In this document: piece after piece, positions 1 to 64,000 of the stretch
How positions within the stretch are numbered: the stretch's first letter is position 1
Layout: each line of letters opens with the position of its first letter
Assembly (NCBI GenBank): GCA_937889545.1
Contig: CALAOT010000003.1
Span: forward strand, 1-64,000
Length of the DNA: 64,000 nt
Source of the DNA: an uncultured Opitutaceae bacterium
GTDB taxonomy: Bacteria; Verrucomicrobiota; Verrucomicrobiia; Opitutales; Opitutaceae
Reading direction: 5' to 3'
Notes under the pieces: generated by a model
Databases searched by the model: none
What the model saw: the letters and a program-made list of their open reading frames with translations, nothing else
Told to the model about the DNA's origin: nothing
Program-made: the position numbers and the translations under genes

Positions 1-891
1 CTAGGGGCGGCGGGGGCCGGGCCGGGCGGCGCGATCGCCGTAGTCGAGATGGCCGCGGCGAGCGGGCTGGCCCTCCTGGCTCCGTGGATGCGCGACCCGC
101 TGCGGGCCTCCTCGGTCGGCACCGGCCAGCTGATCCGGGCCGCGGCAAGATCGGGTGTGCGCGCGATCCTGCTCGGCGTCGGCGGAAGCGCGACCCATGA
201 CCTGGGCCTCGGGGCCCTCGGCGCCCTGGGGATCGAGTGTTCGGACGAGTCGGGAAGCCGCCTCGATTCCCCGGTCCCGGCGGATTGGCCCAGGATCCGG
301 GGGATCGACGGACGCATTTCGGAGGTGATCCCGCCGATCCTGATCGCCTGCGACGTCGACAATCCCCTGCTGGGACCCGGCGGCGCCCTCGCCGTCTATG
401 GCCCCCAAAAGGGGCTCAAGCCGGCGGATGCCGCGACCCTCGAGGCGGAAAGCGCCCGGATCGCCGCCATGCTCTGCCGCCATTTTGGACGGCCGGAGAG
501 CCTGGCGGAGGAACCCGGCGCCGGCGCAGCCGGGGGGATCGCGTTCGGGCTCATGGCCGCCGCCGGCGCAAGGCTCCTTCCGGGCTTCGATCTCGTCGCG
601 TCGTGGCTCGACCTCGACGCACGGCTGGCGGCGGCCGACATCGTCGTTACCGGGGAGGGGCGCTTTGACGACTCGTCGTTGAGCGGGAAGGGGCCGGGCG
701 CCGTCGTCCGGCGCGCCCTGGCCCTGGGCAAGCCAGTCCATGTGTTCGCGGGACAGGTCGCCCTTTCCCGGCCAATCCCCGGGCTGTCCGTTCATTCCAT
801 AACGCCGCCCGGCATGCACCTTGCCGACGCCCTGGCAAGGGCGCCGGCGCTCCTTTCCGGCGCGGTCCGGCAGGCGCTTTCGTTTTCATGA
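1..891 (+). CDS. Glycerate kinase, 5'-truncated by the window edge
   Basis: Frame 1 is open from the first base of the window to the TGA at 889, so the gene begins upstream and only about 296 C-terminal residues are visible. The family phosphorylates glycerate with ATP in the cytoplasm and feeds lower glycolysis. Supporting motifs are EMAAASGLALL near the visible start, a GGSATHDLGLGAL segment (the Gly/Ser-rich substrate loop of the GlxK/GarK fold, PF02595), ACDVDNPLLGPGGA, and VVTGEGRFDDSSLSGKGPG near the end. A kinase that starts at the internal ATG at 49 would lack the N-terminal third, so that ATG is not a believable start. The stop overlaps the ATG of the next gene (ATGA), which suggests translational coupling. 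The family call is firm; 2- versus 3-phosphoglycerate product cannot be decided here. Confidence 0.9.
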   Translation, partial: LGAAGAGPGGAIAVVEMAAASGLALLAPWMRDPLRASSVGTGQLIRAAARSGVRAILLGVGGSATHDLGLGALGALGIECSDESGSRLDSPVPADWPRIRGIDGRISEVIPPILIACDVDNPLLGPGGALAVYGPQKGLKPADAATLEAESARIAAMLCRHFGRPESLAEEPGAGAAGGIAFGLMAAAGARLLPGFDLVASWLDLDARLAAADIVVTGEGRFDDSSLSGKGPGAVVRRALALGKPVHVFAGQVALSRPIPGLSVHSITPPGMHLADALARAPALLSGAVRQALSFS

Positions 892-2294
892 AACAACTCG
901 ACCGGCGCGGGCCGCCGGATGATATGTTTCCGATGCCCAGACTCCTCCCACGATCGCTCCGGCGGGCCGCGTCATGCGTTGCGCCGCTCCTGGGACTGAT
1001 CGGATGCAGCGCAACGCCCCCGCCCGCCCCCGCAACGGTGCCCGGGCCCGTCCCGCCGCAGGCGATCGCGCGCAAACCGGCCCCGAAGGACGCCATCGAT
1101 CCGGCCCATCCCGTCATGCTCGGGATAGATGTCCTGGAATCGGGCGGATTCGCCGCGATCAGGGGCAAGTCGATAGGGCTTCTGACCCATCCCGCGGGGG
1201 TGAACATGCGCGGAGTGAGCACGATCGAGGTCCTGCGCCATGCGCCGGGCGTTCGCCTGGTCGCCCTGTTCTCGGCGGAGCACGGGCTCCGCGGGGAATT
1301 CCTCAAGGGAGTGAACTCCCCCGAGCATGTCGACGGGCAAACGGGGCTCATGGTGCATTCGCTCTACAACGGAACCGGCACGAAGCCCACGCGCGCCCAG
1401 CTGAAGGGCATCGACGCGATGGTGATCGACCTGCAGGACATCGGGGTCCGGAGCTACACGTTCGTCAGCGCGATGAAGATGTGCATGGAGGGATGCTTCG
1501 AGAACGGCGTCGAGGTGGTTGTCCTCGACCGGCCCAATCCGCTCGGCGGGCTGAAGGTCGACGGCCCGCCGCTCGACCCCAGGCTTGTGAGCTATGTCGG
1601 CGAATTCCGGGTGCCCTACGTCCACGGACTCACGATCGGCGAATTCGCCCGGATGGCCAAGGGGGCGCCGGACATCCTGAAGATACCGGACCGCGCGCGG
1701 GAGGAAGGCAGGCTCACCGTGGTGGCGATGCGCGGCTGGCGCAGGAGCATGCGCTGGCCCGACACCGGGCTCGGCTGGGTCCCGACATCCCAGCTGATTC
1801 CAGACTTCTCGGCCGTTGAGGGCTACGCCATGACGGGCCTGGGGACCCAGCTCGGCGGGTTCAGGAGCGGGATCGGCACCGCATACCCCTTTCGGGGCCT
1901 TTCCTACCACGGCATCCGGTTCGATGCCCTGGAAAGGGACCTTAAGTCCTTGGAGATCCCGGGGGTCGGTTTTCGGCGCGTGAGCGTGCCCGACCCAAAG
2001 ACCGGCAAGCCCGAGCTCGGCCTCTATGTCGAGATCACCGACTGGGACCTTTGGAGGCCGACCGAATTGGGCCTCCACCTGATAACGCTCGCGTGCAAGT
2101 ACGACCCGCGCACCTTCGCCTCGGCGACAAAGAGTGAAGTCAGCCTCTTTCAGAAATGCCTGGGGTCCACGGCATTCTATAATGACGTCGCGGCCCGCGG
2201 GGCCAGGGTCGACGTTGGGGCGTACGTGCGCGATTGGCAGGCGAAGGCCCAGATCTTCCAGCAGCAGAGCCGCATGTATTGGATCTACAATTGA
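888..2294 (+). CDS. NamZ-type exo-beta-N-acetylmuramidase lipoprotein (DUF1343)
   Basis: A 468-residue protein of the DUF1343 family (PF07075), whose characterised member NamZ removes terminal MurNAc from peptidoglycan fragments. Family blocks seen are GLLTHPAGVN, LFSAEHGLRGEF, DGQTGLMVHSLY, IDLQDIGVRSYTF, VVVLDRPNPLGG and TSQLIPDFSAVEGYAM. The N terminus has a basic stretch, a short hydrophobic run and LIGC, a good lipobox. If the internal ATG at 924 or 933 is the true start, the signal peptide has a more normal length; the ATG at 888 overlaps the glycerate kinase stop. It probably acts in the periplasm, anchored to a membrane. No MurNAc etherase (MurQ) or MurNAc kinase is visible nearby, so the link to glycerate kinase is unexplained. 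Confidence 0.88.
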   Translation: MKQLDRRGPPDDMFPMPRLLPRSLRRAASCVAPLLGLIGCSATPPPAPATVPGPVPPQAIARKPAPKDAIDPAHPVMLGIDVLESGGFAAIRGKSIGLLTHPAGVNMRGVSTIEVLRHAPGVRLVALFSAEHGLRGEFLKGVNSPEHVDGQTGLMVHSLYNGTGTKPTRAQLKGIDAMVIDLQDIGVRSYTFVSAMKMCMEGCFENGVEVVVLDRPNPLGGLKVDGPPLDPRLVSYVGEFRVPYVHGLTIGEFARMAKGAPDILKIPDRAREEGRLTVVAMRGWRRSMRWPDTGLGWVPTSQLIPDFSAVEGYAMTGLGTQLGGFRSGIGTAYPFRGLSYHGIRFDALERDLKSLEIPGVGFRRVSVPDPKTGKPELGLYVEITDWDLWRPTELGLHLITLACKYDPRTFASATKSEVSLFQKCLGSTAFYNDVAARGARVDVGAYVRDWQAKAQIFQQQSRMYWIYN

Positions 2295-2404
2295 CCGCGC
2301 CCGGCGCCGCGCCTCCGAAGGGGCCCTCCGGCTCCAATAGAATTCGCCAATGGCACGGGAAGGGCCAAGGGTGGGGGTGCCTCACAGCCCCCCCTTTTCG
2401 ACCC

Positions 2405-3472
2405 ATGAAGCCCAACCGCAAGAAATCACACTTCAATGTTGCCGTGATCGGCGCCGGAGCGATTGGCCACGACCACCTGGCGAGCTTCAGGCTGCACCCG
2501 GCAGCCCGAGTGGTCGCAATCGCCGAGGTATCGCCCGAACGGGGGCGCGAGGCGGCCGAGCGGTTCGGGATTCCCGAGCTTGTGACCGATTACAGGGCGC
2601 TGCTGCGGCGCGCGGACATTGACGTCGTCTCGATCGCGCTCCCCAACTACCTCCATGCAAAGGTCGCGCTCGACGCCCTCAGGGCGGGCAAGCACGTCAT
2701 GCTCGACAAGCCCATGTCGACCCATGCGCGCGATGCCGCCAAGCTTGTCGCAGAGGCGAGGAGACGGGGGGTCCTTCTCATGGTGGGCCAGAACTTCCGC
2801 TTCACCCTGGAGACACAGACGGCGAAGCAGATAGTCGAGAAGGGAACCATCGGGGATGTCTACCATGCAAAGACATCCTGGTGCCGCCGGGCAGGGATCC
2901 CCCGGATAGGGTCCTGGTTCACCCAGAGGCGTTTCGCGGGCGGCGGCTGCACCTACGACATCGGCGTGCACGCGCTCGACCGCTGCCTCTACCTCATGGG
3001 CGAATTCGACGCGGCTGCCGTCAGCGGCCAGACCTACGCCAAGTTCGGGCCCCGCGGCCTCGGCAACGGAGGCTGGGGCAAGAGCGAGATCGACCCCAAG
3101 GCGCCGTTTGACGTGGATGACCTCTCGGTCGCGCTGATCAAGCTGAGGAGCGGCAGGACCGTGCTCCTCGAGGCCTCCTGGGCCGCGCACGGGCCGGTGG
3201 TCGATGAGAATACGACGCAGCTCTTCGGGACCGAGGGGGGCCTGGATCTGCCCCCGCTGAGGATCTTCCGGCAGACGCCCACGGGCTACTCCATCGAGGC
3301 GGTGGACATGCTCCCGGCCCTCGTGAACACGAACCGCATGGTGCATTTCATCGACTGCCTGCTCGGCAAGGCCGAGCCCTACGTGAAGCCCGCGCAGTCG
3401 CTGGCGGTGCAGAGGATTCTGGATGCCATATACGCGTCGGCCGCCACCGGCAGGGAAGTCCGCATCAGGTGA
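2405..3472 (+). CDS. Gfo/Idh/MocA-family NAD(P)-dependent oxidoreductase
   Basis: 355 residues, start taken at the ATG at 2405 because the Rossmann fold begins ten residues later (VAVIGAGAIGHDH, GxGxxG). The family oxidises or reduces a sugar, inositol or sugar-acid hydroxyl with NAD(P). The DKPMSTHARDA segment corresponds to the conserved EKP motif, whose Lys contacts cofactor and substrate, and the C-terminal beta-sheet domain includes GGGCTYDIGVHALDRCLYLMG, with the catalytic-type Asp and His. No signal peptide is seen, so it is cytoplasmic. It opens a run of sugar-metabolism genes, 22 bp before an isomerase gene. The substrate cannot be read from sequence. Confidence 0.9.
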   Translation: MKPNRKKSHFNVAVIGAGAIGHDHLASFRLHPAARVVAIAEVSPERGREAAERFGIPELVTDYRALLRRADIDVVSIALPNYLHAKVALDALRAGKHVMLDKPMSTHARDAAKLVAEARRRGVLLMVGQNFRFTLETQTAKQIVEKGTIGDVYHAKTSWCRRAGIPRIGSWFTQRRFAGGGCTYDIGVHALDRCLYLMGEFDAAAVSGQTYAKFGPRGLGNGGWGKSEIDPKAPFDVDDLSVALIKLRSGRTVLLEASWAAHGPVVDENTTQLFGTEGGLDLPPLRIFRQTPTGYSIEAVDMLPALVNTNRMVHFIDCLLGKAEPYVKPAQSLAVQRILDAIYASAATGREVRIR

Positions 3473-3494
3473 GCGCCTTTTTCGCCCAGCGCCC

Positions 3495-4232
3495 ATGAAG
3501 AAGATCCCGGTCGCCCTCCAGCTCTACTCCGTCCGCGACGACGCGAAGAAGGATTTCGCCGCCGCCGCCGCCGCTGTCGCGAGGATCGGCTACACCGGCG
3601 TCGAGCTCGCCGGATACGGCAGCCTCGACACCAAGGGGGCCAAGGCCGCCCTCGATGCCGCGGGGCTCGAGGTCGCGGGCATGCACGTCAGCTACGCCGC
3701 CGTCCGAAACGACCCCAGCTCGGTCATCAGCGACGCGCTCCTCTTCGGCACCCGCTATGTCACCTGCTCCTGGTGGCCGCCGGGGCACTTCGTCTCGGCG
3801 CAGGCTTGCGAGCGGATCGGCGAGCAGCTGGGCAAGGTAGGCGAGGCGTTCAGGCCATTCGGCATCCGCTTCGGATTCCACAACCACGACACCGAGTTCA
3901 AGATGTTCAAGGGGCGCCCCGCGTTCGATTGGATGCTGGGCGCCGCGGAGCCCCGGAACCTATTCGCGGAGGTGGACGTCTACTGGGCGCATGCCGCGGG
4001 GTATCCGCCCGCGAGGTTCATCCGCGACCAGGGCGCCCGGATCCCGCTTCTGCACCTCAAGGACAAGAAGGAGCTGGGCAAGGGCCCGGTGGATTTCGCT
4101 AAGGTCTTCGCCGCGACCGACTCGGTCGGAGCCGCCGAATGGTTCATAATCGAGCAGGAGGAGTACAGCCACGCCCCCATGGAATCGGTGCGCCTCTGCT
4201 TCGAGCAGATGAGGTCGTGGGGCAGGGCTTGA
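3495..4232 (+). CDS. Sugar phosphate isomerase/epimerase, TIM barrel
   Basis: 245 residues from the ATG at 3495. The xylose-isomerase-like TIM barrel (PF01261) is shown by the opening [16 protein letters not shown] and by the metal-ligand strands [33 protein letters not shown] and WFIIEQEEY. Members isomerise or dehydrate keto- and inosose-type sugars using a divalent metal. It is cytoplasmic, lies between the oxidoreductase at 2405 and a second isomerase at 4276, and presumably handles the keto product of its neighbours. The exact substrate is unknown. Confidence 0.88.
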
Positions 4233-4275
4233 ACTTTCCCGAGAACCAGAAGTATTAATAAAGGATACCCCAACC

Positions 4276-5319
4276 ATGCCCCGCCCAGTCACCTTGTTCA
4301 CCGGCCAATGGGCCGACCTCTCCCTGGAACAGCTCGCCCCGCTCGCGAAGCGGATGGGCTACGACGGCCTCGAGCTCGCCTGCTGGGGCGACCACTTCGA
4401 GGTCGACAAGACCCTTTCGACCAAGGGGTACGTCAGGGACAAGTGGGACCTGCTCAGGGCCAACGGCCTCTCCTGCCACGCCGTCTCAAACCACCTGGTC
4501 GGCCAGGCCGTGTGCGACCTGATTGACGAGCGCCACAAGTCCATCCTTCCGCCGGACGTGTGGGGAGACGGCAAGCCCGAGGGCGTCCGCCGGCGGGCGG
4601 CCCGGAAGATGATTTCGACCGCGCAGGCCGCCCGGAAATTCTTCGACGCCCGCCCGGGGGCGAGGTCCGCCGGCGATTTCCCGGCGGTCGTCAACGGATT
4701 CACCGGATCATCGGTCTGGCATTCGATCTACGCCTTCCCGCCCACCTCGCAGGAGCACTGGGAGCGCGGGTTCCGAGACTTCGCGGACAGGTGGGGGCCG
4801 ATCCTGGATGCATTCGAGAGGTGCAACGTCAATTTCGGCCTGGAGGTGCACCCGACCGAGATCGCATTCGACACGGCGAGCGCCCAGCGGGCCGTCGATG
4901 CCGTGAAGGGACACCGGCGCTTCGGATTCAACTACGACCCCTCGCACCTGGGCTACCAGGGTGTGGACTACGTGAAGTTCATCCGCGCCTTCGGCAACCG
5001 CATCCACCACGTCCACATGAAGGACGTGTGGTGGGGCCACGGCGACGGCTCGGCGGGCGTGTTCGGGGGGCACACGAGCTTCGGCGACCCCCGCCGCTTC
5101 TGGGATTTCCGCTCGCTCGGGCACGGCGACATCCGGTTCGAGGACATCATCGTGGCCCTCAACGACGTAGGCTACCGCGGACCGCTTTCGGTCGAGTGGG
5201 AGGACATCCGGATGGACCGCGTGCACGGCGCCACCGAGGCGGCGGCATTCGTCCGCAAGGTGGATTTCCCGCCGAGCACGACCGCGTTCGACGCTGCATT
5301 CGACAAGAAGAACCAGTGA
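4276..5319 (+). CDS. Sugar phosphate isomerase/epimerase, TIM barrel (second copy, larger)
   Basis: 347 residues, starting ATG CCC CGC. The same xylose-isomerase-like barrel as the preceding gene but only distantly similar and longer. Metal-site segments are [12 protein letters not shown] (Glu), [12 protein letters not shown] (Asp/His), [12 protein letters not shown] (His) and [12 protein letters not shown] (Glu), so all four ligand positions appear intact. A long insert around residues 75-130 covers the barrel and is usual for the larger subfamily found beside Gfo/Idh genes. It is a likely operon partner of the oxidoreductase 43 bp downstream. The two isomerases plus two dehydrogenases suggest one pathway with successive oxidation and isomerisation steps; this is inference. 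Confidence 0.9.
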
Positions 5320-5362
5320 GCCGGACGGCTTCCCAGGCCACCCCAACGTATCCCCAATAAAA

Positions 5363-6520
5363 ATGCGCAGAAAACTCAGATTTGGCATGGTCGGCGGCGG
5401 GCGCGGCGCATTGATAGGGCCCGTGCACCGGATCGCGGCCACGATGGACGGCCGCGCCGAGCTGGTGGCCGGGGTGTTCTCGAGCGACCCCGTGCGCTCG
5501 AGGGCGTCCGGTGCCGACCTCTTCCTGGATCCCTCACGCGTCTACGGATCCTACCGCGAAATGGCGAAGGCGGAGGCTGCGATGCCCCCTGAGCTGCGCC
5601 TGGACTTCGTGGTCATCGTGACGCCGAACCACCAGCACTACGGCCCCGCGCGCCTTTTCCTCGAGTCCGGATTCAATGTGGTCTGCGACAAGCCGGTCAC
5701 GTTTGACCTCGCCCAGGCGATAAAGCTCAGGGAGATCGCGCAGCGGATGGCCAAGGTGTTCGTCCTGACCCACAACTACACGGGCAACGCCATGGTGAAG
5801 CAGGCGCGCGAGCTCGTGAGGAACCGGAGCCTTGGTGCGATCCGGAAGGTCGTCGTCGAATACCCCCAGGGGTGGCTCTCCGAGGCCATCGAGCGCACGG
5901 GCATGAAGCAGGCCTCGTGGCGCACGGATCCCAAGCGGAGCGGCGCCGCGGGCTGCATGGCCGACCTCGGCACCCATGCGGAAAACCTCGCCCGCTACAT
6001 CACCGGCCTGAGGATCGAGGAGCTCTGCGCGGACCTGAGCACGGTGGTCAAGGGCCGCAGGCTCGACGACGACGGCAATGTCCTCGTGCGGTACAAGGGG
6101 GGGGCGAAGGGCGTGCTCCACGCGTCCCAGATCTGCGCCGGCGACGAGAACAACCTGAACATCCGCGTCTACGGGACGCGAGCCTCGCTCGAATGGCACC
6201 AGGAGCACCCCAACGAGCTCGCGGTTAAGTTCGCCGACCAGCCGCGGCAGATCTGGCGGCGCGGCAACAGCTACGTCGGAAACGAGGCGAAGCGGTTCAC
6301 ACGCGTTCCGTTCGGCCACCCGGAAGGCTATCTCGAGGCGTTCGCGAACGTCTATCGCGAGGCGTTCCGCGCCATCTCCGCCGAGGTGGAGGGCCGGCCG
6401 ATCCCGCGCAACCTGGATTTTCCCACGATTGACGACGGGGTCGAGGGAATGGCCTTCATCGAGGCCGTCGTCCGGAGCAGCCGACTGGGGGCGCGGTGGG
6501 TGAGGCCGGCGGCGCACTGA
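5363..6520 (+). CDS. Gfo/Idh/MocA-family oxidoreductase (second copy)
   Basis: 385 residues. Rossmann motif FGMVGGGRGALIGPVHR at the N terminus, then VIVTPNHQHYGPA and the VCDKPVTFD segment carrying the conserved KP, followed by VLTHNYTGNAMVKQ and a substrate domain with MADLGTHAENLARY. This subtype, with the long C-terminal LDFPTIDDGVEGMAFIEA segment, is commonly paired with the large TIM-barrel isomerases, as here. It is cytoplasmic and NAD(P)-dependent by family. It is not close in sequence to the oxidoreductase at 2405, so the two are not recent duplicates. Confidence 0.9.
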   Translation: MRRKLRFGMVGGGRGALIGPVHRIAATMDGRAELVAGVFSSDPVRSRASGADLFLDPSRVYGSYREMAKAEAAMPPELRLDFVVIVTPNHQHYGPARLFLESGFNVVCDKPVTFDLAQAIKLREIAQRMAKVFVLTHNYTGNAMVKQARELVRNRSLGAIRKVVVEYPQGWLSEAIERTGMKQASWRTDPKRSGAAGCMADLGTHAENLARYITGLRIEELCADLSTVVKGRRLDDDGNVLVRYKGGAKGVLHASQICAGDENNLNIRVYGTRASLEWHQEHPNELAVKFADQPRQIWRRGNSYVGNEAKRFTRVPFGHPEGYLEAFANVYREAFRAISAEVEGRPIPRNLDFPTIDDGVEGMAFIEAVVRSSRLGARWVRPAAH

Positions 6521-6566
6521 GGCCCGTGGCCCGCGCAGGGCCGCGTCGCCCGATCCTGCGGTCCCC

Positions 6567-6953
6567 ATGAAGCGCCACCCCGTGACGCAGGAGGGCGAGA
6601 TACCCCCCGGGGGCCGGAAGCTGGTCTCGGTCGGCTCGGTCGAGATCGGCCTCTTCAACGTGGGCGGCGAGGTCCGCGCCTACCGCAACGCCTGCCCGCA
6701 CGCCGGCGGGCCGGTCTGCCTGGGCCGTATCTCGGGCACGTCGCTTCCGTCCAAGGTATATGAATACATCTACGGGATGGAGGGCCGCATCCTGCGCTGC
6801 CCCTGGCACGGCTGGGAGTTCGACCTGGGGACGGGCGTGCACATCGCCGACCCGGAGACCCGGCTCAAGGAGGTCCCGGTGGAGGCGGGCGGCCTCGAGC
6901 GGTTCCCCCTGGAGCGGACGGACGGCACGCTCTACGTCTTGCTGCCCGGCTGA
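6567..6953 (+). CDS. Rieske [2Fe-2S] ferredoxin-like protein
   Basis: 128 residues. The two Rieske cluster motifs are complete: CPH around residues 43-45 and CPWH around 78-81, giving two Cys and two His ligands for a 2Fe-2S cluster. There is no transmembrane segment or oxygenase domain, so it is a small soluble electron carrier or a detached Rieske subunit. It lies 26 bp before the amidohydrolase reading frame at 6980. Rieske-plus-amidohydrolase gene pairs recur in catabolic clusters of several phyla, which supports a joint role, but the oxygenase or reductase it would serve is not in the window. Confidence 0.9.
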   Translation: MKRHPVTQEGEIPPGGRKLVSVGSVEIGLFNVGGEVRAYRNACPHAGGPVCLGRISGTSLPSKVYEYIYGMEGRILRCPWHGWEFDLGTGVHIADPETRLKEVPVEAGGLERFPLERTDGTLYVLLPG

Positions 6954-6979
6954 CGGCCGGCAACGCTGCCCCGACACCG

Positions 6980-8053
6980 ATGCCCCTTATCGACGCAGAC
7001 GTCCACAACGCGTTCGCGGATGCGCGCGCGGAGCTCCGGCCCTTCCTTTTCCGCCTCTGGCAGGAGTTCGCCGACCGGCACTGAATCGCCGTCCCCCCCG
7101 CGGGGTATGTGTCGCCGGTCGGTGTGCAGCGCGAGGACGCGCGGCCGCCCTCCGGCGGGCTCGCCGGAAGCGACCCGGACCACCTCATCAAGGACCACCT
7201 CTACCGCCACGGCGTCGACTATGCGATCCTCACCGGGTCGCACGTCCTCGGCGTCTCGAGCCACTTCGACCCGGACTGGGGCTCGGCGCTCGCGACCGCC
7301 TACAACATGAACCTCGCGGGCCGCTGGCTCGACCGCTCGCCCCGCTTCCGCGGCTCGATCGTCATCAACCACTCCGACCCTCCGGCGGCCGCCCGCGAGA
7401 TCGAGCGCTGTGGCCCCGACAGGCGATTCGTCCAGGTCCTGATGGGAGCCGGATCAAACCGGCTGTTCGGGCAGCGCTTCTACCACCCGATCTACGAGGC
7501 GGCGTCCGCTCACGGGCTGCCCGTCGCGATCCACCCGGGCACGGAAGGCGCGGGAACGGCGGACACCCCTACCCCGGCCGGAAGGCCGACGCGGTATCTC
7601 GAATGGCATAACATCGTTCCGATCAACGCCATGGCGCACGTGAACTCGCTTGTCTGCGAGGGCGTGTTCGAGAAGTTCCCGCGCCTGAGGTTCGTTGCGA
7701 TCGAATGCGGGATCGCGTGGCTTCCGCACCTCATGTGGAGGATGGACAAGAACTACAAGGGGCTGCGCTCCCAGGTGCCGTGGCTAAAGCGGCTGCCGAG
7801 CGAGTACATCCGCGGGCACGTGCGCCTGACGACGCAGCCCACCGAGGAGCCGGAGAACCCCGCCCACCTGCTGCAGATATTCGAGATGATCGGCGCCCCC
7901 GAGATGATCCTGTTCTCAAGCGACTACCCCCACTGGGACTTCGATAGTCCCAGGGTGGCGCTCCCGGCGCTGCCCGCGGAGTGGAGGGAGAGGATTTTCT
8001 GGCGCAACGCAGCCGAACTCTACGGGCTCAATCCCGTCACATCCGGCAAATGA
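6980..8053 (+). pseudogene. Amidohydrolase-2 family protein interrupted by an in-frame TGA at 7082
   Basis: From ATG 6980 the frame reads IDADVHN (the metal-binding start of the amidohydrolase-2 barrel, PF04909), runs to residue 34 and meets TGA at 7082-7084. It then continues in the same frame as [17 protein letters not shown] and the rest of the domain to 8053. Downstream blocks are typical: [55 protein letters not shown] and [18 protein letters not shown] at 7109 could restart translation, but the product would lack the N-terminal metal ligands. A Gly codon (GGA) fits the position best, so one substitution would restore the gene. It is either a recent nonsense mutation, a sequencing or assembly error, or recoding. 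The last 17 bp overlap the end of the convergent pckG. Confidence 0.85.
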
Positions 8054-9851
8054 GCAGCTCGCGCTCGTAGACCATCTCCTTCGGGAGGCGGTCGTGGAGG
8101 TCCAGGAAAAGCTCCTCGTGGCTCATGACCTCGGCCCTCCACGCGGGGCGGTCGAACGCCTGGAGCTCGTCGAAACGCTCCTTCGGCAGGTCGAGCCCGG
8201 TCCAGTCGATGTCCTCGTGCCTGGGCATCCAGCCGATCGGGGTCTCACGCCCCAGGGATCTTCCCCTCGCCCGGTCGACGATCCACTTGAGTATCCTCAT
8301 GTTCTCGCTGAACCCGGGCCAGAGGAACCTGCCCTCGGCGTTCTTGCGGAACCAGTTCACGTGGAAGATCCGCGGCGTCTCGCTCAAGCTTCTCTGCATG
8401 ACGATCCAGTGCCTGAAATAGTCCCCCATGTGGTAGCCGCAGAACGGGAGCATCGCCATCGGGTCGCGGCGCACCTTGCCGACCGTGCCCGCCGCCGCCG
8501 CCGTCATCTCCGAGCCCATCGTCGCGCCGATGTAGACTCCGGAGCTCCAGTTAAACGCCTGGTAGACGAGCGGTATCGTGCCGGCCCGGCGGCCCCCGAA
8601 AACGATGGCGCTTATCGGGACGCCGTCGGGCTTCTCCCAGTCCGCATCCATCGTGGGGCACTGGGAGGCCGGCGCGGTGAAGCGCGCGTTGGGATGCGAG
8701 GCTAGCCGGCCGCAGCCCGGGGCCCATTCCTTCCCCTGCCAGTCGGTGAGCCTCGGCGGGGGCTCCTCGGTCATGCCCTCCCACCAGACCCCCCTGTCCG
8801 GCGTGAGCGCGACGTTCGTGAAGATCGTGTTCCTCGACAGCGCGGCCATCGCGTTAGGGTTGGTCTTGGCCGAGGTGCCCGGCGCCACGCCGAAGAAGCC
8901 CGTCTCCGGGTTGATCGCGCGCAGCCTGCCGGCCGAATCGGGCCTGAGCCACGCGATGTCGTCGCCCAGCGTCCACAGCCTCCATCCCTGGTCTGCAAAG
9001 GCCTTGGGGGGGACCAGCATCGCCAGGTTGGTCTTCCCGCAGGCGCTCGGGAACGCGGCCGCGACATAGGTCTTCTCGCCCTTGGGGTTCTCGAGGCCCA
9101 CGATCAGCATGTGCTCGGCCATCCAGCCCTCGTCGCGCGCGATGTTCGAGGCGATCCGCAGCGAGAAGCACTTCTTCCCGAGGAGCGCGTTGCCCCCGTA
9201 GCCCGATCCGTAGCTCCAGATCTCGCGGGTCTCCGGAAAGTGGACGATGTACTTCTCCTTGTTGCAGGGCCACGGCACGTCCCTCGCGCCCTTCGCCAGC
9301 GGCGCGCCCAGGGAATGCATGCACGGGACGACGCGCTTGTCCCCCTTGTCGATCTCCGCGAGGACGGGAAGGCCGATCCTGGCCATGATCCGCATGTTTG
9401 CGACGGCGTACGGGGAATCGGTGAGCTGGACGCCGATCAGGGACATCGGGGAGCCGACCGGGCCCATGCTGAAGGGCAGGACGTACATCGTGCGCCCCCG
9501 CATCGCGCCGCTGAATATCGCGCGCAGCTTGCGGCGCATCTCGAACGGATTGACCCAGTTGTTGGTCGGTCCGGCGGCCTCGCGCGAATGGGAGCAGATG
9601 AACGTCCGGTCCTCGACGCGCGCGACATCGCTCGGGTCGCTGCGCGCGTAGTAGCAGCCCGGCCACCGCCTGCGGTCCAGCCTGGTGAAGGTCCCGCTTG
9701 CTACCATCGCGGCGCACAACCCCTCGTACTCCCCCCTCGAGCCGTCCACCCAGTGGAGCGCGTCCGGCTTGCAGAGCTCCGCCATCTTCTCGACCCACCT
9801 CAGAAGGTGCTTGTTCTCGCTCAGCGGCTTGGCGGGATTGCGCTTCTTCAT
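8037..9851 (-). CDS. pckG: Phosphoenolpyruvate carboxykinase (GTP)
   Basis: 604 residues from ATG 9851 (an ATG seven codons upstream at 9872 is also possible). It converts oxaloacetate and GTP to PEP, CO2 and GDP in gluconeogenesis. The kinase-1a P-loop [13 protein letters not shown] contains the active-site Cys typical of the GTP-dependent class. Other family blocks are [46 protein letters not shown] and a long N-terminal domain with ARTFTRLD-type and [14 protein letters not shown] sequences. Length matches the family (about 590-620). It is convergent with the amidohydrolase, overlapping 17 bp at the 3' ends. Confidence 0.97.
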
Positions 9852-9966
9852 CAGAACAATCTCAGGGACCATTCAGGCATAAGAGCGCGAGTCTGGGAAA
9901 GGATGCGCCGGGAGCAATCTGGAAACCCGGGTCCCCCGATCCGGCCGTTCCCGCACGGCCATGTCG

Positions 9967-10974
9967 TCAGGGGCCCGAGCCCTCGCTCCCGACCATAGAC
10001 CGCGCCGCGTCCGCGTTCGGGGCCGCCACCTTGCGGGTGCCGTCCGTGGTCTCGACCTTGTACAGGTTGGTGCTGCCCATGGATGAGAGCAGGGTCACGC
10101 TGACGACGGTGACCTTTACGGCCTCCTCCTTCTCCTCCCCCCTGGGCGAGAGGCTCTGTTCGACCACCATGGCGCCGCTGGCCGCCTCCGTCTTCAGGTC
10201 GAACTCCGGCAGCTCCTTCCACGAGTTGATGATGTGGAAGGTCCCCTGCTGCGTGTCCTTGTTCCAGGTGAAGCCGTTGATGACGACCTGGTGGCCCACG
10301 TCGCCCCCGCTCCAGGGGTGGGCGGCGATGAAGCCCGGCGGGAGATCCTGCCACACCTCCTTCGGAAACGAGGCCAGGACGGGGCGCCCCTTTCGAATCT
10401 CGTCCCTGACCCACTTGAACGGGTCCGCCTGGCCGGGCAGCCGGTGGACCACCGGTCTCGGGGTAAAGCCGTACATAAGGTTGACGAGCGACTGGCGGTA
10501 GAACGGGTCCGCCCACGGCCGGGCGGGATTCGAGTTGTTGATGATCTTGTAGAGATCGACGACCGGCAGGTAGAAGCCCGCGATGTCCAGCCAGTGGACT
10601 CGGGCGTAGAGCATGCACGTGGCGTCGATCTGGTCCCGCATGACGTTCGGCGGGACGAGCTGGACCGTCTCCAGCGGCCCAACGATGGTGGCGACCTGGA
10701 CCGTGCTCTTGACCGTAACCGTCACCGTCTCCTTCACGACCTTGAACTCGGACTTGCCGCGGGCGAGCGGGCTCTCGGTGCTGAGGGTGCCGAGCCAGCC
10801 CCGGTCCTCCTCCTTCATCTGGGCAAGGGGAAACACGCCCTTGGTCCCGTCGGCAAACAGCACGACCGCATACCCGTTCTCGATCCGGGCCTTGACCGCA
10901 TTCTGGAATTTCGCGGAGACGGCGGACAGCGGGCTCCCGATGAGGAGCAGGGCCAGCAGCATGCGTGTTTTCAT
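9967..10974 (-). CDS. Secreted papain/C39-like cysteine-peptidase-fold protein with an N-terminal SLA1-like domain
   Basis: 335 residues with a signal peptide (MKTRMLLALLLIGSPLSAVSA). Residues about 22-62 (VKARIENGYAVVLFADGTKGVFPLAQM...) resemble the SLA1-homology/SHD1 beta domain common in verrucomicrobial and planctomycete secreted proteins. The middle has RDQIDATCMLYARVHWLD, which looks like the Gln-x-Cys active-site helix of clan CA peptidases. Later GDVGHQVVINGF supplies a His and FHIINSWKE an Asn, in the order Q, C, H, N expected of papain or C39 folds. The peptidase call rests on this order only. It could be an inactive or transglutaminase-like relative. No partner gene is evident; it stands alone between pckG and a small gene. 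Confidence 0.6.
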   Translation of the reverse strand: MKTRMLLALLLIGSPLSAVSAKFQNAVKARIENGYAVVLFADGTKGVFPLAQMKEEDRGWLGTLSTESPLARGKSEFKVVKETVTVTVKSTVQVATIVGPLETVQLVPPNVMRDQIDATCMLYARVHWLDIAGFYLPVVDLYKIINNSNPARPWADPFYRQSLVNLMYGFTPRPVVHRLPGQADPFKWVRDEIRKGRPVLASFPKEVWQDLPPGFIAAHPWSGGDVGHQVVINGFTWNKDTQQGTFHIINSWKELPEFDLKTEAASGAMVVEQSLSPRGEEKEEAVKVTVVSVTLLSSMGSTNLYKVETTDGTRKVAAPNADAARSMVGSEGSGP

Positions 10975-11046
10975 GGTCCGGGACGATTGTGCGCGCCCGG
11001 CCGCAGGGCGGGCGCGAAGACCCTAATGACACGGCCGCCGCCGATT

Positions 11047-11454
11047 TCAAAAGGAAAGGCCGCCGCCCGCCTCAATCCCGCCGGCGACGCGTCTGGGAGC
11101 CGTGGCGCCCAGCGCCTCCGCCTTCGCGTAGATCTCGCGCGGAGCGGCGTCGAAGTACTTGAGGAGCGCGGGGCACAGCCAGCCGTCGATGCCGAACGTC
11201 GGGGAGAAATACCAGTTGCCGCCGGCCTCCTCCTCCCGCCACTCCAGCTTTGCCGCGTAGCCGGGGAAGGGGCGCGCGGAGAATACGAGGCGGAACCCCC
11301 GTTCCGCGCCCGGGATGGGCCCGGCCAGCCGCTCGATCATCTCGTCGACGCCGAAGACGAACGGCTCCCTCCTCAGGCCGGCCTCGTCGTCGTCGAACAC
11401 CCAGGAGCCCTCGTGCTTGTAGGGACGCAGGACGAACAGGGAGTTTCCGCTCAT
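11047..11454 (-). CDS. Conserved small protein, DUF6717-like
   Basis: 135 residues from ATG 11454 (the ATG at 11475 adds seven residues). The sequence FVLRPYKHEGSWVFDDDEAG, then REPFVFGVDEMIERL, FRLVFSARPFPGYAAKLEWREEE, NWYFSPTFGIDGWLCPALLKYF and PREIYAKAE matches a widespread small soluble family that I recall as DUF6717. No enzymatic motif is recognised. There is no signal peptide. The C-terminal 20 residues are low-complexity Gly/Ala and probably not conserved. The function is unknown. Confidence 0.7.
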   Translation of the reverse strand: MSGNSLFVLRPYKHEGSWVFDDDEAGLRREPFVFGVDEMIERLAGPIPGAERGFRLVFSARPFPGYAAKLEWREEEAGGNWYFSPTFGIDGWLCPALLKYFDAAPREIYAKAEALGATAPRRVAGGIEAGGGLSF

Positions 11455-11505
11455 TTCTTCCCTCGCCCAAGGCATTCAACGATCCGCGGCGGGCCCGGCG
11501 GCCCG

Positions 11506-11910
11506 TCAAGCATCCCATCGCTCCAGGCCCTCCCGCAAGCCCTTGACCTCCAGAACCAGCTCCCTCGTGAGCCGGAGCTGCTCCTCCTGGAGGTGGATCA
11601 AATCCTTCACGCCCTGCTCCGCATCGGCAGACCGTGCGGCCAGGGCCCGTTGCCTTTCCGCCGACTCGTCCCGCAGCCCCTTCAGCTCCCCGACCAGCTC
11701 CCTCGTGAGCCGAAGCTGCTCCTCCTGGGCCCTTATCGACTCCCTGACGGCCTGTTCCGTATCCTCGGATCGCCCCATCGCGCTCTTCCGCCTCTCCTCC
11801 GACTCGGCCTGAAGGCGCGTCCATTGGCCGGACCGAATCATCATCCAGATCAGGTAGGTCGCGGCCACGACGAGCGAAATCCAGATGATCAACCTTAGGT
11901 GTGGGTCCAT
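11506..11910 (-). CDS. Membrane-anchored coiled-coil protein with an internal duplication
   Basis: 134 residues. One N-terminal transmembrane helix (LIIWISLVVAATYLIWMMI) is followed by a charged, Gln/Glu/Leu/Arg-rich helix likely to form a coiled coil. Two near-identical segments, EEQLRLTRELVGELKGLRDE and EEQLRLTRELVLEVKGLREG, lie about 43 residues apart, showing an internal duplication. No known family is recognised. It is probably an inner-membrane structural or scaffolding protein. It lies in the same orientation as the DUF6717-like gene (31 bp apart as far as the longest start of the latter). Confidence 0.7.
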   Translation of the reverse strand: MDPHLRLIIWISLVVAATYLIWMMIRSGQWTRLQAESEERRKSAMGRSEDTEQAVRESIRAQEEQLRLTRELVGELKGLRDESAERQRALAARSADAEQGVKDLIHLQEEQLRLTRELVLEVKGLREGLERWDA

Positions 11911-12018
11911 TTCTTGCCCTCCGGCGTTGCGATGGTCGCGCCCATGGCGGCCCCCGGGCGGGATCAGGCCCGCGCTTCGTCTGCGCGCAGCCGATCGATG
12001 CCCCCCAGGGCGGCCCGG

Positions 12019-12519
12019 TTACTTCGACTTGCTCAGCACCTTCTTCTTCTCCGCCTGAAACTCGTCGTCGGTGAGGATGCCCTTCTTGCGAAGGTCATCG
12101 AGCTTGACGAGGGCGGCGTAAAGATCGTCGGTCGACAGCGGTTTCTCGACGGGGGCGATGGCGGGGGCAGCGGCGGGGCCTTCCGGGGCCGCGTTGCTTG
12201 TCAGCCCCGGGTCTCCCGGGTTGAGAGCCCTGAAGACGATCTTGGCCTTGGCATAGCCCAGGCTGAACATGGGCACGTCCCCCGTGAGGGAGATCACCCT
12301 CATCTGCTTGCCCTGGGCCTCGCAGTACTTGGCGGCGGCGTCGCTGGCGTCGGTTTTCAGCTTGTCGACATTCCGATTGAACGCGTTCTTCGCCTCGCAG
12401 GTGATCGAATAGGTGTCGTTCCCCAACGAGACCACATCCCCGCTATGCGCCGCCGAGGCGCGTCCAGTCAGCGTGACGCAAAGGCAAAAAGCCGTGAGTA
12501 TCGGGCCAAGGGTTTTCAT
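12019..12519 (-). CDS. Secreted protein with a C-terminal SHOCT domain
   Basis: 166 residues from ATG 12519, chosen because MKTLGPILTAFCLCVTLTGRASA is a clean signal peptide; the open frame extends upstream but into sequence without coding signal. The middle holds two Cys (SITCEAK, KYCEAQGK) that could form a disulfide, then an Ala/Pro-rich linker, and the end is a SHOCT-type short helical hairpin (LYAALVKLDDLRKKGILTDDEFQAEKKKVL). SHOCT domains are small oligomerisation or protein-interaction tails. The function is otherwise unknown. It is transcribed divergently from the gene at 12809. Confidence 0.75.
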   Translation of the reverse strand: MKTLGPILTAFCLCVTLTGRASAAHSGDVVSLGNDTYSITCEAKNAFNRNVDKLKTDASDAAAKYCEAQGKQMRVISLTGDVPMFSLGYAKAKIVFRALNPGDPGLTSNAAPEGPAAAPAIAPVEKPLSTDDLYAALVKLDDLRKKGILTDDEFQAEKKKVLSKSK

Positions 12520-12808
12520 GTTCACGGTGGAAACGTCCTCGGACGCGCTGAGGAGGTCAAGGTTTCGCTGGCGGCTTCTCGTCCCGGGGAAGGCCGCCCG
12601 GGGAGGGGCCGGCCCGGGAGCGCGCGTCGGGGAAACGCGGCCCGGAGCGGCTTCGCCGACAATCCGCGAGCCGTTCCGATGGCGGGTTGCCCAATCCCCT
12701 GCGGTGCGCTGGCCGCGGCCCGCGCCACGCTGGCGATCCTGCGCCCAGAAAGAAGGTTGTCGCCGGTGGCGGCCGGCAATATGGGTGCGTGCACAATCCC
12801 GAGCAGGC

Positions 12809-14518
12809 TTGACCATCACCACCCATACGCATCACGGGCGTCTCCTCTTTCTGGGGATGATTCCTTTCCTGCCGCTGATTGCGCTGTCAGGTCCCGACAA
12901 CGCCGCGGCGACCGACGGGACCGTCACGACGCTTGACCCCGTCTTCGTCGAGGCCTCGGCCGCGAATCCGTGGCAGTACATCTCGCTACCGGGATTCGAG
13001 ATCATTTCGCGCTGCCCCGACAGCTTCAACGAGACGTACGTGCGCGCCCTGAGGACGGCGACGGCCGCCCGGCTTGCCCTGCTTCCCAAGACCTTCTGGG
13101 GCCAGTTGCCGACCCCGATCAAGATCGTGCTCTACAACCGGCCTCCCGAGCGGCGGGGAGGCTTCTATTCCACGAATCCGATCGACCTTTCCTGGTCATC
13201 CGAGGACGGCGCCATACTGGGATCGGACACGATCCTGCTTTCCCATCCCGTCACCCTGGGAGACGGGGACACGTTCATCAATTGCGGCAATTATTGGGAC
13301 ATCCAGTCTGAAACCAGCAACCTCAGCATCGACCTCGACAGCGCCATCCGGATCGGGGCCCGCGTGCCCCATTTCCCGGCGTGGTTCATCGCGGGCCTGG
13401 AGGGTCCGTGCGGCCTTCTTCGCAACCGGCTGATCGATTCCACCCTGCTTGGGGATGCCGTGATACTGTCCAATTCCCGCTGGATCTCGTCGGCCGAAAC
13501 GATCGCGATTCAGAACGAAAGCGGCAAGCGGCCCAAGGGCGGGGGCGGCGGCCGCCGAACCCTCCTGCCGCTGGGCAGGGTGTTCAGCGGCTCAGTGTCG
13601 ATAGACCAAAAGGGGATCTGGGGCGCCGAGGCGGCCCTCTTCGTCCGATGGGGACTCTACAAGAGCGGGGCCAGGCAGGCCTTCCTGGACTTCGTGGACC
13701 AGGCGACGAGGGAGCCGATCACCGAGCCCCTGTTCAGGAGGTATCTGGGAATCGGCTATGACGAGGCGCAGAAGCGGCTCAGCGATTTTCTCCCGGCAGC
13801 GGTCAGCGAATCGATCAGGGTACCCCTTGCCGTCCCGCCGGACGCGGAGCTGACGACACGCGAGGCGACGTCGGACGAGGTTGCCCGGATCATCGGCGAC
13901 TGGGGGCGGCTCGAGGGGCGCTCGGGGGGGCTGCAGTATTCCGAGTACCGGCACGAATGCATGGAACAGGCCGACAGGCTGTTTGAGCGGATCTCTTCCA
14001 GGAGGAACGGCGACCCCCTGTTTCTCGCCGCCTTCGGGCTCTATGAGCTCCAGGTCGGCGACGGCCTCCGGGCCCGCCAGGCGCTGGAGGCGGCGACGGC
14101 GGCCGGAGTGGTCCGCCCCCGCGCCTATGTGGAACTGGCCCGCCTGCGGCTGGATGCCTCGCTCCCAAGCGCCCAGGAGGGGATCGGGGACCTGAGCGAC
14201 GCCGAGTTCGCCGAAATCGCGGGCCTGTTGACGACGGCGCGGGTGCAGATGCCGTCGCTGCCCAGCTGCTACCGTCTGCTCGCGCAGGTTTTGGAGCATG
14301 CCCCCACAAAGCCGGTGCGCGAGGACCTGGGGGCCCTTGACGAGGCTGTCCGCCTCTTTCCCCAGGACGCCGCCCTGGCCTACCAGGTGGCAAACCTCTA
14401 TAGAAAATTTGGCAACCCCGCCGGAGCCACCGCGATCATTGATCGCGCGATGGGATTCGCGGAATCTGACGGGGAGCGCGAGCTGCTGTCCGGCTTCCTG
14501 GCCAAACACGCCAGGTAG
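12809..14518 (+). CDS. Secreted tetratricopeptide-like protein of unknown function
   Basis: 569 residues if translation starts at TTG 12809, which gives a usable signal peptide (RLLFLGMIPFLPLIALSGP) ; ATG 12857 gives a shorter one. Residues about 100-330 form a globular domain with LPTPIKIVLYNRPPE and VPHFPAWFIAGLEGPCGLL, the latter reminiscent of the WxxEG segment of gluzincin peptidase-MA-like proteins. No HExxH is seen, so protease activity is not supported. The C-terminal third (LFLAAFGLYELQVGDGLRAR, then DAALAYQVANLYRKFGNPAGA) is TPR-like. It is convergent with the large NHL protein gene; a GC-rich hairpin lies between them. Confidence 0.65.
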   Translation: MTITTHTHHGRLLFLGMIPFLPLIALSGPDNAAATDGTVTTLDPVFVEASAANPWQYISLPGFEIISRCPDSFNETYVRALRTATAARLALLPKTFWGQLPTPIKIVLYNRPPERRGGFYSTNPIDLSWSSEDGAILGSDTILLSHPVTLGDGDTFINCGNYWDIQSETSNLSIDLDSAIRIGARVPHFPAWFIAGLEGPCGLLRNRLIDSTLLGDAVILSNSRWISSAETIAIQNESGKRPKGGGGGRRTLLPLGRVFSGSVSIDQKGIWGAEAALFVRWGLYKSGARQAFLDFVDQATREPITEPLFRRYLGIGYDEAQKRLSDFLPAAVSESIRVPLAVPPDAELTTREATSDEVARIIGDWGRLEGRSGGLQYSEYRHECMEQADRLFERISSRRNGDPLFLAAFGLYELQVGDGLRARQALEAATAAGVVRPRAYVELARLRLDASLPSAQEGIGDLSDAEFAEIAGLLTTARVQMPSLPSCYRLLAQVLEHAPTKPVREDLGALDEAVRLFPQDAALAYQVANLYRKFGNPAGATAIIDRAMGFAESDGERELLSGFLAKHAR

Positions 14519-14588
14519 TCGCAGGCAGGCTCACCTCCGGGCGGCGCCTTCTCGGCCCGATTGAGCCTTGGAATGGGCCCCGAGCCTG

Positions 14589-14608
14589 GGCCCGGGCCTT
14601 CCCGGGCC
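14589..14608. terminator. GC-rich hairpin between convergent genes
   Basis: An 8-bp perfect inverted repeat, GGCCCGGG / CCCGGGCC, separated by CCTT, lies between the stop of the gene ending at 14518 and the stop of the − strand gene ending at 14646. There is no U tract on either strand, so it is terminator-like only by position and stability. Confidence 0.4.
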
Positions 14609-14645
14609 GATCCGGCTGTCTCGGCCCGGTTTTCCGGCAGCGCGG

Positions 14646-15467
14646 TCAGGGGACCTCGTACACTTCCGCCAGGCTCACACCAGTCGTATTGTTCACCCCG
14701 GAGATCTGCGCCGTGTACGCACCCGCCGTAATGGTGACCACCACGGCGCTGTCGGCACTGCCGGAAGCGAAGGGGAAGGCACCGACCCCTGCGGCGATGC
14801 TCGCGATCTGGGCCGGGGTTGGATTTGTGCTTGTGCCCCAGCCCGTGTTAGAGGCGATCGACGTCTGCCCGCTGAGGACGTTGAGAACGGGCTGGGCCAG
14901 GGCCCCGGCGACGCCCAGGGCGGTCAGGCTGGGCCCGTCGCCCCTCACGAGCAGCTCCTCGGGGCCGTTTCCCGAGACGACGAAGCCGGCGATCATGATG
15001 TTGCCGCCGGTCCCGACCTGGGCCCGGGTGGCGATATTGACAAGGCGCGTGCCGGTCGTCGCAACCTCGTAGACCTCGGCAAGCGCGACCCCCGTGGTGT
15101 TGTTCACGCCGGAAATCTCCACGGTGTATGCGCCCGCTGGCAGGTTGACGATCACGGCACAGTCGGCGCTGCCGGAAGCGAAGGGGAAGGCGCCCACCTG
15201 CGCGGCAACGCTGGCGATCTGGGCCGGGGCCGGGTTCGTGCTCGTGCCCCAGGCCGTGTTCGAGGCGATGACCGTCTGCCCGCTTAAGACCGTGAGAACG
15301 GGCTGGGCAAGGGCCCCGGCGACGCCCAGGGCGGTCAGGCTGGGCCCGTCGCCGCGGATCAGGAGGGTCTCGGTGCCGCTGCCCTGGATCACGAAGCCCG
15401 GGATCATGATATTGGCACCGGTCCCGACCATCGCGCGGGTGGATATGTTGACCAGCCGCGCGCCCGA
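14646..15467. repeat. Tandem duplication, 411-bp period, encoding the two C-terminal domains
   Basis: Two adjacent units (about 14646-15056 and 15057-15467) keep high identity at the DNA level; for example the block starting GCTGGGCCAGGGCCCCGG at 14891 recurs at 15302 with one or two changes. The period is 411 bp (137 codons). Such near-identity within a gene suggests a recent duplication or gene conversion. Confidence 0.75.
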
Positions 15468-17900
15468 TGTCCCCGTGTTCACGTGCAGGGTGGCCGCGTT
15501 GCTCGTCGTCGAACCGTTGCTGTCGGTGACGACGACCGTGTACGGGCCCGCGTTGGAGGACTGGGCGTTGGTTACGGTGTACGAGGAGCCGGTCGCGCCG
15601 CCGATGGGCGTGGCGTTGAAGTCCCACTGGTAGGTGAGCGAGGTGCCCGAGGCCGTGACCGAGAAGGTCGCGCTCCCGCCCACGGCGACGTACTGGTCGG
15701 AGGGCTGCGTCACAATGTACGGGGCCGCCGAGGGGGTGCCTTGGCGGATGACGTCGTTGCCCGTGTCCGAGACAAACAGGTTGGCGCTCCCATCCACCGC
15801 GAGGTAGTACGGGCTGTAGAACAGCGCGGCGGCCCCGGTTCCGTTGGCGTAGCCGCCCCTGGCCGGCGGCTGGGTGTAGGCGGCCGGCGGGGTGCCAGCC
15901 AGGGTGGTCACGGCGTTGGTCCCGGCGGCAACCATGCGGATCGTGTTGTTGCCGGAGTCCGTAACGTAAACATTCTGGTTTGAATCCACAGCGACGCCGA
16001 TTGGGGCATAGAATTGTGCGGCTGGCCCCGTCCCATCCGCGTTGCCTTCGATCCCTGCCTTGCCCGCGATGGTGCTCACGGCGGCAGTCGAGATGACGAT
16101 CTTGCGGATCGTGCTGTTGGCGCGGTCTGCGACATAGAGGTTCCCTTTTGAATCCACCGCTATGCCGGCCGGCTGGTTGAATTGCGCCGCTGGCCCCGTC
16201 CCGTCCTTGCTGCCGATGGTCCCGGCAGTGCCCGCCAGGGTGGTCGTGACGCCGGACGGGGTGATCATGCGAATATCGAAGTTCTGATTCTCCGAGACAT
16301 ACACATTGCCACTTGAATCGACCGCAATGCCGAGCGGTTCATTGAACAGAGCGGCGGATCCCGTCCCGTCATGGTAGTTGCCGGATGCCGGATATGTGGT
16401 CGGCGGGGCGCCTGCCAGGGTGCTCACGACGCCTGCCGGGGTGATCTTGCGAATCGTGTTGTTGCCGGTGTCCGCAACGTACACGTTGCCGCTTCCATCA
16501 ACTGCGACGGCGTACGGCAGATAGAACCGCGCGGCGGCTCCTGTCCCGTCCGCGCTGCCGCCGGCCCCCGGGGTACCCGCAAAGGTCGTCACCGCCCCCC
16601 CCGGGGTGATCTTGCGAATCGTGTAGTTGTCCAGGTCCGCGACGTAAACGTTTCCGCTTCCGTCCACCGCCATGCCAGCCGGGAGATTGAAATGCGCAGA
16701 GCTCCCAGACCCGTCCGAGTTGCCTTCCCCCGGGGTACCTGCGAGGGTGGCGACGGCAGAGGTCGACGTGACGATCTTTCGAATCGTGCTATTGTTGTTA
16801 TCCGAAACGTAAATGTTGCCGTTTGAGTCCCCCGCCAAACCCGGCAGGGCAGTGCCCCCAACGCCTTGCGTATAAAAATCAAATAGCGCGGCAGTCCCCG
16901 TCCCATCCACGAAGCCGGCGAGCCCCGCGACGCCGGCAAAGGTAGTCACGCTGCCGCCCGATGTGATCTTGCGGATCGTGTAATTGCCGCTATCCGAGAC
17001 ATACACGTTGCCGCTTGTATCCACCGCCAGACCAGCCGGGAGATAAAACTGGGCGGCTCCTCCCGTCCCGTCGGCGGTGCCCCTTGCCCCTGCGGTGCCC
17101 GCCAGAGTGGTCACGACGGCGCCCGACGTGGTGATCTTGCGGATCGTGTTGTTGCCCTGGTCCGAAACATAAAGGTTGCCGCTTCCATCTATCGTGATGC
17201 CAGCCGGCGACTTGAAACGCGCGGCGGTTCCCGTACCGTCGGTGCTGCCCAAATTGCCGCCAGCGAAAGTGGTCACGACGGCGCCCGGCGTTGTGATCTT
17301 GCGAATCGAGTTACCTAACCCGTCCACAACGTACAGGTTCCCACTTCCGTCTATCGTAAGGCCGATCGGCAGGCTGAACTGCGCAGCGGACCCCGTCGCA
17401 TCGTTGGAGCCGGAGACCCCTGCGGTGCCGGCAAAAGTACTCACGACGCCGGCCGGCGTGATCTTGCGAATCGTGTAATTGTTGGAGTCCGCGACGTAGA
17501 CGTTGCCCTGTCCATCGATAGCGATGCCGGTCGGGCCATGGAACGTCGCGGCGGTTCCCGTCCCGTCCGCGTGGCCGGATACCAGCGAGGTGCCTGCGAG
17601 GGTGGTCACGGCTCCGCCCGGCGTAATCTTGAGGATCACGTTGCCTTCCTCGTCAGCGACATACAGGTTGCCGCTGGCATCCACCGCAACGCCCGAGGGG
17701 GAGAGGAACTGCGCTGCGGCTCCCGTCGCGTCCACGATGCCGGGGACATACGGGGCGCCCGCTAATGTGTTGAACGTGTATGGCGTTGAGTAGGTGCTCT
17801 GGGCCTGTGCAGCCGAGGTCAAAAGCAAGGCTGCGGTAAATGGCGTTAGGCGGCCCAGCAGGGAGAGTGCCGCTGTTCTTGTTGTGCGTGTAGCGTTCAT
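14646..17900 (-). CDS. Secreted NHL-repeat (12 units) / Ig-like protein with two C-terminal verrucomicrobial domains
   Basis: 1084 residues from ATG 17900, giving the signal peptide LTPFTAALLLTSAAQAQS. Twelve NHL repeats follow, each with a core like PxGxAVDxSGNxYVADxxNxTIRKI and linked by 'TLAGTxGxxGxxDGTGxAAxF' segments, enough for two six-bladed propellers. Then comes one Ig-like domain (PYIVTQPSDQYVAVGGSATFSV to SNAATLHV). The end is two copies of a 137-residue domain that starts RLVNISTRA or RLVNIATRA, has LLIRGDGPSLTALGVAGALAQPVL and ends ALAEVYEV. The same domain ends the giant protein at 36686, so it may be a surface-sorting or anchoring module. An exported structural or binding protein is likely; no enzyme motif is seen. 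Confidence 0.85.
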   Translation of the reverse strand: MNATRTTRTAALSLLGRLTPFTAALLLTSAAQAQSTYSTPYTFNTLAGAPYVPGIVDATGAAAQFLSPSGVAVDASGNLYVADEEGNVILKITPGGAVTTLAGTSLVSGHADGTGTAATFHGPTGIAIDGQGNVYVADSNNYTIRKITPAGVVSTFAGTAGVSGSNDATGSAAQFSLPIGLTIDGSGNLYVVDGLGNSIRKITTPGAVVTTFAGGNLGSTDGTGTAARFKSPAGITIDGSGNLYVSDQGNNTIRKITTSGAVVTTLAGTAGARGTADGTGGAAQFYLPAGLAVDTSGNVYVSDSGNYTIRKITSGGSVTTFAGVAGLAGFVDGTGTAALFDFYTQGVGGTALPGLAGDSNGNIYVSDNNNSTIRKIVTSTSAVATLAGTPGEGNSDGSGSSAHFNLPAGMAVDGSGNVYVADLDNYTIRKITPGGAVTTFAGTPGAGGSADGTGAAARFYLPYAVAVDGSGNVYVADTGNNTIRKITPAGVVSTLAGAPPTTYPASGNYHDGTGSAALFNEPLGIAVDSSGNVYVSENQNFDIRMITPSGVTTTLAGTAGTIGSKDGTGPAAQFNQPAGIAVDSKGNLYVADRANSTIRKIVISTAAVSTIAGKAGIEGNADGTGPAAQFYAPIGVAVDSNQNVYVTDSGNNTIRMVAAGTNAVTTLAGTPPAAYTQPPARGGYANGTGAAALFYSPYYLAVDGSANLFVSDTGNDVIRQGTPSAAPYIVTQPSDQYVAVGGSATFSVTASGTSLTYQWDFNATPIGGATGSSYTVTNAQSSNAGPYTVVVTDSNGSTTSNAATLHVNTGTSGARLVNISTRAMVGTGANIMIPGFVIQGSGTETLLIRGDGPSLTALGVAGALAQPVLTVLSGQTVIASNTAWGTSTNPAPAQIASVAAQVGAFPFASGSADCAVIVNLPAGAYTVEISGVNNTTGVALAEVYEVATTGTRLVNIATRAQVGTGGNIMIAGFVVSGNGPEELLVRGDGPSLTALGVAGALAQPVLNVLSGQTSIASNTGWGTSTNPTPAQIASIAAGVGAFPFASGSADSAVVVTITAGAYTAQISGVNNTTGVSLAEVYEVP

Positions 17901-18052
17901 GTGGTTCCCGTTGCCTCTCCTCATGGGAGAGGATGATTAAAGAAATACTGGGTAAAATGGTATCGCCCGGCACGGCCGATGGCGAGCCGCAATCTGAGGA
18001 AATGTGTCGTGCCGCCCGCTCCGGCCAAATCGGCCTGGGGCGCGACTGCGGG

Positions 18053-18928
18053 TCACTTCTCCGGCACGGGGCCGAGTGACCTTACATCGCCTATGTCGAC
18101 GCGGCCCTCGGGAATCGGCGGGATGCGGACCAGACCGTGGCTGTCCTGGCCAAAATACAGGGAGGCGAAACGCGCCATGGCCGGAAGTTCCTGCTCAAAG
18201 TCGTGGCGGCGCTCGGAGAGGCTGAACCGCGTCTCCCAGAGCAGCCTGACCTGCCTCCGCCGCCAGGCGGCCTGGAAATCGTACGCCCGCAATATGACAA
18301 AATAGCGGTTCGCCGCGAGGGCATCCAGCACCTCGTAGCGCGACTGCCTGAACAGGGTCATCTTGAAGCTGGTGCCATAGCCGGTGAGGCTGGGCTCAAG
18401 GGACAGTTCGGACACCCCCCGGGAGTCGAAGCCGAGCAGCGTGGCGTTCCAGGCGTTGAGCCCGTCCATCGATTGCCCGTCCAGCGTGTTGACGGAGCCG
18501 GTCGTCCTTCCCCAGAAGACCATGATCAGGAGCCTCGCCTCGTTTGGATCGTGCGTGGGCAGGTAGTTCTGGCCGGCGAGCGGGACCGCGATCGTCCGCG
18601 CTATCTCGTTAAAGCTCACGTCGTCGATGGTGGGGTCGCGCACGACCATAAGCGGCGGGGTGATCGCCCCCCCCTCTCCAAAGGCGTACGCCTCGGGCTG
18701 GAACGAACCGCCCGCGAGCCTCGCGCGGACATAGCCGTTGTACGCCTTCGAAGAGACGGCGGTGAGCTTTTCGCTGTCGGAGACCGCGCTGAAAGGGCCG
18801 GCGCCGGACGGAGTCGCCGGGATTGCCGCCCAGGCGAGCAGGAGGAAGGCCCCCAGTCCGCGCACGCGCTGCCTTCCCGCGCCGGGGTTGTTGCGTTCGG
18901 GACCAAGGGCCGGGTCGGGGCGGTTCAT
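18053..18928 (-). CDS. Secreted hypothetical protein, paralogue A of a tandem pair
   Basis: 291 residues from ATG 18928, which overlaps the stop of the upstream paralogue (ATGA). The N terminus has a hydrophobic stretch (LGAFLLLAWAAIPATPSGA) preceded by about 25 residues, consistent with a signal peptide. Shared blocks with the neighbour are GGSFQPEAYAFGEGG, LAGQNYLPTHDPNEARLLIMVFWG, YFVILRAYDFQA and LLWETRFSLSERRHDFEQ...FGQDSHGLVR. I do not recognise a Pfam family. The conserved Trp, Asp/His and Arg residues suggest a folded extracytoplasmic domain. It is coupled to and probably co-expressed with its paralogue. Confidence 0.75.
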   Translation of the reverse strand: MNRPDPALGPERNNPGAGRQRVRGLGAFLLLAWAAIPATPSGAGPFSAVSDSEKLTAVSSKAYNGYVRARLAGGSFQPEAYAFGEGGAITPPLMVVRDPTIDDVSFNEIARTIAVPLAGQNYLPTHDPNEARLLIMVFWGRTTGSVNTLDGQSMDGLNAWNATLLGFDSRGVSELSLEPSLTGYGTSFKMTLFRQSRYEVLDALAANRYFVILRAYDFQAAWRRRQVRLLWETRFSLSERRHDFEQELPAMARFASLYFGQDSHGLVRIPPIPEGRVDIGDVRSLGPVPEK

Positions 18929-19890
18929 GGCTTGGGCTCCGGTTCGAACTCGATGAGGGTAGGCTCGCGCACCTCGACTTTTCCCTCCGGGACCCGCGTC
19001 CTCATGAGCCCGTGGCTGTCCTGGCCGAAATACTTTGAGGCATACTGGGCCATCACGGGCAGGGCCTTGTCGAACTGATTGCGCCGCTCGCTGATGCTGA
19101 AGCGCGTTTCCCAAAGGAGCTTGTGCTTCTTCTGCTTCCACAAGAGCTGGAAGTCATAGGCCATGAGGACCACGAAATACCGGTTCTCCTCGATCTCCGA
19201 AACCAGGTCGTCCCGATCCCCGCCAAAGGCGGTTCCCCGGACGTAGTTCCCGTACTCGGATACAAACACCCGCTCGGAGTCGTAGCCCAGCATCAGGGCG
19301 TTCCGAAAATCGGTTCGGTCGCGCTGCCGGTTCACCATCATGAGCATGATCATGGCCGCTGACCATCTGGCATCGTCGCCGCCCCCGCCCGTCGTGGAGT
19401 TGCCGCTGCTCAAGGCATGGTAGCCCTTCGAGGAGGTATCGGCCTTGGGCGTGCCCATGCTCACCGACGCCTCCCTGAACTGCTCGTACGCCATCGAGTC
19501 GGTATACGGCTCGGGAACGGCGGTTGTCCCCCAGTAGACCATGATCAGGAGCCTTGTCTTGCTTGGGTCTCTCGCCGGAATATAATTTTGGCCCGCCAAC
19601 GGTCCGGCAATGACTCGCGCGACGTCCGTGAAATGAAGCTTGTCGATCGTGGCATCGCTTATCTCGCCGCCCCAACTTCCCCCTTCCCCAAAGGAATAGA
19701 ATTCCGGTTGGAACGAACCATCGTGAAGCCTGGTGCGGACGTAGTCGCTGCTCACCTTTGACGCCACGGCGGTGACGCCCACGACGTCGTCTGCAGCGCG
19801 GGCGGGCGGGCGGCCAAGCAGCACCATGCCGAAGACGGCGACGACCGAGAGGAGGGTGGCGCCGGGCAGGACCGCTTCGGGCGGTTTCAT
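18925..19890 (-). CDS. Secreted hypothetical protein, paralogue B of a tandem pair
   Basis: 321 residues from ATG 19890 (an ATG at 19899 adds three residues). The signal peptide runs through LLSVVAVFGMVLLGRPPARAA. It shares DGSFQPEFYSFGEGG, LAGQNYIPARDPSKTRLLIMVYWGTT, YFVVLMAYDFQLLW and LLWETRFSISERRNQF...FGQDSHGLMR with the next gene, so the two arose by tandem duplication followed by strong divergence. It carries an extra Gly/Ser-rich insert (SGNSTTGGGGDD) absent from the other copy. It is the first gene of the pair and its stop overlaps the start of the second. The function is unknown. Confidence 0.75.
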   Translation of the reverse strand: MKPPEAVLPGATLLSVVAVFGMVLLGRPPARAADDVVGVTAVASKVSSDYVRTRLHDGSFQPEFYSFGEGGSWGGEISDATIDKLHFTDVARVIAGPLAGQNYIPARDPSKTRLLIMVYWGTTAVPEPYTDSMAYEQFREASVSMGTPKADTSSKGYHALSSGNSTTGGGGDDARWSAAMIMLMMVNRQRDRTDFRNALMLGYDSERVFVSEYGNYVRGTAFGGDRDDLVSEIEENRYFVVLMAYDFQLLWKQKKHKLLWETRFSISERRNQFDKALPVMAQYASKYFGQDSHGLMRTRVPEGKVEVREPTLIEFEPEPKP

Positions 19891-20184
19891 GGGCCGCATG
19901 CAAACCGACATCGGGGGACGTGTCGAGAGCCGAGCCGGTCCCGGAACCCGCAGAGGGCCAGTCGCCGGCGGCCCCCGACGCGGGCTCGGCTGCCATGCAT
20001 GGCAGGGCATCCGATCCCCGCAGGCGGAGCACCCCAGGGGATCGCATGGGGTCGTGCGATCTCCATCCGCCGGGAGGCTTTATCCCGGGCTCAAACCCAA
20101 TATAGCGTTGCCCCCGCGGCATTTGAGGTCCGGATATGCGAAGCTACGCCCCATGGCCGAAGACCCCTCCTCCCGTCGCCCTTC

Positions 20185-22221
20185 ATGAAGCTCGCGCTTG
20201 CCGCATTCCTCGCCGCCACCGGCCCCGCCGCGACGCTCCTGGCCGAGGATGTGCCTGACCTCAAGCGGAACACGCCCGTTCCGGCCGGACAGCAGATTCC
20301 GGTGGCCGATTTCTTCCGGCCCGCCCTGCTCCGGGAGCCGAAGCTGAGCCCGTCGGGCACCCACATCGCGGCCATCGTCACGGCCGGCGAGGACAACAGA
20401 CTGCTCCTCGTGTATGACGTGAAGACCCAGAAATACGACATCCTTGGCCAGAGCGGGGACACGGACGTGAACGACGTCCACTGGCTGAACGACAAGCGGC
20501 TCGTGTTCCAGTTGTCGACGCAGAAGCTGTACGGAATCGGCCTGTTCGCGGCGGATGTAGGCGACCTGACCGCCACCTACCCCATTCTCCAGTACTGCGG
20601 CTCGAGCCTGATTGCGGTTCCGAGGGCCGATCGCCTCAGCCCCCTCGTCTGGAACAGCATGGACCAGTTCCAGCCCCCCTGGCGGGACATGGGCGCTGTC
20701 CTCGTCACCTCCAGCATGGTTTCAAGGACCAAGGGTGTGAATCTGCTCACGGCCTCGCTCGAGGCCCGGGCGGCCCTCATGCAGCCTGTGCGCGAGAACA
20801 ACGATGGCCACATACTCGATCGCTATCCGGTGCCGGGAGGCGGGGACACGGTCGGCTATATTGCCGACAAGGACGGGATCCTCGCCTTTTCCCAAACGTC
20901 GCAGAACGGGATCATCTCGCTGAACCGGCTGGCGGGCGGGACGTGGGTCCGCTGCCCGGTGGACATGGACCATTGGGCGTTATTCGGCTGCGGGAACAGG
21001 CCCGGCGAGCTGGCCGCGCGGCCGCCGCACATGGAGGGGAAGCCCAGCCCGCTCGTGCTCCTCGACGGCGCAACCGGCAAGGCCGGGGAAACCCTTGTCG
21101 ACGACAAGGGCTACGATTTTGTCGGAGGCGTGTACCGCGACCCCGTGTCGGGCGAGATCATCGGGGCGACGGCGCAGCGCGAGGGGCCCCACACGATCTG
21201 GTTCGACGAGGCCTATCAGAAGTTCCAGGGGACCCTGAACCGGTCATTTCCGGGCCTTGTGGTGCGCATCATCGGAAGCAACGAGGCGCAGGACTTCTTC
21301 CTCGTCGCGGCCTATTCCGACCGGCAGCCCACGATGTACAACTGGGTCGATTTCAAGAGGCACACGTCGGGCCTCTTCGAGCAATCGGCCCCATGGATCG
21401 ATCCGAAGCGAATGCAGCCGGAAAGCATCATCCGGTTCAAGACGCGGGACGGCCGCCAGCTTGACGCCTACCTCACCCTGCCCGCCGGCGCCTCAAAGGG
21501 GCGCCCGGCGCCGCTGGTGGTCGTGCCGCACGGCGGGCCCTGGGCGCGGGACAACTGGGGTTTCGACCCGGAGGCCCAGTTTCTCGCCAGCCGCGGCTAT
21601 GCCGTCCTGAAGCCCAACTACCGGGCCAGCCCGGGCTACGCCTGGATGTTTCCCGAAAGGGACCAGTGGGAGTTTGTGAAGATGAGCCACGACGTCACGG
21701 ATGCGACGAAGGCGGTCATAGCGACCGGGCTGGTCGACCCCGGCCGGGTCGCAATCATGGGGGGGTCGTTCGGCGGGTACCTGGCGCTCGAGGGCGTGGT
21801 CGACGAACCGTCGCTCTACCGCTGCGCGGTGGCGATCTCCGGGGTGTTTGACTGGGAGCAGCTGATCCGCGACCGGAAATACGACTACACCAAGTTCGAC
21901 TGGTGGTACGCGACGCTGCTGCGCCGCCTCGGGGACCCCAGGAGCGAACCGGCCAAGTTCGAAGCCCTCGCGCCCGTGAGGCACATCGACCGGGTGCGGG
22001 TGCCGGTGTTCGTCACCCATGGCGGAGACGATCCGGTCGCCGACATAGGGCAGTCCACGCGCCTGCTCTCGGAGCTGAAGAAGAACAACGTGCCCAATGA
22101 TTCCTACATCGTCGGCTCCGAGGGCCACGGCATGCTGCACTTCGCCCACAGGGTGGAGCAGTATTCCAGGATCGAGGCGTTCCTGGCGAAGAACATGGCG
22201 CCCGCCGCCGCGGCGCAATAG
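20185..22221 (+). CDS. S9-family prolyl oligopeptidase-like serine peptidase, exported
   Basis: 678 residues from ATG 20185, giving the signal peptide MKLALAAFLAATGPAATLLA; the longer open frame upstream has no coding character. A beta-propeller-like N-terminal half precedes the alpha/beta-hydrolase domain from about residue 430 (LPAGASKGRPAPLVVVPHGGP). The catalytic triad is intact: Ser528 in GGSFGGY, an Asp near 615 in THGGDDPVAD and His648 in EGHGML. The family cleaves peptides or acyl-peptides, often after Pro. Length is normal for the exported S9C-like group of Gram-negatives. No operon partner. Confidence 0.92.
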   Translation: MKLALAAFLAATGPAATLLAEDVPDLKRNTPVPAGQQIPVADFFRPALLREPKLSPSGTHIAAIVTAGEDNRLLLVYDVKTQKYDILGQSGDTDVNDVHWLNDKRLVFQLSTQKLYGIGLFAADVGDLTATYPILQYCGSSLIAVPRADRLSPLVWNSMDQFQPPWRDMGAVLVTSSMVSRTKGVNLLTASLEARAALMQPVRENNDGHILDRYPVPGGGDTVGYIADKDGILAFSQTSQNGIISLNRLAGGTWVRCPVDMDHWALFGCGNRPGELAARPPHMEGKPSPLVLLDGATGKAGETLVDDKGYDFVGGVYRDPVSGEIIGATAQREGPHTIWFDEAYQKFQGTLNRSFPGLVVRIIGSNEAQDFFLVAAYSDRQPTMYNWVDFKRHTSGLFEQSAPWIDPKRMQPESIIRFKTRDGRQLDAYLTLPAGASKGRPAPLVVVPHGGPWARDNWGFDPEAQFLASRGYAVLKPNYRASPGYAWMFPERDQWEFVKMSHDVTDATKAVIATGLVDPGRVAIMGGSFGGYLALEGVVDEPSLYRCAVAISGVFDWEQLIRDRKYDYTKFDWWYATLLRRLGDPRSEPAKFEALAPVRHIDRVRVPVFVTHGGDDPVADIGQSTRLLSELKKNNVPNDSYIVGSEGHGMLHFAHRVEQYSRIEAFLAKNMAPAAAAQ

Positions 22222-22308
22222 GCCGGCGCCCGCGCGGAAGGCGCCGCTCGGCGGCGGACCTGGAAGGCTTAAATTGACCGCGCGCCGGCGTTCAGGGAAG
22301 GTTGCCCC

Positions 22309-23784
22309 ATGCCGCAACCGGACGAACAGGGGCACCGCACCCGCCTGCAGAGGATCGCCCACCGCGTGATGCTCGAGAGGGGGCTGGCCCCGGACTTCAC
22401 GCCGGAGGCGCTGGCCGAGCTCAACGCCATCCGCGGGCCCGCGGCCAGTGCCGGGGCGCCGGCCCGCGACCTGCGGGGGCTCCTGTGGTGCTCGATCGAC
22501 AACGACGACTCGCGCGACCTGGACCAGCTCTCCGTGGCCGAGCCCCTGGCGGGCGGGTCGGTCAAGCTGATGGTGGCCATTGCCGAGGTCGGCGCGCTGG
22601 TGAGGCAGGCGTCGGCCATCGACGACCACGCCCGGAAGAACACCACCTCGGTCTACACCGCCGGGGGAATATTCCCGATGCTGCCCGAGAAGCTCTCCAC
22701 GGACCTCACCTCGCTCGGCCTCGGCTGCGACCGCATCGCCATCGTGGTCGAGATGGTCTTTGGCCGGGACGGGGCGCTGGCGAAGTCCGACGTCTACGAG
22801 GCGACCGTGAGGAACCGGGCCAAGCTGGCCTACGACAGCGTGGCGGCGTGGCTGGAGGGGACCGGGCCGATGCCCCAGGCGATCGGGGCCGTAGCCGGGC
22901 TCGACGGGAACATCAGGCTCCAGCACCGCATGGCCCAGGTGCTCCGGGCGCTCCGCCACATGCGCGGCGCCCTGTCCCTCCAGACCGTCCAGGCGCGGGC
23001 CGTCTTCGACGGGGAGACCCTCCAGGACCTCAAGGCGGATGATAGCAACGTGGCCAAGAACCTGATCGAGGAGCTGATGGTCGCGTCCAACGGCGTGACC
23101 GCGCGCTACCTCGCGGCGAGGAAGTTCCCGTCGGTGCGTCGCGTGGTCCGCACCCCCGAGCGCTGGGACCGGATCGTCGAGCTGGCGGCGGAGAGGGGCG
23201 CGACGCTGCCCGAGGCGCCCGACGGCGTCGCCCTCGAGGAGTTCCTGGTGGCCGCGATGAAGGCGGACCCCGCGTATTTCCCCGACCTGTCCCTGTGCGT
23301 CATCAAGCTGCTCGGCAGGGGCGAATACGTCGTCGAGGCGCCGGGGGGCGACGCGCCCGGGCACTTTGGCCTGGCGGTCAAGGACTACGCCCACTCCACA
23401 GCACCGAACCGCCGGTTCCCCGACCTGATCATCCAGCGCCTGCTCACGGCGGCCATGGCGGGATCCCCCCCGCCGTACGGGACCGACGAGCTGGCGGGGC
23501 TGGCCCAGCACTGCACGGAGCAGGAGCACGAGGCCAAGAAGGTCGAGCGGCAGGTGGTCAAGTCCGCGGCCGCGCTGCTGCTGGCGCCCAGGATCGGGGA
23601 GAAGTTCGACGCCACCGTCACCGGCGCAGGCGAGAAGGGCTTCTGGGTCCGCCTTTTCCAGCCGCCGATAGAGGGGAAGCTGGAGAAGGGGTTCGAGGGC
23701 CGGAAGGTCGGCGACCGGCTCCGAGTGCAGCTCGTGCGCACGGACGTGGAGCGCGGCTACATCGACTTCGTCCGCGCGGGGTGA
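22309..23784 (+). CDS. RNB-domain ribonuclease (RNase II/R superfamily, compact form)
   Basis: 491 residues. The RNB catalytic segment IDNDDSRDLDQ gives three of the four classical Asp positions, with Gln in place of the last; this DLDQ form recurs in a compact bacterial subfamily. Further blocks are GGIFPMLPEKLSTDLTSL, IEELMVASNGVTARYL and YAHSTAPNRRFPDLIIQRLL. There are no N-terminal cold-shock domains and only a short S1-like C-terminal strand set (GEKFDATVTGAGEKGFWVRL), so the protein is smaller than RNase R (about 700-800). It is a predicted 3'-5' exoribonuclease acting on RNA in the cytoplasm. Confidence 0.88.
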   Translation: MPQPDEQGHRTRLQRIAHRVMLERGLAPDFTPEALAELNAIRGPAASAGAPARDLRGLLWCSIDNDDSRDLDQLSVAEPLAGGSVKLMVAIAEVGALVRQASAIDDHARKNTTSVYTAGGIFPMLPEKLSTDLTSLGLGCDRIAIVVEMVFGRDGALAKSDVYEATVRNRAKLAYDSVAAWLEGTGPMPQAIGAVAGLDGNIRLQHRMAQVLRALRHMRGALSLQTVQARAVFDGETLQDLKADDSNVAKNLIEELMVASNGVTARYLAARKFPSVRRVVRTPERWDRIVELAAERGATLPEAPDGVALEEFLVAAMKADPAYFPDLSLCVIKLLGRGEYVVEAPGGDAPGHFGLAVKDYAHSTAPNRRFPDLIIQRLLTAAMAGSPPPYGTDELAGLAQHCTEQEHEAKKVERQVVKSAAALLLAPRIGEKFDATVTGAGEKGFWVRLFQPPIEGKLEKGFEGRKVGDRLRVQLVRTDVERGYIDFVRAG

Positions 23785-24041
23785 CCGGGAGGGCCGCCGG
23801 CCCCGGGCGGCCTCGTTGCCGGCGCAGGGCGCTGCGCCTGGTGTTGCGGTTCCGCCGCCGGCGTGTCACCTTTCCGGCTGGCCGGCGTCTCTCTGTGTTG
23901 GGTGAACGAGGATACTCAAATGAATCGGCTGGATCCAAGAGGGCGGAGGAGCAACCGCCGCGGACGTTTTTTGGGGAACAGAGGCCGTGCGCCGCTGGTC
24001 CAACGGGCATGAGGGGTTTGAATCGCAAAGTCTTTACCACC

Positions 24042-24791
24042 ATGAATGCAAGAATTCGAATCATCCTGTCGGCTGGGGCGTGCATCGCCGCGAGCGCATT
24101 GGCCCTGGGGGCCGCCTCGGCCGCGTCCGCTGCCGAGAATCCGGCGGCGGCCGTCGACAACCAGGTGATGGGGCCGCCCCCCTCACCGGCCCATGTCTGG
24201 ATGTCCGGCCATTGGAACAGTGAGGGCGGGCAATGGAGGTGGGTCGCGGGTCACTGGGACCTGCCGCCGGCCCAGAACGCCGTCTGGGTCCCCGGGCACT
24301 GGATCCAGGGGAGCGGCGGATGGGTCTGGGTGAACGGCGCGTGGAATGTCGCCGAGACCCCCCAGTCTCCCTCGGCGCCGCCGCAGCCCCCGGGTGCGCC
24401 GGGGCAGAACCCGAACGTGGCGCCCGCCCAGGGCGGCCAGGCCGTGCCGATGCCCTCCGCTCCGGCGCCCTACGTCGCCGAGCAATATGGCCCGAACGGG
24501 CAGGTGCCGACAATCTACCAGGCGCCGACCGAGACCTACTATCCCCCCATCGACTACAGCGCGACCTATCCCGGCTACTACTGGGACGGGGCCGCCTGGG
24601 CCTGGGGCGTATACCCGGCCTTCGGCATCGGCCTCGGCTGGTGGGGTCCCGGTTACTGGGGCTGGGGGCGCGGCGGCTGGGGTTACGGGCACGGCGGCAG
24701 GGGTTACGGGCACGGCTACGGAGCCTCGCACCGCGGCAGCTTTGTCGGGCATGGGGGCGCCGGCCACCTCGGCGGCTTGCATATCCGTTAG
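24042..24791 (+). CDS. Secreted YXWGXW-repeat protein, Gly/Tyr/His-rich
   Basis: 249 residues from ATG 24042 (an ATG at 24009 adds eleven residues). The signal peptide is ILSAGACIAASALALGAASAASAA. Residues about 48-110 carry the repeated WxxGHW units (VWMSGHWNSEGG, WRWVAGHWDLPP, VWVPGHWIQGSGG, VWVNGAW), the signature of the YXWGXW family found in envelope proteins. The C terminus is Gly/Tyr/Trp/His-rich (GWGYGHGGRGYGHGYG), perhaps metal-binding or structural. The molecular role is unknown. The 257 bp upstream hold no gene but contain a GC-rich inverted repeat (GGCCGCC / GGCGGCC near 23796-23816) just after the RNase stop that may end transcription. Confidence 0.8.
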   Translation: MNARIRIILSAGACIAASALALGAASAASAAENPAAAVDNQVMGPPPSPAHVWMSGHWNSEGGQWRWVAGHWDLPPAQNAVWVPGHWIQGSGGWVWVNGAWNVAETPQSPSAPPQPPGAPGQNPNVAPAQGGQAVPMPSAPAPYVAEQYGPNGQVPTIYQAPTETYYPPIDYSATYPGYYWDGAAWAWGVYPAFGIGLGWWGPGYWGWGRGGWGYGHGGRGYGHGYGASHRGSFVGHGGAGHLGGLHIR

Positions 24792-24860
24792 GCGCCCGCC
24801 GGAACCGGGCCCGGGTCCCGCCTGACCCGAGCTCGATCGTTCAGCAAGGCCCGACGGCGC

Positions 24861-25655
24861 CTAGCGCTTGCCGGAGAGCTCCTCGATGCTCTTCTTCAGG
24901 AACGGGGCGAACAGGTCGATCGGCACGGGCAGGAAGGTCGTCGTGTTGTGGACGCTGGAAATCTCGCGCATCGTCTGTAGGAACCTCAGTTGCAGCGCGA
25001 TCGGCTGCTCGTTGATCATCGAGGCGGCCTGCACCAGCTTCTCCGCGGCCTGGTACTCGCCCTCGGCGTTGATGACCTTCGCCCGGCGCTCGCGCTCGCT
25101 TTCGGCCTGCTTCGCCATGGTGCGCTTCATGTCCTCCGGCGGGGCGACGTCCCGCACCTCGACGGCGGTCACCTTCACGCCCCACGGATCGGTGTGGCGG
25201 TCGACAACCTCCTGCAGCGTCTGGTTGATCTTGTCGCGGCGGCCGAGCAGGTCGTCGAGCTCGGCCTGGCCCAGCACGCTGCGCAGCGTGGTCTGCGCGA
25301 TGAGCGACGTCGCCTTCAGGAAGTTCTCGACCCTGATGACGGCCGCAACCGGGTCCACGACCCGAAAGTACACCACGGCGTCCACCGTCACCGAGACATT
25401 GTCGCGCGTCATGATCTCCTGCTTGGGGACGTCGATCGTGACCACGCGCAGGTCCATCCGCACCATGCGGTCGACCATGGGGATCAGCAGCACGAGGGCC
25501 GGCCCCTTGGCCCTCAGGAGCTTTCCGAGTCGGAACACGACCGCGCGCTCGTACTCGCGCAGGATACGGACCGCGGAGGGCAGCACCACTATCGCCAGAA
25601 TTACGAGGGGAACGAGCCATTTGAGCAGATCCATTGTCTTTTCCGCCGCTTCCAT
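24861..25655 (-). CDS. Slipin (SPFH/stomatin family) membrane protein
   Basis: 264 residues. One N-terminal hydrophobic hairpin or helix (LLKWLVPLVILAIVVLPSAV) precedes the SPFH domain: ILREYERAVVFRLGKLL, DVPKQEIMTRDNVSVTVDAVVYFRV, TTLRSVLGQAELDDLLGRRDKIN and WGVKVTAVEVRDVAPPEDMKR. A coiled-coil region (QAESERERRAKVINAEGEYQAAEKL) follows. Slipins form membrane-associated oligomeric rings and are often encoded with NfeD; the nfeD gene lies 9 bp upstream. It is not the truncated prohibitin-like YqfA. Confidence 0.93.
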   Translation of the reverse strand: MEAAEKTMDLLKWLVPLVILAIVVLPSAVRILREYERAVVFRLGKLLRAKGPALVLLIPMVDRMVRMDLRVVTIDVPKQEIMTRDNVSVTVDAVVYFRVVDPVAAVIRVENFLKATSLIAQTTLRSVLGQAELDDLLGRRDKINQTLQEVVDRHTDPWGVKVTAVEVRDVAPPEDMKRTMAKQAESERERRAKVINAEGEYQAAEKLVQAASMINEQPIALQLRFLQTMREISSVHNTTTFLPVPIDLFAPFLKKSIEELSGKR

Positions 25656-25664
25656 AATCGCCTC

Positions 25665-26939
25665 CTAGTGTTTGGGTTTGACCTTCAAGACGAGGCCGTC
25701 GATGCCCACGATCTCGACGGGTTGGCCCTCGGCAACCGGGGTCTCGCTGCGGCCGCTCCAGTACTCGCCCTCCACGAGGACCCGGCCGGCGTCCCGGTCG
25801 ATGCCCGCGAGGGCCGGGATGACCCTGCCGATCATGGTCTCGCGGCCGATCCTCACCGGGAACCGCTGCGCCCGCAGCCCGGCGCCGACGACAAAGAGGA
25901 AAAAGGCCGCGGTGACCAGCGTGGCGGGAATGATCGTCGCCAGCGACAGCTGGAATCCGGGCCCGGCCTGGTCGAAGAAAAGCAGCGAGCCGACGAAGAA
26001 GGAGACGACCCCGCCGAAGGTCAGGATGCCATGGGTGGGCGCGAAGACGTCGATGATGAACAGCGCGAGGGCGAGGATGACCAGCGCCAGGCCTGCCACA
26101 CTGACCGGCACGATCGACGCCATGTAGAGGAGGATGAACGCGATCGCTCCCGCGACTCCCGGCAGGATCGCGCCCGGGCTGGTCAGCTCGCCGATGATCC
26201 CGTAGACCGCGATCAGCATGAGGACGAACATGACCTCGGGCCGCCACAGCATCTGGAACAGCTTCTCGCGGGCGAGCATCGGGATGGGGGCCGTCTCGGC
26301 GCCTGCGGTGCTCAGCCTGCGCCCGCCCGCCTGCCTCCCGTCGAGCTGCTTGAGCAGGTCGGGCATGTCCCGGGCGATGATCTCGACGACCCCGAGCTCG
26401 AGCGCCTTCTCCGCCGTGACGCTCGCGCTCTCGCGCACCGCGGACTTGGCCCAGTCGACGTTGCGGTGGTGCTTGGCGGCGATGGACTCGATGAAGCTCG
26501 CCCCGAAGCTTTCGAGCTTCTTCGCCATCACGTCGTCCGGCTTTGACTCGTCGATCCCGCCCAGCGAGACGGGGTGGGCAGCGCCGATCGTGCTGTGGGG
26601 CGCCATCGCCGCCACGTCGGCGGCCAGTGTGATGAAGCAGCCCGCGCTGCCGGCGCTGGCCCCCTCGGGCTCGACATAGACGACCACCGGCACGGTCGAC
26701 GCGTAGAAAGCCTGCACGATCTGCTTCGTGGAGTCGAGCAGCCCGCTTGGGGTGTCGAGCCGGACGACCAGGCATTCGGCCTTGTCCGCCGCGGCCTGCC
26801 TGATCGAGCGCGACACGTAGTCGGCGGTTGCCGGCCCGATTGGGCCATTGATCCCGATCAGGTCCACCCGCCCCGCCGCTGCGCCGGGCATCGGGCAGGC
26901 AACCAGAACGGCGGCCGCAATGGGGAGCCAGCGTTTCAT
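25665..26939 (-). CDS. NfeD-family membrane serine protease (ClpP-like)
   Basis: 424 residues with a signal peptide (LPIAAAVLVACPMPGAAAG). The N-terminal half is the ClpP/crotonase-fold protease domain, with the nucleophile expected at Ser95 in PEGASAGSAG. The middle is four or five transmembrane helices (for example VMFVLMLIAVYGIIGELTS, VAGLALVILALALFIIDVF). The C-terminal part is the OB-fold NfeD domain (IGRVIPALAGIDRDAGRVLVEGEYW...PVEIVGIDGLVLKV). Full-length NfeD cleaves slipin near its hydrophobic C terminus in archaeal studies. The slipin gene is next in the operon, which fits that partnership. Confidence 0.93.
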   Translation of the reverse strand: MKRWLPIAAAVLVACPMPGAAAGRVDLIGINGPIGPATADYVSRSIRQAAADKAECLVVRLDTPSGLLDSTKQIVQAFYASTVPVVVYVEPEGASAGSAGCFITLAADVAAMAPHSTIGAAHPVSLGGIDESKPDDVMAKKLESFGASFIESIAAKHHRNVDWAKSAVRESASVTAEKALELGVVEIIARDMPDLLKQLDGRQAGGRRLSTAGAETAPIPMLAREKLFQMLWRPEVMFVLMLIAVYGIIGELTSPGAILPGVAGAIAFILLYMASIVPVSVAGLALVILALALFIIDVFAPTHGILTFGGVVSFFVGSLLFFDQAGPGFQLSLATIIPATLVTAAFFLFVVGAGLRAQRFPVRIGRETMIGRVIPALAGIDRDAGRVLVEGEYWSGRSETPVAEGQPVEIVGIDGLVLKVKPKH

Positions 26940-27021
26940 TTCAGCCTCGCTGGAGACGATGCAAGTATAGGTGCGCCGCCATCAAAACCAACCCGTTTGC
27001 TCGCCCCGGCTCCCGCCGGCG

Positions 27022-27753
27022 TCACGCCATGCGCCCGAGGAAAAGCTCCGTCGTGTAATCCATCCGGACAACGCCCTCCCTGCGGCAGCGCTCGAACAGC
27101 TCCTGCAGGGCCCCCATCATAGGGCCGTGCCGGGGATGTCCCTCCTTGGGCGCATACGACGACGAGAGCAGCCGCCCCCTCAGGCCCTCGAAGTCCATAG
27201 TCTGGGAATTCCCGAAGCACTCCTTCCCCCACCCGCCGGCGCCGAAGAACGCGTCGAGGCGTCCCGCCGCCCCGACGCTCTCACGGCGCACGCGCCGAAA
27301 ATCGGTCCCGAATTGCTCCTTGATCCGCTCGTAGCCGATGGAGAAATCGGAACCCCCGGCGATCGCGGTGTTCCAGATCAGTGCGCACCAGCCGCCCGCG
27401 GCCAGAATCCGCCTGAACTCCCGCCGCGTCCCGGCGGGATCAAACCAATGGAAGGCCTGGGCGCAGGTGACCAGCGAAACCGAATGGTCCTCCAGCCCGG
27501 TCGCCTCCGCGGTGCCCTTCACGCTGACGAAGTTTGCCCGGGAGCGGAGCTCGGCCTCCGCGGCGCCCCGCATCGTATCGTTCGGCTCGACGGCGAAGAC
27601 CCTCGCGCCTTCGTCCAGGAGCAGGCGGGTGAAAATTCCGGTGCCGGATCCCACGTCCGCCACAACGCTCGTCTGCGCCAGCCCTGCCTTCGAGCGGAGC
27701 GCGCGGATCAGGCCGGCCGGGTAGCCCGGCCGGTAACGGACGTAATCCTCCAC
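27022..27753 (-). CDS. Class I SAM-dependent methyltransferase (start uncertain)
   Basis: 243 residues from GTG 27753. SAM-binding motif I is VVADVGSGTGIFTRLLL, the acidic end of strand 2 is VFAVEPNDTMR, and post-motifs are CAQAFHWFDP and FRRILAAGGWCALIWNT, typical of the methyltransferase-11 group. The start is odd: the conserved family N terminus RFSDRVEDYVRYRPGYP begins about five codons before the GTG (near 27768), and no in-frame ATG, GTG or TTG exists between 27753 and the end of the neighbouring gene. A CTG (27774), ACG (27807) or ATT (27846) start would keep the whole motif. The substrate is unknown. It lies downstream of the DUF167 gene. Confidence 0.85.
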   Translation of the reverse strand: MEDYVRYRPGYPAGLIRALRSKAGLAQTSVVADVGSGTGIFTRLLLDEGARVFAVEPNDTMRGAAEAELRSRANFVSVKGTAEATGLEDHSVSLVTCAQAFHWFDPAGTRREFRRILAAGGWCALIWNTAIAGGSDFSIGYERIKEQFGTDFRRVRRESVGAAGRLDAFFGAGGWGKECFGNSQTMDFEGLRGRLLSSSYAPKEGHPRHGPMMGALQELFERCRREGVVRMDYTTELFLGRMA

Positions 27754-27854
27754 GCGGTCCGAGAACCGCCGCAGGGGGTCGAGATCGGATGATTCGGGTG
27801 CGCTCGTGACCGCCGATCCTCCCGAAACCCGGCCGGGCGCCGCAATCCCGGAAG

Positions 27855-28184
27855 TCAGGGCCCGGCGCGGGCGTCCAGGCGGGCGCGAACCTCGGCGGGC
27901 GTCAGGCCCCGTATCTCGACCACCTTCGCCCGGGACTTGGCGCCCTGGACGACCCCGATGGCGCCCCTAGGCAGGCCGAGCGAACGGGCAAGGAACTCCC
28001 GCAGGGCCTCGTTGGCCCGGCCGTCGAGCGCGGGCGCGCGGACCCTGACCTTGAGCGCGTCGCCGACCCAGCCGGCGATCGCGTCCCGGGGGGCATTGGG
28101 AATCGCCTTCACGGCGAGGCGGCAGGACACCGGCACGGGGGAAGCGTCGCCTCGCCGGCGAGCCGGCGTCAAGCGCACTGGCAA
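27855..28184 (-). CDS. DUF167 / YggU-family small protein
   Basis: Up to 109 residues from a TTG at 28184; a GTG at 28130 just before [15 protein letters not shown] is an equally likely start and gives about 91 residues, closer to the family norm. Family blocks are [60 protein letters not shown]. Members are small cytoplasmic alpha/beta proteins with no established biochemical role. It is divergent from the YjbQ gene (84 bp apart) and upstream of the methyltransferase. Confidence 0.85.
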
Positions 28185-28268
28185 ACCCGGGGCGGGCCCG
28201 GCCTCCTTGGCGGGCGGCGATTAAAAGGCTTGCGCCCGGCCGCGGGGCGTAAGGGAACAGATCGAGCG

Positions 28269-28685
28269 ATGAAGTCCCACCGGAAGGAACTATGGTTCGA
28301 CGTCCCCCAACGGAGGCAGCTGATAAACATCACGGGCCTGGTCGAGGACGCGCTGAGGGAGAGCGGGATCAAGGAGGGGCTCTGCCTCGTCAACGCGATG
28401 CACATCTCGGCCTCGGTCTTCATCAACGACGACGAGTCGGGCCTGCACGCCGACATTGAGAAGTGGCTGGAGAAACTGGCCCCTGAGAAACCGCACAGCC
28501 AGTACGCGCACAACAGGGGCGAGGACAACGCGGACGCCCATCTCAAGCGCACCATCATGGGCAGGGAGGTCGTCGTCGCGGTGACGGGCGGAGAGCTCGA
28601 TTTCGGGCCGTGGGAGCAGATATTCTACGGCGAGTTCGACGGAAGGCGCCGCAAGCGCGTGTTGGTGAAAATTGTCGGCGAATAG
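28269..28685 (+). CDS. YjbQ family protein (secondary thiamine-phosphate synthase-like)
   Basis: 138 residues from ATG 28269. Motifs are [74 protein letters not shown] and [14 protein letters not shown], with the conserved HIS..., [10 protein letters not shown] and final R-rich strand of the UPF0047/YjbQ family. YjbQ shows weak thiamine-phosphate synthase activity, but its physiological job is not known. It is cytoplasmic and monocistronic, convergent with the TMTC-like gene. Confidence 0.92.
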
Positions 28686-28826
28686 CCGCCGGTTTCCCGG
28701 TCCGGGCGCAATCCGGGCCAATTGAATGATGCGGCCCCGGCTCCCAGGGCGGAGACCGTTGCAGCCGCGCTGTCCTTGGTCAAAACCTCCCGTTGGGGGA
28801 CGGTGCGCGCCAAAGCCGCTGATTCC

Positions 28827-30812
28827 TCATGGCCCGGGTTCCCCTATTCTGGCCAGGAGTTGCCGGGCCGGGGCATTGCCAGGCTGAAGCCGCAGGACCT
28901 CCCTGAGCTGCGTCACCGCCTCACCGGTTCGGCCGGGGATCCTTAGCAGCGTGACCGCCAGGTTCATATGGAACGCGGCAACGTCAGGCGCGAGTCCCAG
29001 CGCCTCCTCATACTGGGCGATCGCCTCTTCCAACCGGCGGGGCATCTTCGCAAGGGCATTGCCGAGGTTGTAATGCGCCTCGGCGTAATCCGGCTCGAGC
29101 CGCAGCGCCTCCTCATACTGGGCGATCGCCTCATCCAGCCGGCCGGGCGTCCTCGCCAGGGCGCTCCCCAGGTTGTTATGCGCCTTCGGGTAATCGGGCT
29201 TGAGGCGCAGCGCCTCCTCATACTGGGCGATCGCCTCATCCAGCCGGCCGGGTATCCTCGCCAGGGCGCTCCCCAGGTTGTAATGCGCCTCGGGAACATC
29301 CGGCATGAGCCGCAGCGCCTCCTCATACTGGGCGATCGCCTCATCCAATCGGCCGGGCATCTTCTCCAGGGCAATCCCCAGGTTGTTATGCGCCTCCTCG
29401 TACTTGGGGTCGAGCCGCAGGGCCTCCTCATATTGGGCGATCGCCTCATCCGATCGGCCGGGGATCCTTTCCAGTGCGAGACCCAGATTGTTATGCGCCC
29501 GGACATTTTCCGGGCACTTGGCAACCGTGTCGCTCCAGATCCTTTCCTCGCTGCCGTAGATCCCGTTGCGCTGCCAGGTCAACCAGCCCAGGGCGACGGC
29601 CAGCGACAGCAAGACCGGCGGGCTTCGCCTTCCCAGCAGGCTGTGCAGGCCCAGGACAACCACCGCCGCCACGGCCGCCAGCGGCAGGTACATGCGGTGC
29701 TCCGCCATCGGCTGTCCCGCCACAGCGACCACGCTCGACGTCGGCGCCAGGATCAGGAACACCCAGGCCCAGGCGAACCCGAGCGCCCGCACGCCGCGGC
29801 CCCGCTGCACGGGTCGGACGAGGGCCCATGCCGCCGCCGCGAATAGGAGCAGGTTCACCGCCACATACGGCGCCGCCGCCCACGTTGGCCTGCCCGCCCA
29901 GCTCCCGTAATCAAAGACCAACGGGTGCGGCCAGACCGCCAAGCCAAGATACCGGACGACCACCCGGCTCTCCATCAGGGCGTACTCCCACCAGGCCCCC
30001 CCCAGGCCGAGCCCAACCCCGCGCTCGTGCACGTCCCGCAACAGGAATCCCAGCAAAAGCCATGTGCCCGCCAGCCCCAGATAATACCGCCAGCGACGCC
30101 GCCAAGCCTCTCCAAGCGTCCCGCCCACAAACGTCCGGTCATAGAGCAGCACCACAACCGGCGCCGTGACCATCACCTCCTTCGTCGCCATGCCAGCCAG
30201 GCAGAAGACAACCGAAAGGGCGGCATTCCAAATCCTGCCTCCTTCGGCATAGCGGATGAATCCATACAGCGTCAGCAGGTAGAACAAGCCCATCAACGAC
30301 TCCGCCCGCTGCGACACGTAGGTCACCGCCTCAGTCTGCATGGGATGCACCGTCCAGATCAGCGCGATGGCAAATGCCAGCGTCGAATCGGAGCAGGCGG
30401 CGCCGCCCGCGTCCAGGAAACGGGCAACGGACAACCCACGCAGCCTTGCCAGCGTCCGCCGCGCGATCCCGAACAGGATCACGCCCGCGAGGACGTGGAT
30501 CGCCAGGTTGGCGGCGTGGTAGCCCCACGCGTTCAGGCCCCCCAGCGCATAGTTGACCCCGAACGAGAGGTTCAGGACCGGCCGCCCCCCCACCCCCGAT
30601 TTCACGGGCGCCCGCAACGCCGACCAAATCGGCCACAGATGCCGGATCGTCGGGTTGTCCATGATGGACGACTTGTCGTCCAAGGTGAACGGCCCGGAAA
30701 AACTGTCCGCATAGGCCGCCGCTCCGGCGATCGCAATGAGCACGGGCGGCCAGATTCCGCCCAGGCGCGGCGGCTTGGATTCGGATGCGTCCGATGGCTG
30801 CGGCGCGTTCAA
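28827..30812 (-). CDS. TMTC-like multi-pass membrane protein with six TPRs
   Basis: 661 residues starting at TTG 30812 (no ATG lies before the first membrane helix). Residues about 20-420 are roughly ten transmembrane helices with a GT-C-like first loop (FTLDDKSSIMDNPTIRHLW) and GGRPVLNLSFGVNYALGGLNAWGYHAANLAIHVL, the pattern of TMTC-type putative O-glycosyltransferases. Then six TPR units of 35 residues (core EAIAQYEEALRLxPxxxEAHxNLGxALxxxPGR) face away from the membrane. Likely a protein glycosylation or cell-surface assembly factor; the sugar donor and target are unknown. The TPR units are nearly identical in DNA. Confidence 0.82.
   Translation of the reverse strand: MNAPQPSDASESKPPRLGGIWPPVLIAIAGAAAYADSFSGPFTLDDKSSIMDNPTIRHLWPIWSALRAPVKSGVGGRPVLNLSFGVNYALGGLNAWGYHAANLAIHVLAGVILFGIARRTLARLRGLSVARFLDAGGAACSDSTLAFAIALIWTVHPMQTEAVTYVSQRAESLMGLFYLLTLYGFIRYAEGGRIWNAALSVVFCLAGMATKEVMVTAPVVVLLYDRTFVGGTLGEAWRRRWRYYLGLAGTWLLLGFLLRDVHERGVGLGLGGAWWEYALMESRVVVRYLGLAVWPHPLVFDYGSWAGRPTWAAAPYVAVNLLLFAAAAWALVRPVQRGRGVRALGFAWAWVFLILAPTSSVVAVAGQPMAEHRMYLPLAAVAAVVVLGLHSLLGRRSPPVLLSLAVALGWLTWQRNGIYGSEERIWSDTVAKCPENVRAHNNLGLALERIPGRSDEAIAQYEEALRLDPKYEEAHNNLGIALEKMPGRLDEAIAQYEEALRLMPDVPEAHYNLGSALARIPGRLDEAIAQYEEALRLKPDYPKAHNNLGSALARTPGRLDEAIAQYEEALRLEPDYAEAHYNLGNALAKMPRRLEEAIAQYEEALGLAPDVAAFHMNLAVTLLRIPGRTGEAVTQLREVLRLQPGNAPARQLLARIGEPGP
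28965..29490. repeat. Five 105-bp tandem repeats inside the TPR region
   Basis: The block around TACTGGGCGATCGCCTC recurs at about 29016, 29121, 29226, 29331 and 29436, exactly 105 bp apart. They encode the 35-residue TPRs of the − strand gene. High DNA identity suggests recent expansion; copy number may vary between strains. Confidence 0.85.
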
Positions 30813-31218
30813 TGACCGCCTTTAGAACCGGCGAGCCGGCCGCTCACCCACCTGTCCGCTGCCCCGCAAGGGGCGCACGCCTTCCTGTTCGAACAGTCCG
30901 TCGTGCCGACGGAGCTCTATCCCCGCCTGTTCCCCCACTGTCAGTAGTGATCCCGATCTCCTCGCGTTGGGCACAATGGATTTGAAAGAAGGCGGCAAAC
31001 GGCCTCAACCATGAAAGGATTGGGAGGAGAAAGGGAATCGCCGCGGGGATTGATGCCGAACGGATGAGCGGCCTGCCTTCGGCGCGATCCCAGGGGTTCC
31101 TTCGGCCCGGCCGATTGCGCCGCGCTACGTCGATCGCACCTTCCGGCCGGCGCCCCGCGCCAGGCGCGGGACCCGCTTAAGAATCGCGTTCCGCGCCGCC
31201 CCAGCACAGGTTGTGCGG
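30813..31218. other. Intergenic region with a possible decayed coding fragment
   Basis: This 405-bp gap lies between the TMTC-like gene and a small membrane protein gene. In the + frame from 30816 to 30947 there is no stop and no start codon, and the 3' half reads GAHAFLFEQSVVPTELYPRLFPHCQ-like sequence ending in TAG (shown here only in outline), more protein-like than its surroundings; it may be the tail of a decayed gene. A 7-bp stem with 3-nt loop (CCCGCGC / GCGCGGG) lies at 31154-31170. Nothing else is recognised. Confidence 0.35.
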
Positions 31219-31380
31219 GTGAACAAGCTCTGCACCTTCGCCGGCGCGCTGATCGGGGGCTATGCCGGGTGGTACCTTTGCGACGGCCTTGGAACAATCA
31301 CCGCATTCGTCGCAAGCGGAGCGGGCAGCGTGGCGGGGGTCTACCTGGGCTGGAAGCTGGCCCGCAGGATCGAGGGCTGA
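31219..31380 (+). CDS. 53-residue Gly-rich small membrane protein
   Basis: GTG start at 31219, TGA at 31378. The product begins VNKLCTFAGALIGGYAGWY and ends VAGVYLGWKLARRIEG, with two hydrophobic Gly-rich helices and a positive C-terminal tail. This matches a small, widespread 'MNKL.TF.G...GGY.GW.LG' membrane protein type with Gly-zipper spacing. The function is unknown. The upstream ATG-free region and the GTG start make it easy to miss. It is convergent with the CDF gene 15 bp away. Confidence 0.7.
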   Translation: MNKLCTFAGALIGGYAGWYLCDGLGTITAFVASGAGSVAGVYLGWKLARRIEG

Positions 31381-31395
31381 CGGGGGCGCGACCCG

Positions 31396-32298
31396 TCAGT
31401 AGGGCTCGACGTGGACCGTGACGTCGCTCACCCGTAGCCGCGAGGCCAGGAGCGTGTCCTTCACGGCGTGCGCGATCCCGTGGCCCTCGCGTACGCTCAG
31501 GTCGCCGGGGACGCGGATCTGGATGTCCACGAGGTAGCTCAATCCGCTCTTGCGCACCCGGCACTTGTCGAGGCTCGCCACGCCGGGAACGCGCGCCGCC
31601 ATCGCGCGCACGGCGTTCTCAAGCCTGGCGGGCACCGCTATGTCCATCACCTCGTTGAGCGCCCGCTTGAATATGCCGCCCCCGTTGAATGCGATCACGG
31701 CCGCCGCCACAAGCGCCGCCCATCCGTCGGCCGCGGCGTATCCGGGCCCGCCCACGACCGCGATCGAAATGCCCACGAATGCGGCGGCCGATGTCATGGC
31801 GTCAGAGAGATGGTGCCACGCCTCGGCGAAGAGGGCCGTGCTTTCCGTGTCGCGCCCGACCTCGTTCAGTCGCCGGGAAAAGACGACCTTGGCCGCCGCA
31901 ACGCAGGCCAGGATGAGCAGGGTCCACCACTGCGGCAGGCGCCGCGGGTCGCGGATCTCGTTGATCGCGTGCCACCCAATTCCCACGCCCGCCCCGAGGA
32001 CCACGAGCGCCGTCAGGAGCCCGGCCACGGCCTCGGCCTTGCCATGGCCGTAGGGATGGTCCCGGTCGGGCGGCCGCGCGGCCCACTGGATGCCGGCCCA
32101 GATCAGGACCGAGATCGCGATGTCGGTCAGGGATTCGACGCCGTCGGCCACGAGCGCGTACGCGCTCCCGAGGATGCCCCCGGCGATCTTGATCAGCCCG
32201 AGGACCGCGTTCAGCGCCATGCCGCGCACAATCAGCCGCGCGCCCTTGTTCGCGCGGTCCACCGTTGCGGCGTGGTGTGCGGGAAGATCGGGAGCCAT
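31396..32298 (-). CDS. Cation diffusion facilitator (CDF) family metal exporter
   Basis: 300 residues from ATG 32298; a longer frame exists but would overlap the divergent ACT gene start region. About six transmembrane helices with the metal-site segments LVADGVESLTDIAISVLIW, DRDHPYGHGKAEAVAGLL and AWHHLSDAMTSAAAFVGI, followed by the cytoplasmic ferredoxin-like domain (VPGVASLDKCRVRKSGLSYLVDIQIRV). CDF proteins export Zn2+, Fe2+, Mn2+ or Co2+ by proton antiport. The first site has Asp residues and the second His and Asp, compatible with Zn or Fe. Specificity is not settled. Confidence 0.9.
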   Translation of the reverse strand: MAPDLPAHHAATVDRANKGARLIVRGMALNAVLGLIKIAGGILGSAYALVADGVESLTDIAISVLIWAGIQWAARPPDRDHPYGHGKAEAVAGLLTALVVLGAGVGIGWHAINEIRDPRRLPQWWTLLILACVAAAKVVFSRRLNEVGRDTESTALFAEAWHHLSDAMTSAAAFVGISIAVVGGPGYAAADGWAALVAAAVIAFNGGGIFKRALNEVMDIAVPARLENAVRAMAARVPGVASLDKCRVRKSGLSYLVDIQIRVPGDLSVREGHGIAHAVKDTLLASRLRVSDVTVHVEPY

Positions 32299-32386
32299 GC
32301 CAGCCGGGAATCTGCCTTCGCCCGGGGCAAATCTCAACACCTCGCCGTTGACCCCGGTGGCAACCGCGCCATTATCCGGGCGAGCC

Positions 32387-32842
32387 ATGGCCGCCCAGAC
32401 CAGCACGACGCCACAGGATCCCGTGAAACAGTTCTCGGTTTTCGCGGAGAACCGGGTCGGCCGCCTCTACGACCTGACTTCGCTCCTGAAGAAGCACAAC
32501 GTGCACATCATGGCGATCACTGTCCTCGACACGACGGACAGCTCGATCATCCGGATCATCGTCGACGACCCGGACAAGGCACGGGAGCTGATGGTGTCCA
32601 ATGACTTCCCCTACGCGGAATGCAGCATCCTGGCGGTCGAGTTCGGCGACGAATCGGAGCTGAGCGATGCGCTGGCCGCGCTCCTCGAGGCGGAGATCAA
32701 CATCCACTACGTCTACAGCTTCATCAGGCGGCCGGCCGAGCGCTCGGCCCTTGCAATCAATACGGAGGATCCCGACACCGCGGCCCAGGCGCTCGCAAAC
32801 CGCGGCTTCAAGGTCCTCCAGCAGAGCGACATATCGAGATAG
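32387..32842 (+). CDS. Tandem ACT-domain protein
   Basis: 151 residues from ATG 32387. Two ACT-like beta-alpha-beta-beta-alpha-beta units are visible: FSVFAENRVGRLYDLTSLLKKHNVHIMAITVLDT and LAALLEAEINIHYVYSFIRR...SALAINTEDPDTAAQALANRGFKVL. There is no attached enzyme, so it is probably a free amino-acid sensor. Verrucomicrobial and planctomycete genomes often carry such stand-alone ACT proteins. It is divergent from the CDF gene and convergent with the DUF3299 gene. Confidence 0.85.
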   Translation: MAAQTSTTPQDPVKQFSVFAENRVGRLYDLTSLLKKHNVHIMAITVLDTTDSSIIRIIVDDPDKARELMVSNDFPYAECSILAVEFGDESELSDALAALLEAEINIHYVYSFIRRPAERSALAINTEDPDTAAQALANRGFKVLQQSDISR

Positions 32843-32875
32843 ATGCCCCGGGGTGCCCGAGGGCGCGCGGGCGCC

Positions 32876-33391
32876 CTATTCCGCAATCTGCCCGGGACCC
32901 TCGGCGTCCAGCTCGTAGATCCCGGTCATGTACCCGCTCTCGAACGTAGCGCTGACCTTGAACGTCCCCCGGAACGAGATGGGCACGTCCTGGGTAATGG
33001 GCACGCCCTTCGGGATCTTCACGATCACCCAGTCGTTCATGTTGGGCACGGTGCCGTAGCAGCACGCCATCTGGTTGGCCATCAGGAGAAACTCGATCGC
33101 CTTGCCGCTGCCGTTCTCGAGCTTGGTGGGCAGCATGAAGCCAGTCACGATGGCCTTTCTGCCGTTCCACGACTTGACCGTTGCCGGGATCTGGTCCTCC
33201 CCGGTGGGCGGCGGCGCCTTCGGATTGGCGAGAGGATCGTATTCCGGCGCGATGAACTTGTAGCTCGAGAGCAGGTCGAATCCGAGCTTGAGGTAGCCGG
33301 CTTCGACCCCGGGCGCCAGGATCTGGGACGGCGCCGGCCCGCCGAATGCGGCAAGCGGAAGCGCAGCAAGCGCCATGAGGAACAGCTTCAT
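32876..33391 (-). CDS. Secreted DUF3299 protein
   Basis: 171 residues from ATG 33391, giving the signal peptide MKLFLMALAALPLAAFG. The DUF3299 pattern is present: PATVKSWNGRKAIVTGFMLPT, IEFLLMANQMACCYGTVPNMNDWVIVKIP and a final strand set ending near GYMTGIYELDA. The adjacent Cys pair (ACCYG) could bind metal or form a disulfide. The family role is unknown, though members occur with metal or ABC-transport genes. The open frame upstream to 34519 is antisense to the CorC gene and not coding. Confidence 0.85.
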   Translation of the reverse strand: MKLFLMALAALPLAAFGGPAPSQILAPGVEAGYLKLGFDLLSSYKFIAPEYDPLANPKAPPPTGEDQIPATVKSWNGRKAIVTGFMLPTKLENGSGKAIEFLLMANQMACCYGTVPNMNDWVIVKIPKGVPITQDVPISFRGTFKVSATFESGYMTGIYELDAEGPGQIAE

Positions 33392-33586
33392 CCCCACGAC
33401 CCTACCACAACCGCGGGAATCGTCAAAGGGCCGTTTCGGCCGGCCCGCCGCCGGGGAACTGCGCATGTCTTTCATGCTGGAGCATGTCCGGATCCACGCG
33501 GATGGGCGCGCGGCGGGGCCAGCCGCCCCGCGCGTCCCGCCTCGGGATTGCATCGGCGGGCGAAAGTCCACCATTATAAGCCCTCC

Positions 33587-34918
33587 ATGCCTAATGCCGC
33601 GAACGAGTTGCTGATCCTCGGGCTCCTCATTGTCGCAAACGGGGTCCTGACCGCGGCGGAAACCGCGCTCGTGGCGGCGCGCAGGGAAAAGCTCGGGCGC
33701 ATGGCCGAGGCCGGCGGAAAGGGCGCCCGGGCCGCGCTGGCCATTGCGGAGCATCCCGGGCGCTTCCTGGCCGTCGTCCAGTTCTGGCTGACGCTGAGCA
33801 CCGTCATCGCCGCCATCGTCGTGGTCGCGTCGGCCGCCGACGAGTTCACCTCCTGGTTCTCGCGGTGGCCCGCCGCCGCGCCCTGGGCGCAGGCGATCGG
33901 GATGGTCGTGGCGACGCTGGGCCTGAGCGCGGTCATGCTCGTCTTTGGCGAGCTCCTCCCGAAGCGGATCGCCCTCTCGAGCCCCGAGCGGGCGGCGGCG
34001 ATCCTCGGGCCCGCCATGCGCTCCTTCATGCGCGTTGTCGGCCCTTTCTCGTACTCGCTCGGCGCGGCGAGCGACGCGCTGGCGCGCACGCTGGGGTTCA
34101 GGCCGAGGCCGCTTGCGGAGACGGTGGGCGACGACGACGTGCGCGCTCTTGTCGAGCGCGGGCTCCACGCGGGCGTCTTCAAGCAGTCCGAGAAGGAGAT
34201 GGTCGAGGGGGTCCTGTCCCTCGACATCCTGCCCGTGACGGCGATCATGACGCCGCGCTCGAAGATCGTGTTCCTCAACATCGACGACAACGAGGAGACG
34301 AACTGGCGCAAGATCGTGACGAGCGGGCACTCGTACTTCCCCGTGTACCAGACAAAGCGCGACCAGGTGGTCGGCATGGTCTCGGTGAAGGCGCTGTGGG
34401 CGCACTCGGCGATCGGCCTGCCCACGACGCTCAAGAACCTGCTCGTGCCCCCTCTCATGGTCCAGGAGTCGATGACGGCGACCCAGCTGCTCGAGCAGTT
34501 TAAGAAGACGGGCCGGCACACGGCCGTGGTCTCGGACGAGTTCGGGGCGATCCAGGGCCTCGTGACGCTGATCGACGTCTTCGAGGCGATCGTAGGCGAT
34601 CTTCCGGAGCCCGGACGGCGCAACCAGGACGGCGTGAAGCGGCGCGAGGACGGCTCATGGCTCGTCGACGCGGCGCTCCCGATCGCCGACTTCAAGGCGC
34701 TCCTCGGGATCTCCGCGGCGCTCCCGAACGAGCCGGAGGCGGAATTCCGGACCGCCGGGGGCTTCGCGATCACGCAGTTTGGGCGGATTCCCGCCCAGGG
34801 CGACCGATTCGAGTGGGGGGACTGGCGCTTCGAGGTGGCCGAGATGGACCGGCGCCGGGTGGACAAGATCGTCGTCTCGCGCCTCCTTCCCCAGGCGGTC
34901 CGGACGCCCGGGGAATAA
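33587..34918 (+). CDS. CorC/HlyC-family (CNNM/DUF21-CBS) membrane transporter
   Basis: 443 residues from ATG 33587. The DUF21 transmembrane domain (ILGLLIVANGVLTAAETALVAARR, then VVQFWLTLSTVIAAIVVV, LSAVMLVFGELLPKRIA) is followed by a pair of CBS domains (VTAIMTPRSKIVFLNID..., HTAVVSDEFGAIQGLVTLIDV) and a C-terminal CorC_HlyC domain (ALPIADFKALLGIS...GGFAITQFGRIPAQGDRFEW). The family is linked to Mg2+ or Co2+ efflux; the old name hemolysin is misleading. No operon partner. Confidence 0.93.
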   Translation: MPNAANELLILGLLIVANGVLTAAETALVAARREKLGRMAEAGGKGARAALAIAEHPGRFLAVVQFWLTLSTVIAAIVVVASAADEFTSWFSRWPAAAPWAQAIGMVVATLGLSAVMLVFGELLPKRIALSSPERAAAILGPAMRSFMRVVGPFSYSLGAASDALARTLGFRPRPLAETVGDDDVRALVERGLHAGVFKQSEKEMVEGVLSLDILPVTAIMTPRSKIVFLNIDDNEETNWRKIVTSGHSYFPVYQTKRDQVVGMVSVKALWAHSAIGLPTTLKNLLVPPLMVQESMTATQLLEQFKKTGRHTAVVSDEFGAIQGLVTLIDVFEAIVGDLPEPGRRNQDGVKRREDGSWLVDAALPIADFKALLGISAALPNEPEAEFRTAGGFAITQFGRIPAQGDRFEWGDWRFEVAEMDRRRVDKIVVSRLLPQAVRTPGE

Positions 34919-34997
34919 CCTGTCCGCAAGTTCCGCCAACTTGAAGTTGCGTTCCCCTGGCGCGGCGCCGATCGTTGCGCCGTTCCATGAGCGACCC

Positions 34998-35930
34998 ATG
35001 CAAGACCCGTTCACCGGACTCCCGACCCGCATCCGCGGGCGGATCCTGCCCGGAGCGCGGGAGCGACTCGGTCTTCAGGACGATCACCGCCGAAGACTGG
35101 AGACGCTCGCTCGCCTCCGCGCGGCTGCAGCCGAATGCGGTCTCCGAGCAGATTCGGACCGCGATCTCGTCCTCCTCGCGGAAGACGAAGTAAGCCTGCT
35201 GGAGGGCGCGGGCCCAGAATGGGCCGGGCTGGGCGCGGCCATCCGGGCCCTCCGCGCCAGCCTGCCGCTCCGTTCCCTTGCCGACTTCGGCTTTTCCGAG
35301 GCGGAGGACAACCCGCTCGAGGAGGCGAATCCGCGCATGCTCCAGATCGGGGTCGGCGTCGAGGCGTGGGCGTTCGCGTCGGCGGGCGACGGCTCCGTCT
35401 ACAAGTTCTATCTGCCGCGGGAGGTGAAGCGCATCGGCAGCGAGTTCGGCTTCGAGCGCGGCGACGAGACGCTGCTGCTGGCCGCGGCCCGGCTCGGCGA
35501 CTACCGCGCGCTGCTGGAAAAGCTCCTGATCATCCATGCCCTCGGCGGCATGGCGACCGAGGTCGTCGCGGTGACGCCCGAGGGCATCCTCGTCGCGAAG
35601 CAGGCGCTCGGCGAGCCCCTGCCCCAGGGCGATGACATGTCCCGGGACCTGCCGGCCGACCTGATCGAGATCCCGTCGCGCTTCCTGCGGGCCAACCGCG
35701 ACCATCCCCGGCTGCTCTTCCTTGACGGCCGGCCCTACCTGGTCGCCGACCTGCACGCGCGCAACTTTGTGCGGGCGACCGACGGGGCGCTGCGCGTGAT
35801 CGACCTGGTGGCGGGCCCTTGGCCCGGGGCCGACTCCCTGGCCGATCCGTTGGCCGCGGAATGGCTGGAGCGCGTGCGGGCCGATCCGCGGGCATCCGCC
35901 CTCCCGGCGGCGCCGGACGAGGAGCTCTGA
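34998..35930 (+). CDS. Protein-kinase-fold protein of unknown substrate
   Basis: 310 residues from ATG 34998. The C-terminal 200 residues look like a kinase fold: a glycine-containing strand pair with a Lys (VGVEAWAFASAGDGSVYKFYL), a helix with EFGF...LLEKLLIIHALGG, a hinge region (GILVAKQALGEPL) and DLHARNFVRATDGALRVIDL, which resembles the catalytic-loop D-x-H-x-x-N and the metal-binding Asp of aminoglycoside/HipA-like or 'polyvalent protein' kinases. The N-terminal 90 residues are helical and unassigned. It is cytoplasmic and has no toxin or antitoxin neighbour. Kinase fold likely; activity and target unproven. Confidence 0.55.
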   Translation: MQDPFTGLPTRIRGRILPGARERLGLQDDHRRRLETLARLRAAAAECGLRADSDRDLVLLAEDEVSLLEGAGPEWAGLGAAIRALRASLPLRSLADFGFSEAEDNPLEEANPRMLQIGVGVEAWAFASAGDGSVYKFYLPREVKRIGSEFGFERGDETLLLAAARLGDYRALLEKLLIIHALGGMATEVVAVTPEGILVAKQALGEPLPQGDDMSRDLPADLIEIPSRFLRANRDHPRLLFLDGRPYLVADLHARNFVRATDGALRVIDLVAGPWPGADSLADPLAAEWLERVRADPRASALPAAPDEEL

Positions 35931-35946
35931 GCCTGCCGCCGGCGCG

Positions 35947-36468
35947 TCAGCCCTTGTCGGCCGCAAGGACTCCGAGGATCACCTCGGCCTGCTTGCTGGT
36001 CGTGCCCTTGTAGTCGGTGTAGATGATCTTGCCGCCCTTGATCAGGTAGGCCGAACGCTTCGCCGCTCCGCCCGGGTACGTCGGCACGCCGAAGGCGTTG
36101 ATGACGCCGTCGTCGGTGTCGGCGATGAGGGTAAACGGCAGATGGTACTTGTCCTTGAACGCCTTCTGGGCGGCCACGTCGTCGTGGCTGACGCCAACCA
36201 CGGCGACGCCCTTGTCCGTGAGGCTCTCGTATCCGTCGCGCAGGGAGCAGCCCTGGGCGGTGCAGCCGGGCGTGTCGGCCTTGGGGTAGAAATAGACCAG
36301 GGTGTAGGTCTGCTTGGAATAGACGTCGGCGAGATTGACCTTCTGGCCGGTCTCGGTGACGCCGGTGACTTCGGGGGCTTTGTCGCCCACCTTGAGCTCG
36401 GCTTTTGCGGGATTTGACATGGCAAGTGCGGTTGAAAGGGCTAGGAGGGGCAGGAGCGTCAGTTTCAT
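35947..36468 (-). CDS. Exported BCP/PrxQ-type peroxiredoxin
   Basis: 173 residues from ATG 36468, with a signal peptide (LTLLPLLALSTALAMSNPAKA). The peroxidatic Cys69 in PKADTPGCTAQGC and a second Cys five residues later (Cys74) are the CxxxxC arrangement of the alpha-2 type PrxQ/BCP group. VVGVSHDDVAAQKAFKDKY and the Arg near the end of the fold are present. It reduces H2O2 or organic hydroperoxides with thioredoxin-like reductants; the signal peptide places it in the periplasm, less usual for this class. Confidence 0.92.
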   Translation of the reverse strand: MKLTLLPLLALSTALAMSNPAKAELKVGDKAPEVTGVTETGQKVNLADVYSKQTYTLVYFYPKADTPGCTAQGCSLRDGYESLTDKGVAVVGVSHDDVAAQKAFKDKYHLPFTLIADTDDGVINAFGVPTYPGGAAKRSAYLIKGGKIIYTDYKGTTSKQAEVILGVLAADKG

Positions 36469-36685
36469 TGGGGGTCGGCAAGCTGATCCCTGCGGGCGTT
36501 TTTTGCAAGTCGGGGAGGAATGAGAAAATCGGCGGGTCCCTGGCCTCTTTTTGGGAACCTTTTGCAGCCCGCGGACGACTAAATTCATCCCTCGGAAAGC
36601 GGCCGTTGCCCGGCATTGCATTTATGCGCTTTCTCTGTAAGCAGCATTGTCCTTCATGCCATTCCCTTCGCCCCCAAGAGCCCGC

Positions 36686-39600
36686 ATGCGCACCATCCGA
36701 TTTGCCGGTCTTGCGCTGCTGGCTGCAACCGGCGTGGCGCTCGAGGCTCAGTCCGCATCCCCCGCGAGCGACGGTTTCGACCCCAACGCGGACGGAATCG
36801 TCAATACGCTGGCGATCCAGCCGGACGGCAAGATCTTGATGGGCGGGTACTTCACCCAGCTCCATCCCTTCGGATCCCCCCCCTCAGGCCATGCGTACAT
36901 CGCACGGCTGAACCACAACGGGACGGTCGACGCGGGCTTCAGTCCAAACGCGAATGGCGTAGTTCGGGTCCTCGCGCTTCAGCCCAACGGACAGGTCATC
37001 ATCGGCGGCCAATTCACCTCAATTCAGCCCACCGGCGGAGGGGTGGCGGTCACCCGCAACTATGTGGCCCGGCTGAACGCCGACGGGAGCCTCGACCCGG
37101 TCTTCAACCCGAACGCCAATGGCGTGGTCTATGCCATCGCGTTCCAGACAAACGGCCAGATTGTGATCGGCGGGTCATTCACGTCGGTCCAGCCCAGCGG
37201 CGCTCCGAGCGCGACCACGCGAAATCACATCGCTCGGTTCAACGTGGACGGCTCCCTGGACACGAGCTTCGATCCCAACACGGACCGGCCGGTGCTCGCG
37301 CTCGCTGTCCAGACCAACGGCCAGATCGTAGTCGGCGGCGGGTTCTCGACGCTGAAGCCCAACGGGGCGACCACCGCCACGACGCGAAGCTGCGTCGCCC
37401 GGGTCAACTCCGACGGCTCGGTGGACACCGGATTTGATCCCGAGGCGAACGGCAGCGTGGATGTGATCACGGTCCTGCCGAACGGGCAGATCATCATCGG
37501 CGGCGAGTTCGTGACCTTGAAGCCAAACGGCGCGGCAAACACGACCCAGGCCGACTTTCTCGCCAGGCTGAACACCGACGGCACGATTGATCTCGGTTTC
37601 ATCATCAATCCGCTCGCAAGCGTCGCCGCGGTCGCCGTCCAGGGCGACGGGAAGATCCTGATCGGAGGGATGTTCACCGCGGTCTATCCCGAGAACAGCC
37701 CCGCCTCCACGCAGACCAGCTATGTCGCGCGGGTCAACTCCGACGGGACCCTTGACTACTCGTTCAACCCGGCCCCCGACCAGGCGGTCAACGCGGTCGC
37801 CGTCCAGCAGGACGGCAGCGTGGTTCTCGGAGGATATTTTGAATCGCTCAAGCCGGCAGGGGCGAGTTCGAACATCGCGCGCCACTTCATCGGCCGAGTG
37901 AGCAGCGACGGATCGGTCGATGCGACGCTGGCGCCGGATGACGCGGGGACCATCTTCGCCGCCGCTCCGCTTTCCAACGGGCAGGTGATCGTGGGAGGGA
38001 CCTTCCTGAGCGTGGGCGGCGTCACCCGGCCCTTCCTTGCCCGGCTGAATGCCGACGGTTCGCTCGACACGGCGTTCACGCCCGCGCTGAACGGCGCCGT
38101 GTCGACCATTTTGGTGCAGTCGGACGGCAAGATCCTTGTCGGCGGCAGCTTCACGTCGGTCGACGGGAACGCCCGCGGCTACATTGCCCGCATCAACACC
38201 GACGGCTCTCTCGACGGCCCGTTCAACCCCTCTGCGAACGGGGCGGTGAAGCTGATCGTGCAGCAGCCGTCAACCGGCCAGATCCTCATAAGCGGCTATT
38301 TCACCACGCTTGCTCCAAACGGAGTGACGACGGCGATCCCGATAAACGAGTTCGCGCGGCTTAATTCAGACGGCTCTGTCGACCTCAGCTTCAATCCCAG
38401 CCCCTCGGGGGGCTCGGTCTACGCCATCGCCTTTCAGTCGGACGGCAAGATGGTGGTCGCCGGCGAATTCAACTCCGTCGCCGGATACACCCGCAACTAT
38501 GTCGCCCGGCTGCTGTCGACGGGCGCGATCGACACGGTGGACTTCGACCCGGAGGCGAATGCGCCGGTGTACGCGCTGGGAATCCAATCGGACGGAAAGA
38601 TCGTGATGGGCGGCGCGTTCACGGGGGTGATTCCCCAGACCGGGAAGACGGGCACCCCCACCACCACGACGAACCAGTACGGACAAACCATAACGATTCC
38701 GGCGCCCGGGACCAGCGCGACGACACCCATCTACATCAACCACCTGGCGCGCCTCAACACGGACGGCACGCTCGACGCGACATTCTTCCCCGACCCGAGC
38801 GCCACCGTCCAGGCCCTCGCGATCCAGGCGGATGGATCGATCGTGGTGGGGGGCGACCTGACCTCGTTCGCCCAGAATGGCAACCCGACGGGGACGATCC
38901 GAAACTATGTCGGCCGAGTGAAGACCGACGGCAGCCTTGACGCTGGGTTTGATCCGAACGCAAACGCGCGGATCAACGTCGTGAACCTGCTCTCAGGCGG
39001 GCTCATCATGATCGGCGGGAACTTCACGACGCTGCAGCCAAACGGCGCCCCGGCCCCGTTGCAGGCGGAACATCTCGCGATCCTAAACGCGGACGGGACC
39101 ATCGGCACCTCGTTTTCGGAGGGCGCGGTCGCGGCCGCGGGCGGGCAGGTCCGCGCGGCGGCGCTGCTTCCCAGCGGGCAGTTCCTCATAGGCGGGTCAT
39201 TCGGCCCGATAGGCGGCGCCTCTGCGGCCAACCTTTGCGTGTTCAACCCGGACGGGTCGATCAGCACCGGGTTCGACGCCGTCTTCGACGGCCCGGTGAA
39301 CTCGATCCTGGTCCAGCCGAAGGGAGCCTCCACGCCAGCGTCCTCGAGCTATGCGGCGTGGCTCGAGTCGACCGGAGCGATCCGGTACCTGTTCTCGGCG
39401 GCCTCCAACGGATCAGTTGCCGCGGTCGTGCAGCAGCCCGACGGAAAGGTTCTCGTGGGGGGGCTCTTCAACAACTTCGCGGGCAGCCTCGGGTACCAGA
39501 ACCTGGTGCGCATCAATACCGACGGGACCGTGGACGCCTCGTTCAACCCGACTCCGAACGGGCAGGTCAACGCCATCGTGGTCCAGCCCGATGGGAGTAT

Positions 39601-42600
39601 CCTGATCGGCGGCAACTTCACCTCGATCGGGAGCGCGAGCGGCGTCATCACCGCCTACAACTACCTCGCGAGGCTCAAGTCAGACGGGAGCGTCGACACG
39701 ACCTTCAACCCGGAGCCCAACCTGCAGGTGACCAGCCTCGCGCTTCAATCCGACGGCAAGATCATCGCAGGCGGATATTTCACCGCCGTGGAGAACAGCA
39801 CGACGACGGCGCTGCAAACGCGCAACTACATGGCGAGGTTCAATGGGGACGGGACGCTCGATGCCAATTTCAATCCCGATTTTAACGGAACTCCGTTCGC
39901 AATCGTCGTGCTTGCGAACGGCCAGATCCTGACCGGCGGGTCCTTCACCACCATAACGCCGAACGCGACGGGCACGACCATCACCCAGAACGGCCTGGCC
40001 AGGCTCAATTCCGACGGAACGCTGGACACCACGTTCGTCCCCAATCCAAACGGGACCGTGTATGCGATAGCGGTTCAGGCGAACGGGGAGATCTTCGTCG
40101 GCGGCAATTTCACCACCTTCCTGCCGAATCCCATCTACACCACCGTCAACGGCGTCTCGACCCCCAGCGGCACGACCTACCCTATGAATTACCTGGGTCT
40201 CCTCAAGTCCAACGGCCTTGTCGACACCACGTTCAACCCGAATCCGAACTCCTCCGTGACGGCGATCACGTTGCAGGCGAACGGCCAGATTCTCGTCGGG
40301 GGAAACTTCAACGGATTTGCCCCGAACAACTCCAGCATCTTCACCAACCGCAATTTTATAGCGCGGATCAACTCCAACGGGACGGTCGACTCGGCGTTTG
40401 ACCCCGAGCTGAACTCCGCTGCGAACGCGGTCGCGGTGCTGTCGGACGGTTCGGTGTTCATCGGGGGTTACTTCACGGTGGTCCAAACGGGCTCCGCGAT
40501 CCTCGTCGGGGGTGAGTTCACCCACGTGGGCGGATACCCGACGCCCTACATGGTCCGGCTGAACGCCGACAGCTCGGTCGACGGGACGTTCGCATCCTAC
40601 CCGGACGGCCCCGTGGACTCGTTGACCGTGGATGGCACCGGGGCGGTGTTCGTCGGCGGCGCCTTCGCCAACGTCAGCGGGCAGGCGCGTTCCAACCTGG
40701 CGCGTCTCAATCCCGACGGATCGCTCGACTCCTTGTTCAACCCGGGCGCAAACGCGCCGGTCACCGTGATCGCCCTGCAGCCAAACGGCCAGCTTGTCGT
40801 CGGCGGGGCCTTCACCTCCATCGGGGGGCAACCGGTGACCTACCTCGCCCGGCTGGCGCCGTCGGGATCGCCCGACGCCTCGTTCGCACCATCGATCAAC
40901 GGAATCGTCAATTCGGCGGTCATACAGCCCAACGGCCAGATCGTCATCGCCGGGGCTTTCACGAGCGTCGCGGGCAAGCCGGTCGGCGGTATGGCGCGCC
41001 TCAACAGCGACGGGTCGCTCGACGCGACCTTCAACCCGAGCCCGAACGGCACCGTGGAGGCGCTGACACAGCAGGTTGATGGGACCTTCCTGGCGGGCGG
41101 CTCATTCACCTCCATCGGGGGCCAGCCAATCGCCTACGCCGCGCACATCGAGGCCAGCGGCGCGGTTGACACCGCGTTCAATCCCGGCCCCAACGGCCCC
41201 GTCGATGCCGTGATGGTCCAGCCGGACGGCAAGGTCGTGCTCGGCGGGGCCTTCACAAAGTTGGGCGGCCTGTCCCGCTACCTGCTCGCGCGCCTGTCCG
41301 CGCAGACGCAGACGACGCAATCGCTTGCGGTGAGCGCCGACGAGTCGACCATCGTGTGGACCCGCGGCGGCGGAGCGCCCGCGCTCTCCTCGGTGGAGTT
41401 TGAGGAGTCCACGGACGGCACTCACTTCACGGTCGCCGGCCAGGCGACAACGCTCGACGGGGCGACCTGGGAGCTCTCGGGCCTTTCCCCGACAAGATCG
41501 AACACCTTCCTCGTGCTGGCGGTCGGTGTCTCCCCGTCCTCGCGGTACAGTTCGTCCGGCCTAATCGAGGCAACCGAAGCCGTGGATGTCCTTGCTATTC
41601 CGGTCATCAGCTCCGCGCCGCAGGCGTCCGGCAGCTCGGGCACGCCGTTCAGCTTCACGGTCACGGCCTCCCTGCCGCAGACCTTCTTCTCGGCCTCCGG
41701 CCTACCGCCGGGGCTCAGCATAAACTCGGCCACCGGCGTCATCTCGGGGACGCCGACGGGCGCCGGCACGTACAATGTCACGCTGACGGCCCGCAATTCC
41801 AGCGGCTTCTCGTCCTCAAACCTGACGATCTCGATCGGCCCGTCGGGCGGCACCTCGCTCGCCTCATCCTCGTCCGACGACCGGCTCCTCAACCTTTCGT
41901 GCCGCGCCCGGCTGAGCGGGAGCAACCCCCTCATCGCCGGGTTTGTCATCTCCGGAACGGGCCAGAAGACCGTGCTCGTGCGGGCTGTCGGGCCCGGGCT
42001 TGCGGCCTTCAACGTCGCCGGCGTGATGGCCAGCCCCGAGCTTCAGCTCTACTCGGGCTCGGGCGCCCTGATCGCGCAGAACAGCGGCTGGGGCGGCGGC
42101 GACAGCCTCGCGGCGATGTTCGCGCAGGTCGGGGCGTTTGCGCTTTCGCCGAGCAGCGCCGACGCTGCGGCCGTCGTCAGCCTTTCGCCTGGCCCATACA
42201 CCCTCCAGGTATTCGACGGCTCGGGCGCCGGGGGAGTCGTGCTCACGGAGGTCTATGACGCGAGCGACTCGCCGCTCACGGACCCGCTGCGTCTGGTGAA
42301 CATCTCGGCCAGGGGCTCCGTTAGCCCCGGGGCGGGCGCCCTGATCGGAGGCTTCGTGGTCTCCGGGAACTCGACCAAGAGCGTCCTTATCCGCGGGGTC
42401 GGGCCGGGCCTTTCGGGCTACGGCGTCACGGGCTGGCTCGCCGATCCCGTCCTGAGCGTCTTCGACGCCAGCGGCAACCTGGTCGCACAGAATCTCAAAT
42501 GGGGCAGCCAGGCCGTTGCGGGCCCCTACCAGGCCAATGTGAATGCCGCGGGCATCGTCGCCATGGACTCGAGCGTCGGCGCGTTCGCTCTCGCCTCCGG

Positions 42601-42715
42601 CAGCGCCGACACCGCCCTCATAGCCAACCTGCCGCCGGGGGCGTACACGTTCGAGGTGACCAGCGCGAGCAGCTCGACCGGCCAGGCGCTGGGCGAAGTG
42701 TACGAGCTGCCGTAA
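36686..42715 (+). CDS. Giant secreted delta-60-repeat protein with putative Ig and two C-terminal verrucomicrobial domains
   Basis: 2009 residues from ATG 36686 (a TTG at 36647 would add 13). The signal peptide is FAGLALLAATGVALEAQS. From about residue 30 to 1540 there are roughly two dozen delta-60 beta-propeller repeats of 50-75 residues, with the core VxAIAVQxDGKIxVGGxFTxxxG...RNYVARLNxDGSLDxxFNP. Then a poorly defined segment, a putative Ig/cadherin-like domain (SAPQASGSSGTPFSFTV...GLPPGLSINSATGVISGTP) and two copies of the C-terminal domain seen in the NHL protein at 14646 (LLNLSCRARLSG... and LRLVNISARGSV...). It is likely an exported surface or adhesion protein. No enzyme motif is seen. 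Confidence 0.88.
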   Translation: MRTIRFAGLALLAATGVALEAQSASPASDGFDPNADGIVNTLAIQPDGKILMGGYFTQLHPFGSPPSGHAYIARLNHNGTVDAGFSPNANGVVRVLALQPNGQVIIGGQFTSIQPTGGGVAVTRNYVARLNADGSLDPVFNPNANGVVYAIAFQTNGQIVIGGSFTSVQPSGAPSATTRNHIARFNVDGSLDTSFDPNTDRPVLALAVQTNGQIVVGGGFSTLKPNGATTATTRSCVARVNSDGSVDTGFDPEANGSVDVITVLPNGQIIIGGEFVTLKPNGAANTTQADFLARLNTDGTIDLGFIINPLASVAAVAVQGDGKILIGGMFTAVYPENSPASTQTSYVARVNSDGTLDYSFNPAPDQAVNAVAVQQDGSVVLGGYFESLKPAGASSNIARHFIGRVSSDGSVDATLAPDDAGTIFAAAPLSNGQVIVGGTFLSVGGVTRPFLARLNADGSLDTAFTPALNGAVSTILVQSDGKILVGGSFTSVDGNARGYIARINTDGSLDGPFNPSANGAVKLIVQQPSTGQILISGYFTTLAPNGVTTAIPINEFARLNSDGSVDLSFNPSPSGGSVYAIAFQSDGKMVVAGEFNSVAGYTRNYVARLLSTGAIDTVDFDPEANAPVYALGIQSDGKIVMGGAFTGVIPQTGKTGTPTTTTNQYGQTITIPAPGTSATTPIYINHLARLNTDGTLDATFFPDPSATVQALAIQADGSIVVGGDLTSFAQNGNPTGTIRNYVGRVKTDGSLDAGFDPNANARINVVNLLSGGLIMIGGNFTTLQPNGAPAPLQAEHLAILNADGTIGTSFSEGAVAAAGGQVRAAALLPSGQFLIGGSFGPIGGASAANLCVFNPDGSISTGFDAVFDGPVNSILVQPKGASTPASSSYAAWLESTGAIRYLFSAASNGSVAAVVQQPDGKVLVGGLFNNFAGSLGYQNLVRINTDGTVDASFNPTPNGQVNAIVVQPDGSILIGGNFTSIGSASGVITAYNYLARLKSDGSVDTTFNPEPNLQVTSLALQSDGKIIAGGYFTAVENSTTTALQTRNYMARFNGDGTLDANFNPDFNGTPFAIVVLANGQILTGGSFTTITPNATGTTITQNGLARLNSDGTLDTTFVPNPNGTVYAIAVQANGEIFVGGNFTTFLPNPIYTTVNGVSTPSGTTYPMNYLGLLKSNGLVDTTFNPNPNSSVTAITLQANGQILVGGNFNGFAPNNSSIFTNRNFIARINSNGTVDSAFDPELNSAANAVAVLSDGSVFIGGYFTVVQTGSAILVGGEFTHVGGYPTPYMVRLNADSSVDGTFASYPDGPVDSLTVDGTGAVFVGGAFANVSGQARSNLARLNPDGSLDSLFNPGANAPVTVIALQPNGQLVVGGAFTSIGGQPVTYLARLAPSGSPDASFAPSINGIVNSAVIQPNGQIVIAGAFTSVAGKPVGGMARLNSDGSLDATFNPSPNGTVEALTQQVDGTFLAGGSFTSIGGQPIAYAAHIEASGAVDTAFNPGPNGPVDAVMVQPDGKVVLGGAFTKLGGLSRYLLARLSAQTQTTQSLAVSADESTIVWTRGGGAPALSSVEFEESTDGTHFTVAGQATTLDGATWELSGLSPTRSNTFLVLAVGVSPSSRYSSSGLIEATEAVDVLAIPVISSAPQASGSSGTPFSFTVTASLPQTFFSASGLPPGLSINSATGVISGTPTGAGTYNVTLTARNSSGFSSSNLTISIGPSGGTSLASSSSDDRLLNLSCRARLSGSNPLIAGFVISGTGQKTVLVRAVGPGLAAFNVAGVMASPELQLYSGSGALIAQNSGWGGGDSLAAMFAQVGAFALSPSSADAAAVVSLSPGPYTLQVFDGSGAGGVVLTEVYDASDSPLTDPLRLVNISARGSVSPGAGALIGGFVVSGNSTKSVLIRGVGPGLSGYGVTGWLADPVLSVFDASGNLVAQNLKWGSQAVAGPYQANVNAAGIVAMDSSVGAFALASGSADTALIANLPPGAYTFEVTSASSSTGQALGEVYELP

Positions 42716-42728
42716 GCGAAAGCGGCGC

Positions 42729-44132
42729 TCACCAATCGTCGCTTCGGAAGGGCGCCGCCGGAAGCCCGGTGCCGTTGTAGAGGTTCGCCTCGGGGGCGTT
42801 GCGCCAGGCGTAGCGGACGGCGACCGGGTTCCCGACCGCGAAGGACCGGGCAACGACCGAATCGCCCTGGATGACGGCGCCTGCCGGATGGAACACCCGG
42901 TCCGCGCCGGCAACCTCGAACGACTGGAGCGGCTTGCCCGACGCGGTCAGCCCGTCGCCCGCGAAGGAGAAGCGCACGCGGATCGACGAGCCCTCAACGG
43001 CCATCTCCCGGTAGACCGGCCCCGAATAGTCGACCGGAATCGCGTAGACCTTCGCCTTGGCGATGAGCGCCAGGCGGCGGCCCACCTCCTGCTTGTTGGC
43101 GGGGTGCGCGTTCCTGGCGTCCCCGATGTCGATCGCGACCGCCTGCCCCGTCGACGGGAGCGATAGGGCCCTGGACTGGGCCTCGCGCAGGTACGCCCAC
43201 GGTTCCCCCGGACCCCCCCCCGACGAATCAACGTTCGCCAACTGCACCCAGAAGAAGGGGATGTCCCCCTGTCCGAAATGCGCCCTCCAGGACGTCACCA
43301 GCCCCGGGAAACGGGCGGCGTAGGCGGCCGCGCGGCCCGCGTCGCCCTCGCCCTGGTACCAGATCGCCCCCCGGATCGCGTATTGCAGCAGCGGGTTAAT
43401 CATCCCGTTGAATGCCGACCCGGGGGCCCGCGGGTCGCCCTCGGCCAGCCGCCGGTTTGAGAGGCCCGGCAACCCGGCGAGCGCCACGGGGCTCATCCAG
43501 GATTCGAGCGGCGCCTCCGCCCAGGTGCTGTTGATTATCCCGAACGGCACATCGAGTCGCGCGAGGAGATCGCGCGCGAAGAAATAGCCGACGGCCGTGA
43601 ACTGGCCTACCGTCTCGGGAGAGCAGACCTTCCAGTCGCCCCGGATCACATCCATGGGACGTGCCGACGCCTGGGGCGCGACCTTGAAGTGGCGGATCAG
43701 CGGGTGGCGGGCCGCCGCGACCTCGGCCGCCGAATCGCTTGCCCGGAACAGGGGCCTGCTGGCGTCGGCGACCTCGAACTCCATGTTTGCCCCTCCCGAG
43801 CAGAGCCAGACCTCGCCGACGACGACATCTCGGGCGACGGCCCTCCCGATACCGGTCACGGCGAGGTCCGATCCCGAGGAATTCGCAGGCATCGGGGCGA
43901 AGACCACGATCCAGCGCCCGTCGGGGGCCGCCGTCGCGCCGAGCGTCTGCCCGGCATACGAAACGCTCACATGCTCTCCCGGTGCGGCGCGGCCCCACAC
44001 AGGCGCCGCCTTGTCGCGCTGGAACACGGCGTGGTCCTGGAAGAGCGCGTCCAGCTCCGGGACTGCAAGCGCCGGGAGCGCCGCGCCGGCGGATGAGGCG
44101 ATGAAAAGCAGGAGTCGGCCGATGGAGTCCAT
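42729..44132 (-). CDS. Sialate O-acetylesterase homologue with lost catalytic residues
   Basis: 467 residues from ATG 44132, with a signal peptide (LLLFIASSAGAALPALA). The SASA fold (PF03629) is complete: LFQDHAVFQRDKAAPVWG, VGEVWLCSG, VPFGIINSTWAEAPLESW, GAIWYQGEGDAG and HPANKQEVGRRLAL. But the GQSNM box carrying the nucleophile reads GGANM (Ser replaced by Ala at residue 115), and the DxH box reads NAHP (Asp replaced by Asn). Both catalytic positions are thus gone, while the fold and the carbohydrate-binding WYQGE are kept. It may be a non-catalytic binding protein rather than an acetylesterase. Confidence 0.88.
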   Translation of the reverse strand: MDSIGRLLLFIASSAGAALPALAVPELDALFQDHAVFQRDKAAPVWGRAAPGEHVSVSYAGQTLGATAAPDGRWIVVFAPMPANSSGSDLAVTGIGRAVARDVVVGEVWLCSGGANMEFEVADASRPLFRASDSAAEVAAARHPLIRHFKVAPQASARPMDVIRGDWKVCSPETVGQFTAVGYFFARDLLARLDVPFGIINSTWAEAPLESWMSPVALAGLPGLSNRRLAEGDPRAPGSAFNGMINPLLQYAIRGAIWYQGEGDAGRAAAYAARFPGLVTSWRAHFGQGDIPFFWVQLANVDSSGGGPGEPWAYLREAQSRALSLPSTGQAVAIDIGDARNAHPANKQEVGRRLALIAKAKVYAIPVDYSGPVYREMAVEGSSIRVRFSFAGDGLTASGKPLQSFEVAGADRVFHPAGAVIQGDSVVARSFAVGNPVAVRYAWRNAPEANLYNGTGLPAAPFRSDDW

Positions 44133-44167
44133 GGAGTCCCCGTAGGAGGCCCGAACCGCCCGCGTGA

Positions 44168-45679
44168 TCAAGGAGTTTTCACGGCCGGCGCCCGCGTCCC
44201 GGCCAGGAAGGAGTGAAGCTGCGAGGCTAGCTTGGGCCCGAAGCCCGCCACCTCGGAGATCTCGGCGATCGTCGCGCCCCGGAGCCGGCCAATGCTCCCG
44301 AAGCGCCCCATGAGCGCGGCGCGGCGGACCGGCCCCAGGCCCGCAAGGTCGTCCAGGAGGGACTCGCGGATCCTCCTAGACCGCAGGTCGGCGTTATAGG
44401 TGTTCGCAAAGCGGTGGGCCTCGTCCCTGAGCCTCTGCAGGAGCCTTAGGCCGGGATGGTCGCGCGGAATCTCGAGCGGAGGCCGGTCGTCGGGGAAGAC
44501 GATCGTCTCCTCCCTCTTCGCAAGGCCCACGATAGGGGGCGGGTCGAGGCCGAGGGCGGCGAAGGCCTTCAGGGCGGCGGCCACCTGCCCCCTTCCCCCG
44601 TCGATCACGAGCAGGTCGGGAAAGGCCCGGCCCTCCCCGCGAAGCCTCCGGTATCGGCGCCCAACCACCTCCTCCATCGCGCGGTAATCGTCGTTCCCGA
44701 TGAACCCCTTTATCCTGAAGCGGCGGTAGCTGTCGCGGTCGGGCTTGCCATCCGCGAACCGGACCATGGAGGCGACCACAAAGGTTCCCGAGATGTGGGA
44801 GATGTCGAAGCACTCGATCGCGCCGGGGGCCGAAGGCAGGGCGAGGGCCTGCCGGAGCGAGGCCAGCGCCGGCTCGCTCGCGCTGAGGGCCGTCGGGTCG
44901 GTCCGCTCGAAATGCCGCGTCTTCTCGAGCGTCTTCTCGAGCGCAAGCACGATGTCGCGCAGGCCCGCGGCCTTTTCAAACTCGCGCCGCCCGGCGGCCG
45001 CGTGCATCTCGGCTCGAAGCGACTCGAGCCACTCGTGCGACTTGCCCTCGAGGAACGCGCACGCGCGATCGACGCGCTCCCGGTAATCCGCCGATGTCAC
45101 GCTCGCAGGAAACCCGTAGATCTCCCCCCTGACGTCGTCGTACAGCTGCCAGGAGCCGTCGGGGAGATGGCGCGGCGATGCGTCGCCCAGCAGGATGCCG
45201 AACTTGCGCCGCATCTGCGCAAGGGTCCTTCGGAGGGGACCGCTGTGGGCGAAGGGACCGAAATACCGGGAGTGGTCGTCCTTCCTCAGCCGGACGAGCC
45301 GGAATCGGGGCAGTTCCTCCCGCGGATCCACGCGCACGAGAAGGAAGTGCTTGTCGTCGGTGAAGTCCGTGTTGTAGCGCGGCTTCCATTGCTTGATGAG
45401 CTTCCCCTCGAGGAGGATCGCCTCGGGCTCCGACTTCACCTCGATCGCGTCAAAGTCGGCGATCATCTCAACCAGGGCCCGGATCTTTGGGTGGAGCGCG
45501 AAGGCCCGCGATGGCTGGAAATACGACGACACTCGCCTCTTGAGGGCCTTCGCCTTCCCAACGTAAATGATCCTGCCAATCCGATCCTTCATGAGGTAGA
45601 CCCCCGGCCGGTCGGGCAGCCGCCGCACCTTCTCCTTGAGCGTAAGTGGAACTACGGTATCTGAGCCGGCGGCTGGCAT
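44168..45679 (-). CDS. uvrC: UvrC excinuclease homologue, short, lacking the Cys cluster
   Basis: 503 residues. GIY-YIG nuclease domain (RPGVYLMKDRIGRIIYVGKAKALKRRVSSYF), UVR helix pair (AAGRREFEKAAGLRDIVLALE), RNase H-like second nuclease (IECFDISHISGTFVVASMVRF, LLVIDGGRGQVAAALKA) and a C-terminal HhH pair (LAGLGPVRRAALMGRFGS, VAGFGPKLASQLHSF). UvrC makes both incisions in nucleotide excision repair. Most UvrC are near 600 residues and carry four Cys before the UVR region that hold an Fe-S cluster; here that stretch reads GDASPRHLPDGSWQLYDD and has none. It is divergent from cinA by 36 bp. Confidence 0.92.
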   Translation of the reverse strand: MPAAGSDTVVPLTLKEKVRRLPDRPGVYLMKDRIGRIIYVGKAKALKRRVSSYFQPSRAFALHPKIRALVEMIADFDAIEVKSEPEAILLEGKLIKQWKPRYNTDFTDDKHFLLVRVDPREELPRFRLVRLRKDDHSRYFGPFAHSGPLRRTLAQMRRKFGILLGDASPRHLPDGSWQLYDDVRGEIYGFPASVTSADYRERVDRACAFLEGKSHEWLESLRAEMHAAAGRREFEKAAGLRDIVLALEKTLEKTRHFERTDPTALSASEPALASLRQALALPSAPGAIECFDISHISGTFVVASMVRFADGKPDRDSYRRFRIKGFIGNDDYRAMEEVVGRRYRRLRGEGRAFPDLLVIDGGRGQVAAALKAFAALGLDPPPIVGLAKREETIVFPDDRPPLEIPRDHPGLRLLQRLRDEAHRFANTYNADLRSRRIRESLLDDLAGLGPVRRAALMGRFGSIGRLRGATIAEISEVAGFGPKLASQLHSFLAGTRAPAVKTP

Positions 45680-45715
45680 TTTTGCGAGATTAGCCTAATT
45701 TCACCGTCCGCAAGC

Positions 45716-47050
45716 ATGCTTTCCAGCGAAACCCCAGCACACCCTTTGGAAAAACCGGCGCGCCGGATCCGCTGCGAGCTGCTCACCCTCGGCGACGAGC
45801 TCCTCCTCGGGCTGACAGCCAACGGCCACCTGGCGTTCATTGGCTCCCAGCTCGGGGCCCGAGGGATCGAGCTGCGCCGGAACGTCACGGTAACCGATGA
45901 TGCCGAGGATATTGCCAGGCAGCTCCGCGAGAGCTTGGCCCGCTCGGATTTCGTTCTGATCACGGGCGGCCTCGGGCCGACCTGCGACGACCGGACCCGC
46001 GAGGCGGTTGCCGGCGTCCTTGGGCAGAGGCTCGTGCTCGATCCCGGGATCGAAGGACATATCCGGGACCGGTTTGCCCTCTTGGGGCGCAAGATGACGG
46101 CGAACAACCTCAAGCAGGCCTACCGGTTCGAGCGCTGCGAGGTGCTGGCCAATGCGAACGGAACCGCGCCCGGGCTCTGGGTGGAGCAGGACGGAAAGGT
46201 GCTCTGCATGATGCCGGGCCCGCCCAACGAGATGCAGCCGATGTTCACGGAACAGGTGCTTCCCCGCCTCGCGCGGCTCGGGCTTGTCGGAGACCGCAAG
46301 GCCTACGTCCAGCTGCGGACGGCGGGAATCGGAGAATCGCTGCTCGAGACCAGGCTCCAGCCGGTGATCGGCCGCCACGGGTCGCGGCTCGGCGTCGCGT
46401 TCTGCGCGCATTCGGGCCATGTCGACTGCCGGCTGAGCTCGCCTGGCGGAGAGCTGAGCCTCGCCGATGTCGAGAAGGTCGCGGCCGAGTGCGCACAGCT
46501 GCTGGGGGAGGATTTCTTCACCTTCGGCGACGATTCGCTTGCCAAGGTATGCGCCGAGCTCCTGCGGGCCCAGGACAAGCTGCTGGCCGTGGCGGAGACG
46601 GCCACCGGCGGCCTGCTGGCGAACGCGTTCACGGACATCTGCGGCGCCTCGAAGTTCTTCGCCGGCGGATGCGTGTGCTGCTCGAACGACTCCAAGATGC
46701 AGCTCCTGGACGTGCCCGAGTGCCTGCTGCAGCAGCACGGAGCCGTAAGCGCCGAGGCGGCCGTCGCGATGGCCACCGGCGCCGCCGAAAAGTTGGCGGC
46801 GGACTACGCCCTGGCGATCACCGGATGCGCGGGACCCTGCACCGGGCCGAACGAGAACCCCGTCGGCACGATCTTCGTCGCCCTCCATGCGCCGCACGGC
46901 GTCTGGTCGCGCAAGCTCAGCTACCCGGGCCCGCGCTCCACCGTGAAGCAGCGCACGGTGAACGCCGCGCTCGACTGGCTCCGGCGCGAGCTCGCCCGCG
47001 CCCGGAGCGGCGCGGCCATGCAGCCGAAGCGCCTGGGCGTCATGCAATAG
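45716..47050 (+). CDS. CinA-like protein: MoaB-type domain fused to a PncC-type amidase domain
   Basis: 444 residues. The N-terminal COG1058 domain (ELLTLGDELLLGLTANGHLAFI, VLITGGLGPTCDDRTREAVA, MMPGPPNEMQPMF) fits the ADP-ribose pyrophosphatase half, and the C-terminal COG1546 half (ALAITGCAGPCTGPNENPVGTIFVAL) fits NMN deamidase. In the usual active box AESCTGG this protein reads AETATGG and the usual Tyr of the 'TYSN' box is Cys (CCSN), though the following Lys is kept, so deamidase activity is doubtful. CinA works in NAD repair and is linked to competence regulation. It is convergent with and overlaps purC by 11 bp. Confidence 0.85.
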   Translation: MLSSETPAHPLEKPARRIRCELLTLGDELLLGLTANGHLAFIGSQLGARGIELRRNVTVTDDAEDIARQLRESLARSDFVLITGGLGPTCDDRTREAVAGVLGQRLVLDPGIEGHIRDRFALLGRKMTANNLKQAYRFERCEVLANANGTAPGLWVEQDGKVLCMMPGPPNEMQPMFTEQVLPRLARLGLVGDRKAYVQLRTAGIGESLLETRLQPVIGRHGSRLGVAFCAHSGHVDCRLSSPGGELSLADVEKVAAECAQLLGEDFFTFGDDSLAKVCAELLRAQDKLLAVAETATGGLLANAFTDICGASKFFAGGCVCCSNDSKMQLLDVPECLLQQHGAVSAEAAVAMATGAAEKLAADYALAITGCAGPCTGPNENPVGTIFVALHAPHGVWSRKLSYPGPRSTVKQRTVNAALDWLRRELARARSGAAMQPKRLGVMQ

Positions 47051-47966
47051 GCGGCCCGCCGCCCGTCAGGCTCCGGAGAGCCGCGAGGTACTTCTCGCGG
47101 GTTCTCTCGACCACGTCGCGGGGCAGCCGCGGGGCCGGCGGCTTCTGGTTCCAGGACAGACCGAGCAGGTGATCCCTCACAAACTGCTTGTCGTAGCTCG
47201 GCGGGGACCGGCCGGGCTCGTAGCTGTCCCTCGGCCAGTAGCGCGACGAGTCCGGCGTGAGCACCTCGTCGATGAGGACGAGCCCGCCGGCGGAATCGGT
47301 CCCGAACTCGAACTTCGTGTCCGCAAGTATCATTCCCGCGTCCCGGGCCCGGTCGTGCCCAAACCGGTAGAGCGCGAGGCTCACGGCCTTCACCTTCTCA
47401 TAGAGGGCCGCGCCCACCATCGCGGACGCCCCGGCGTCGTCAATCGGCTCGTCGTGGCTGCCCTTCGGGGCCTTGGTAGTCGGCGTGAAGATCGGCTCCG
47501 GCAGCCGGTCGGCCTGTCGGAGGCCCGCCGGCAGCGGAATGGAGCAAATGGAGCCCGAGCTTGCGTAGGAGGTCCATCCGCTGCCCGCCAGGTAGCCCCG
47601 GACGACGCATTCGATCGGGAGGGGCCGGAGCCTGCGGACCACCATGCTGCGCAGGCGCAGATCCCGGCCCGCGATGCCGCGCCGGTCGAATTCGGCCTCC
47701 TGGTCCGGCAGCAGGTGGTTGCCGATGATTCCCGAGGTCTTTGCAAACCACCAAAGGCTCATCTGAGTCAGCAGGATCCCCTTGCCCGGGATCCCGTCGG
47801 GCAGGATGACGTCGAATGCCGACAGCCGGTCGGTTGCGACCAGCAACAGGGCGTCGCCCAGATCGAAGATCTCACGGACCTTTCCCGATCCGATCCTCGG
47901 GAACGGAACCTCGATCGACGTGACGGCCTGCCCAGGCAGGGCAGATTCGATTTCAGCGAAGGTCAT
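47040..47966 (-). CDS. purC: Phosphoribosylaminoimidazole-succinocarboxamide synthase
   Basis: 308 residues from ATG 47966. It joins CAIR and aspartate with ATP in purine synthesis. SAICAR synthetase blocks are GSGKVREIFDLGDALLLVATDRLSAFDVIL, PIECVVRGYLAGSGW, FTPTTKAPKGSHDEPI, ILADTKFEFG and LIDEVLTPDSSRYW. Length and order match the larger bacterial/fungal-type PurC. The longer frame upstream to 48101 has no coding features. It is convergent with cinA, and the tRNA-Glu lies 95 bp upstream of its start. Confidence 0.96.
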   Translation of the reverse strand: MTFAEIESALPGQAVTSIEVPFPRIGSGKVREIFDLGDALLLVATDRLSAFDVILPDGIPGKGILLTQMSLWWFAKTSGIIGNHLLPDQEAEFDRRGIAGRDLRLRSMVVRRLRPLPIECVVRGYLAGSGWTSYASSGSICSIPLPAGLRQADRLPEPIFTPTTKAPKGSHDEPIDDAGASAMVGAALYEKVKAVSLALYRFGHDRARDAGMILADTKFEFGTDSAGGLVLIDEVLTPDSSRYWPRDSYEPGRSPPSYDKQFVRDHLLGLSWNQKPPAPRLPRDVVERTREKYLAALRSLTGGGPPIA

Positions 47967-48061
47967 CCGCTTGAGAATTCCCCGGCGGCGGCGCGGGTCG
48001 AGACGGAAAAATGCACTTGCTTGAGCGGGTCCCGGGCCTAGCTTGCCGAATTCCGCGCTAC

Positions 48062-48138
48062 GTCCCCATCGTCTAGCCCGGTCAGGACACCACCCTTTCA
48101 CGGTGAGAACCGGGGTTCGAATCCCCGTGGGGACGCCA
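48062..48138 (+). tRNA. tRNA-Glu (anticodon UUC), CCA encoded
   Basis: A 77-nt cloverleaf: acceptor arms GTCCCCA / TGGGGAC, D arm with TCGTCTAGCCCGGTCAGGA, anticodon loop CTTTCAC (anticodon TTC at 48097-48099), T arm CGGGG / TTCGAAT / CCCCG, discriminator G and encoded CCA at 48136-48138. The first pair of the anticodon stem is C-A, a mismatch. The gene is complete, so an element inserted here would have restored its 3' end. The integrase gene begins 73 bp downstream. Confidence 0.96.
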
Positions 48139-48140
48139 GC

Positions 48141-48165
48141 TAACTTATTCTAATAAAATAAGTTA
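48141..48165. repeat. AT-rich inverted repeat next to the tRNA (possible attachment-region site)
   Basis: TAACTTATT and AATAAGTTA form a perfect 9-bp inverted repeat around a 7-nt loop, immediately after the tRNA CCA. It sits where the crossover and integrase arm sites of a tRNA-integrating element are expected. A role in integration is inference. Confidence 0.55.
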
Positions 48166-48181
48166 AGTTTTCGGTGAAGCT

Positions 48182-48207
48182 AGGTTGCCCACTTGACGTG
48201 GCAACCT
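48182..48207 (+). promoter_or_regulatory. Hairpin just upstream of the integrase start codon
   Basis: AGGTTGCC(C)AC and GTGGCAACCT form a 10-bp stem with one bulged C and a TTGAC loop, ending 4 nt before the integrase ATG at 48212. It occupies the ribosome-binding region and no Shine-Dalgarno sequence is visible, so it could limit integrase translation or serve as an integrase/Xis binding site. Confidence 0.55.
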
Positions 48208-48211
48208 AAGC

Positions 48212-49414
48212 ATGAATCACAATAAGTTTGTCATCAGCCGTTTCGAAAATCGGAACAGTGTCACGTCGTGGCGAGTGGACGGGCGTCTGCATGGCGTTCG
48301 CTTTCGCAAGAACTTCAAGACGCGGGAGGAAGCTGCCGCAGAGCAAGCAACGCTGGAATTGAAAGCACTGAATTCGGCCAACGGTCTGCACACGATTGCG
48401 ACCGTTTTGACCGCAGAGCAGGTGCGCGAGGCTGAGGCGGTGTTCCACCGTTTGACCGACAATGCTCGCCCGCTCTCATTCTACGTTGATTTCGCGGTGG
48501 CAAACTACCGCGAGCCCGAGAACCAAAAGCTACTGGCGGATGCCATCGCCGAATATGTCGCGGCGAAGGAGCACGAGTTTAAGCAGGACCACATCTCGCC
48601 CCCGCAGATGGGGCGGATTCGCATGGACCTGAAACGACTGAACGCGCACTTCCCCCGCGCCGCCGTGGCTGTGATTACCGTCGCGAAGCTCGTGGAATTC
48701 CTGGAGACCGGCCGGCCCGGCATGAAGACCTACAACAACCGGCGCGGGATTGTCTCCACGTTCTTCAAGTTCTGTTTCCAACGCGGATGGATTGCTGAGA
48801 ACCCGATTCCCAAGGTGCCGCACTTCCGCATCCGTCGCCGTCGCGGCATGGCGCTGACCTTTTCCATCGCGCAAGCCCAAGCCTTGATGGAGCACTTTGA
48901 AACATTCGAGGGCGGGCGCTGGGTGCCGTATTTTGCGCTCTGCCTCTTCGCTGGTATCCGGCCCGGCGTGCCCCACGGCGAAATTACCAAGCTGAAGGCG
49001 GACGCCGTGAACCTTGAGGTAGGCGTTATCTACGTGTCCGCCGAGGTCTCGAAAGTCCGCGAGCCGCGCCGGGTAACGATCCAGCCGAACCTCGCGGCCT
49101 GGCTGCGCGCCTACCCACTCGACAAATTCCCTCTGGTCGTCGGCAATTTTCAAAAGCGCCGGCTGAAGTTCGCGAAGGAATTCGGACTCACGCACGACGT
49201 GCTCCGGCATACGTTCATTTCGATGTTCGTCGCAAAGTTTCGCTCCATCGGCGAAGCGTCGATTCAGGCGGGCAATTCGGAGAGCATCATCCGCAAGCAT
49301 TACCTCGACCTGAAAACCACGGCGGAGGCGGACGCGTTCTTCGGTATCCTGCCGAAACATAGCGCGAAGCCCCGCTTAGTCCTCCTCGAAGGGCTGACGC
49401 GGTCCGCGGCCTAG
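48212..49414 (+). CDS. Tyrosine-type site-specific recombinase/integrase
   Basis: 400 residues. The core domain shows the expected catalytic residues: an Arg near 249 in LFAGIRPG, HDVLRHTF near 329-336 (His, Arg, His) and the nucleophile Tyr near 364 in IIRKHYLDL. The N-terminal part has a SAM-like core-binding region (LETGRPGMKTYNNRRGIVSTF). It should cut and rejoin DNA at the tRNA-Glu attachment site 73 bp upstream. It is convergent with the gene at 49418 (3 bp between stops). A hairpin just before its start may control expression. Confidence 0.92.
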   Translation: MNHNKFVISRFENRNSVTSWRVDGRLHGVRFRKNFKTREEAAAEQATLELKALNSANGLHTIATVLTAEQVREAEAVFHRLTDNARPLSFYVDFAVANYREPENQKLLADAIAEYVAAKEHEFKQDHISPPQMGRIRMDLKRLNAHFPRAAVAVITVAKLVEFLETGRPGMKTYNNRRGIVSTFFKFCFQRGWIAENPIPKVPHFRIRRRRGMALTFSIAQAQALMEHFETFEGGRWVPYFALCLFAGIRPGVPHGEITKLKADAVNLEVGVIYVSAEVSKVREPRRVTIQPNLAAWLRAYPLDKFPLVVGNFQKRRLKFAKEFGLTHDVLRHTFISMFVAKFRSIGEASIQAGNSESIIRKHYLDLKTTAEADAFFGILPKHSAKPRLVLLEGLTRSAA

Positions 49415-49417
49415 CAC

Positions 49418-50077
49418 CTACTGCGGCGGAGCCTGAGTCGCCGGTTCCGCCGCAGCGCCGGGTGCGGGCGGCGGCGGCTCGAACCACGGTTCGGCTTGAA
49501 GGGCCGCCCGAAGCGGTGTCTGCACGAAAACCGGCGCTCGCCAGACATACTCGGCGGCCTTGCTCTTGCCGTTGGGATCGAGCCGCCGGATGTGGGCAAG
49601 CGCGGCCAGGACCGAAAACTCAGCCTTTGGGTTACTTTTCTCAGGGAAGTTGCTTCGGAGATCAGTCCAGACGACCGCGTCGAATTTCTTATCGGCCGCC
49701 CACGCCCGAATGGCATCCACGACCGACCGGTCACGCCCGCGAAAGTCACTCGGGGTGCCCACGACGCAGTAGCCAATGTCGGCGAGATTCGCGCCCTCCC
49801 GGCAACGCACGTCGCACACAGCGTCCTCCAAAAGCTTTCGGTCGATCAGCGCATGAGACACGGTGCATGGCAGTCCGGCAGGTTCGTCCACAAGGATGAG
49901 CGTTAGCGCATTGCCGCGTGATTTGGACACCCGGGCGAATTCGAGGCGAAGTGTTGGGCCGTCTTCTTTCCAAGCGCTAAGTCGGCCATTGAAGCACTTA
50001 AATTCCGGTCGGTCGTCCCAAAGCAGCGAGCCCCAGCCGAGAACGGCGATTTTGATGGAAGGAGCCGGCACAGACAC
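49418..50077 (-). CDS. Gamma-glutamylcyclotransferase-like fold protein
   Basis: 219 residues from GTG 50077. The N terminus IAVLGWGSLLWDDRPEF resembles the YGSL substrate-binding loop of the GGCT/AIG2 fold, followed by LRLEFARVSKSRGNALTLILVD. A conserved catalytic Glu of GGCT enzymes cannot be placed with confidence. A Pro/Ala-rich C-terminal tail (FEPPPPAPGAAAEPATQ) is probably disordered. Similar stand-alone proteins occur in many genomes with no known substrate. It is divergent from the excisionase-like gene. Confidence 0.6.
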   Translation of the reverse strand: MSVPAPSIKIAVLGWGSLLWDDRPEFKCFNGRLSAWKEDGPTLRLEFARVSKSRGNALTLILVDEPAGLPCTVSHALIDRKLLEDAVCDVRCREGANLADIGYCVVGTPSDFRGRDRSVVDAIRAWAADKKFDAVVWTDLRSNFPEKSNPKAEFSVLAALAHIRRLDPNGKSKAAEYVWRAPVFVQTPLRAALQAEPWFEPPPPAPGAAAEPATQAPPQ

Positions 50078-50153
50078 AGCGTAAGTGCCCGCTTAGGAAA
50101 AGGGCAACGCGCATTGCGGATATTGCGAGCCAACTTGACCGCCGATGTAGGGC

Positions 50154-50384
50154 ATGGAAACACTATCAACTCCCTCGCCTGGTCAAAGCCAGCTCACGGA
50201 CATCATCGGCCTGCGTCTCAGCGGGATTTTTCCGAAAGACAATGAACCTTCCATCCGCACGCTGCGGGACTGGACAAAGCTCCGGCGCATCCCGCATCAC
50301 CGCGTTGGTCACTTCGTCTATTTCGATCCCGTCGAGGTCTCAATTCACATCCGCACCAAACTCAAGGTACAGGCGCGCGGATGA
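50154..50384 (+). CDS. Excisionase-like small DNA-binding protein
   Basis: 76 residues. IFPKDNEPSIRTLRDWTKLRRIPHHRVGHFVYFDPVEV is the winged-helix/MerR-like pattern of excisionase-family (HTH_17) proteins: a recognition helix followed by a short wing with Arg-Val-Gly. It would bind the element's attachment region or act as a regulator. It lies 740 bp after the integrase and is followed by a strong terminator, so it is probably a single-gene unit. Confidence 0.7.
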   Translation: METLSTPSPGQSQLTDIIGLRLSGIFPKDNEPSIRTLRDWTKLRRIPHHRVGHFVYFDPVEVSIHIRTKLKVQARG

Positions 50385-50405
50385 CATTTTCGCTGCCGCC
50401 GCCAC

Positions 50406-50446
50406 AACGCCGCCTTGGCTCATCGCCAGCGCGGCGTTTTTGTTTT
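50406..50446 (+). terminator. Rho-independent terminator after the excisionase-like gene
   Basis: AACGCCGC (50406-50413) pairs with GCGGCGTT (50431-50438); an inner TGGC/GCCA extends the stem, leaving a TCATC loop. It is followed by TTTTGTTTT. It lies 22 bp after the stop of the gene at 50154. Confidence 0.8.
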
Positions 50447-50582
50447 CGAAAGTGAAACGACATGCACTGTGTCGCATCGTAAGGCAGCATCACGCAAATG
50501 GGATCAGCGCGCCGTAGCCACGCTGTATCTATTACGAATCTCACCGGGGGCATAGAGTGGGCTCGAACCAAAAACCCATACT

Positions 50583-50864
50583 ATGAAAACCAACAATAAT
50601 TTATTCTTTGCGGAGCCAGTCGATGCCAGGCAGGAAGCTCGCTTCCTCACCTTGGAAGTAGTCAGCCGGCTCCTGATCTGGATGGCGGAAGGCGCGTCGC
50701 TCGAAGAGCGCGGCGTGCGCGCGACCGTGGCACTCTACTGCATCCGGCCCGATTTGATCGGCGAAACCACACTGGAGGAAATCGGCCACGCGGGCGGCCG
50801 GTCCCGGCAGGCAGTGCATCAACTCGCGGAGAGCTTCCGCGAAACCACGGGATTTGCGCCATGA
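50583..50864 (+). CDS. Small hypothetical protein with a sigma-like HTH tail
   Basis: 93 residues. TLEEIGHAGGRSRQAVHQLAESFRETTG at the C terminus looks like a helix-turn-helix of the sigma-region-4 type. The rest is helical. Its stop overlaps the next start (ATGA at 50861), so the gene is coupled to the one downstream. It may regulate the element's small-gene cluster; the function is not established. Confidence 0.6.
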   Translation: MKTNNNLFFAEPVDARQEARFLTLEVVSRLLIWMAEGASLEERGVRATVALYCIRPDLIGETTLEEIGHAGGRSRQAVHQLAESFRETTGFAP

Positions 50865-51424
50865 ACCCGGCCCCGGCAACCACGGTAGCGGCGGAGATCA
50901 ACCGCCTCCACGAAGAGGCCAAGAGGTGCTCCATTGCCTCGCGCCAAGCCTTGCACGGCGCGCTCGCTGCCGCCTGGCACGCGGGCCAGCTCCTGATCGC
51001 GGAAAAGAGGCGTGTGTGTCACTGCATGGAGCGGGGTGCTTGGCTTCTGTGGCTCGAAGCGAACTTTCGCGGCACGGCGCGGACAGCGCAGCGTTACATG
51101 CAGCTCGCGCAGCGCGTTGCCGACATCGCTTTCTTGCAGGGCATGAGCCTGCGCCAAGCGTATGCCCGGCTCGGGATCGCAATGGAGCCCAAAACGCCGT
51201 CCAAGCATCCTTTATCACACAAACTGCCGGCCCATATCATCCTTGCCAGTAAGCTCTTCCGCGCGCTCAAGCGCCGGGCGGGCAAGGCAGGCGAGGAGCA
51301 AGGCGAAGCCTACCGCCGCGACCTCCGGGCGCTCTATGAAAGGCTCCGCCCGTGGTTCGAATCTGCGCCTGGCGTGCGCATAGTTGCGAACTTTTCCGCG
51401 CCAACGTGTTCCCATAAGCCATGA
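50861..51424 (+). CDS. Hypothetical mobile-element protein (DUF3102-like)
   Basis: 187 residues. The segment ALAAAWHAGQLLIAEKRRV...MERGAWLLWLEANFRGTARTAQRYMQLAQR matches the DUF3102 style of phage and plasmid proteins that carry a conserved G-x-x-L and an 'R-x-AQRYM' helix and often act in DNA binding. The C-terminal 70 residues are helical and charged. It overlaps both neighbours by 4 bp. The precise role is unknown. Confidence 0.6.
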   Translation: MNPAPATTVAAEINRLHEEAKRCSIASRQALHGALAAAWHAGQLLIAEKRRVCHCMERGAWLLWLEANFRGTARTAQRYMQLAQRVADIAFLQGMSLRQAYARLGIAMEPKTPSKHPLSHKLPAHIILASKLFRALKRRAGKAGEEQGEAYRRDLRALYERLRPWFESAPGVRIVANFSAPTCSHKP

Positions 51425-52191
51425 AGGTCGCCATCGCAACGCCGGCCGCCCGCGCCCCGGAGCGCGGGAGCCGCGCTTTCCTTCGGCTCTTGGCGGACAT
51501 TTGCCGCCGCTTTCCCGATCTGAGGGAATGGCTGGTGGAGGACTTCACGCGGGACGCCAAGGTCCGGGCGAACTTCCTCGGCCTCGTGGAAAATGGCGAC
51601 CTCGGCGGCGAGGAAATGGCCGATGCGTTCGCCGAAATGGCCGGGGAATTAGGCTCGTGGCGGGAGGAAAAGCGCCGGATGCAGGCGGAATTGCCCGCGC
51701 AAGCGACGCGTCCCTTCGGCGGGCTGACTTGGGATGAAGTGGAATCGCTCGTGCGGCGCTATGAAGCGCGCACCCTTCGGCTTGATGTCTTCCTGCTCGT
51801 CCGCGACTGGCGCAAGGCCGGCGAGTCGGCGAAAGCATCCCCGAAACTGCTCCGCACCAGTGCCGATTTGCTGGACACCGCGATCCGTTCCGGCGACACC
51901 CGGTTGTTCACGGAACTCGGTCGGGCCGTCGCCCTGCTGACCAGCCTGGAGAAAGGCCGTCTGCGCACGGCTTTTGGCTACGCCGATTGGTGGAAGCTGC
52001 ACGCCTTGGTTTACATGATGCGGCACCCCCGCGAAGCCTATCGCACGCGCGACCTGCGCGCCCATCTCCTCCAACTCGGTCTGCAAATCAGTTCCCTCGA
52101 CTTCCGGCGCTTCTGCAAGCGGCACGGCATCCGGCGCGATGAACGCGCGGGCCGTCCTCGCATTCACACCGCCGCGCGAGCTGCCGGCTAA
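51421..52191 (+). CDS. Hypothetical protein, last gene of a coupled three-gene run
   Basis: 256 residues, starting inside the stop of the previous gene. Mostly helical (FLRLLADICRRFPDLREWLVEDF, ADAFAEMAGELGSWREEKRR) with a C-terminal basic region (FRRFCKRHGIRRDERAGRPRIH) that could touch nucleic acid. No known family is recognised. The three coupled genes have the same orientation and base composition and are probably one operon of the element. A strong hairpin follows at 52221. Confidence 0.6.
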   Translation: MKVAIATPAARAPERGSRAFLRLLADICRRFPDLREWLVEDFTRDAKVRANFLGLVENGDLGGEEMADAFAEMAGELGSWREEKRRMQAELPAQATRPFGGLTWDEVESLVRRYEARTLRLDVFLLVRDWRKAGESAKASPKLLRTSADLLDTAIRSGDTRLFTELGRAVALLTSLEKGRLRTAFGYADWWKLHALVYMMRHPREAYRTRDLRAHLLQLGLQISSLDFRRFCKRHGIRRDERAGRPRIHTAARAAG

Positions 52192-52220
52192 ACGGGGGCT
52201 GGGGCCGGACTCGCACCCCA

Positions 52221-52304
52221 GATAGGTGCGGCGGCGTTCGGAGCCGCGCGCGCCGTGGCAAAGCGCCGCAGGGAACGGCGCGCGAAGCTCCGGCGACACC
52301 TATC
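52221..52304. terminator. Long imperfect stem-loop between convergent operons
   Basis: Three nested arms pair in register: GATAGGTG/CACCTATC, CGGAGC/GCTCCG and CGCGCGCCGT/ACGGCGCGCG, i.e. 24 bp interrupted by internal loops of 10/4 and 2/2 nt, closing an 18-nt loop. It lies 29 bp after one operon's stop and 46 bp before the stop of the opposing one. It may be a bidirectional terminator without a U tract or a structured element; see the finding. Confidence 0.6.
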
Positions 52305-52350
52305 AAGCCCCGTCCACCCCATCCCTGCGCCCCTTCTAAGCAGATCAGGA

Positions 52351-52713
52351 CTAGGCGTATTTTTTCTTCTTCTGATCCTCAATATGGCACTCGTGATGCA
52401 CGAGCCTTGTATTTTTTAGGGTGTATCCGAGCTTCGCCACGAAGCGGTCAAGTTCCGCACCTTTTTCAGGCAGTGTCTTTCCGCAAACAGCACAAAGGCC
52501 AGACTGCTCTTTCCGCTTTTGGGCTTTCAGTTTTACGCGCATCATAGGCTCGCCTCGTTCTAGGTAACCCAAATCTTTCGCTAGCTTCCTTCGCAGCGCG
52601 AACAGCACGTCGCCGTCTCCACCTGATAGTCGATCAAGCTCTTTTTTCGTTTGCTTGAAGAGCGGCGCAAATAGCTCTTCGCGCTGTTGCTTGGTGAGTT
52701 GAGGATTCGCCAT
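52351..52713 (-). CDS. HNH-like small protein (degenerate or variant)
   Basis: 120 residues. The C-terminal half has CAVCGKTLPEKGAELDRFV...NTRLVHHECH: two Cys pairs (CxxC and HxxCH) around the HNH core, but the usual LDH is LDR, so the first catalytic His is missing. The N-terminal 60 residues are helical and charged (QLTKQQREELFAPLFKQTKKELDRL). It is 17 bp downstream of the DUF262 gene and is the last gene of the PLD-DUF262-HNH operon. It could be a nuclease variant, a zinc-binding accessory or an immunity protein. Confidence 0.65.
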   Translation of the reverse strand: MANPQLTKQQREELFAPLFKQTKKELDRLSGGDGDVLFALRRKLAKDLGYLERGEPMMRVKLKAQKRKEQSGLCAVCGKTLPEKGAELDRFVAKLGYTLKNTRLVHHECHIEDQKKKKYA

Positions 52714-52730
52714 GGCTTCTTCAACGAAGG

Positions 52731-54638
52731 TTACGATGAATCACTTCGACTCGGCGAGGCGGGTTCTTCCGGCGCTTTGCGGCCCGCCTTTACGACTCCA
52801 TCCTCATCCGCTTCGTCATTAACTTCCAACGGCGGGACTCCATGACCTTTCTCTGTTTTCCAGTGTTCGTTGATCCATTCGACTAAGTTCTTCCTGCGGT
52901 CGCTGAATTCTTTCGGTGTCCAGTCGGAATATCCGGAGATTTTGCGCTCCTGCCGAATGTCGGAGTTACTGTAGCTTGGACTTTGGCCGGGGAGCCCCTT
53001 CTTTCTGGAAAACTCGAAATTTAAATAATTGGAGTTGTTCTGCGTCAGCACGAGATTGGCGATATCATGCAAGCACACCTTGATTTCCTCTTGGCCCCAA
53101 ACGGCAAGCCAATGCGATTTATCGACGGGTGTCTGAGGGAGGATGTGCTCGATTGTAGAATCACTCAATTGCTCCCATTTCAGATGTGGCGCCTTACCTT
53201 TTCCATCTTCGGCCAGAAGGTGAAGTTCATATTCAAACAAGGTGTATTTCAAGAGGTGCCGGCTGCCATACCAGTTGCTGGGCGCAGCGTTCTCTCCATT
53301 GAATGACTCCTCGGTCGCGTAGTGGCGGGTCAGGTCATGCACCCATGCTGTCACGTGGGACAACGTTTGGGATTGGGTAAAAACTTCGGATGCCCATCGA
53401 TGGAAACTCGATTTCCCCGCGTTGCTTCGTCGCCCATCATACAGAAACACCCGATAGGCGAAACACTCCAAGGCTTTCAGCAAGGCAATGTATTCAGATT
53501 GTACGATCATCCGGCTATCCAAGCTCCTCCTAGCGGCGACCATTAATGGAAGGAAATTGGCGATATTCCCCGTGTGGTGAATTTTGGTGAGCCACAGCAA
53601 TTCCTCCGACGATGTTGTGTTGGTCGCGGTCGGAGATGTAACGATGGAATAGTACCTGGAAACTTCCGCTAGCCCATCGACAAATTTGCTGATGAAACTC
53701 TTGGTATCAACCTTAGTGCGCGTGGCCGTGAAATTCCGCAATGGAATGTATTCGTCCCCCTTGAATCCATTGTATCCGTGCCAGTTTTTAGGGGAATGGT
53801 TGCAATAAAGCGTCCACGCAATTCGAAGGCATTGATCCTCGTCACCATCGCAAGAACCAAGATTCGTGTAGGTATCTTTCCAGCCCTTGTTGATGAGAGC
53901 GGTCAGAGTATTGCGTTCTGAAGCACTTGTGTTCCGTGATACCCAGTGCATCAGGTAATTCTTGAGCAATTCCAGCACGGACAAGTCCTTGCCACGCGAA
54001 TTCATCAGCTCGAAAGTCATGCCAATTTCACACTCCTCCTCAATCGTGTAGAAAGTGAATAGGAGCTTCTGGGTGACCGCGTGATAAAGTTCTTTTAAGT
54101 ATGCCACCCCGTCAGTACCCCGCTTCGCTAGTTGCGTATCGATGTGGTGTTGAAACCGACTTGAGGCTGCGACGAGGCGTGCTTCATGCGGTGATTGTGC
54201 TGCGGTGTTGGCCCGGCCCATTCTCAACAAATCGAAGAAGACGCCTGCTGTATCGTTATTGGGGGTCAGCTTGCAGATTGCGCCGGAATACAGAAAATCG
54301 GGAATTTCGCGCTCGAAGGCTGATTCGCCTTTGCTCACTAAGGAGCGGAAGACCACCGACAGATAGAGACATGAAGTGGTCAATCGCTGCTGCCCATCCA
54401 CCACGTCCACCACTTTCAATCGCTTCGTGCCATAGTCCATAATCTTTGCGTCATTGCCGCAGTAGACCACAATTGTGCCGGTGTAATGGCTTTTTACTGT
54501 CAGTTTGTCCTCAACGAGAGCGTCAATGTCTTGGATAAAGTCATCTATATGCTCAGTTTCCCAAGCGTATCCGCGCTGGTAGTCAGGGATACGGAAAAGG
54601 GATTCGGCAAAAAGGCTGGTCAGTGATTTTTTATCCAT
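52731..54638 (-). CDS. DUF262 / DUF1524 (GmrSD-type) restriction-like endonuclease
   Basis: 635 residues. The N-terminal DUF262 domain shows RIPDYQRGYAWE and VVDVVDGQQRLTTSCLYLSVVF, the ParB/Srx-like NTPase motifs of GmrS. The C-terminal DUF1524 domain shows IEHILPQTPVDKSHW and LHDIANLVLTQNNSNYLNF, the His-Asn-Asn nuclease pattern of GmrD. GmrSD-type proteins cut DNA with modified cytosines; related single-chain forms attack glucosylated or methylated phage DNA. Base composition is low in GC compared with the host. It lies 3 bp downstream of the PLD gene. Confidence 0.9.
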   Translation of the reverse strand: MDKKSLTSLFAESLFRIPDYQRGYAWETEHIDDFIQDIDALVEDKLTVKSHYTGTIVVYCGNDAKIMDYGTKRLKVVDVVDGQQRLTTSCLYLSVVFRSLVSKGESAFEREIPDFLYSGAICKLTPNNDTAGVFFDLLRMGRANTAAQSPHEARLVAASSRFQHHIDTQLAKRGTDGVAYLKELYHAVTQKLLFTFYTIEEECEIGMTFELMNSRGKDLSVLELLKNYLMHWVSRNTSASERNTLTALINKGWKDTYTNLGSCDGDEDQCLRIAWTLYCNHSPKNWHGYNGFKGDEYIPLRNFTATRTKVDTKSFISKFVDGLAEVSRYYSIVTSPTATNTTSSEELLWLTKIHHTGNIANFLPLMVAARRSLDSRMIVQSEYIALLKALECFAYRVFLYDGRRSNAGKSSFHRWASEVFTQSQTLSHVTAWVHDLTRHYATEESFNGENAAPSNWYGSRHLLKYTLFEYELHLLAEDGKGKAPHLKWEQLSDSTIEHILPQTPVDKSHWLAVWGQEEIKVCLHDIANLVLTQNNSNYLNFEFSRKKGLPGQSPSYSNSDIRQERKISGYSDWTPKEFSDRRKNLVEWINEHWKTEKGHGVPPLEVNDEADEDGVVKAGRKAPEEPASPSRSDSS

Positions 54639-54641
54639 GCC

Positions 54642-55610
54642 TCAGCGGGTTGGCTTCATTCTTTTCTGCTTTTTGAAGGCGGTTAGAATCTTCTCATCCA
54701 ATCTAATCAAGGAGCGATGACTGTGCTCTTTTCTGCCGAGCTGCAACCGACTAAAAGGAATGAGCTTTGGGAGAGCTTTGTATTTCAATAAAACAAAGGC
54801 GAAATTGAATTCAGGCCGCTTGTCAGGAGCGATTTTCTGTGTGATGCTGACTGTCGCCTCACCAAATATAAAGTGTTTCCAGGCAAGTAGAAGTTTACGC
54901 GGGCTTTTATCTTCTTTGATCGGCCAACCGAGCTTCCAATGCCAGAGCCTCCCAGGACGGTAATAGCGGGCCAATTCTTCCTTCGGGCTCTCGTCCTCGC
55001 CTGGTCCCCCGTAGCCGTTGAGTTTGTGAATCAAAATCCAACCGGGAGCTGGCGTATCCGGCGCGGGTGGATGCTCTTGCGGGGTGCCAAGTTTTACGCG
55101 ACCGCCAAAAGTTTTTCCGTGGCGTCTCCCTCCTCTAAACTGCTTGGGCAAGTGAGCGCATTCTGCGAGTTCTGCTTTTGTGATTGTTTTCCCATGCTGC
55201 CACAGTTCATCGAAGTGACGGATTAGCCCTCCGGCTATCTCGGTGTCATCAACGTGCAGGCCCATCTCGACATTCGATTCCAATCCTGAGTTCGTAAGAT
55301 TTGATGACGTGACAACCGCCGTCTTGTGGTCAGCAATAATGAACTTGGCGTGTAGATTCCTGATAAGCCGAACTTGGGCCGATTTATCATTTTCAATCCT
55401 CTCTAGCGCCGCGATAGATTGGCTCTGGGCTCCCACCCCTTGCTGTGACAATGCCAAGATGAAATATTTGCGGACCCCTTTCGCTGATCGTTGCAAAATG
55501 TTGGCAATCACACCCTCGGTATAGAATGGAGCTACGATACGTAGTTCTTTCTTTGCCGAAGACACCACCTTGTTAAATTCAGTTCGCCAAGGAGAGATGA
55601 CGAGTCGCAT
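54642..55610 (-). CDS. PLD-superfamily nuclease-like protein, single HKD motif
   Basis: 322 residues from ATG 55610. The N-terminal domain has LRIVAPFYTEGV and the HKD-type motif NLHAKFIIADHKTAVVTSSNLTNSGLESNVEMG, one copy, typical of nuclease-type PLDc_2 proteins that dimerise. The C-terminal 150 residues (GWILIHKLNGYGGPGEDESP..., FILLKYKALPKLIPF) are unassigned. It probably heads the operon with the DUF262 and HNH genes. It may be a DNA or RNA nuclease, or a sensor whose PLD site is used on phage DNA. Not a lipase. Confidence 0.75.
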   Translation of the reverse strand: MRLVISPWRTEFNKVVSSAKKELRIVAPFYTEGVIANILQRSAKGVRKYFILALSQQGVGAQSQSIAALERIENDKSAQVRLIRNLHAKFIIADHKTAVVTSSNLTNSGLESNVEMGLHVDDTEIAGGLIRHFDELWQHGKTITKAELAECAHLPKQFRGGRRHGKTFGGRVKLGTPQEHPPAPDTPAPGWILIHKLNGYGGPGEDESPKEELARYYRPGRLWHWKLGWPIKEDKSPRKLLLAWKHFIFGEATVSITQKIAPDKRPEFNFAFVLLKYKALPKLIPFSRLQLGRKEHSHRSLIRLDEKILTAFKKQKRMKPTR

Positions 55611-55670
55611 ATGAATTACGCTGCGCACTCTTCTAGAGGGTATCAAGCACTGCGGTTCTCACCTCGTGAT

Positions 55671-55701
55671 GCCTCGGTTGCCAAAGGCGGCGTGCCGAGG
55701 C
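55671..55701. repeat. Inverted repeat between the UvrD-like and PLD genes
   Basis: GCCTCGG and CCGAGGC form a 7-bp perfect inverted repeat with a 17-nt loop, in the 139-bp space between the stop of the helicase gene and the start of the PLD gene. A wider ATGCCTC/GAGGCAT pair surrounds it (55669-55675 and 55717-55723). It may stop helicase transcription or regulate the PLD operon. Confidence 0.4.
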
Positions 55702-55749
55702 CGATGGCGACCCAATGAGGCATGAAGTGCGGTGATTGGTGAGACGAAG

Positions 55750-57777
55750 TTAGAGTTCATGAATTGCCCATCCTCGCAGTTTCAATGCATCCACAATGCC
55801 TTTGCCCCCATCCTTCGCCTTGGCGAATAGCGCGGATTTGGGCAGCGCCAAGCAGAGGAGATGGCTCGGCCGCGTCATCGCAACGTAGTGAAGTTTGAGG
55901 CGAGAAACCTCGGTATCCTTCGCCCCAGCGCCACCGCTGCGTTTGCCTAGCAACCAGTCCTTAATCGATGACATATTGTGCGAATACCAAAAAGTCTCCA
56001 AAACGAGCGTGGCCGTGTGCGTTTCGCCTTTCGCGGAGTGGATCGAACCGAAGTAGACTGTGACCTCTTTTTTGTCCTGGGCAAAGCACTGGAAGTTTTC
56101 CCGGCGGGAGGGTTGTCCATTCGCCGCGCCATCGGCGAGCCCGTCTTTCCATTCGAGGAAGGTCTGAGCCTGCGCGTCAGTCAGCGGTCCGTCGCCTATG
56201 GTCTCGGCAATTTTTTTCACGTGGGCACGCCATGTAGTGTTCCAAAGCTCCTTGGTGAGCCGCTGTCGCTCCACACCGAATAGGACGATGAATTCCTGGT
56301 ATTTTTCCAACTCGCCTGTGTGTAACTTGAGCAACCGCAGGATCTGGCGGTGCCGTTGACGTTCGCGCGCATCGCCGAGTATGTGGCCGCCCTTGGCGAG
56401 GGCCGCGAATCGTAGCACGCCTTCGGCTATTTTTTCCACGGCTTGGTGTGATTCGCCCTGCGTCGCTGCTTTGCCGACGCCGGCGAAAACGTATTGAACG
56501 AAAGTCTGTGGCTTAGGCTCAGCCCGCGACAAGGCCGGATCGTAGTCACGCCAATAGTGGCCGAGGTGCCCGGGGAAATGGTCGTCCCCCTTGTTCTGGT
56601 GCACCTGGCCGACAGCCTTGAAAAGACCGGCGCGGAGTTCGATGGCCGAAAAAGTGTCGAGCAGCAGTTTGCCGAACGCCGGTAAGACACGTGCGGCGCC
56701 GTCCGGACTGTCGAAAAGATAGATGGTGTGTTGGGCCTCGGCTACGCCGGAGGAGAGCGACTTCTTCGGCCCCTTTCCCTGAAGGATATAGGGTTGGATA
56801 CCGAGCGGGTCAGCGAGATTGGCGATGATCTGGCCAAAGCGGTGGCTCGTAGGCAAATCGCGTTGGATCGCCGCGAGTGGAAACATCAAATCAGGATTCC
56901 CGGTCGCTTCGTTTTCGGTGGAATCGAAGATGGCTTGGTTGCCGTCCCCGAACCGCTGGCGTGTCACTGGTGTTGCGCCTTCAGTGAAAATGCGGTGGAT
57001 AATGCGAGCCTGTTCATCCTTGGTATCTTGAGCCTCGTCGAGAAGGAGCATCGGGAAGCGGCCGCGCATTGTTTCGATTACTCCGGGCACCTTGTCGATG
57101 AGGTCGTGCGCCCACATGAACATTTCGTCGTAGCAGAAGAAGCCGTCTTGGGCCGACTTCTTGCACGCCTCGCAAAGACCTTGATAGAGCGGCGTGTCGA
57201 TCCCCAGCTTGCCGCCTGCCCATTTGATTTCGCCGACGTTGAAATTCGGGGCACGAGCAACGAGAATTGAGGGAGTGTGGCCGCCCTTTTTTAACGCGTA
57301 TTGTGCGTCGGCACTGAGAGAGCGCCAGCGGCGTTCAAGACACGAATCGGTGTCGATCATCCGCACTAGGTAACCAAGGGAATGTAGCCACGGAATCGCG
57401 AGGAACTCGTTTACGAAGCCGTGAATCGTGCCGATGAAGTGAGGATGACTGAGCAGGCGCCGTCCGGCGGCGGTGTGGCCCAGTCGCTTCTCAATCTCGA
57501 TGCGGGCGACATTGGTGTGTGAAAGGACGCAAAGACCGCGGGTGCGATAAGGCCATTTTGCCGCGAGAATTGCTAGCTTCCCGACAAGCAAGGTCGTCTT
57601 ACCACTCCCAGGGCAGGCGGCCACGTCGGTGCATTCCATCGATTTCAAAACCGTAGCTCGCATGTCCGCCCCATCGGCCCCAAAAAAGGCATCCGTTTTC
57701 ATTCCCAACTGGCCGCTGACCCACCGTATTTCGTCATCGGTGACCGACGGCATCTCGAATTTTTCAATATTACTCAC
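55750..57777 (-). CDS. UvrD-like superfamily-1 helicase (GajB-like)
   Basis: 675 residues from GTG 57777, which overlaps the stop of the upstream OLD gene by 4 bp. SF1 motifs in order: Walker A AACPGSGKTTLLV (GKT near residue 60), GTIHGFVNEFL, Walker B MLLLDEAQDTKDEQ, RFGDGNQAIFDS, then SIHSAKGETHTATLVLET and the VI motif LHYVAMTRPSHLL. It is longer than the published GajB (near 500), with an extra central helical region. Together with the OLD protein it matches the Gabija arrangement, in which the helicase side senses or loads on DNA. Confidence 0.9.
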   Translation of the reverse strand: MSNIEKFEMPSVTDDEIRWVSGQLGMKTDAFFGADGADMRATVLKSMECTDVAACPGSGKTTLLVGKLAILAAKWPYRTRGLCVLSHTNVARIEIEKRLGHTAAGRRLLSHPHFIGTIHGFVNEFLAIPWLHSLGYLVRMIDTDSCLERRWRSLSADAQYALKKGGHTPSILVARAPNFNVGEIKWAGGKLGIDTPLYQGLCEACKKSAQDGFFCYDEMFMWAHDLIDKVPGVIETMRGRFPMLLLDEAQDTKDEQARIIHRIFTEGATPVTRQRFGDGNQAIFDSTENEATGNPDLMFPLAAIQRDLPTSHRFGQIIANLADPLGIQPYILQGKGPKKSLSSGVAEAQHTIYLFDSPDGAARVLPAFGKLLLDTFSAIELRAGLFKAVGQVHQNKGDDHFPGHLGHYWRDYDPALSRAEPKPQTFVQYVFAGVGKAATQGESHQAVEKIAEGVLRFAALAKGGHILGDARERQRHRQILRLLKLHTGELEKYQEFIVLFGVERQRLTKELWNTTWRAHVKKIAETIGDGPLTDAQAQTFLEWKDGLADGAANGQPSRRENFQCFAQDKKEVTVYFGSIHSAKGETHTATLVLETFWYSHNMSSIKDWLLGKRSGGAGAKDTEVSRLKLHYVAMTRPSHLLCLALPKSALFAKAKDGGKGIVDALKLRGWAIHEL

Positions 57778-59771
57778 GGGGCAGCGCCAGCGGGCTGTTC
57801 CAAATCCGCGCCTGTGACGTAATCAATTGCGGCTATGAGGTAGTGCGGCAGGCTGGCCCGCAGTTGAGCCGCCGTTAGGTTCCCCGCAGCGTGTTTCTCC
57901 TGAAGCCGGTAAGCGAGGTATTGGGCAGCTATTGGCTTTGACACGCCCCCGACGAATTCTGCATAGACAGACGCAGCCAACGCTTCCTCCGGAGAGCCAC
58001 CCTCGGGGGCGGCGAGGCCGGCCTTCAGGGCGGCATACTGTTCCACTGCAAGTTTCTCTGAATCGGCGAGCGTGATTTTGCCGGAATTGATCCCATCATC
58101 GTTTGCGGCGAGGTAGGCCGCCACAAACACGTCCTCAGCGAGCCCGCACGGAAATTTGCCGTCGGCGCCTTCCGGACCGAGCGTCAGATCGTATTCGAAG
58201 GTCCATTCGTCAGAAACAAAGGTCTTCACGGCTTGGCCGTCGAACTTGGCGTTTTTCGCTGCCCGGTGAGCGGCGAGTGCGCTCGCATCGCCGATGTCGC
58301 TTTTTGCTCGCCAGCGTCGTTTGCCTAGCTCGGGCCACGGTTGGCCGGGTTCGACCTTGCCAATACGGGTGGGAGCCAGGTCGGGCATGACATCCATGTC
58401 TGTGATGCAGGCCACGCGAATCCCCAGTTCGCCATGCTTCTCCGGGTGCCTCCGTTTGAAGATTCGGGCATACCGGCCGAGGCCAACGCCGCCGACGTTG
58501 ACAATCGAGACGCCACGTTCGCTCAAATCGCGCCCGATGAGCTTGGCCAAGGTAGGAACGAGGATGTTCTCGGCGTCGCCTTCCACGATCATGACCCCAT
58601 ACGCGAAAAACAGGTTGGCCTTGGTGGCATCGAGGAATCGTTCGAGAAAGCGGCGGTCAGAGTTGTCCAACTCGGTCTCGGCGGCGGCAAGCGAGAAGGC
58701 TCGGCGGTTGCGAACGATGACCAAGTTTTCCAGTTCGATGGCGGAGGCGAGATTAGGGCTGTGCGTGGTGACGATGACCTGGATGCCCTCCTCCTTGGCT
58801 TGCGCTTGAAGCGACTTCATGACCTGCAACTGGCGTTGAGCATGGAGGTGGGCTTCTGGCTCTTCGATCAGGAGGAGCTTGTTTCCAACTTCTTCCTGAC
58901 CGAGCAGCAGAAGCTCGCAGGCCATGAACAACAGGTTGTCGGAGCCGAGCCCCATCTTGCCCTCACTCTCCAGCCGAAGATCGAGTTTCTCCAGCAACTC
59001 ACGCAGTCGGCTGTCATCCGAGGCCGTCGCGCCGCTGACTCGAATGGCGCTGGTCAACTTATCGCCATGCAAGGCCAATTCCTTCAAAGTTTCGTCGATT
59101 TTCCCGCGTGTGTCAGCGACCCCTTTTTGTTGTGCGAGTAATTCGCTCACCAGTTTTGCGATCCCGAGAATGCTGAGCTGCTGATTCTTGAGCGGGGTTG
59201 CGGCATCGTGGCTATCGGAACCGGTTTTGACCAATGCGGACTGACGAAGCACTTGGGCTAAGCGCGATCCGCGCCCTGCGGTTAGCGCTTCTTCCGCGTC
59301 GCGAAGCGGGCGGAGGTACGTGGCTTGGAGCAGCAGACGGGCCTCCGCCGAAATAACAGGGCCAGCTGCGTCCTTTCCAGACCGGACTTCAATTCGATGG
59401 AAGGGTCGGCCCCTACGAGATTCTCCGGTATTTTCGGCCAGCCAGTTTAGATACAGTATTGGTTTGTCACCAGGTTTCGCGCCATAGGTGAGGTATTCCG
59501 CGAATGTTCTGAGGTCTTTGGCGTCCAAAGCCTCGAATTTACAAACAATGGTGATTTCCGCTGCGCCAGCATGAAAATCGGAATCTTGAAGGCGCTGCCG
59601 ATCCTGATCTGACGTGCCAAGTGCAAATCGGAGGGCATCGATAACGGCGGTCTTCCCTGCATCGTTCGCACCGACGAGAGCGGTGAGGCCCTTGGTAAAC
59701 GTAATTTCCATCCGGCTGGCGCCAGCATCAACACACCGGAAATTTTTGATGGTCAATGTGGATAGATACAT
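57774..59771 (-). CDS. OLD-family ATP-dependent nuclease (GajA-like)
   Basis: 665 residues from ATG 59771 (the open frame extends 40 codons upstream, but the N-terminal ABC strand begins right after this ATG). The ABC-like ATPase has Walker A VGANDAGKTAVIDAL, Walker B LLLIEEPEAHLHAQRQLQ and a VTTHSPNLAS switch. The TOPRIM nuclease has VMIVEGDAENILVPTLA and ACITDMDVMPD (the E and DxD metal residues). Gabija GajA is an OLD nuclease sensing NTP depletion that cuts DNA and is paired with a UvrD helicase, which is the gene following with a 4-bp overlap. Protein length is larger than standard GajA. Confidence 0.9.
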   Translation of the reverse strand: MYLSTLTIKNFRCVDAGASRMEITFTKGLTALVGANDAGKTAVIDALRFALGTSDQDRQRLQDSDFHAGAAEITIVCKFEALDAKDLRTFAEYLTYGAKPGDKPILYLNWLAENTGESRRGRPFHRIEVRSGKDAAGPVISAEARLLLQATYLRPLRDAEEALTAGRGSRLAQVLRQSALVKTGSDSHDAATPLKNQQLSILGIAKLVSELLAQQKGVADTRGKIDETLKELALHGDKLTSAIRVSGATASDDSRLRELLEKLDLRLESEGKMGLGSDNLLFMACELLLLGQEEVGNKLLLIEEPEAHLHAQRQLQVMKSLQAQAKEEGIQVIVTTHSPNLASAIELENLVIVRNRRAFSLAAAETELDNSDRRFLERFLDATKANLFFAYGVMIVEGDAENILVPTLAKLIGRDLSERGVSIVNVGGVGLGRYARIFKRRHPEKHGELGIRVACITDMDVMPDLAPTRIGKVEPGQPWPELGKRRWRAKSDIGDASALAAHRAAKNAKFDGQAVKTFVSDEWTFEYDLTLGPEGADGKFPCGLAEDVFVAAYLAANDDGINSGKITLADSEKLAVEQYAALKAGLAAPEGGSPEEALAASVYAEFVGGVSKPIAAQYLAYRLQEKHAAGNLTAAQLRASLPHYLIAAIDYVTGADLEQPAGAAP

Positions 59772-59902
59772 CTTGGAAAACAGATGAGCGCTCTCTGCCG
59801 GTCGCCGCGGGTGATTTGATTTTGCGAGGCGCTCATTACCGCCAACCGTAGCGAAACAAATTATTTCTGCAAGCTTCTTTTTTTCTTGCAACAGGAAGAA
59901 AT
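59772..59902. promoter_or_regulatory. 131-bp divergent promoter region of the defence genes
   Basis: This gap separates the divergently transcribed OLD/UvrD and DUF499/PglZ operons and must hold promoters for both. An inverted repeat GCAAG / CTTGC around a pyrimidine-rich loop lies at about 59870-59889, and AGGAAG ends 6 nt before the ATG at 59903, a good ribosome site by local standards. No clear sigma-70 boxes are seen. Confidence 0.55.
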
Positions 59903-62500
59903 ATGATTATCAATCGCCGTATGCTCTCGCACATCCTCTCGCCCCGCGCCGACGTTCTTTCTGGCCGCATACAGGGTGTTATTGACCCCGACCGCATCAA
60001 CGATCCAAAGAAAAAGTCTCTTGAAGCCAAGCCCCTCGACTTTGCGCGCGCCACCTTCGTCTCTGCCGACATACGCCGGCTCATCAAGACCCTCCATACC
60101 CGCCTTAACGCCACTGATGACGAGGTAGGCACCATCCTGTTCGAGGGGCCTAAGGGCCAGGGCAAGAGCCATCTTATCACCTTGGCTTACCACTTGGTTG
60201 AACACCGCTCTGAGATGGCTGCTTGGCTGGCTGAGCATGACCTCGAACTGTCGATCCCGGCCAACGTTGTTCTTATTCTTCGTAAGTTCACGGACTTCCC
60301 CATCGAGACTCTCTGGCAGGTCATCGGCGACAAGATAGGCGCGACCTTTACCGGACAGCGTCCGCCAAGCCTCCCTGAATTTCGTGCCGCGCTATCTGGC
60401 CGGAAGCTCGTCCTCCTCTTCGACGAACTCGAGAGCGGCATCCGCGCCATCTCAGACGACAACCGCCGACAGGATAACATCAACTTTCTGCAAATGGTCT
60501 CCGAGGAGTCGATGCGCTCTGATTCCAATGTCGTGCTACTTGCGTCCATTTATGATGGGAGCATTGAGCCCGGGCTGACTCTCAAGCGCGTCAAGCCAGC
60601 CGAAATTCGATTCACCGACTCCCGCGACCGTCTTCGCATCATTTACCACCGACTCTTTGAGAAGTCCCCGCAGGCCCAGAATCCCGAGATCGACAATATC
60701 GTCAAAAGCTATGTCAACGGCTGGCAGCGCTTTGGCATTCCGGCCAACCAAGACTACGCCGAGCGTCTGCGTGAACACTATCCGTTCTCGCCCGAACTAC
60801 TGGACATTGTCTTGCAGCGCATTCCGCAAAGAGGCGGGTTCCAGGGCACACGCGGCGCTCTCGGTTTCCTTGCTGCTCTCGTCCGATTGCGCGGCACGCA
60901 GACGAATCTGCTTACGTTGGCCGATGTCTCGCTAGCCGATGTCGAGATTCGCACCTGGCTCGCCGATTTGGAACCATCGCAAAACCTTATCTCCTGCGCT
61001 GAGTCCAATCTTCGCGACCTCACCAAGTTTCCACTGGCGGATCGCATCGCCTCCGCGACCCTGATGGCCAGTCTCGCGCCCTCCAGGAATCCCGGCATTT
61101 CTGAAGACGAACTGTCCCGCCAGACCATTGATCCGGCAGCCGACTACAATCAGTTCAAGCATACCCTCGACGGCTTCATCAAGTTCGCCTCCTACTTTCA
61201 CCGTCACGACCAGCAGCTCTTTTTCGACACCAAGGAAAACGCCCATGCCAAGGTCGAGCTGCGTAGCTTGTCTGTGCAGGATAACGATGCCTGGGAACGC
61301 ATCAGCCAATGGTGGCGGACGGAAGTGTTCCGGGACTCCGAGGCCGTCGTTTTGAACGAGGTAGAACTTGCACGCGGCCGGGTTGATTCCCTCCAAATCG
61401 AGGGCCTTCGGTTTGTCATCTCGCCGCGCCGCCTGTCATCCGAAGAACGTTACGCCCTCTATTTTGGGCTGAAGCGGCGAAACACCATTGTCCTCCTCGA
61501 ACCGAGGGCAGATAAGGAGAACCTTCGTGCCAATAAGGACATTCTTGCTTGGGCGAGGAAAGCCATCGCGGCCGAAGCGCTCGCTACAGCCACGGGTGGC
61601 GATTCCGAAAAAGTTCGGGAGTTCACCAAAATCGCTACCGACCAGAAGTCCGCCGTCACGGATGCGATCAAAAAAATAAACTATGCCTATGTGCAGATTC
61701 ACAGCACCGGCACTACCGCGTCCGAAGGGGAATATACCTTGGAGCCGGTTCAACCACTCACCAAGGAGGCCACTCTCCTGCACCTATCGCGCAATCTTTT
61801 CCCGAGCGCTTACCTCGCCGAGCATATGCAGAGCCGCGCTGCCGATTTGTTGGGGCTCAAGGTCTCGGCTATCGAAGCGCAATATCGTAACACACTCAGC
61901 TACCCCGTCATCGTTTACACCAACGAGTTTCATCGCGCCATTGAGAGTCTGGTCGTGGATGGCGTATTCAACCTCGCCCATCCATCAGGCATGCAACACG
62001 CGGGAGAGTCGCCCACGCTGAGCGCTTCTGAACTGATGGATGCGGCGTTGGCTGCGCCCTCGGCGCGCCTTGCGTCGGCTCCGTCACCCCGCCCTCAACC
62101 ACCTGGCGGATCACTGCCCACCCCCTCCCCATCTGGGGTGACTGGTGGCGTAGGTGGTATGGATCCGCTGCCTCTTGGCCCCACGGAGCAACAGCTCTCC
62201 ACCGGCTTCTGTGAGTCCCGGCAGCAGCTCCGGCAGGAGGTCGCAGCCCGCCTCGATCAGGCCGAGGGTAGTCCAGTCTTGCGTGTGCGGATCGGCATGA
62301 CTTTTGAGTCCCGTACCGTCGAGATGTCCACGTTGCCGACCTTCCTGCGTGGTTCACTCACCGGCTCCGGAACCTTCAATGGTGAAGTTACCTTGGAATT
62401 TCCAGGCTCGTTCACCAAGGCCGCCGTTGAGGACATGATGGAGCGGTTGCCGGACTTTTCTCCCGGATCGGCAAAAGTCACCCTCACTCTCGGTGCTTAA
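59903..62500 (+). CDS. DUF499-type (COG1483) P-loop ATPase, defence-associated
   Basis: 865 residues. The N terminus ILSPRADVLSGRI, then the Walker A LFEGPKGQGKSHLITLAYHLVEHR (GKS near residue 88) and Walker B KLVLLFDELESG match the DUF499/BrxC-like AAA+ style found with PglZ in phage-exclusion systems. A Pro-rich linker near residues 720-750 (PRPQPPGGSLPTPSPSG) leads to a C-terminal beta-rich domain (RVRIGMTFESRTVEMSTLP...NGEVTLEFPG). It would be the ATP-driven sensor or translocase of the system. PglZ starts 5 bp after its stop. No methyltransferase is visible. It is shorter than the usual BrxC (about 1200). Confidence 0.78.
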   Translation: MIINRRMLSHILSPRADVLSGRIQGVIDPDRINDPKKKSLEAKPLDFARATFVSADIRRLIKTLHTRLNATDDEVGTILFEGPKGQGKSHLITLAYHLVEHRSEMAAWLAEHDLELSIPANVVLILRKFTDFPIETLWQVIGDKIGATFTGQRPPSLPEFRAALSGRKLVLLFDELESGIRAISDDNRRQDNINFLQMVSEESMRSDSNVVLLASIYDGSIEPGLTLKRVKPAEIRFTDSRDRLRIIYHRLFEKSPQAQNPEIDNIVKSYVNGWQRFGIPANQDYAERLREHYPFSPELLDIVLQRIPQRGGFQGTRGALGFLAALVRLRGTQTNLLTLADVSLADVEIRTWLADLEPSQNLISCAESNLRDLTKFPLADRIASATLMASLAPSRNPGISEDELSRQTIDPAADYNQFKHTLDGFIKFASYFHRHDQQLFFDTKENAHAKVELRSLSVQDNDAWERISQWWRTEVFRDSEAVVLNEVELARGRVDSLQIEGLRFVISPRRLSSEERYALYFGLKRRNTIVLLEPRADKENLRANKDILAWARKAIAAEALATATGGDSEKVREFTKIATDQKSAVTDAIKKINYAYVQIHSTGTTASEGEYTLEPVQPLTKEATLLHLSRNLFPSAYLAEHMQSRAADLLGLKVSAIEAQYRNTLSYPVIVYTNEFHRAIESLVVDGVFNLAHPSGMQHAGESPTLSASELMDAALAAPSARLASAPSPRPQPPGGSLPTPSPSGVTGGVGGMDPLPLGPTEQQLSTGFCESRQQLRQEVAARLDQAEGSPVLRVRIGMTFESRTVEMSTLPTFLRGSLTGSGTFNGEVTLEFPGSFTKAAVEDMMERLPDFSPGSAKVTLTLGA

Positions 62501-62505
62501 TTCTC

Positions 62506-63510
62506 GTGCACTCGCTTGACCTACCTTCCGACGTGTTGATTGCCAGTGGCTCTCGCATTCCTGCGATTGCCAATTGGCTGCTTCACACCGTCTGGTCGTC
62601 GGCCCGTTTTGCGGCGGTGCCGCGGGAGGAATATTTGCGCACTGGTGAAGCCGCCGTGACGCAGGCCGAGGAACTCATCTCGCTTGGGGCTGCCCGAGTT
62701 TGGGACGAACTGGTCGTCGAGACAACCCGGGCACCAACGCCGCGCTCGTTTCTTGGCCTGGATGTTCATCCCACCTCCGCCCAGGCGTCGCCTCGCGCTG
62801 TAGTAGTTTTTGACGGTCTCTCGCTCCGCGAACTACCCCTTCTGTTGGCGCTAGCCGGCCAAACCGGGTTCCAGGTCGATGAAGCCCGCGCGATAGCCAC
62901 GTCGCTGCCTACTGAGACCATCGACTTTGTTTCGCAGCGGGTGGTGGGCCCGGATGCCGCCCATGGCCTGGGCCCCAGCCAGTTGCCGTCCGTCAAAGCG
63001 CTTAAAGTGCGCGGGGTCCATGCCGAGTATCTCGACAGTCTCAACCCTCGCGTCGCACTACCAACGGGGAAATCGCTGCTCCTCTGGTCCACCTGGCCGG
63101 ATCGTCTGTTCAAGAACGACGAAGCCCGCTTTGACACACAGCTTTTCCCGCAGTTTTGCGACCATGTCGCCACCCTCTGGAAATACACCGTGCAGGCTAT
63201 CCCTCCCGGCATGCCCATTGTCATCACCAGTGATCACGGCTACATATTTTTTGGCGGCACAGCCGAAAGTGCCCGCGAATCCGCCGCGGCAGAGCAGCTT
63301 CGCCAGCAACGTCACCGAGTTTTCGAGGAACAGGCTCCTTATCCGGCCCCCCATCCCGACCTTCAGCGTTTTCCGGCCCAGCGTCTTGCGATGCTGCGCG
63401 GCCGTCTTAAGACTCGCCCCAAAGGCACTAGCTCCAAGCATCTCTATCAACACGGAGGATTCTCCCTAATGGAAGTGCTGGTCCCGTGGGTCCTCCTTCA
63501 CCGCAACTAA
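62506..63510 (+). CDS. Minimal PglZ-domain protein (alkaline-phosphatase fold)
   Basis: 334 residues from GTG 62506. PglZ metal-site blocks are AVVVFDGLSLRELPLLLALA (Asp), MPIVITSDHGYIFFGG (Asp-His) and LYQHGGFSLMEVLVPWVLL (His), in the order of the alkaline phosphatase superfamily. Full PglZ is usually 600-900 residues; here the long helical domains are absent. In BREX and Pgl systems PglZ is an essential phosphatase-like component with an unclear substrate. It lies 5 bp after the DUF499 gene and 9 bp before the RHH gene, so all four are one transcription unit. Confidence 0.82.
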   Translation: MHSLDLPSDVLIASGSRIPAIANWLLHTVWSSARFAAVPREEYLRTGEAAVTQAEELISLGAARVWDELVVETTRAPTPRSFLGLDVHPTSAQASPRAVVVFDGLSLRELPLLLALAGQTGFQVDEARAIATSLPTETIDFVSQRVVGPDAAHGLGPSQLPSVKALKVRGVHAEYLDSLNPRVALPTGKSLLLWSTWPDRLFKNDEARFDTQLFPQFCDHVATLWKYTVQAIPPGMPIVITSDHGYIFFGGTAESARESAAAEQLRQQRHRVFEEQAPYPAPHPDLQRFPAQRLAMLRGRLKTRPKGTSSKHLYQHGGFSLMEVLVPWVLLHRN

Positions 63511-63519
63511 ACTATCGCC

Positions 63520-63750
63520 ATGAGCAAAATCAAAGTAGGCACTCAGATCGAAGAAGACATCTACCAAAAGCTAAAGCTGGCGGCGACGCGCGAGCGTAGG
63601 CCAGTCGGCGAAGTCATCCAGGACGCCGTTACGGTCTATCTCCGTCGCCAACAGAAGTCCGGCCTCGCTCGGCTTCTGGAGCGGGAGCCGTTCAAGATTT
63701 CCGAGGAGCAATTCCGCGAGAGCATGGAGGCGGATTTCTACGATCAATGA
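63520..63750 (+). CDS. Ribbon-helix-helix antitoxin (VapB-like)
   Basis: 76 residues. KVGTQIEEDIYQKLKLAATRERRPVGEVIQDAVTVYL is the beta-strand plus two-helix RHH DNA-binding fold of CopG/MetJ type, and the tail (LARLLEREPFKISEEQFRESMEADFYDQ) is the usual toxin-binding segment. Its stop overlaps the start of the PIN-domain gene (ATGA at 63747), as for VapBC pairs. It would bind and neutralise the toxin and repress its own promoter. It lies only 9 bp after the PglZ stop, unusual for a free-standing antitoxin gene. Confidence 0.85.
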   Translation: MSKIKVGTQIEEDIYQKLKLAATRERRPVGEVIQDAVTVYLRRQQKSGLARLLEREPFKISEEQFRESMEADFYDQ

Positions 63751-64000
63751 AACTCGACGACATCCGCAACGGCACCCGTGTTTTCGTCGATGCCAATATC
63801 CTTATCTATGCACGCCGCGGGGCTTCACCGCAGTGTCGCAGTTTTCTCACCCGCTGTGATACGGGCGCGATCGAGGGATGGATTACTACTTCTGTGATCG
63901 CCGAATTCAGTCACCGGCGCATGATCCAGGAGGCGCAGTCCATCGGCTTGGTCGGTTCCAATCCGGCCCGCGCGCTCGCAGAGAAACCCGCGCTATTGCG
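63747..64000 (+). CDS. PIN-domain toxin (VapC-like), 3'-truncated by the window edge
   Basis: Starts at ATG 63747, overlapping the antitoxin stop. The visible 84 residues read FVDANILIYARRG (first acidic PIN residue in a VDxNxLIY motif), then ITTSVIAEFSHRRM, which carries the second acidic residue (Glu in AEF). PIN toxins cut tRNA or rRNA with a Mg2+-binding acidic site. The C-terminal acidic residues lie past the window edge. The operon position after PglZ suggests that it may be part of the same defence unit, or a passenger stabilising the island. Confidence 0.88.
   Translation, partial: MKLDDIRNGTRVFVDANILIYARRGASPQCRSFLTRCDTGAIEGWITTSVIAEFSHRRMIQEAQSIGLVGSNPARALAEKPALL

Follow-up and report, generated by a model that had tools for sequence, protein, structure and literature searches.

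The window analysed here is a 64,000-nucleotide stretch from an uncultured Opitutaceae bacterium (contig CALAOT010000003.1). Its right end is occupied by the beginning of an operon whose first four genes specify an ATPase, a PglZ protein, a ribbon-helix-helix (RHH) protein and a PIN-domain protein. A palindrome precedes the first gene, and three further operon genes are carried by the same contig past the window end:

59882..59901, + strand: candidate RHH operator palindrome TTTCTTG-CAACAG-GAAGAAA, one mismatch to TTTCTTG-N6-CAAGAAA, ending 19 bp before the ATG at 59921
59921..62500, + strand: DUF499/HmaC-type AAA+ ATPase; the ORF opens at 59903 and the start was inferred from a relative
62506..63510, + strand: standalone PglZ, 334 aa, GTG start, motifs FDG, TSDHG and QHGG kept
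63520..63750, + strand: RHH protein of 76 aa; VapB-like antitoxin, proposed to repress the operon
63747..64000 in the window, whole gene to 64250, + strand: PIN-domain RNase, 167 aa, D15, E53, D128 and D147 kept
64260-67406, beyond the window, same operon: methyltransferase (MTase), 1048 aa, DUF1156/HmaB-like
67409-67864, beyond the window, between the MTase and helicase genes: conserved 151-aa gene
67861-70689, beyond the window, end of the seven-gene operon: SNF2 helicase

The window ends inside the PIN gene. The sequence-only reading had seen a compact four-gene system with no methyltransferase visible; the four genes are real but represent the cut end of a seven-gene operon, the MTase gene lying just past the border. 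Since the contig continues with the MTase, 151-aa and helicase genes, and the core matches a described system (below), the four-gene form was dismissed as a window-edge effect. Genes for a TrwC relaxase and a coupling protein are found approximately 3-8 kb downstream of the operon.

The ATPase matched the HmaC (1.5e-14) and DUF499 (4.6e-10) profiles, with additional matches below cut-off to NF042962 (1e-17) and Pfam DUF499 (3.4e-4). It contains the sequences GPKGQGKS and LVLLFDE, which we take to be the Walker A and Walker B motifs. No DUF6079 match was obtained at 1e-3 in Pfam, a search in which DUF499 itself was found weakly. The PglZ protein is encoded by its own gene, has no fused parts and retains the three motifs that presumably make up the metal site, in keeping with a standalone, predicted active enzyme as in Type-3 BREX-Related (BR) systems. 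The MTase matched HmaB (9e-33), DUF1156_MTase (7e-26), PglXI (8e-18) and N6_N4_Mtase (3.7e-11), and the helicase HmaA (3e-103), BrxHI|BrxHII (8e-100) and BrxHII (3e-77). Five Pfam families were found in the helicase, all of them helicase/NTPase domains and none a nuclease. The 151-aa gene is kept in genomes G085, G404 and G837; its product matched no family in Pfam, NCBIfam or PADLOC.

Judging from this gene content, the operon is almost certainly a Type-3 BR system, the DUF499-centred BREX-Related group of Rakesh & Krishnan 2026 (PMC12839542). With that group, as its main text presents it, the operon shares a DUF499 ATPase, an N6-MTase, a nuclease-less helicase, a standalone PglZ and a further small conserved gene. 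An iSTAND gene is reported in 466 of 569 Type-3 BR taxa (PMC12839542); the 151-aa gene is a candidate for its counterpart. The core is thus already described, and the proposal of a new defence system could not be upheld for it. All three core proteins match the profiles of Hma, or Type-1 BR (HmaA helicase, HmaB MTase, HmaC ATPase). However, Type-1 BR has a helicase-nuclease and lacks PglZ (PMC12839542), so the presence of PglZ and the absence of a detected nuclease domain from the helicase ruled out membership of that type. Type-3 BREX (BrxC, BrxXI, BrxHII, PglZ) is likewise similar in its helicase and MTase profile matches and in having PglZ. In contrast to the fused PglZ of BREX, the 334-aa protein is unfused and encoded separately, which ruled out this membership as well; a second difference, an ATPase apparently of DUF499 rather than DUF6079 type, is weakly supported.

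What sets the operon apart from the published Type-3 BR systems is the RHH–PIN pair, conserved within the operon in one clade together with a common promoter palindrome. The main text of PMC12839542 describes Type-3 BR neighbourhoods, without making this a definition, as devoid of conserved standalone nucleases and with PIN RNases less commonly observed; the terms RHH, VapC, ribbon-helix-helix, operator and autoregulat- are absent from that text. In a literature search at the level of abstracts, none of the papers listed described RHH–PIN in BR operons. In the clade studied here, by contrast, the pair directly follows the PglZ gene in seven of ten resolved loci, spread over two phyla. In the remaining three (or four of eleven, counting the G755 remnant), the slot is filled by Fic, Schlafen or nucleotidyltransferase genes, and no PIN or RHH match was found in the 12 loci classed as free of the pair. 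In G085, a TIR gene lies beside RHH–PIN. The suggestion that the pair deserved checking as a conserved partner of ATPase and PglZ was borne out: its position is the same in a different genus, in further families and in a second phylum, and the complete seven-gene order recurs in G837, a genome sampled from the phylum to which a Desulfobacterales genome belongs.

These counts are not independent, since the loci form three groups of relatives; moreover, the genome samples (family, class and phylum draws) overlap. Three loci were dropped before counting: G388, whose contig ends in PglZ; G755, in which a Fic-like gene is preceded by a PglZ remnant of 73 aa; and G689, with a PglZ match in two fragments. 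So were PglZ matches weaker than 1e-10 (e.g. G394, G583, G565, G162, G016, those near 1e-4). A single scan of the genome contigs with two short peptide patterns returned four loci, two of them on contigs already in the set. Viral contigs with PglZ or PIN yielded no relative, and plasmids with their own PglZ or with three PINs gave no match. Overall, association of the pair with the BR clade is very probably non-random. PIN genes are common in this genome (20 PIN-family matches), which would fit fortuitous insertion of a widespread toxin–antitoxin pair. Yet a homologous pair in the same slot, PINs belonging to one clade and a palindrome at the operon promoter make such a passenger highly improbable, and this reading is refuted as far as sequence allows.

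The pair resembles VapBC modules with an RHH antitoxin: the RHH gene overlaps the PIN gene (by 4 bp) and the acidic PIN residues are retained. D15, E53, D128 and D147 are invariant in five aligned members, a motif that we take to be the PIN signature; a PDB sequence search with the PIN protein gave no match at 0.01. With no methyltransferase or other large gene visible, the PIN protein had been put forward as a possible effector. Since PglZ, helicase and MTase are all present, it can be at most an extra effector.

Every one of the six RHH–PIN BR operons for which upstream DNA is available is preceded by the palindrome (consensus TTTCTWG-N6/7-CWAGAAA) with at most one mismatch, the N7 form having been added post hoc, after G968 and G969. 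G387 (ATPase N-terminus unreadable in frame) and G180 (contig starting inside the ATPase gene) were excluded from this test. A match of the same quality precedes the solo RHH–PIN pair of G942, a further likeness to VapBC-type pairs; in G646 and G683, which have related solo pairs, the sequence is lacking (4 mismatches). The 13 regions tested for nine RHH–PIN-free BR operons showed 3–6 mismatches; a two-mismatch match before the first gene of one of these operons, in G567, widens the range to 2–6. Among 355 ORF-upstream regions, eight had a match with one mismatch or fewer, all at the RHH–PIN loci concerned. The arms are identical at 13–14 of 14 positions among G000, G085 and G837, compared with 18-26 of 80 bp in the flanks. 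Part of what we read as a −35-like box (TTGACA in G837, G708 and G388; TTGACG in G085) coincides with the left half, and because the left arm runs into this box, an RNA hairpin was considered less likely. A consensus scan of L003:2400–4400, with a consensus that may not suit this organism, revealed no separate promoter for RHH–PIN. Unlike in VapBC-type pairs, the palindrome stands before a seven-gene defence operon, approximately 3.6 kb upstream of rhh.

Together, the co-occurrence of palindrome and pair suggests that RHH is probably an operator-binding regulator. A precedent is BrxR, a WYL regulator encoded within Type I BREX operons that binds DNA upstream (PMC9122589); as described there, BrxR is a winged-HTH/WYL protein and not, like RHH, the mid-operon antitoxin of a toxin pair. 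The palindrome might instead be the site of another regulator, with RHH–PIN carried along. Its tie to RHH consists of co-occurrence, its left half enters the −35-like box, and the two-mismatch match in the RHH–PIN-free G567 (with a poor right arm) precedes the first gene of the operon, an HTH gene. This explanation seems unlikely in view of the palindrome before the solo pair of G942, where no BR gene was found in 14.6 kb, and of the lack of any match with one mismatch or fewer before the RHH–PIN-free BR operons tested. A purely regulatory role, in which RHH, with PIN as co-repressor, would set operon expression while PIN stayed idle during infection, would agree with the association of palindrome and pair. 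It would also agree with the presence, in five of the nine RHH–PIN-free BR operons, of another DNA-binding gene immediately before the ATPase gene (that of Tenderia falling below the Pfam cut-off). Conservation of four acidic residues would be needless in a pure co-repressor, and we regard this alternative as improbable.

We favour, by a modest degree of confidence, a BR system in which RHH–PIN serves as repressor and backup toxin, that is, a VapBC-type module wired into a restriction-like system. By analogy with published Type-3 BR systems, the MTase would mark host DNA, the ATPase, small gene product and helicase would find and process unmarked DNA, and PglZ would cut it. RHH would neutralise PIN and, alone or with PIN, occupy the palindrome, keeping the whole operon low. 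RHH, which is presumably short-lived, would become scarcer under phage attack, and this would open the promoter for more BR synthesis and free PIN to cleave RNA as a last resort. We infer RHH binding to the palindrome, PIN toxicity, infection as the trigger and protection by the system. If RHH both represses the operon and neutralises PIN, then its loss would induce the defence genes and release the RNase together. The role of PIN as backup effector, considered by itself, has somewhat less than an even chance of being correct.

Alternatively, RHH–PIN could be an addiction module that only stabilises the BR operon and its mobile element by killing cells that lose them, with autoregulation reflecting the usual feedback of a type II pair that has captured the operon promoter. 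The solo copy of G942 fits this notion, as does G969, a decayed BR locus with truncated ATPase and PglZ and no MTase match found, in which RHH and PIN are intact; so do the relaxase and coupling protein genes downstream of the operon. However, the Fic, Schlafen and nucleotidyltransferase genes in relatives, and TIR beside RHH–PIN in G085, fit an effector slot better, and a pair serving addiction alone would be less expected to persist so long in a clade that spans two phyla. We consider addiction a minority possibility, if a serious one.

The repressor and backup toxin reading touches on how costly, potentially self-damaging defence operons are held down until needed and on what makes toxin–antitoxin pairs so frequent in defence islands. 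The short conserved palindrome offers a directly testable link: an entire BREX-like operon and a suicide RNase may both be under the control of a single RHH protein. In addition, the Type-3 BR operons of the clade may keep a slot between PglZ and MTase in which effectors can be exchanged. Combining these ideas, we tentatively propose that the pair could be the switch of a BREX-like system, a fall in RHH turning on DNA-targeting defence and an abortive RNase. The PglZ–MTase junction could then be a swap slot for RHH–PIN, Schlafen, Fic, nucleotidyltransferase or TIR next to a constant core.

In phylogenetic trees, the BR-embedded PINs and one solo PIN formed a single clade (support 100/99); a clade of BR PINs excluding the solo copy was not rejected (p-AU 0.175). 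Two changes suffice to account for the RHH–PIN distribution on the core tree. Grouping the PIN-bearing core loci as a single clade was disfavoured (p-AU 0.014) in a test that counted G388 as PIN-bearing, left G969 outside the tree and was run with the earlier single-gene trees already known. This result points to an old pair that may have been lost once rather than to a late gain.

The genes for the ATPase, PglZ, RHH and PIN proteins lie at the positions assigned to them in the sequence-only reading, which had seen no methyltransferase (MTase) in the operon and had proposed a candidate new defence system. Neither of these last two claims was sustained. The operon extends past the end of the window on a contig of 103,458 bases, where an MTase gene directly follows the PIN gene, and the core (DUF499/HmaC-type ATPase, standalone PglZ, DUF1156/HmaB-like MTase and SNF2 helicase) is that of an already described system, Type-3 BREX-Related (BR). 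In continued window numbering, the distal genes are:

63747–64250, PIN, 167 aa
64260–67406, MTase, 1048 aa
67409–67864, small conserved gene, 151 aa
67861–70689, SNF2 helicase

Consecutive genes from the ATPase gene through the 151-aa gene are separated by 5, 9, −4, 9 and 2 bp, and the last 4 bp of the 151-aa gene also belong to the helicase gene, so the seven genes look like one tight operon. The most likely ATPase start is 59921 rather than 59903.

Divergent from the BR operon, a complete Gabija pair occupies 55750-59891 of the window on the − strand (GajA, 9.6e-191; GajB, 2.4e-184). Because the GajA match begins at residue 40, the true start of the gene probably lies about 120 bp downstream of the listed one at 59891. 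The defence island continues at 52731-55646 (− strand) with a PLD-type (DrmC-like) protein and a GmrSD/HEC-06 protein. Outside the window, a HEPN AbiU2-like gene is found directly 3′ of the BR helicase gene (about 70997-71668 of source contig C3; L003:10997-11668). The island looks to adjoin a conjugative element, given the TrwC relaxase and coupling protein genes downstream of the BR operon (C3, about 74067-78812; L003:14067-18812).

Relatives of PglZ were sought in the same phylum (387 genomes) and the same family (200), in two further phyla (64 and 297), in two classes (8 and 177) and in one genome-collection scan, these samples overlapping. The close BR clade comprises 11 loci plus one PglZ remnant (G755), and for 10 of the 11 loci the genes in the slot after PglZ could be read:

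Contents of the slot after PglZ in the close BR clade
G000 (source genome): RHH–PIN
G085 (Verrucomicrobia): RHH–PIN, ThsB-type TIR gene, 188-aa gene
G180 (Lentisphaerales): RHH–PIN and Schlafen-type gene, as far as the contig end
G837 (phylum of G388, a Desulfobacterales genome): RHH–PIN; complete seven-gene order
G708 (same phylum as G837): RHH–PIN; locus on two contigs, nearly the same stretch repeated at their ends
G968 (class of G180): RHH–PIN and DUF3800
G969 (class of G180): RHH–PIN; locus decayed
G404: Schlafen
G387 (Latescibacterota): nucleotidyltransferase
G737 (same phylum as G837): Fic

The possibility that this VapBC-type pair is a random passenger is contradicted by its retention in the same slot at seven of the ten readable loci (7/11 with the G755 remnant counted), although these belong to three related groups (G000/G085, G180/G968/G969 and G837/G708), so that the counts overstate independence. 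The pair was found in none of nine loci of the distant branch or of named plasmid and archaeal origin (G567, G644, G869, G293, G954, Ensifer, Aminobacter, Tenderia and Halorubrum; the G954 contig stops before any MTase). Similarly, tblastn searches with three PINs and three RHHs gave no match in these nine loci or in G387, G404 and G737 (12 loci). In the decayed G969 locus (L135:999-8956), the ATPase and PglZ genes are truncated and a UvrD-like/ankyrin protein stands where the MTase is expected, no MTase match being found there; RHH–PIN, the small gene and the helicase gene are apparently intact.

PIN genes as such are common (20 family matches in the source genome alone). A profile of three BR PINs, run against 377 genomes of the same phylum, gave as strong matches those three loci alone, self-matches by construction; the next best (8e-18) was in G206, where a distant relative is flanked by genes for an Eco57I-type MTase and a PLD–SNF2 helicase in another restriction-like operon (L059:4969-13746). 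Among 297 genomes of the G388 phylum, the BR loci of G837 and G708, whose PINs were absent from the profile, took the top two places of the 26 matches listed. Fifteen other PIN loci read in this phylum contained no BR core gene match; by eye, 12 had an adjoining small antitoxin-like gene and three had none. One of the three (G788, L107:4734-9868) places a PIN homologue directly 5′ of what appear by eye to be type III CRISPR (RAMP)-like genes. In 177 genomes of the G180 class there were four strong matches. Three came from BR loci: G180, itself part of the profile, G968 and G969. The fourth was the RHH–PIN pair of G942, which is solo: the 14.6 kb examined there contain no BR gene.

In the PIN tree, the seven sequences from BR loci group with the solo G942 PIN in a single clade (support 100/99). 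In the core tree, built from ATPase, PglZ and MTase columns (G180, G387 and G388 rows partly filled; one inner fork 80/77), a group made of G737, G387 and G404 is nested among the RHH–PIN loci. To explain the distribution of the pair, two changes are enough, its presence already at the clade's base and a single later loss or replacement, and forcing the PIN-bearing loci plus G388 into a single clade is disfavoured (p-AU 0.014). From these trees, the pair is probably old in the clade and was later replaced in the same slot by other effector-like genes.

A palindrome, TTTCTTG-N6-CAAGAAA, precedes the ATPase gene exactly in G085 and G837, and with one mismatch in the window (59882–59901), where one match was observed against 0.07 expected. 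Scanning 903,536 bases of locus DNA (up to two mismatches, overlapping loci counted) also returned G708 (0 mismatches), G388 (1), two unrelated places (L060:17904 and L108:2799) and, unprompted, the region preceding the solo pair of G942 (2). In G968 and G969 the spacer is N7, a form added to the pattern after those two were seen; the combined N6/N7 pattern, applied to 150 bp of upstream sequence (56 bp for G708), matched with at most one mismatch in all six RHH–PIN BR operons for which upstream DNA was available, in G388, whose contig ends in PglZ, and at the solo G942 pair. Nine RHH–PIN-free BR operons (G404, G737, G567, G644, G869, Ensifer, Aminobacter, Tenderia and Halorubrum), represented by 13 tested regions, showed 3–6 mismatches, and two more distant solo pairs (G646, G683) showed four. 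Out of 355 ORF-upstream regions of locus DNA, eight had at most one mismatch, every one at these RHH–PIN BR, G388 or G942 loci (one being an antisense ORF on the same stretch as the G085 copy). Two regions had two mismatches; one of them, with an exact left arm and a poor right one, precedes an HTH gene heading the RHH–PIN-free operon of G567. For each of the eight regions, none of 400 plain shuffles attained the observed match value. Upstream of its BR operon, G968 also carries four tandem palindromes, TTTTTCCATTGTGTGGAAAAA, and one shorter palindrome (L134:49-182).

Between G000, G085 and G837 the arms are identical at 13–14 of 14 positions, against 18–26 of 80 in the 80 bp upstream and 3–5 of 19 in the 19 bp downstream. 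The palindrome stands 19 bp from the start codon in these three and in G708, and 21 bp from it in G388. In several of the palindrome-bearing regions the left arm reaches into a TTGACA-like −35 box, a usual position for a repressor site. Together, these comparisons indicate that the palindrome tracks the RHH–PIN pair and not the BR core, since it accompanies the pair, even when solo, and is missing or poor in RHH–PIN-free BR operons. In five of those nine operons another DNA-binding gene directly precedes the ATPase gene: HTH_17 in G404 and G869, HTH_3 in Aminobacter, HTH_31 (a 218-aa protein) in G567 and, below the threshold, RHH in Tenderia. As the simplest account, the RHH protein would bind the palindrome as its operator, and the BR operon would come under the ordinary feedback of a toxin–antitoxin pair. 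BrxR is a precedent within a Type I BREX operon (PMC9122589).

The acidic residues of the PIN are kept, and the genes found in its place (Fic, Schlafen, nucleotidyltransferase) belong to effector or antitoxin types, which makes a role as backup effector plausible. RNases, among which PIN is a less common type, have been proposed as backup suicide effectors of BREX and BR loci (PMC12839542), and the Type I BREX PglZ is described as a metal-dependent nuclease (PMC12205998). The terms RHH, VapC, ribbon-helix-helix, operator and autoregulat are absent from the main text of PMC12839542. Literature searches found no published account of a conserved RHH–PIN pair in this BR clade, of an exchangeable slot or of a shared palindrome; these three features, and not the known core system, appear to be new here.

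Two genomes of the same genus carry a Mu-like prophage region next to their BR systems (L010:392-5283 and L061:165-1067). These are different systems, one with RHH–PIN and one without, and the orientations are opposite. Portal and protease families are present in L010, and a 300-aa protein is 92% identical between the two. Perhaps this region is a cargo site.
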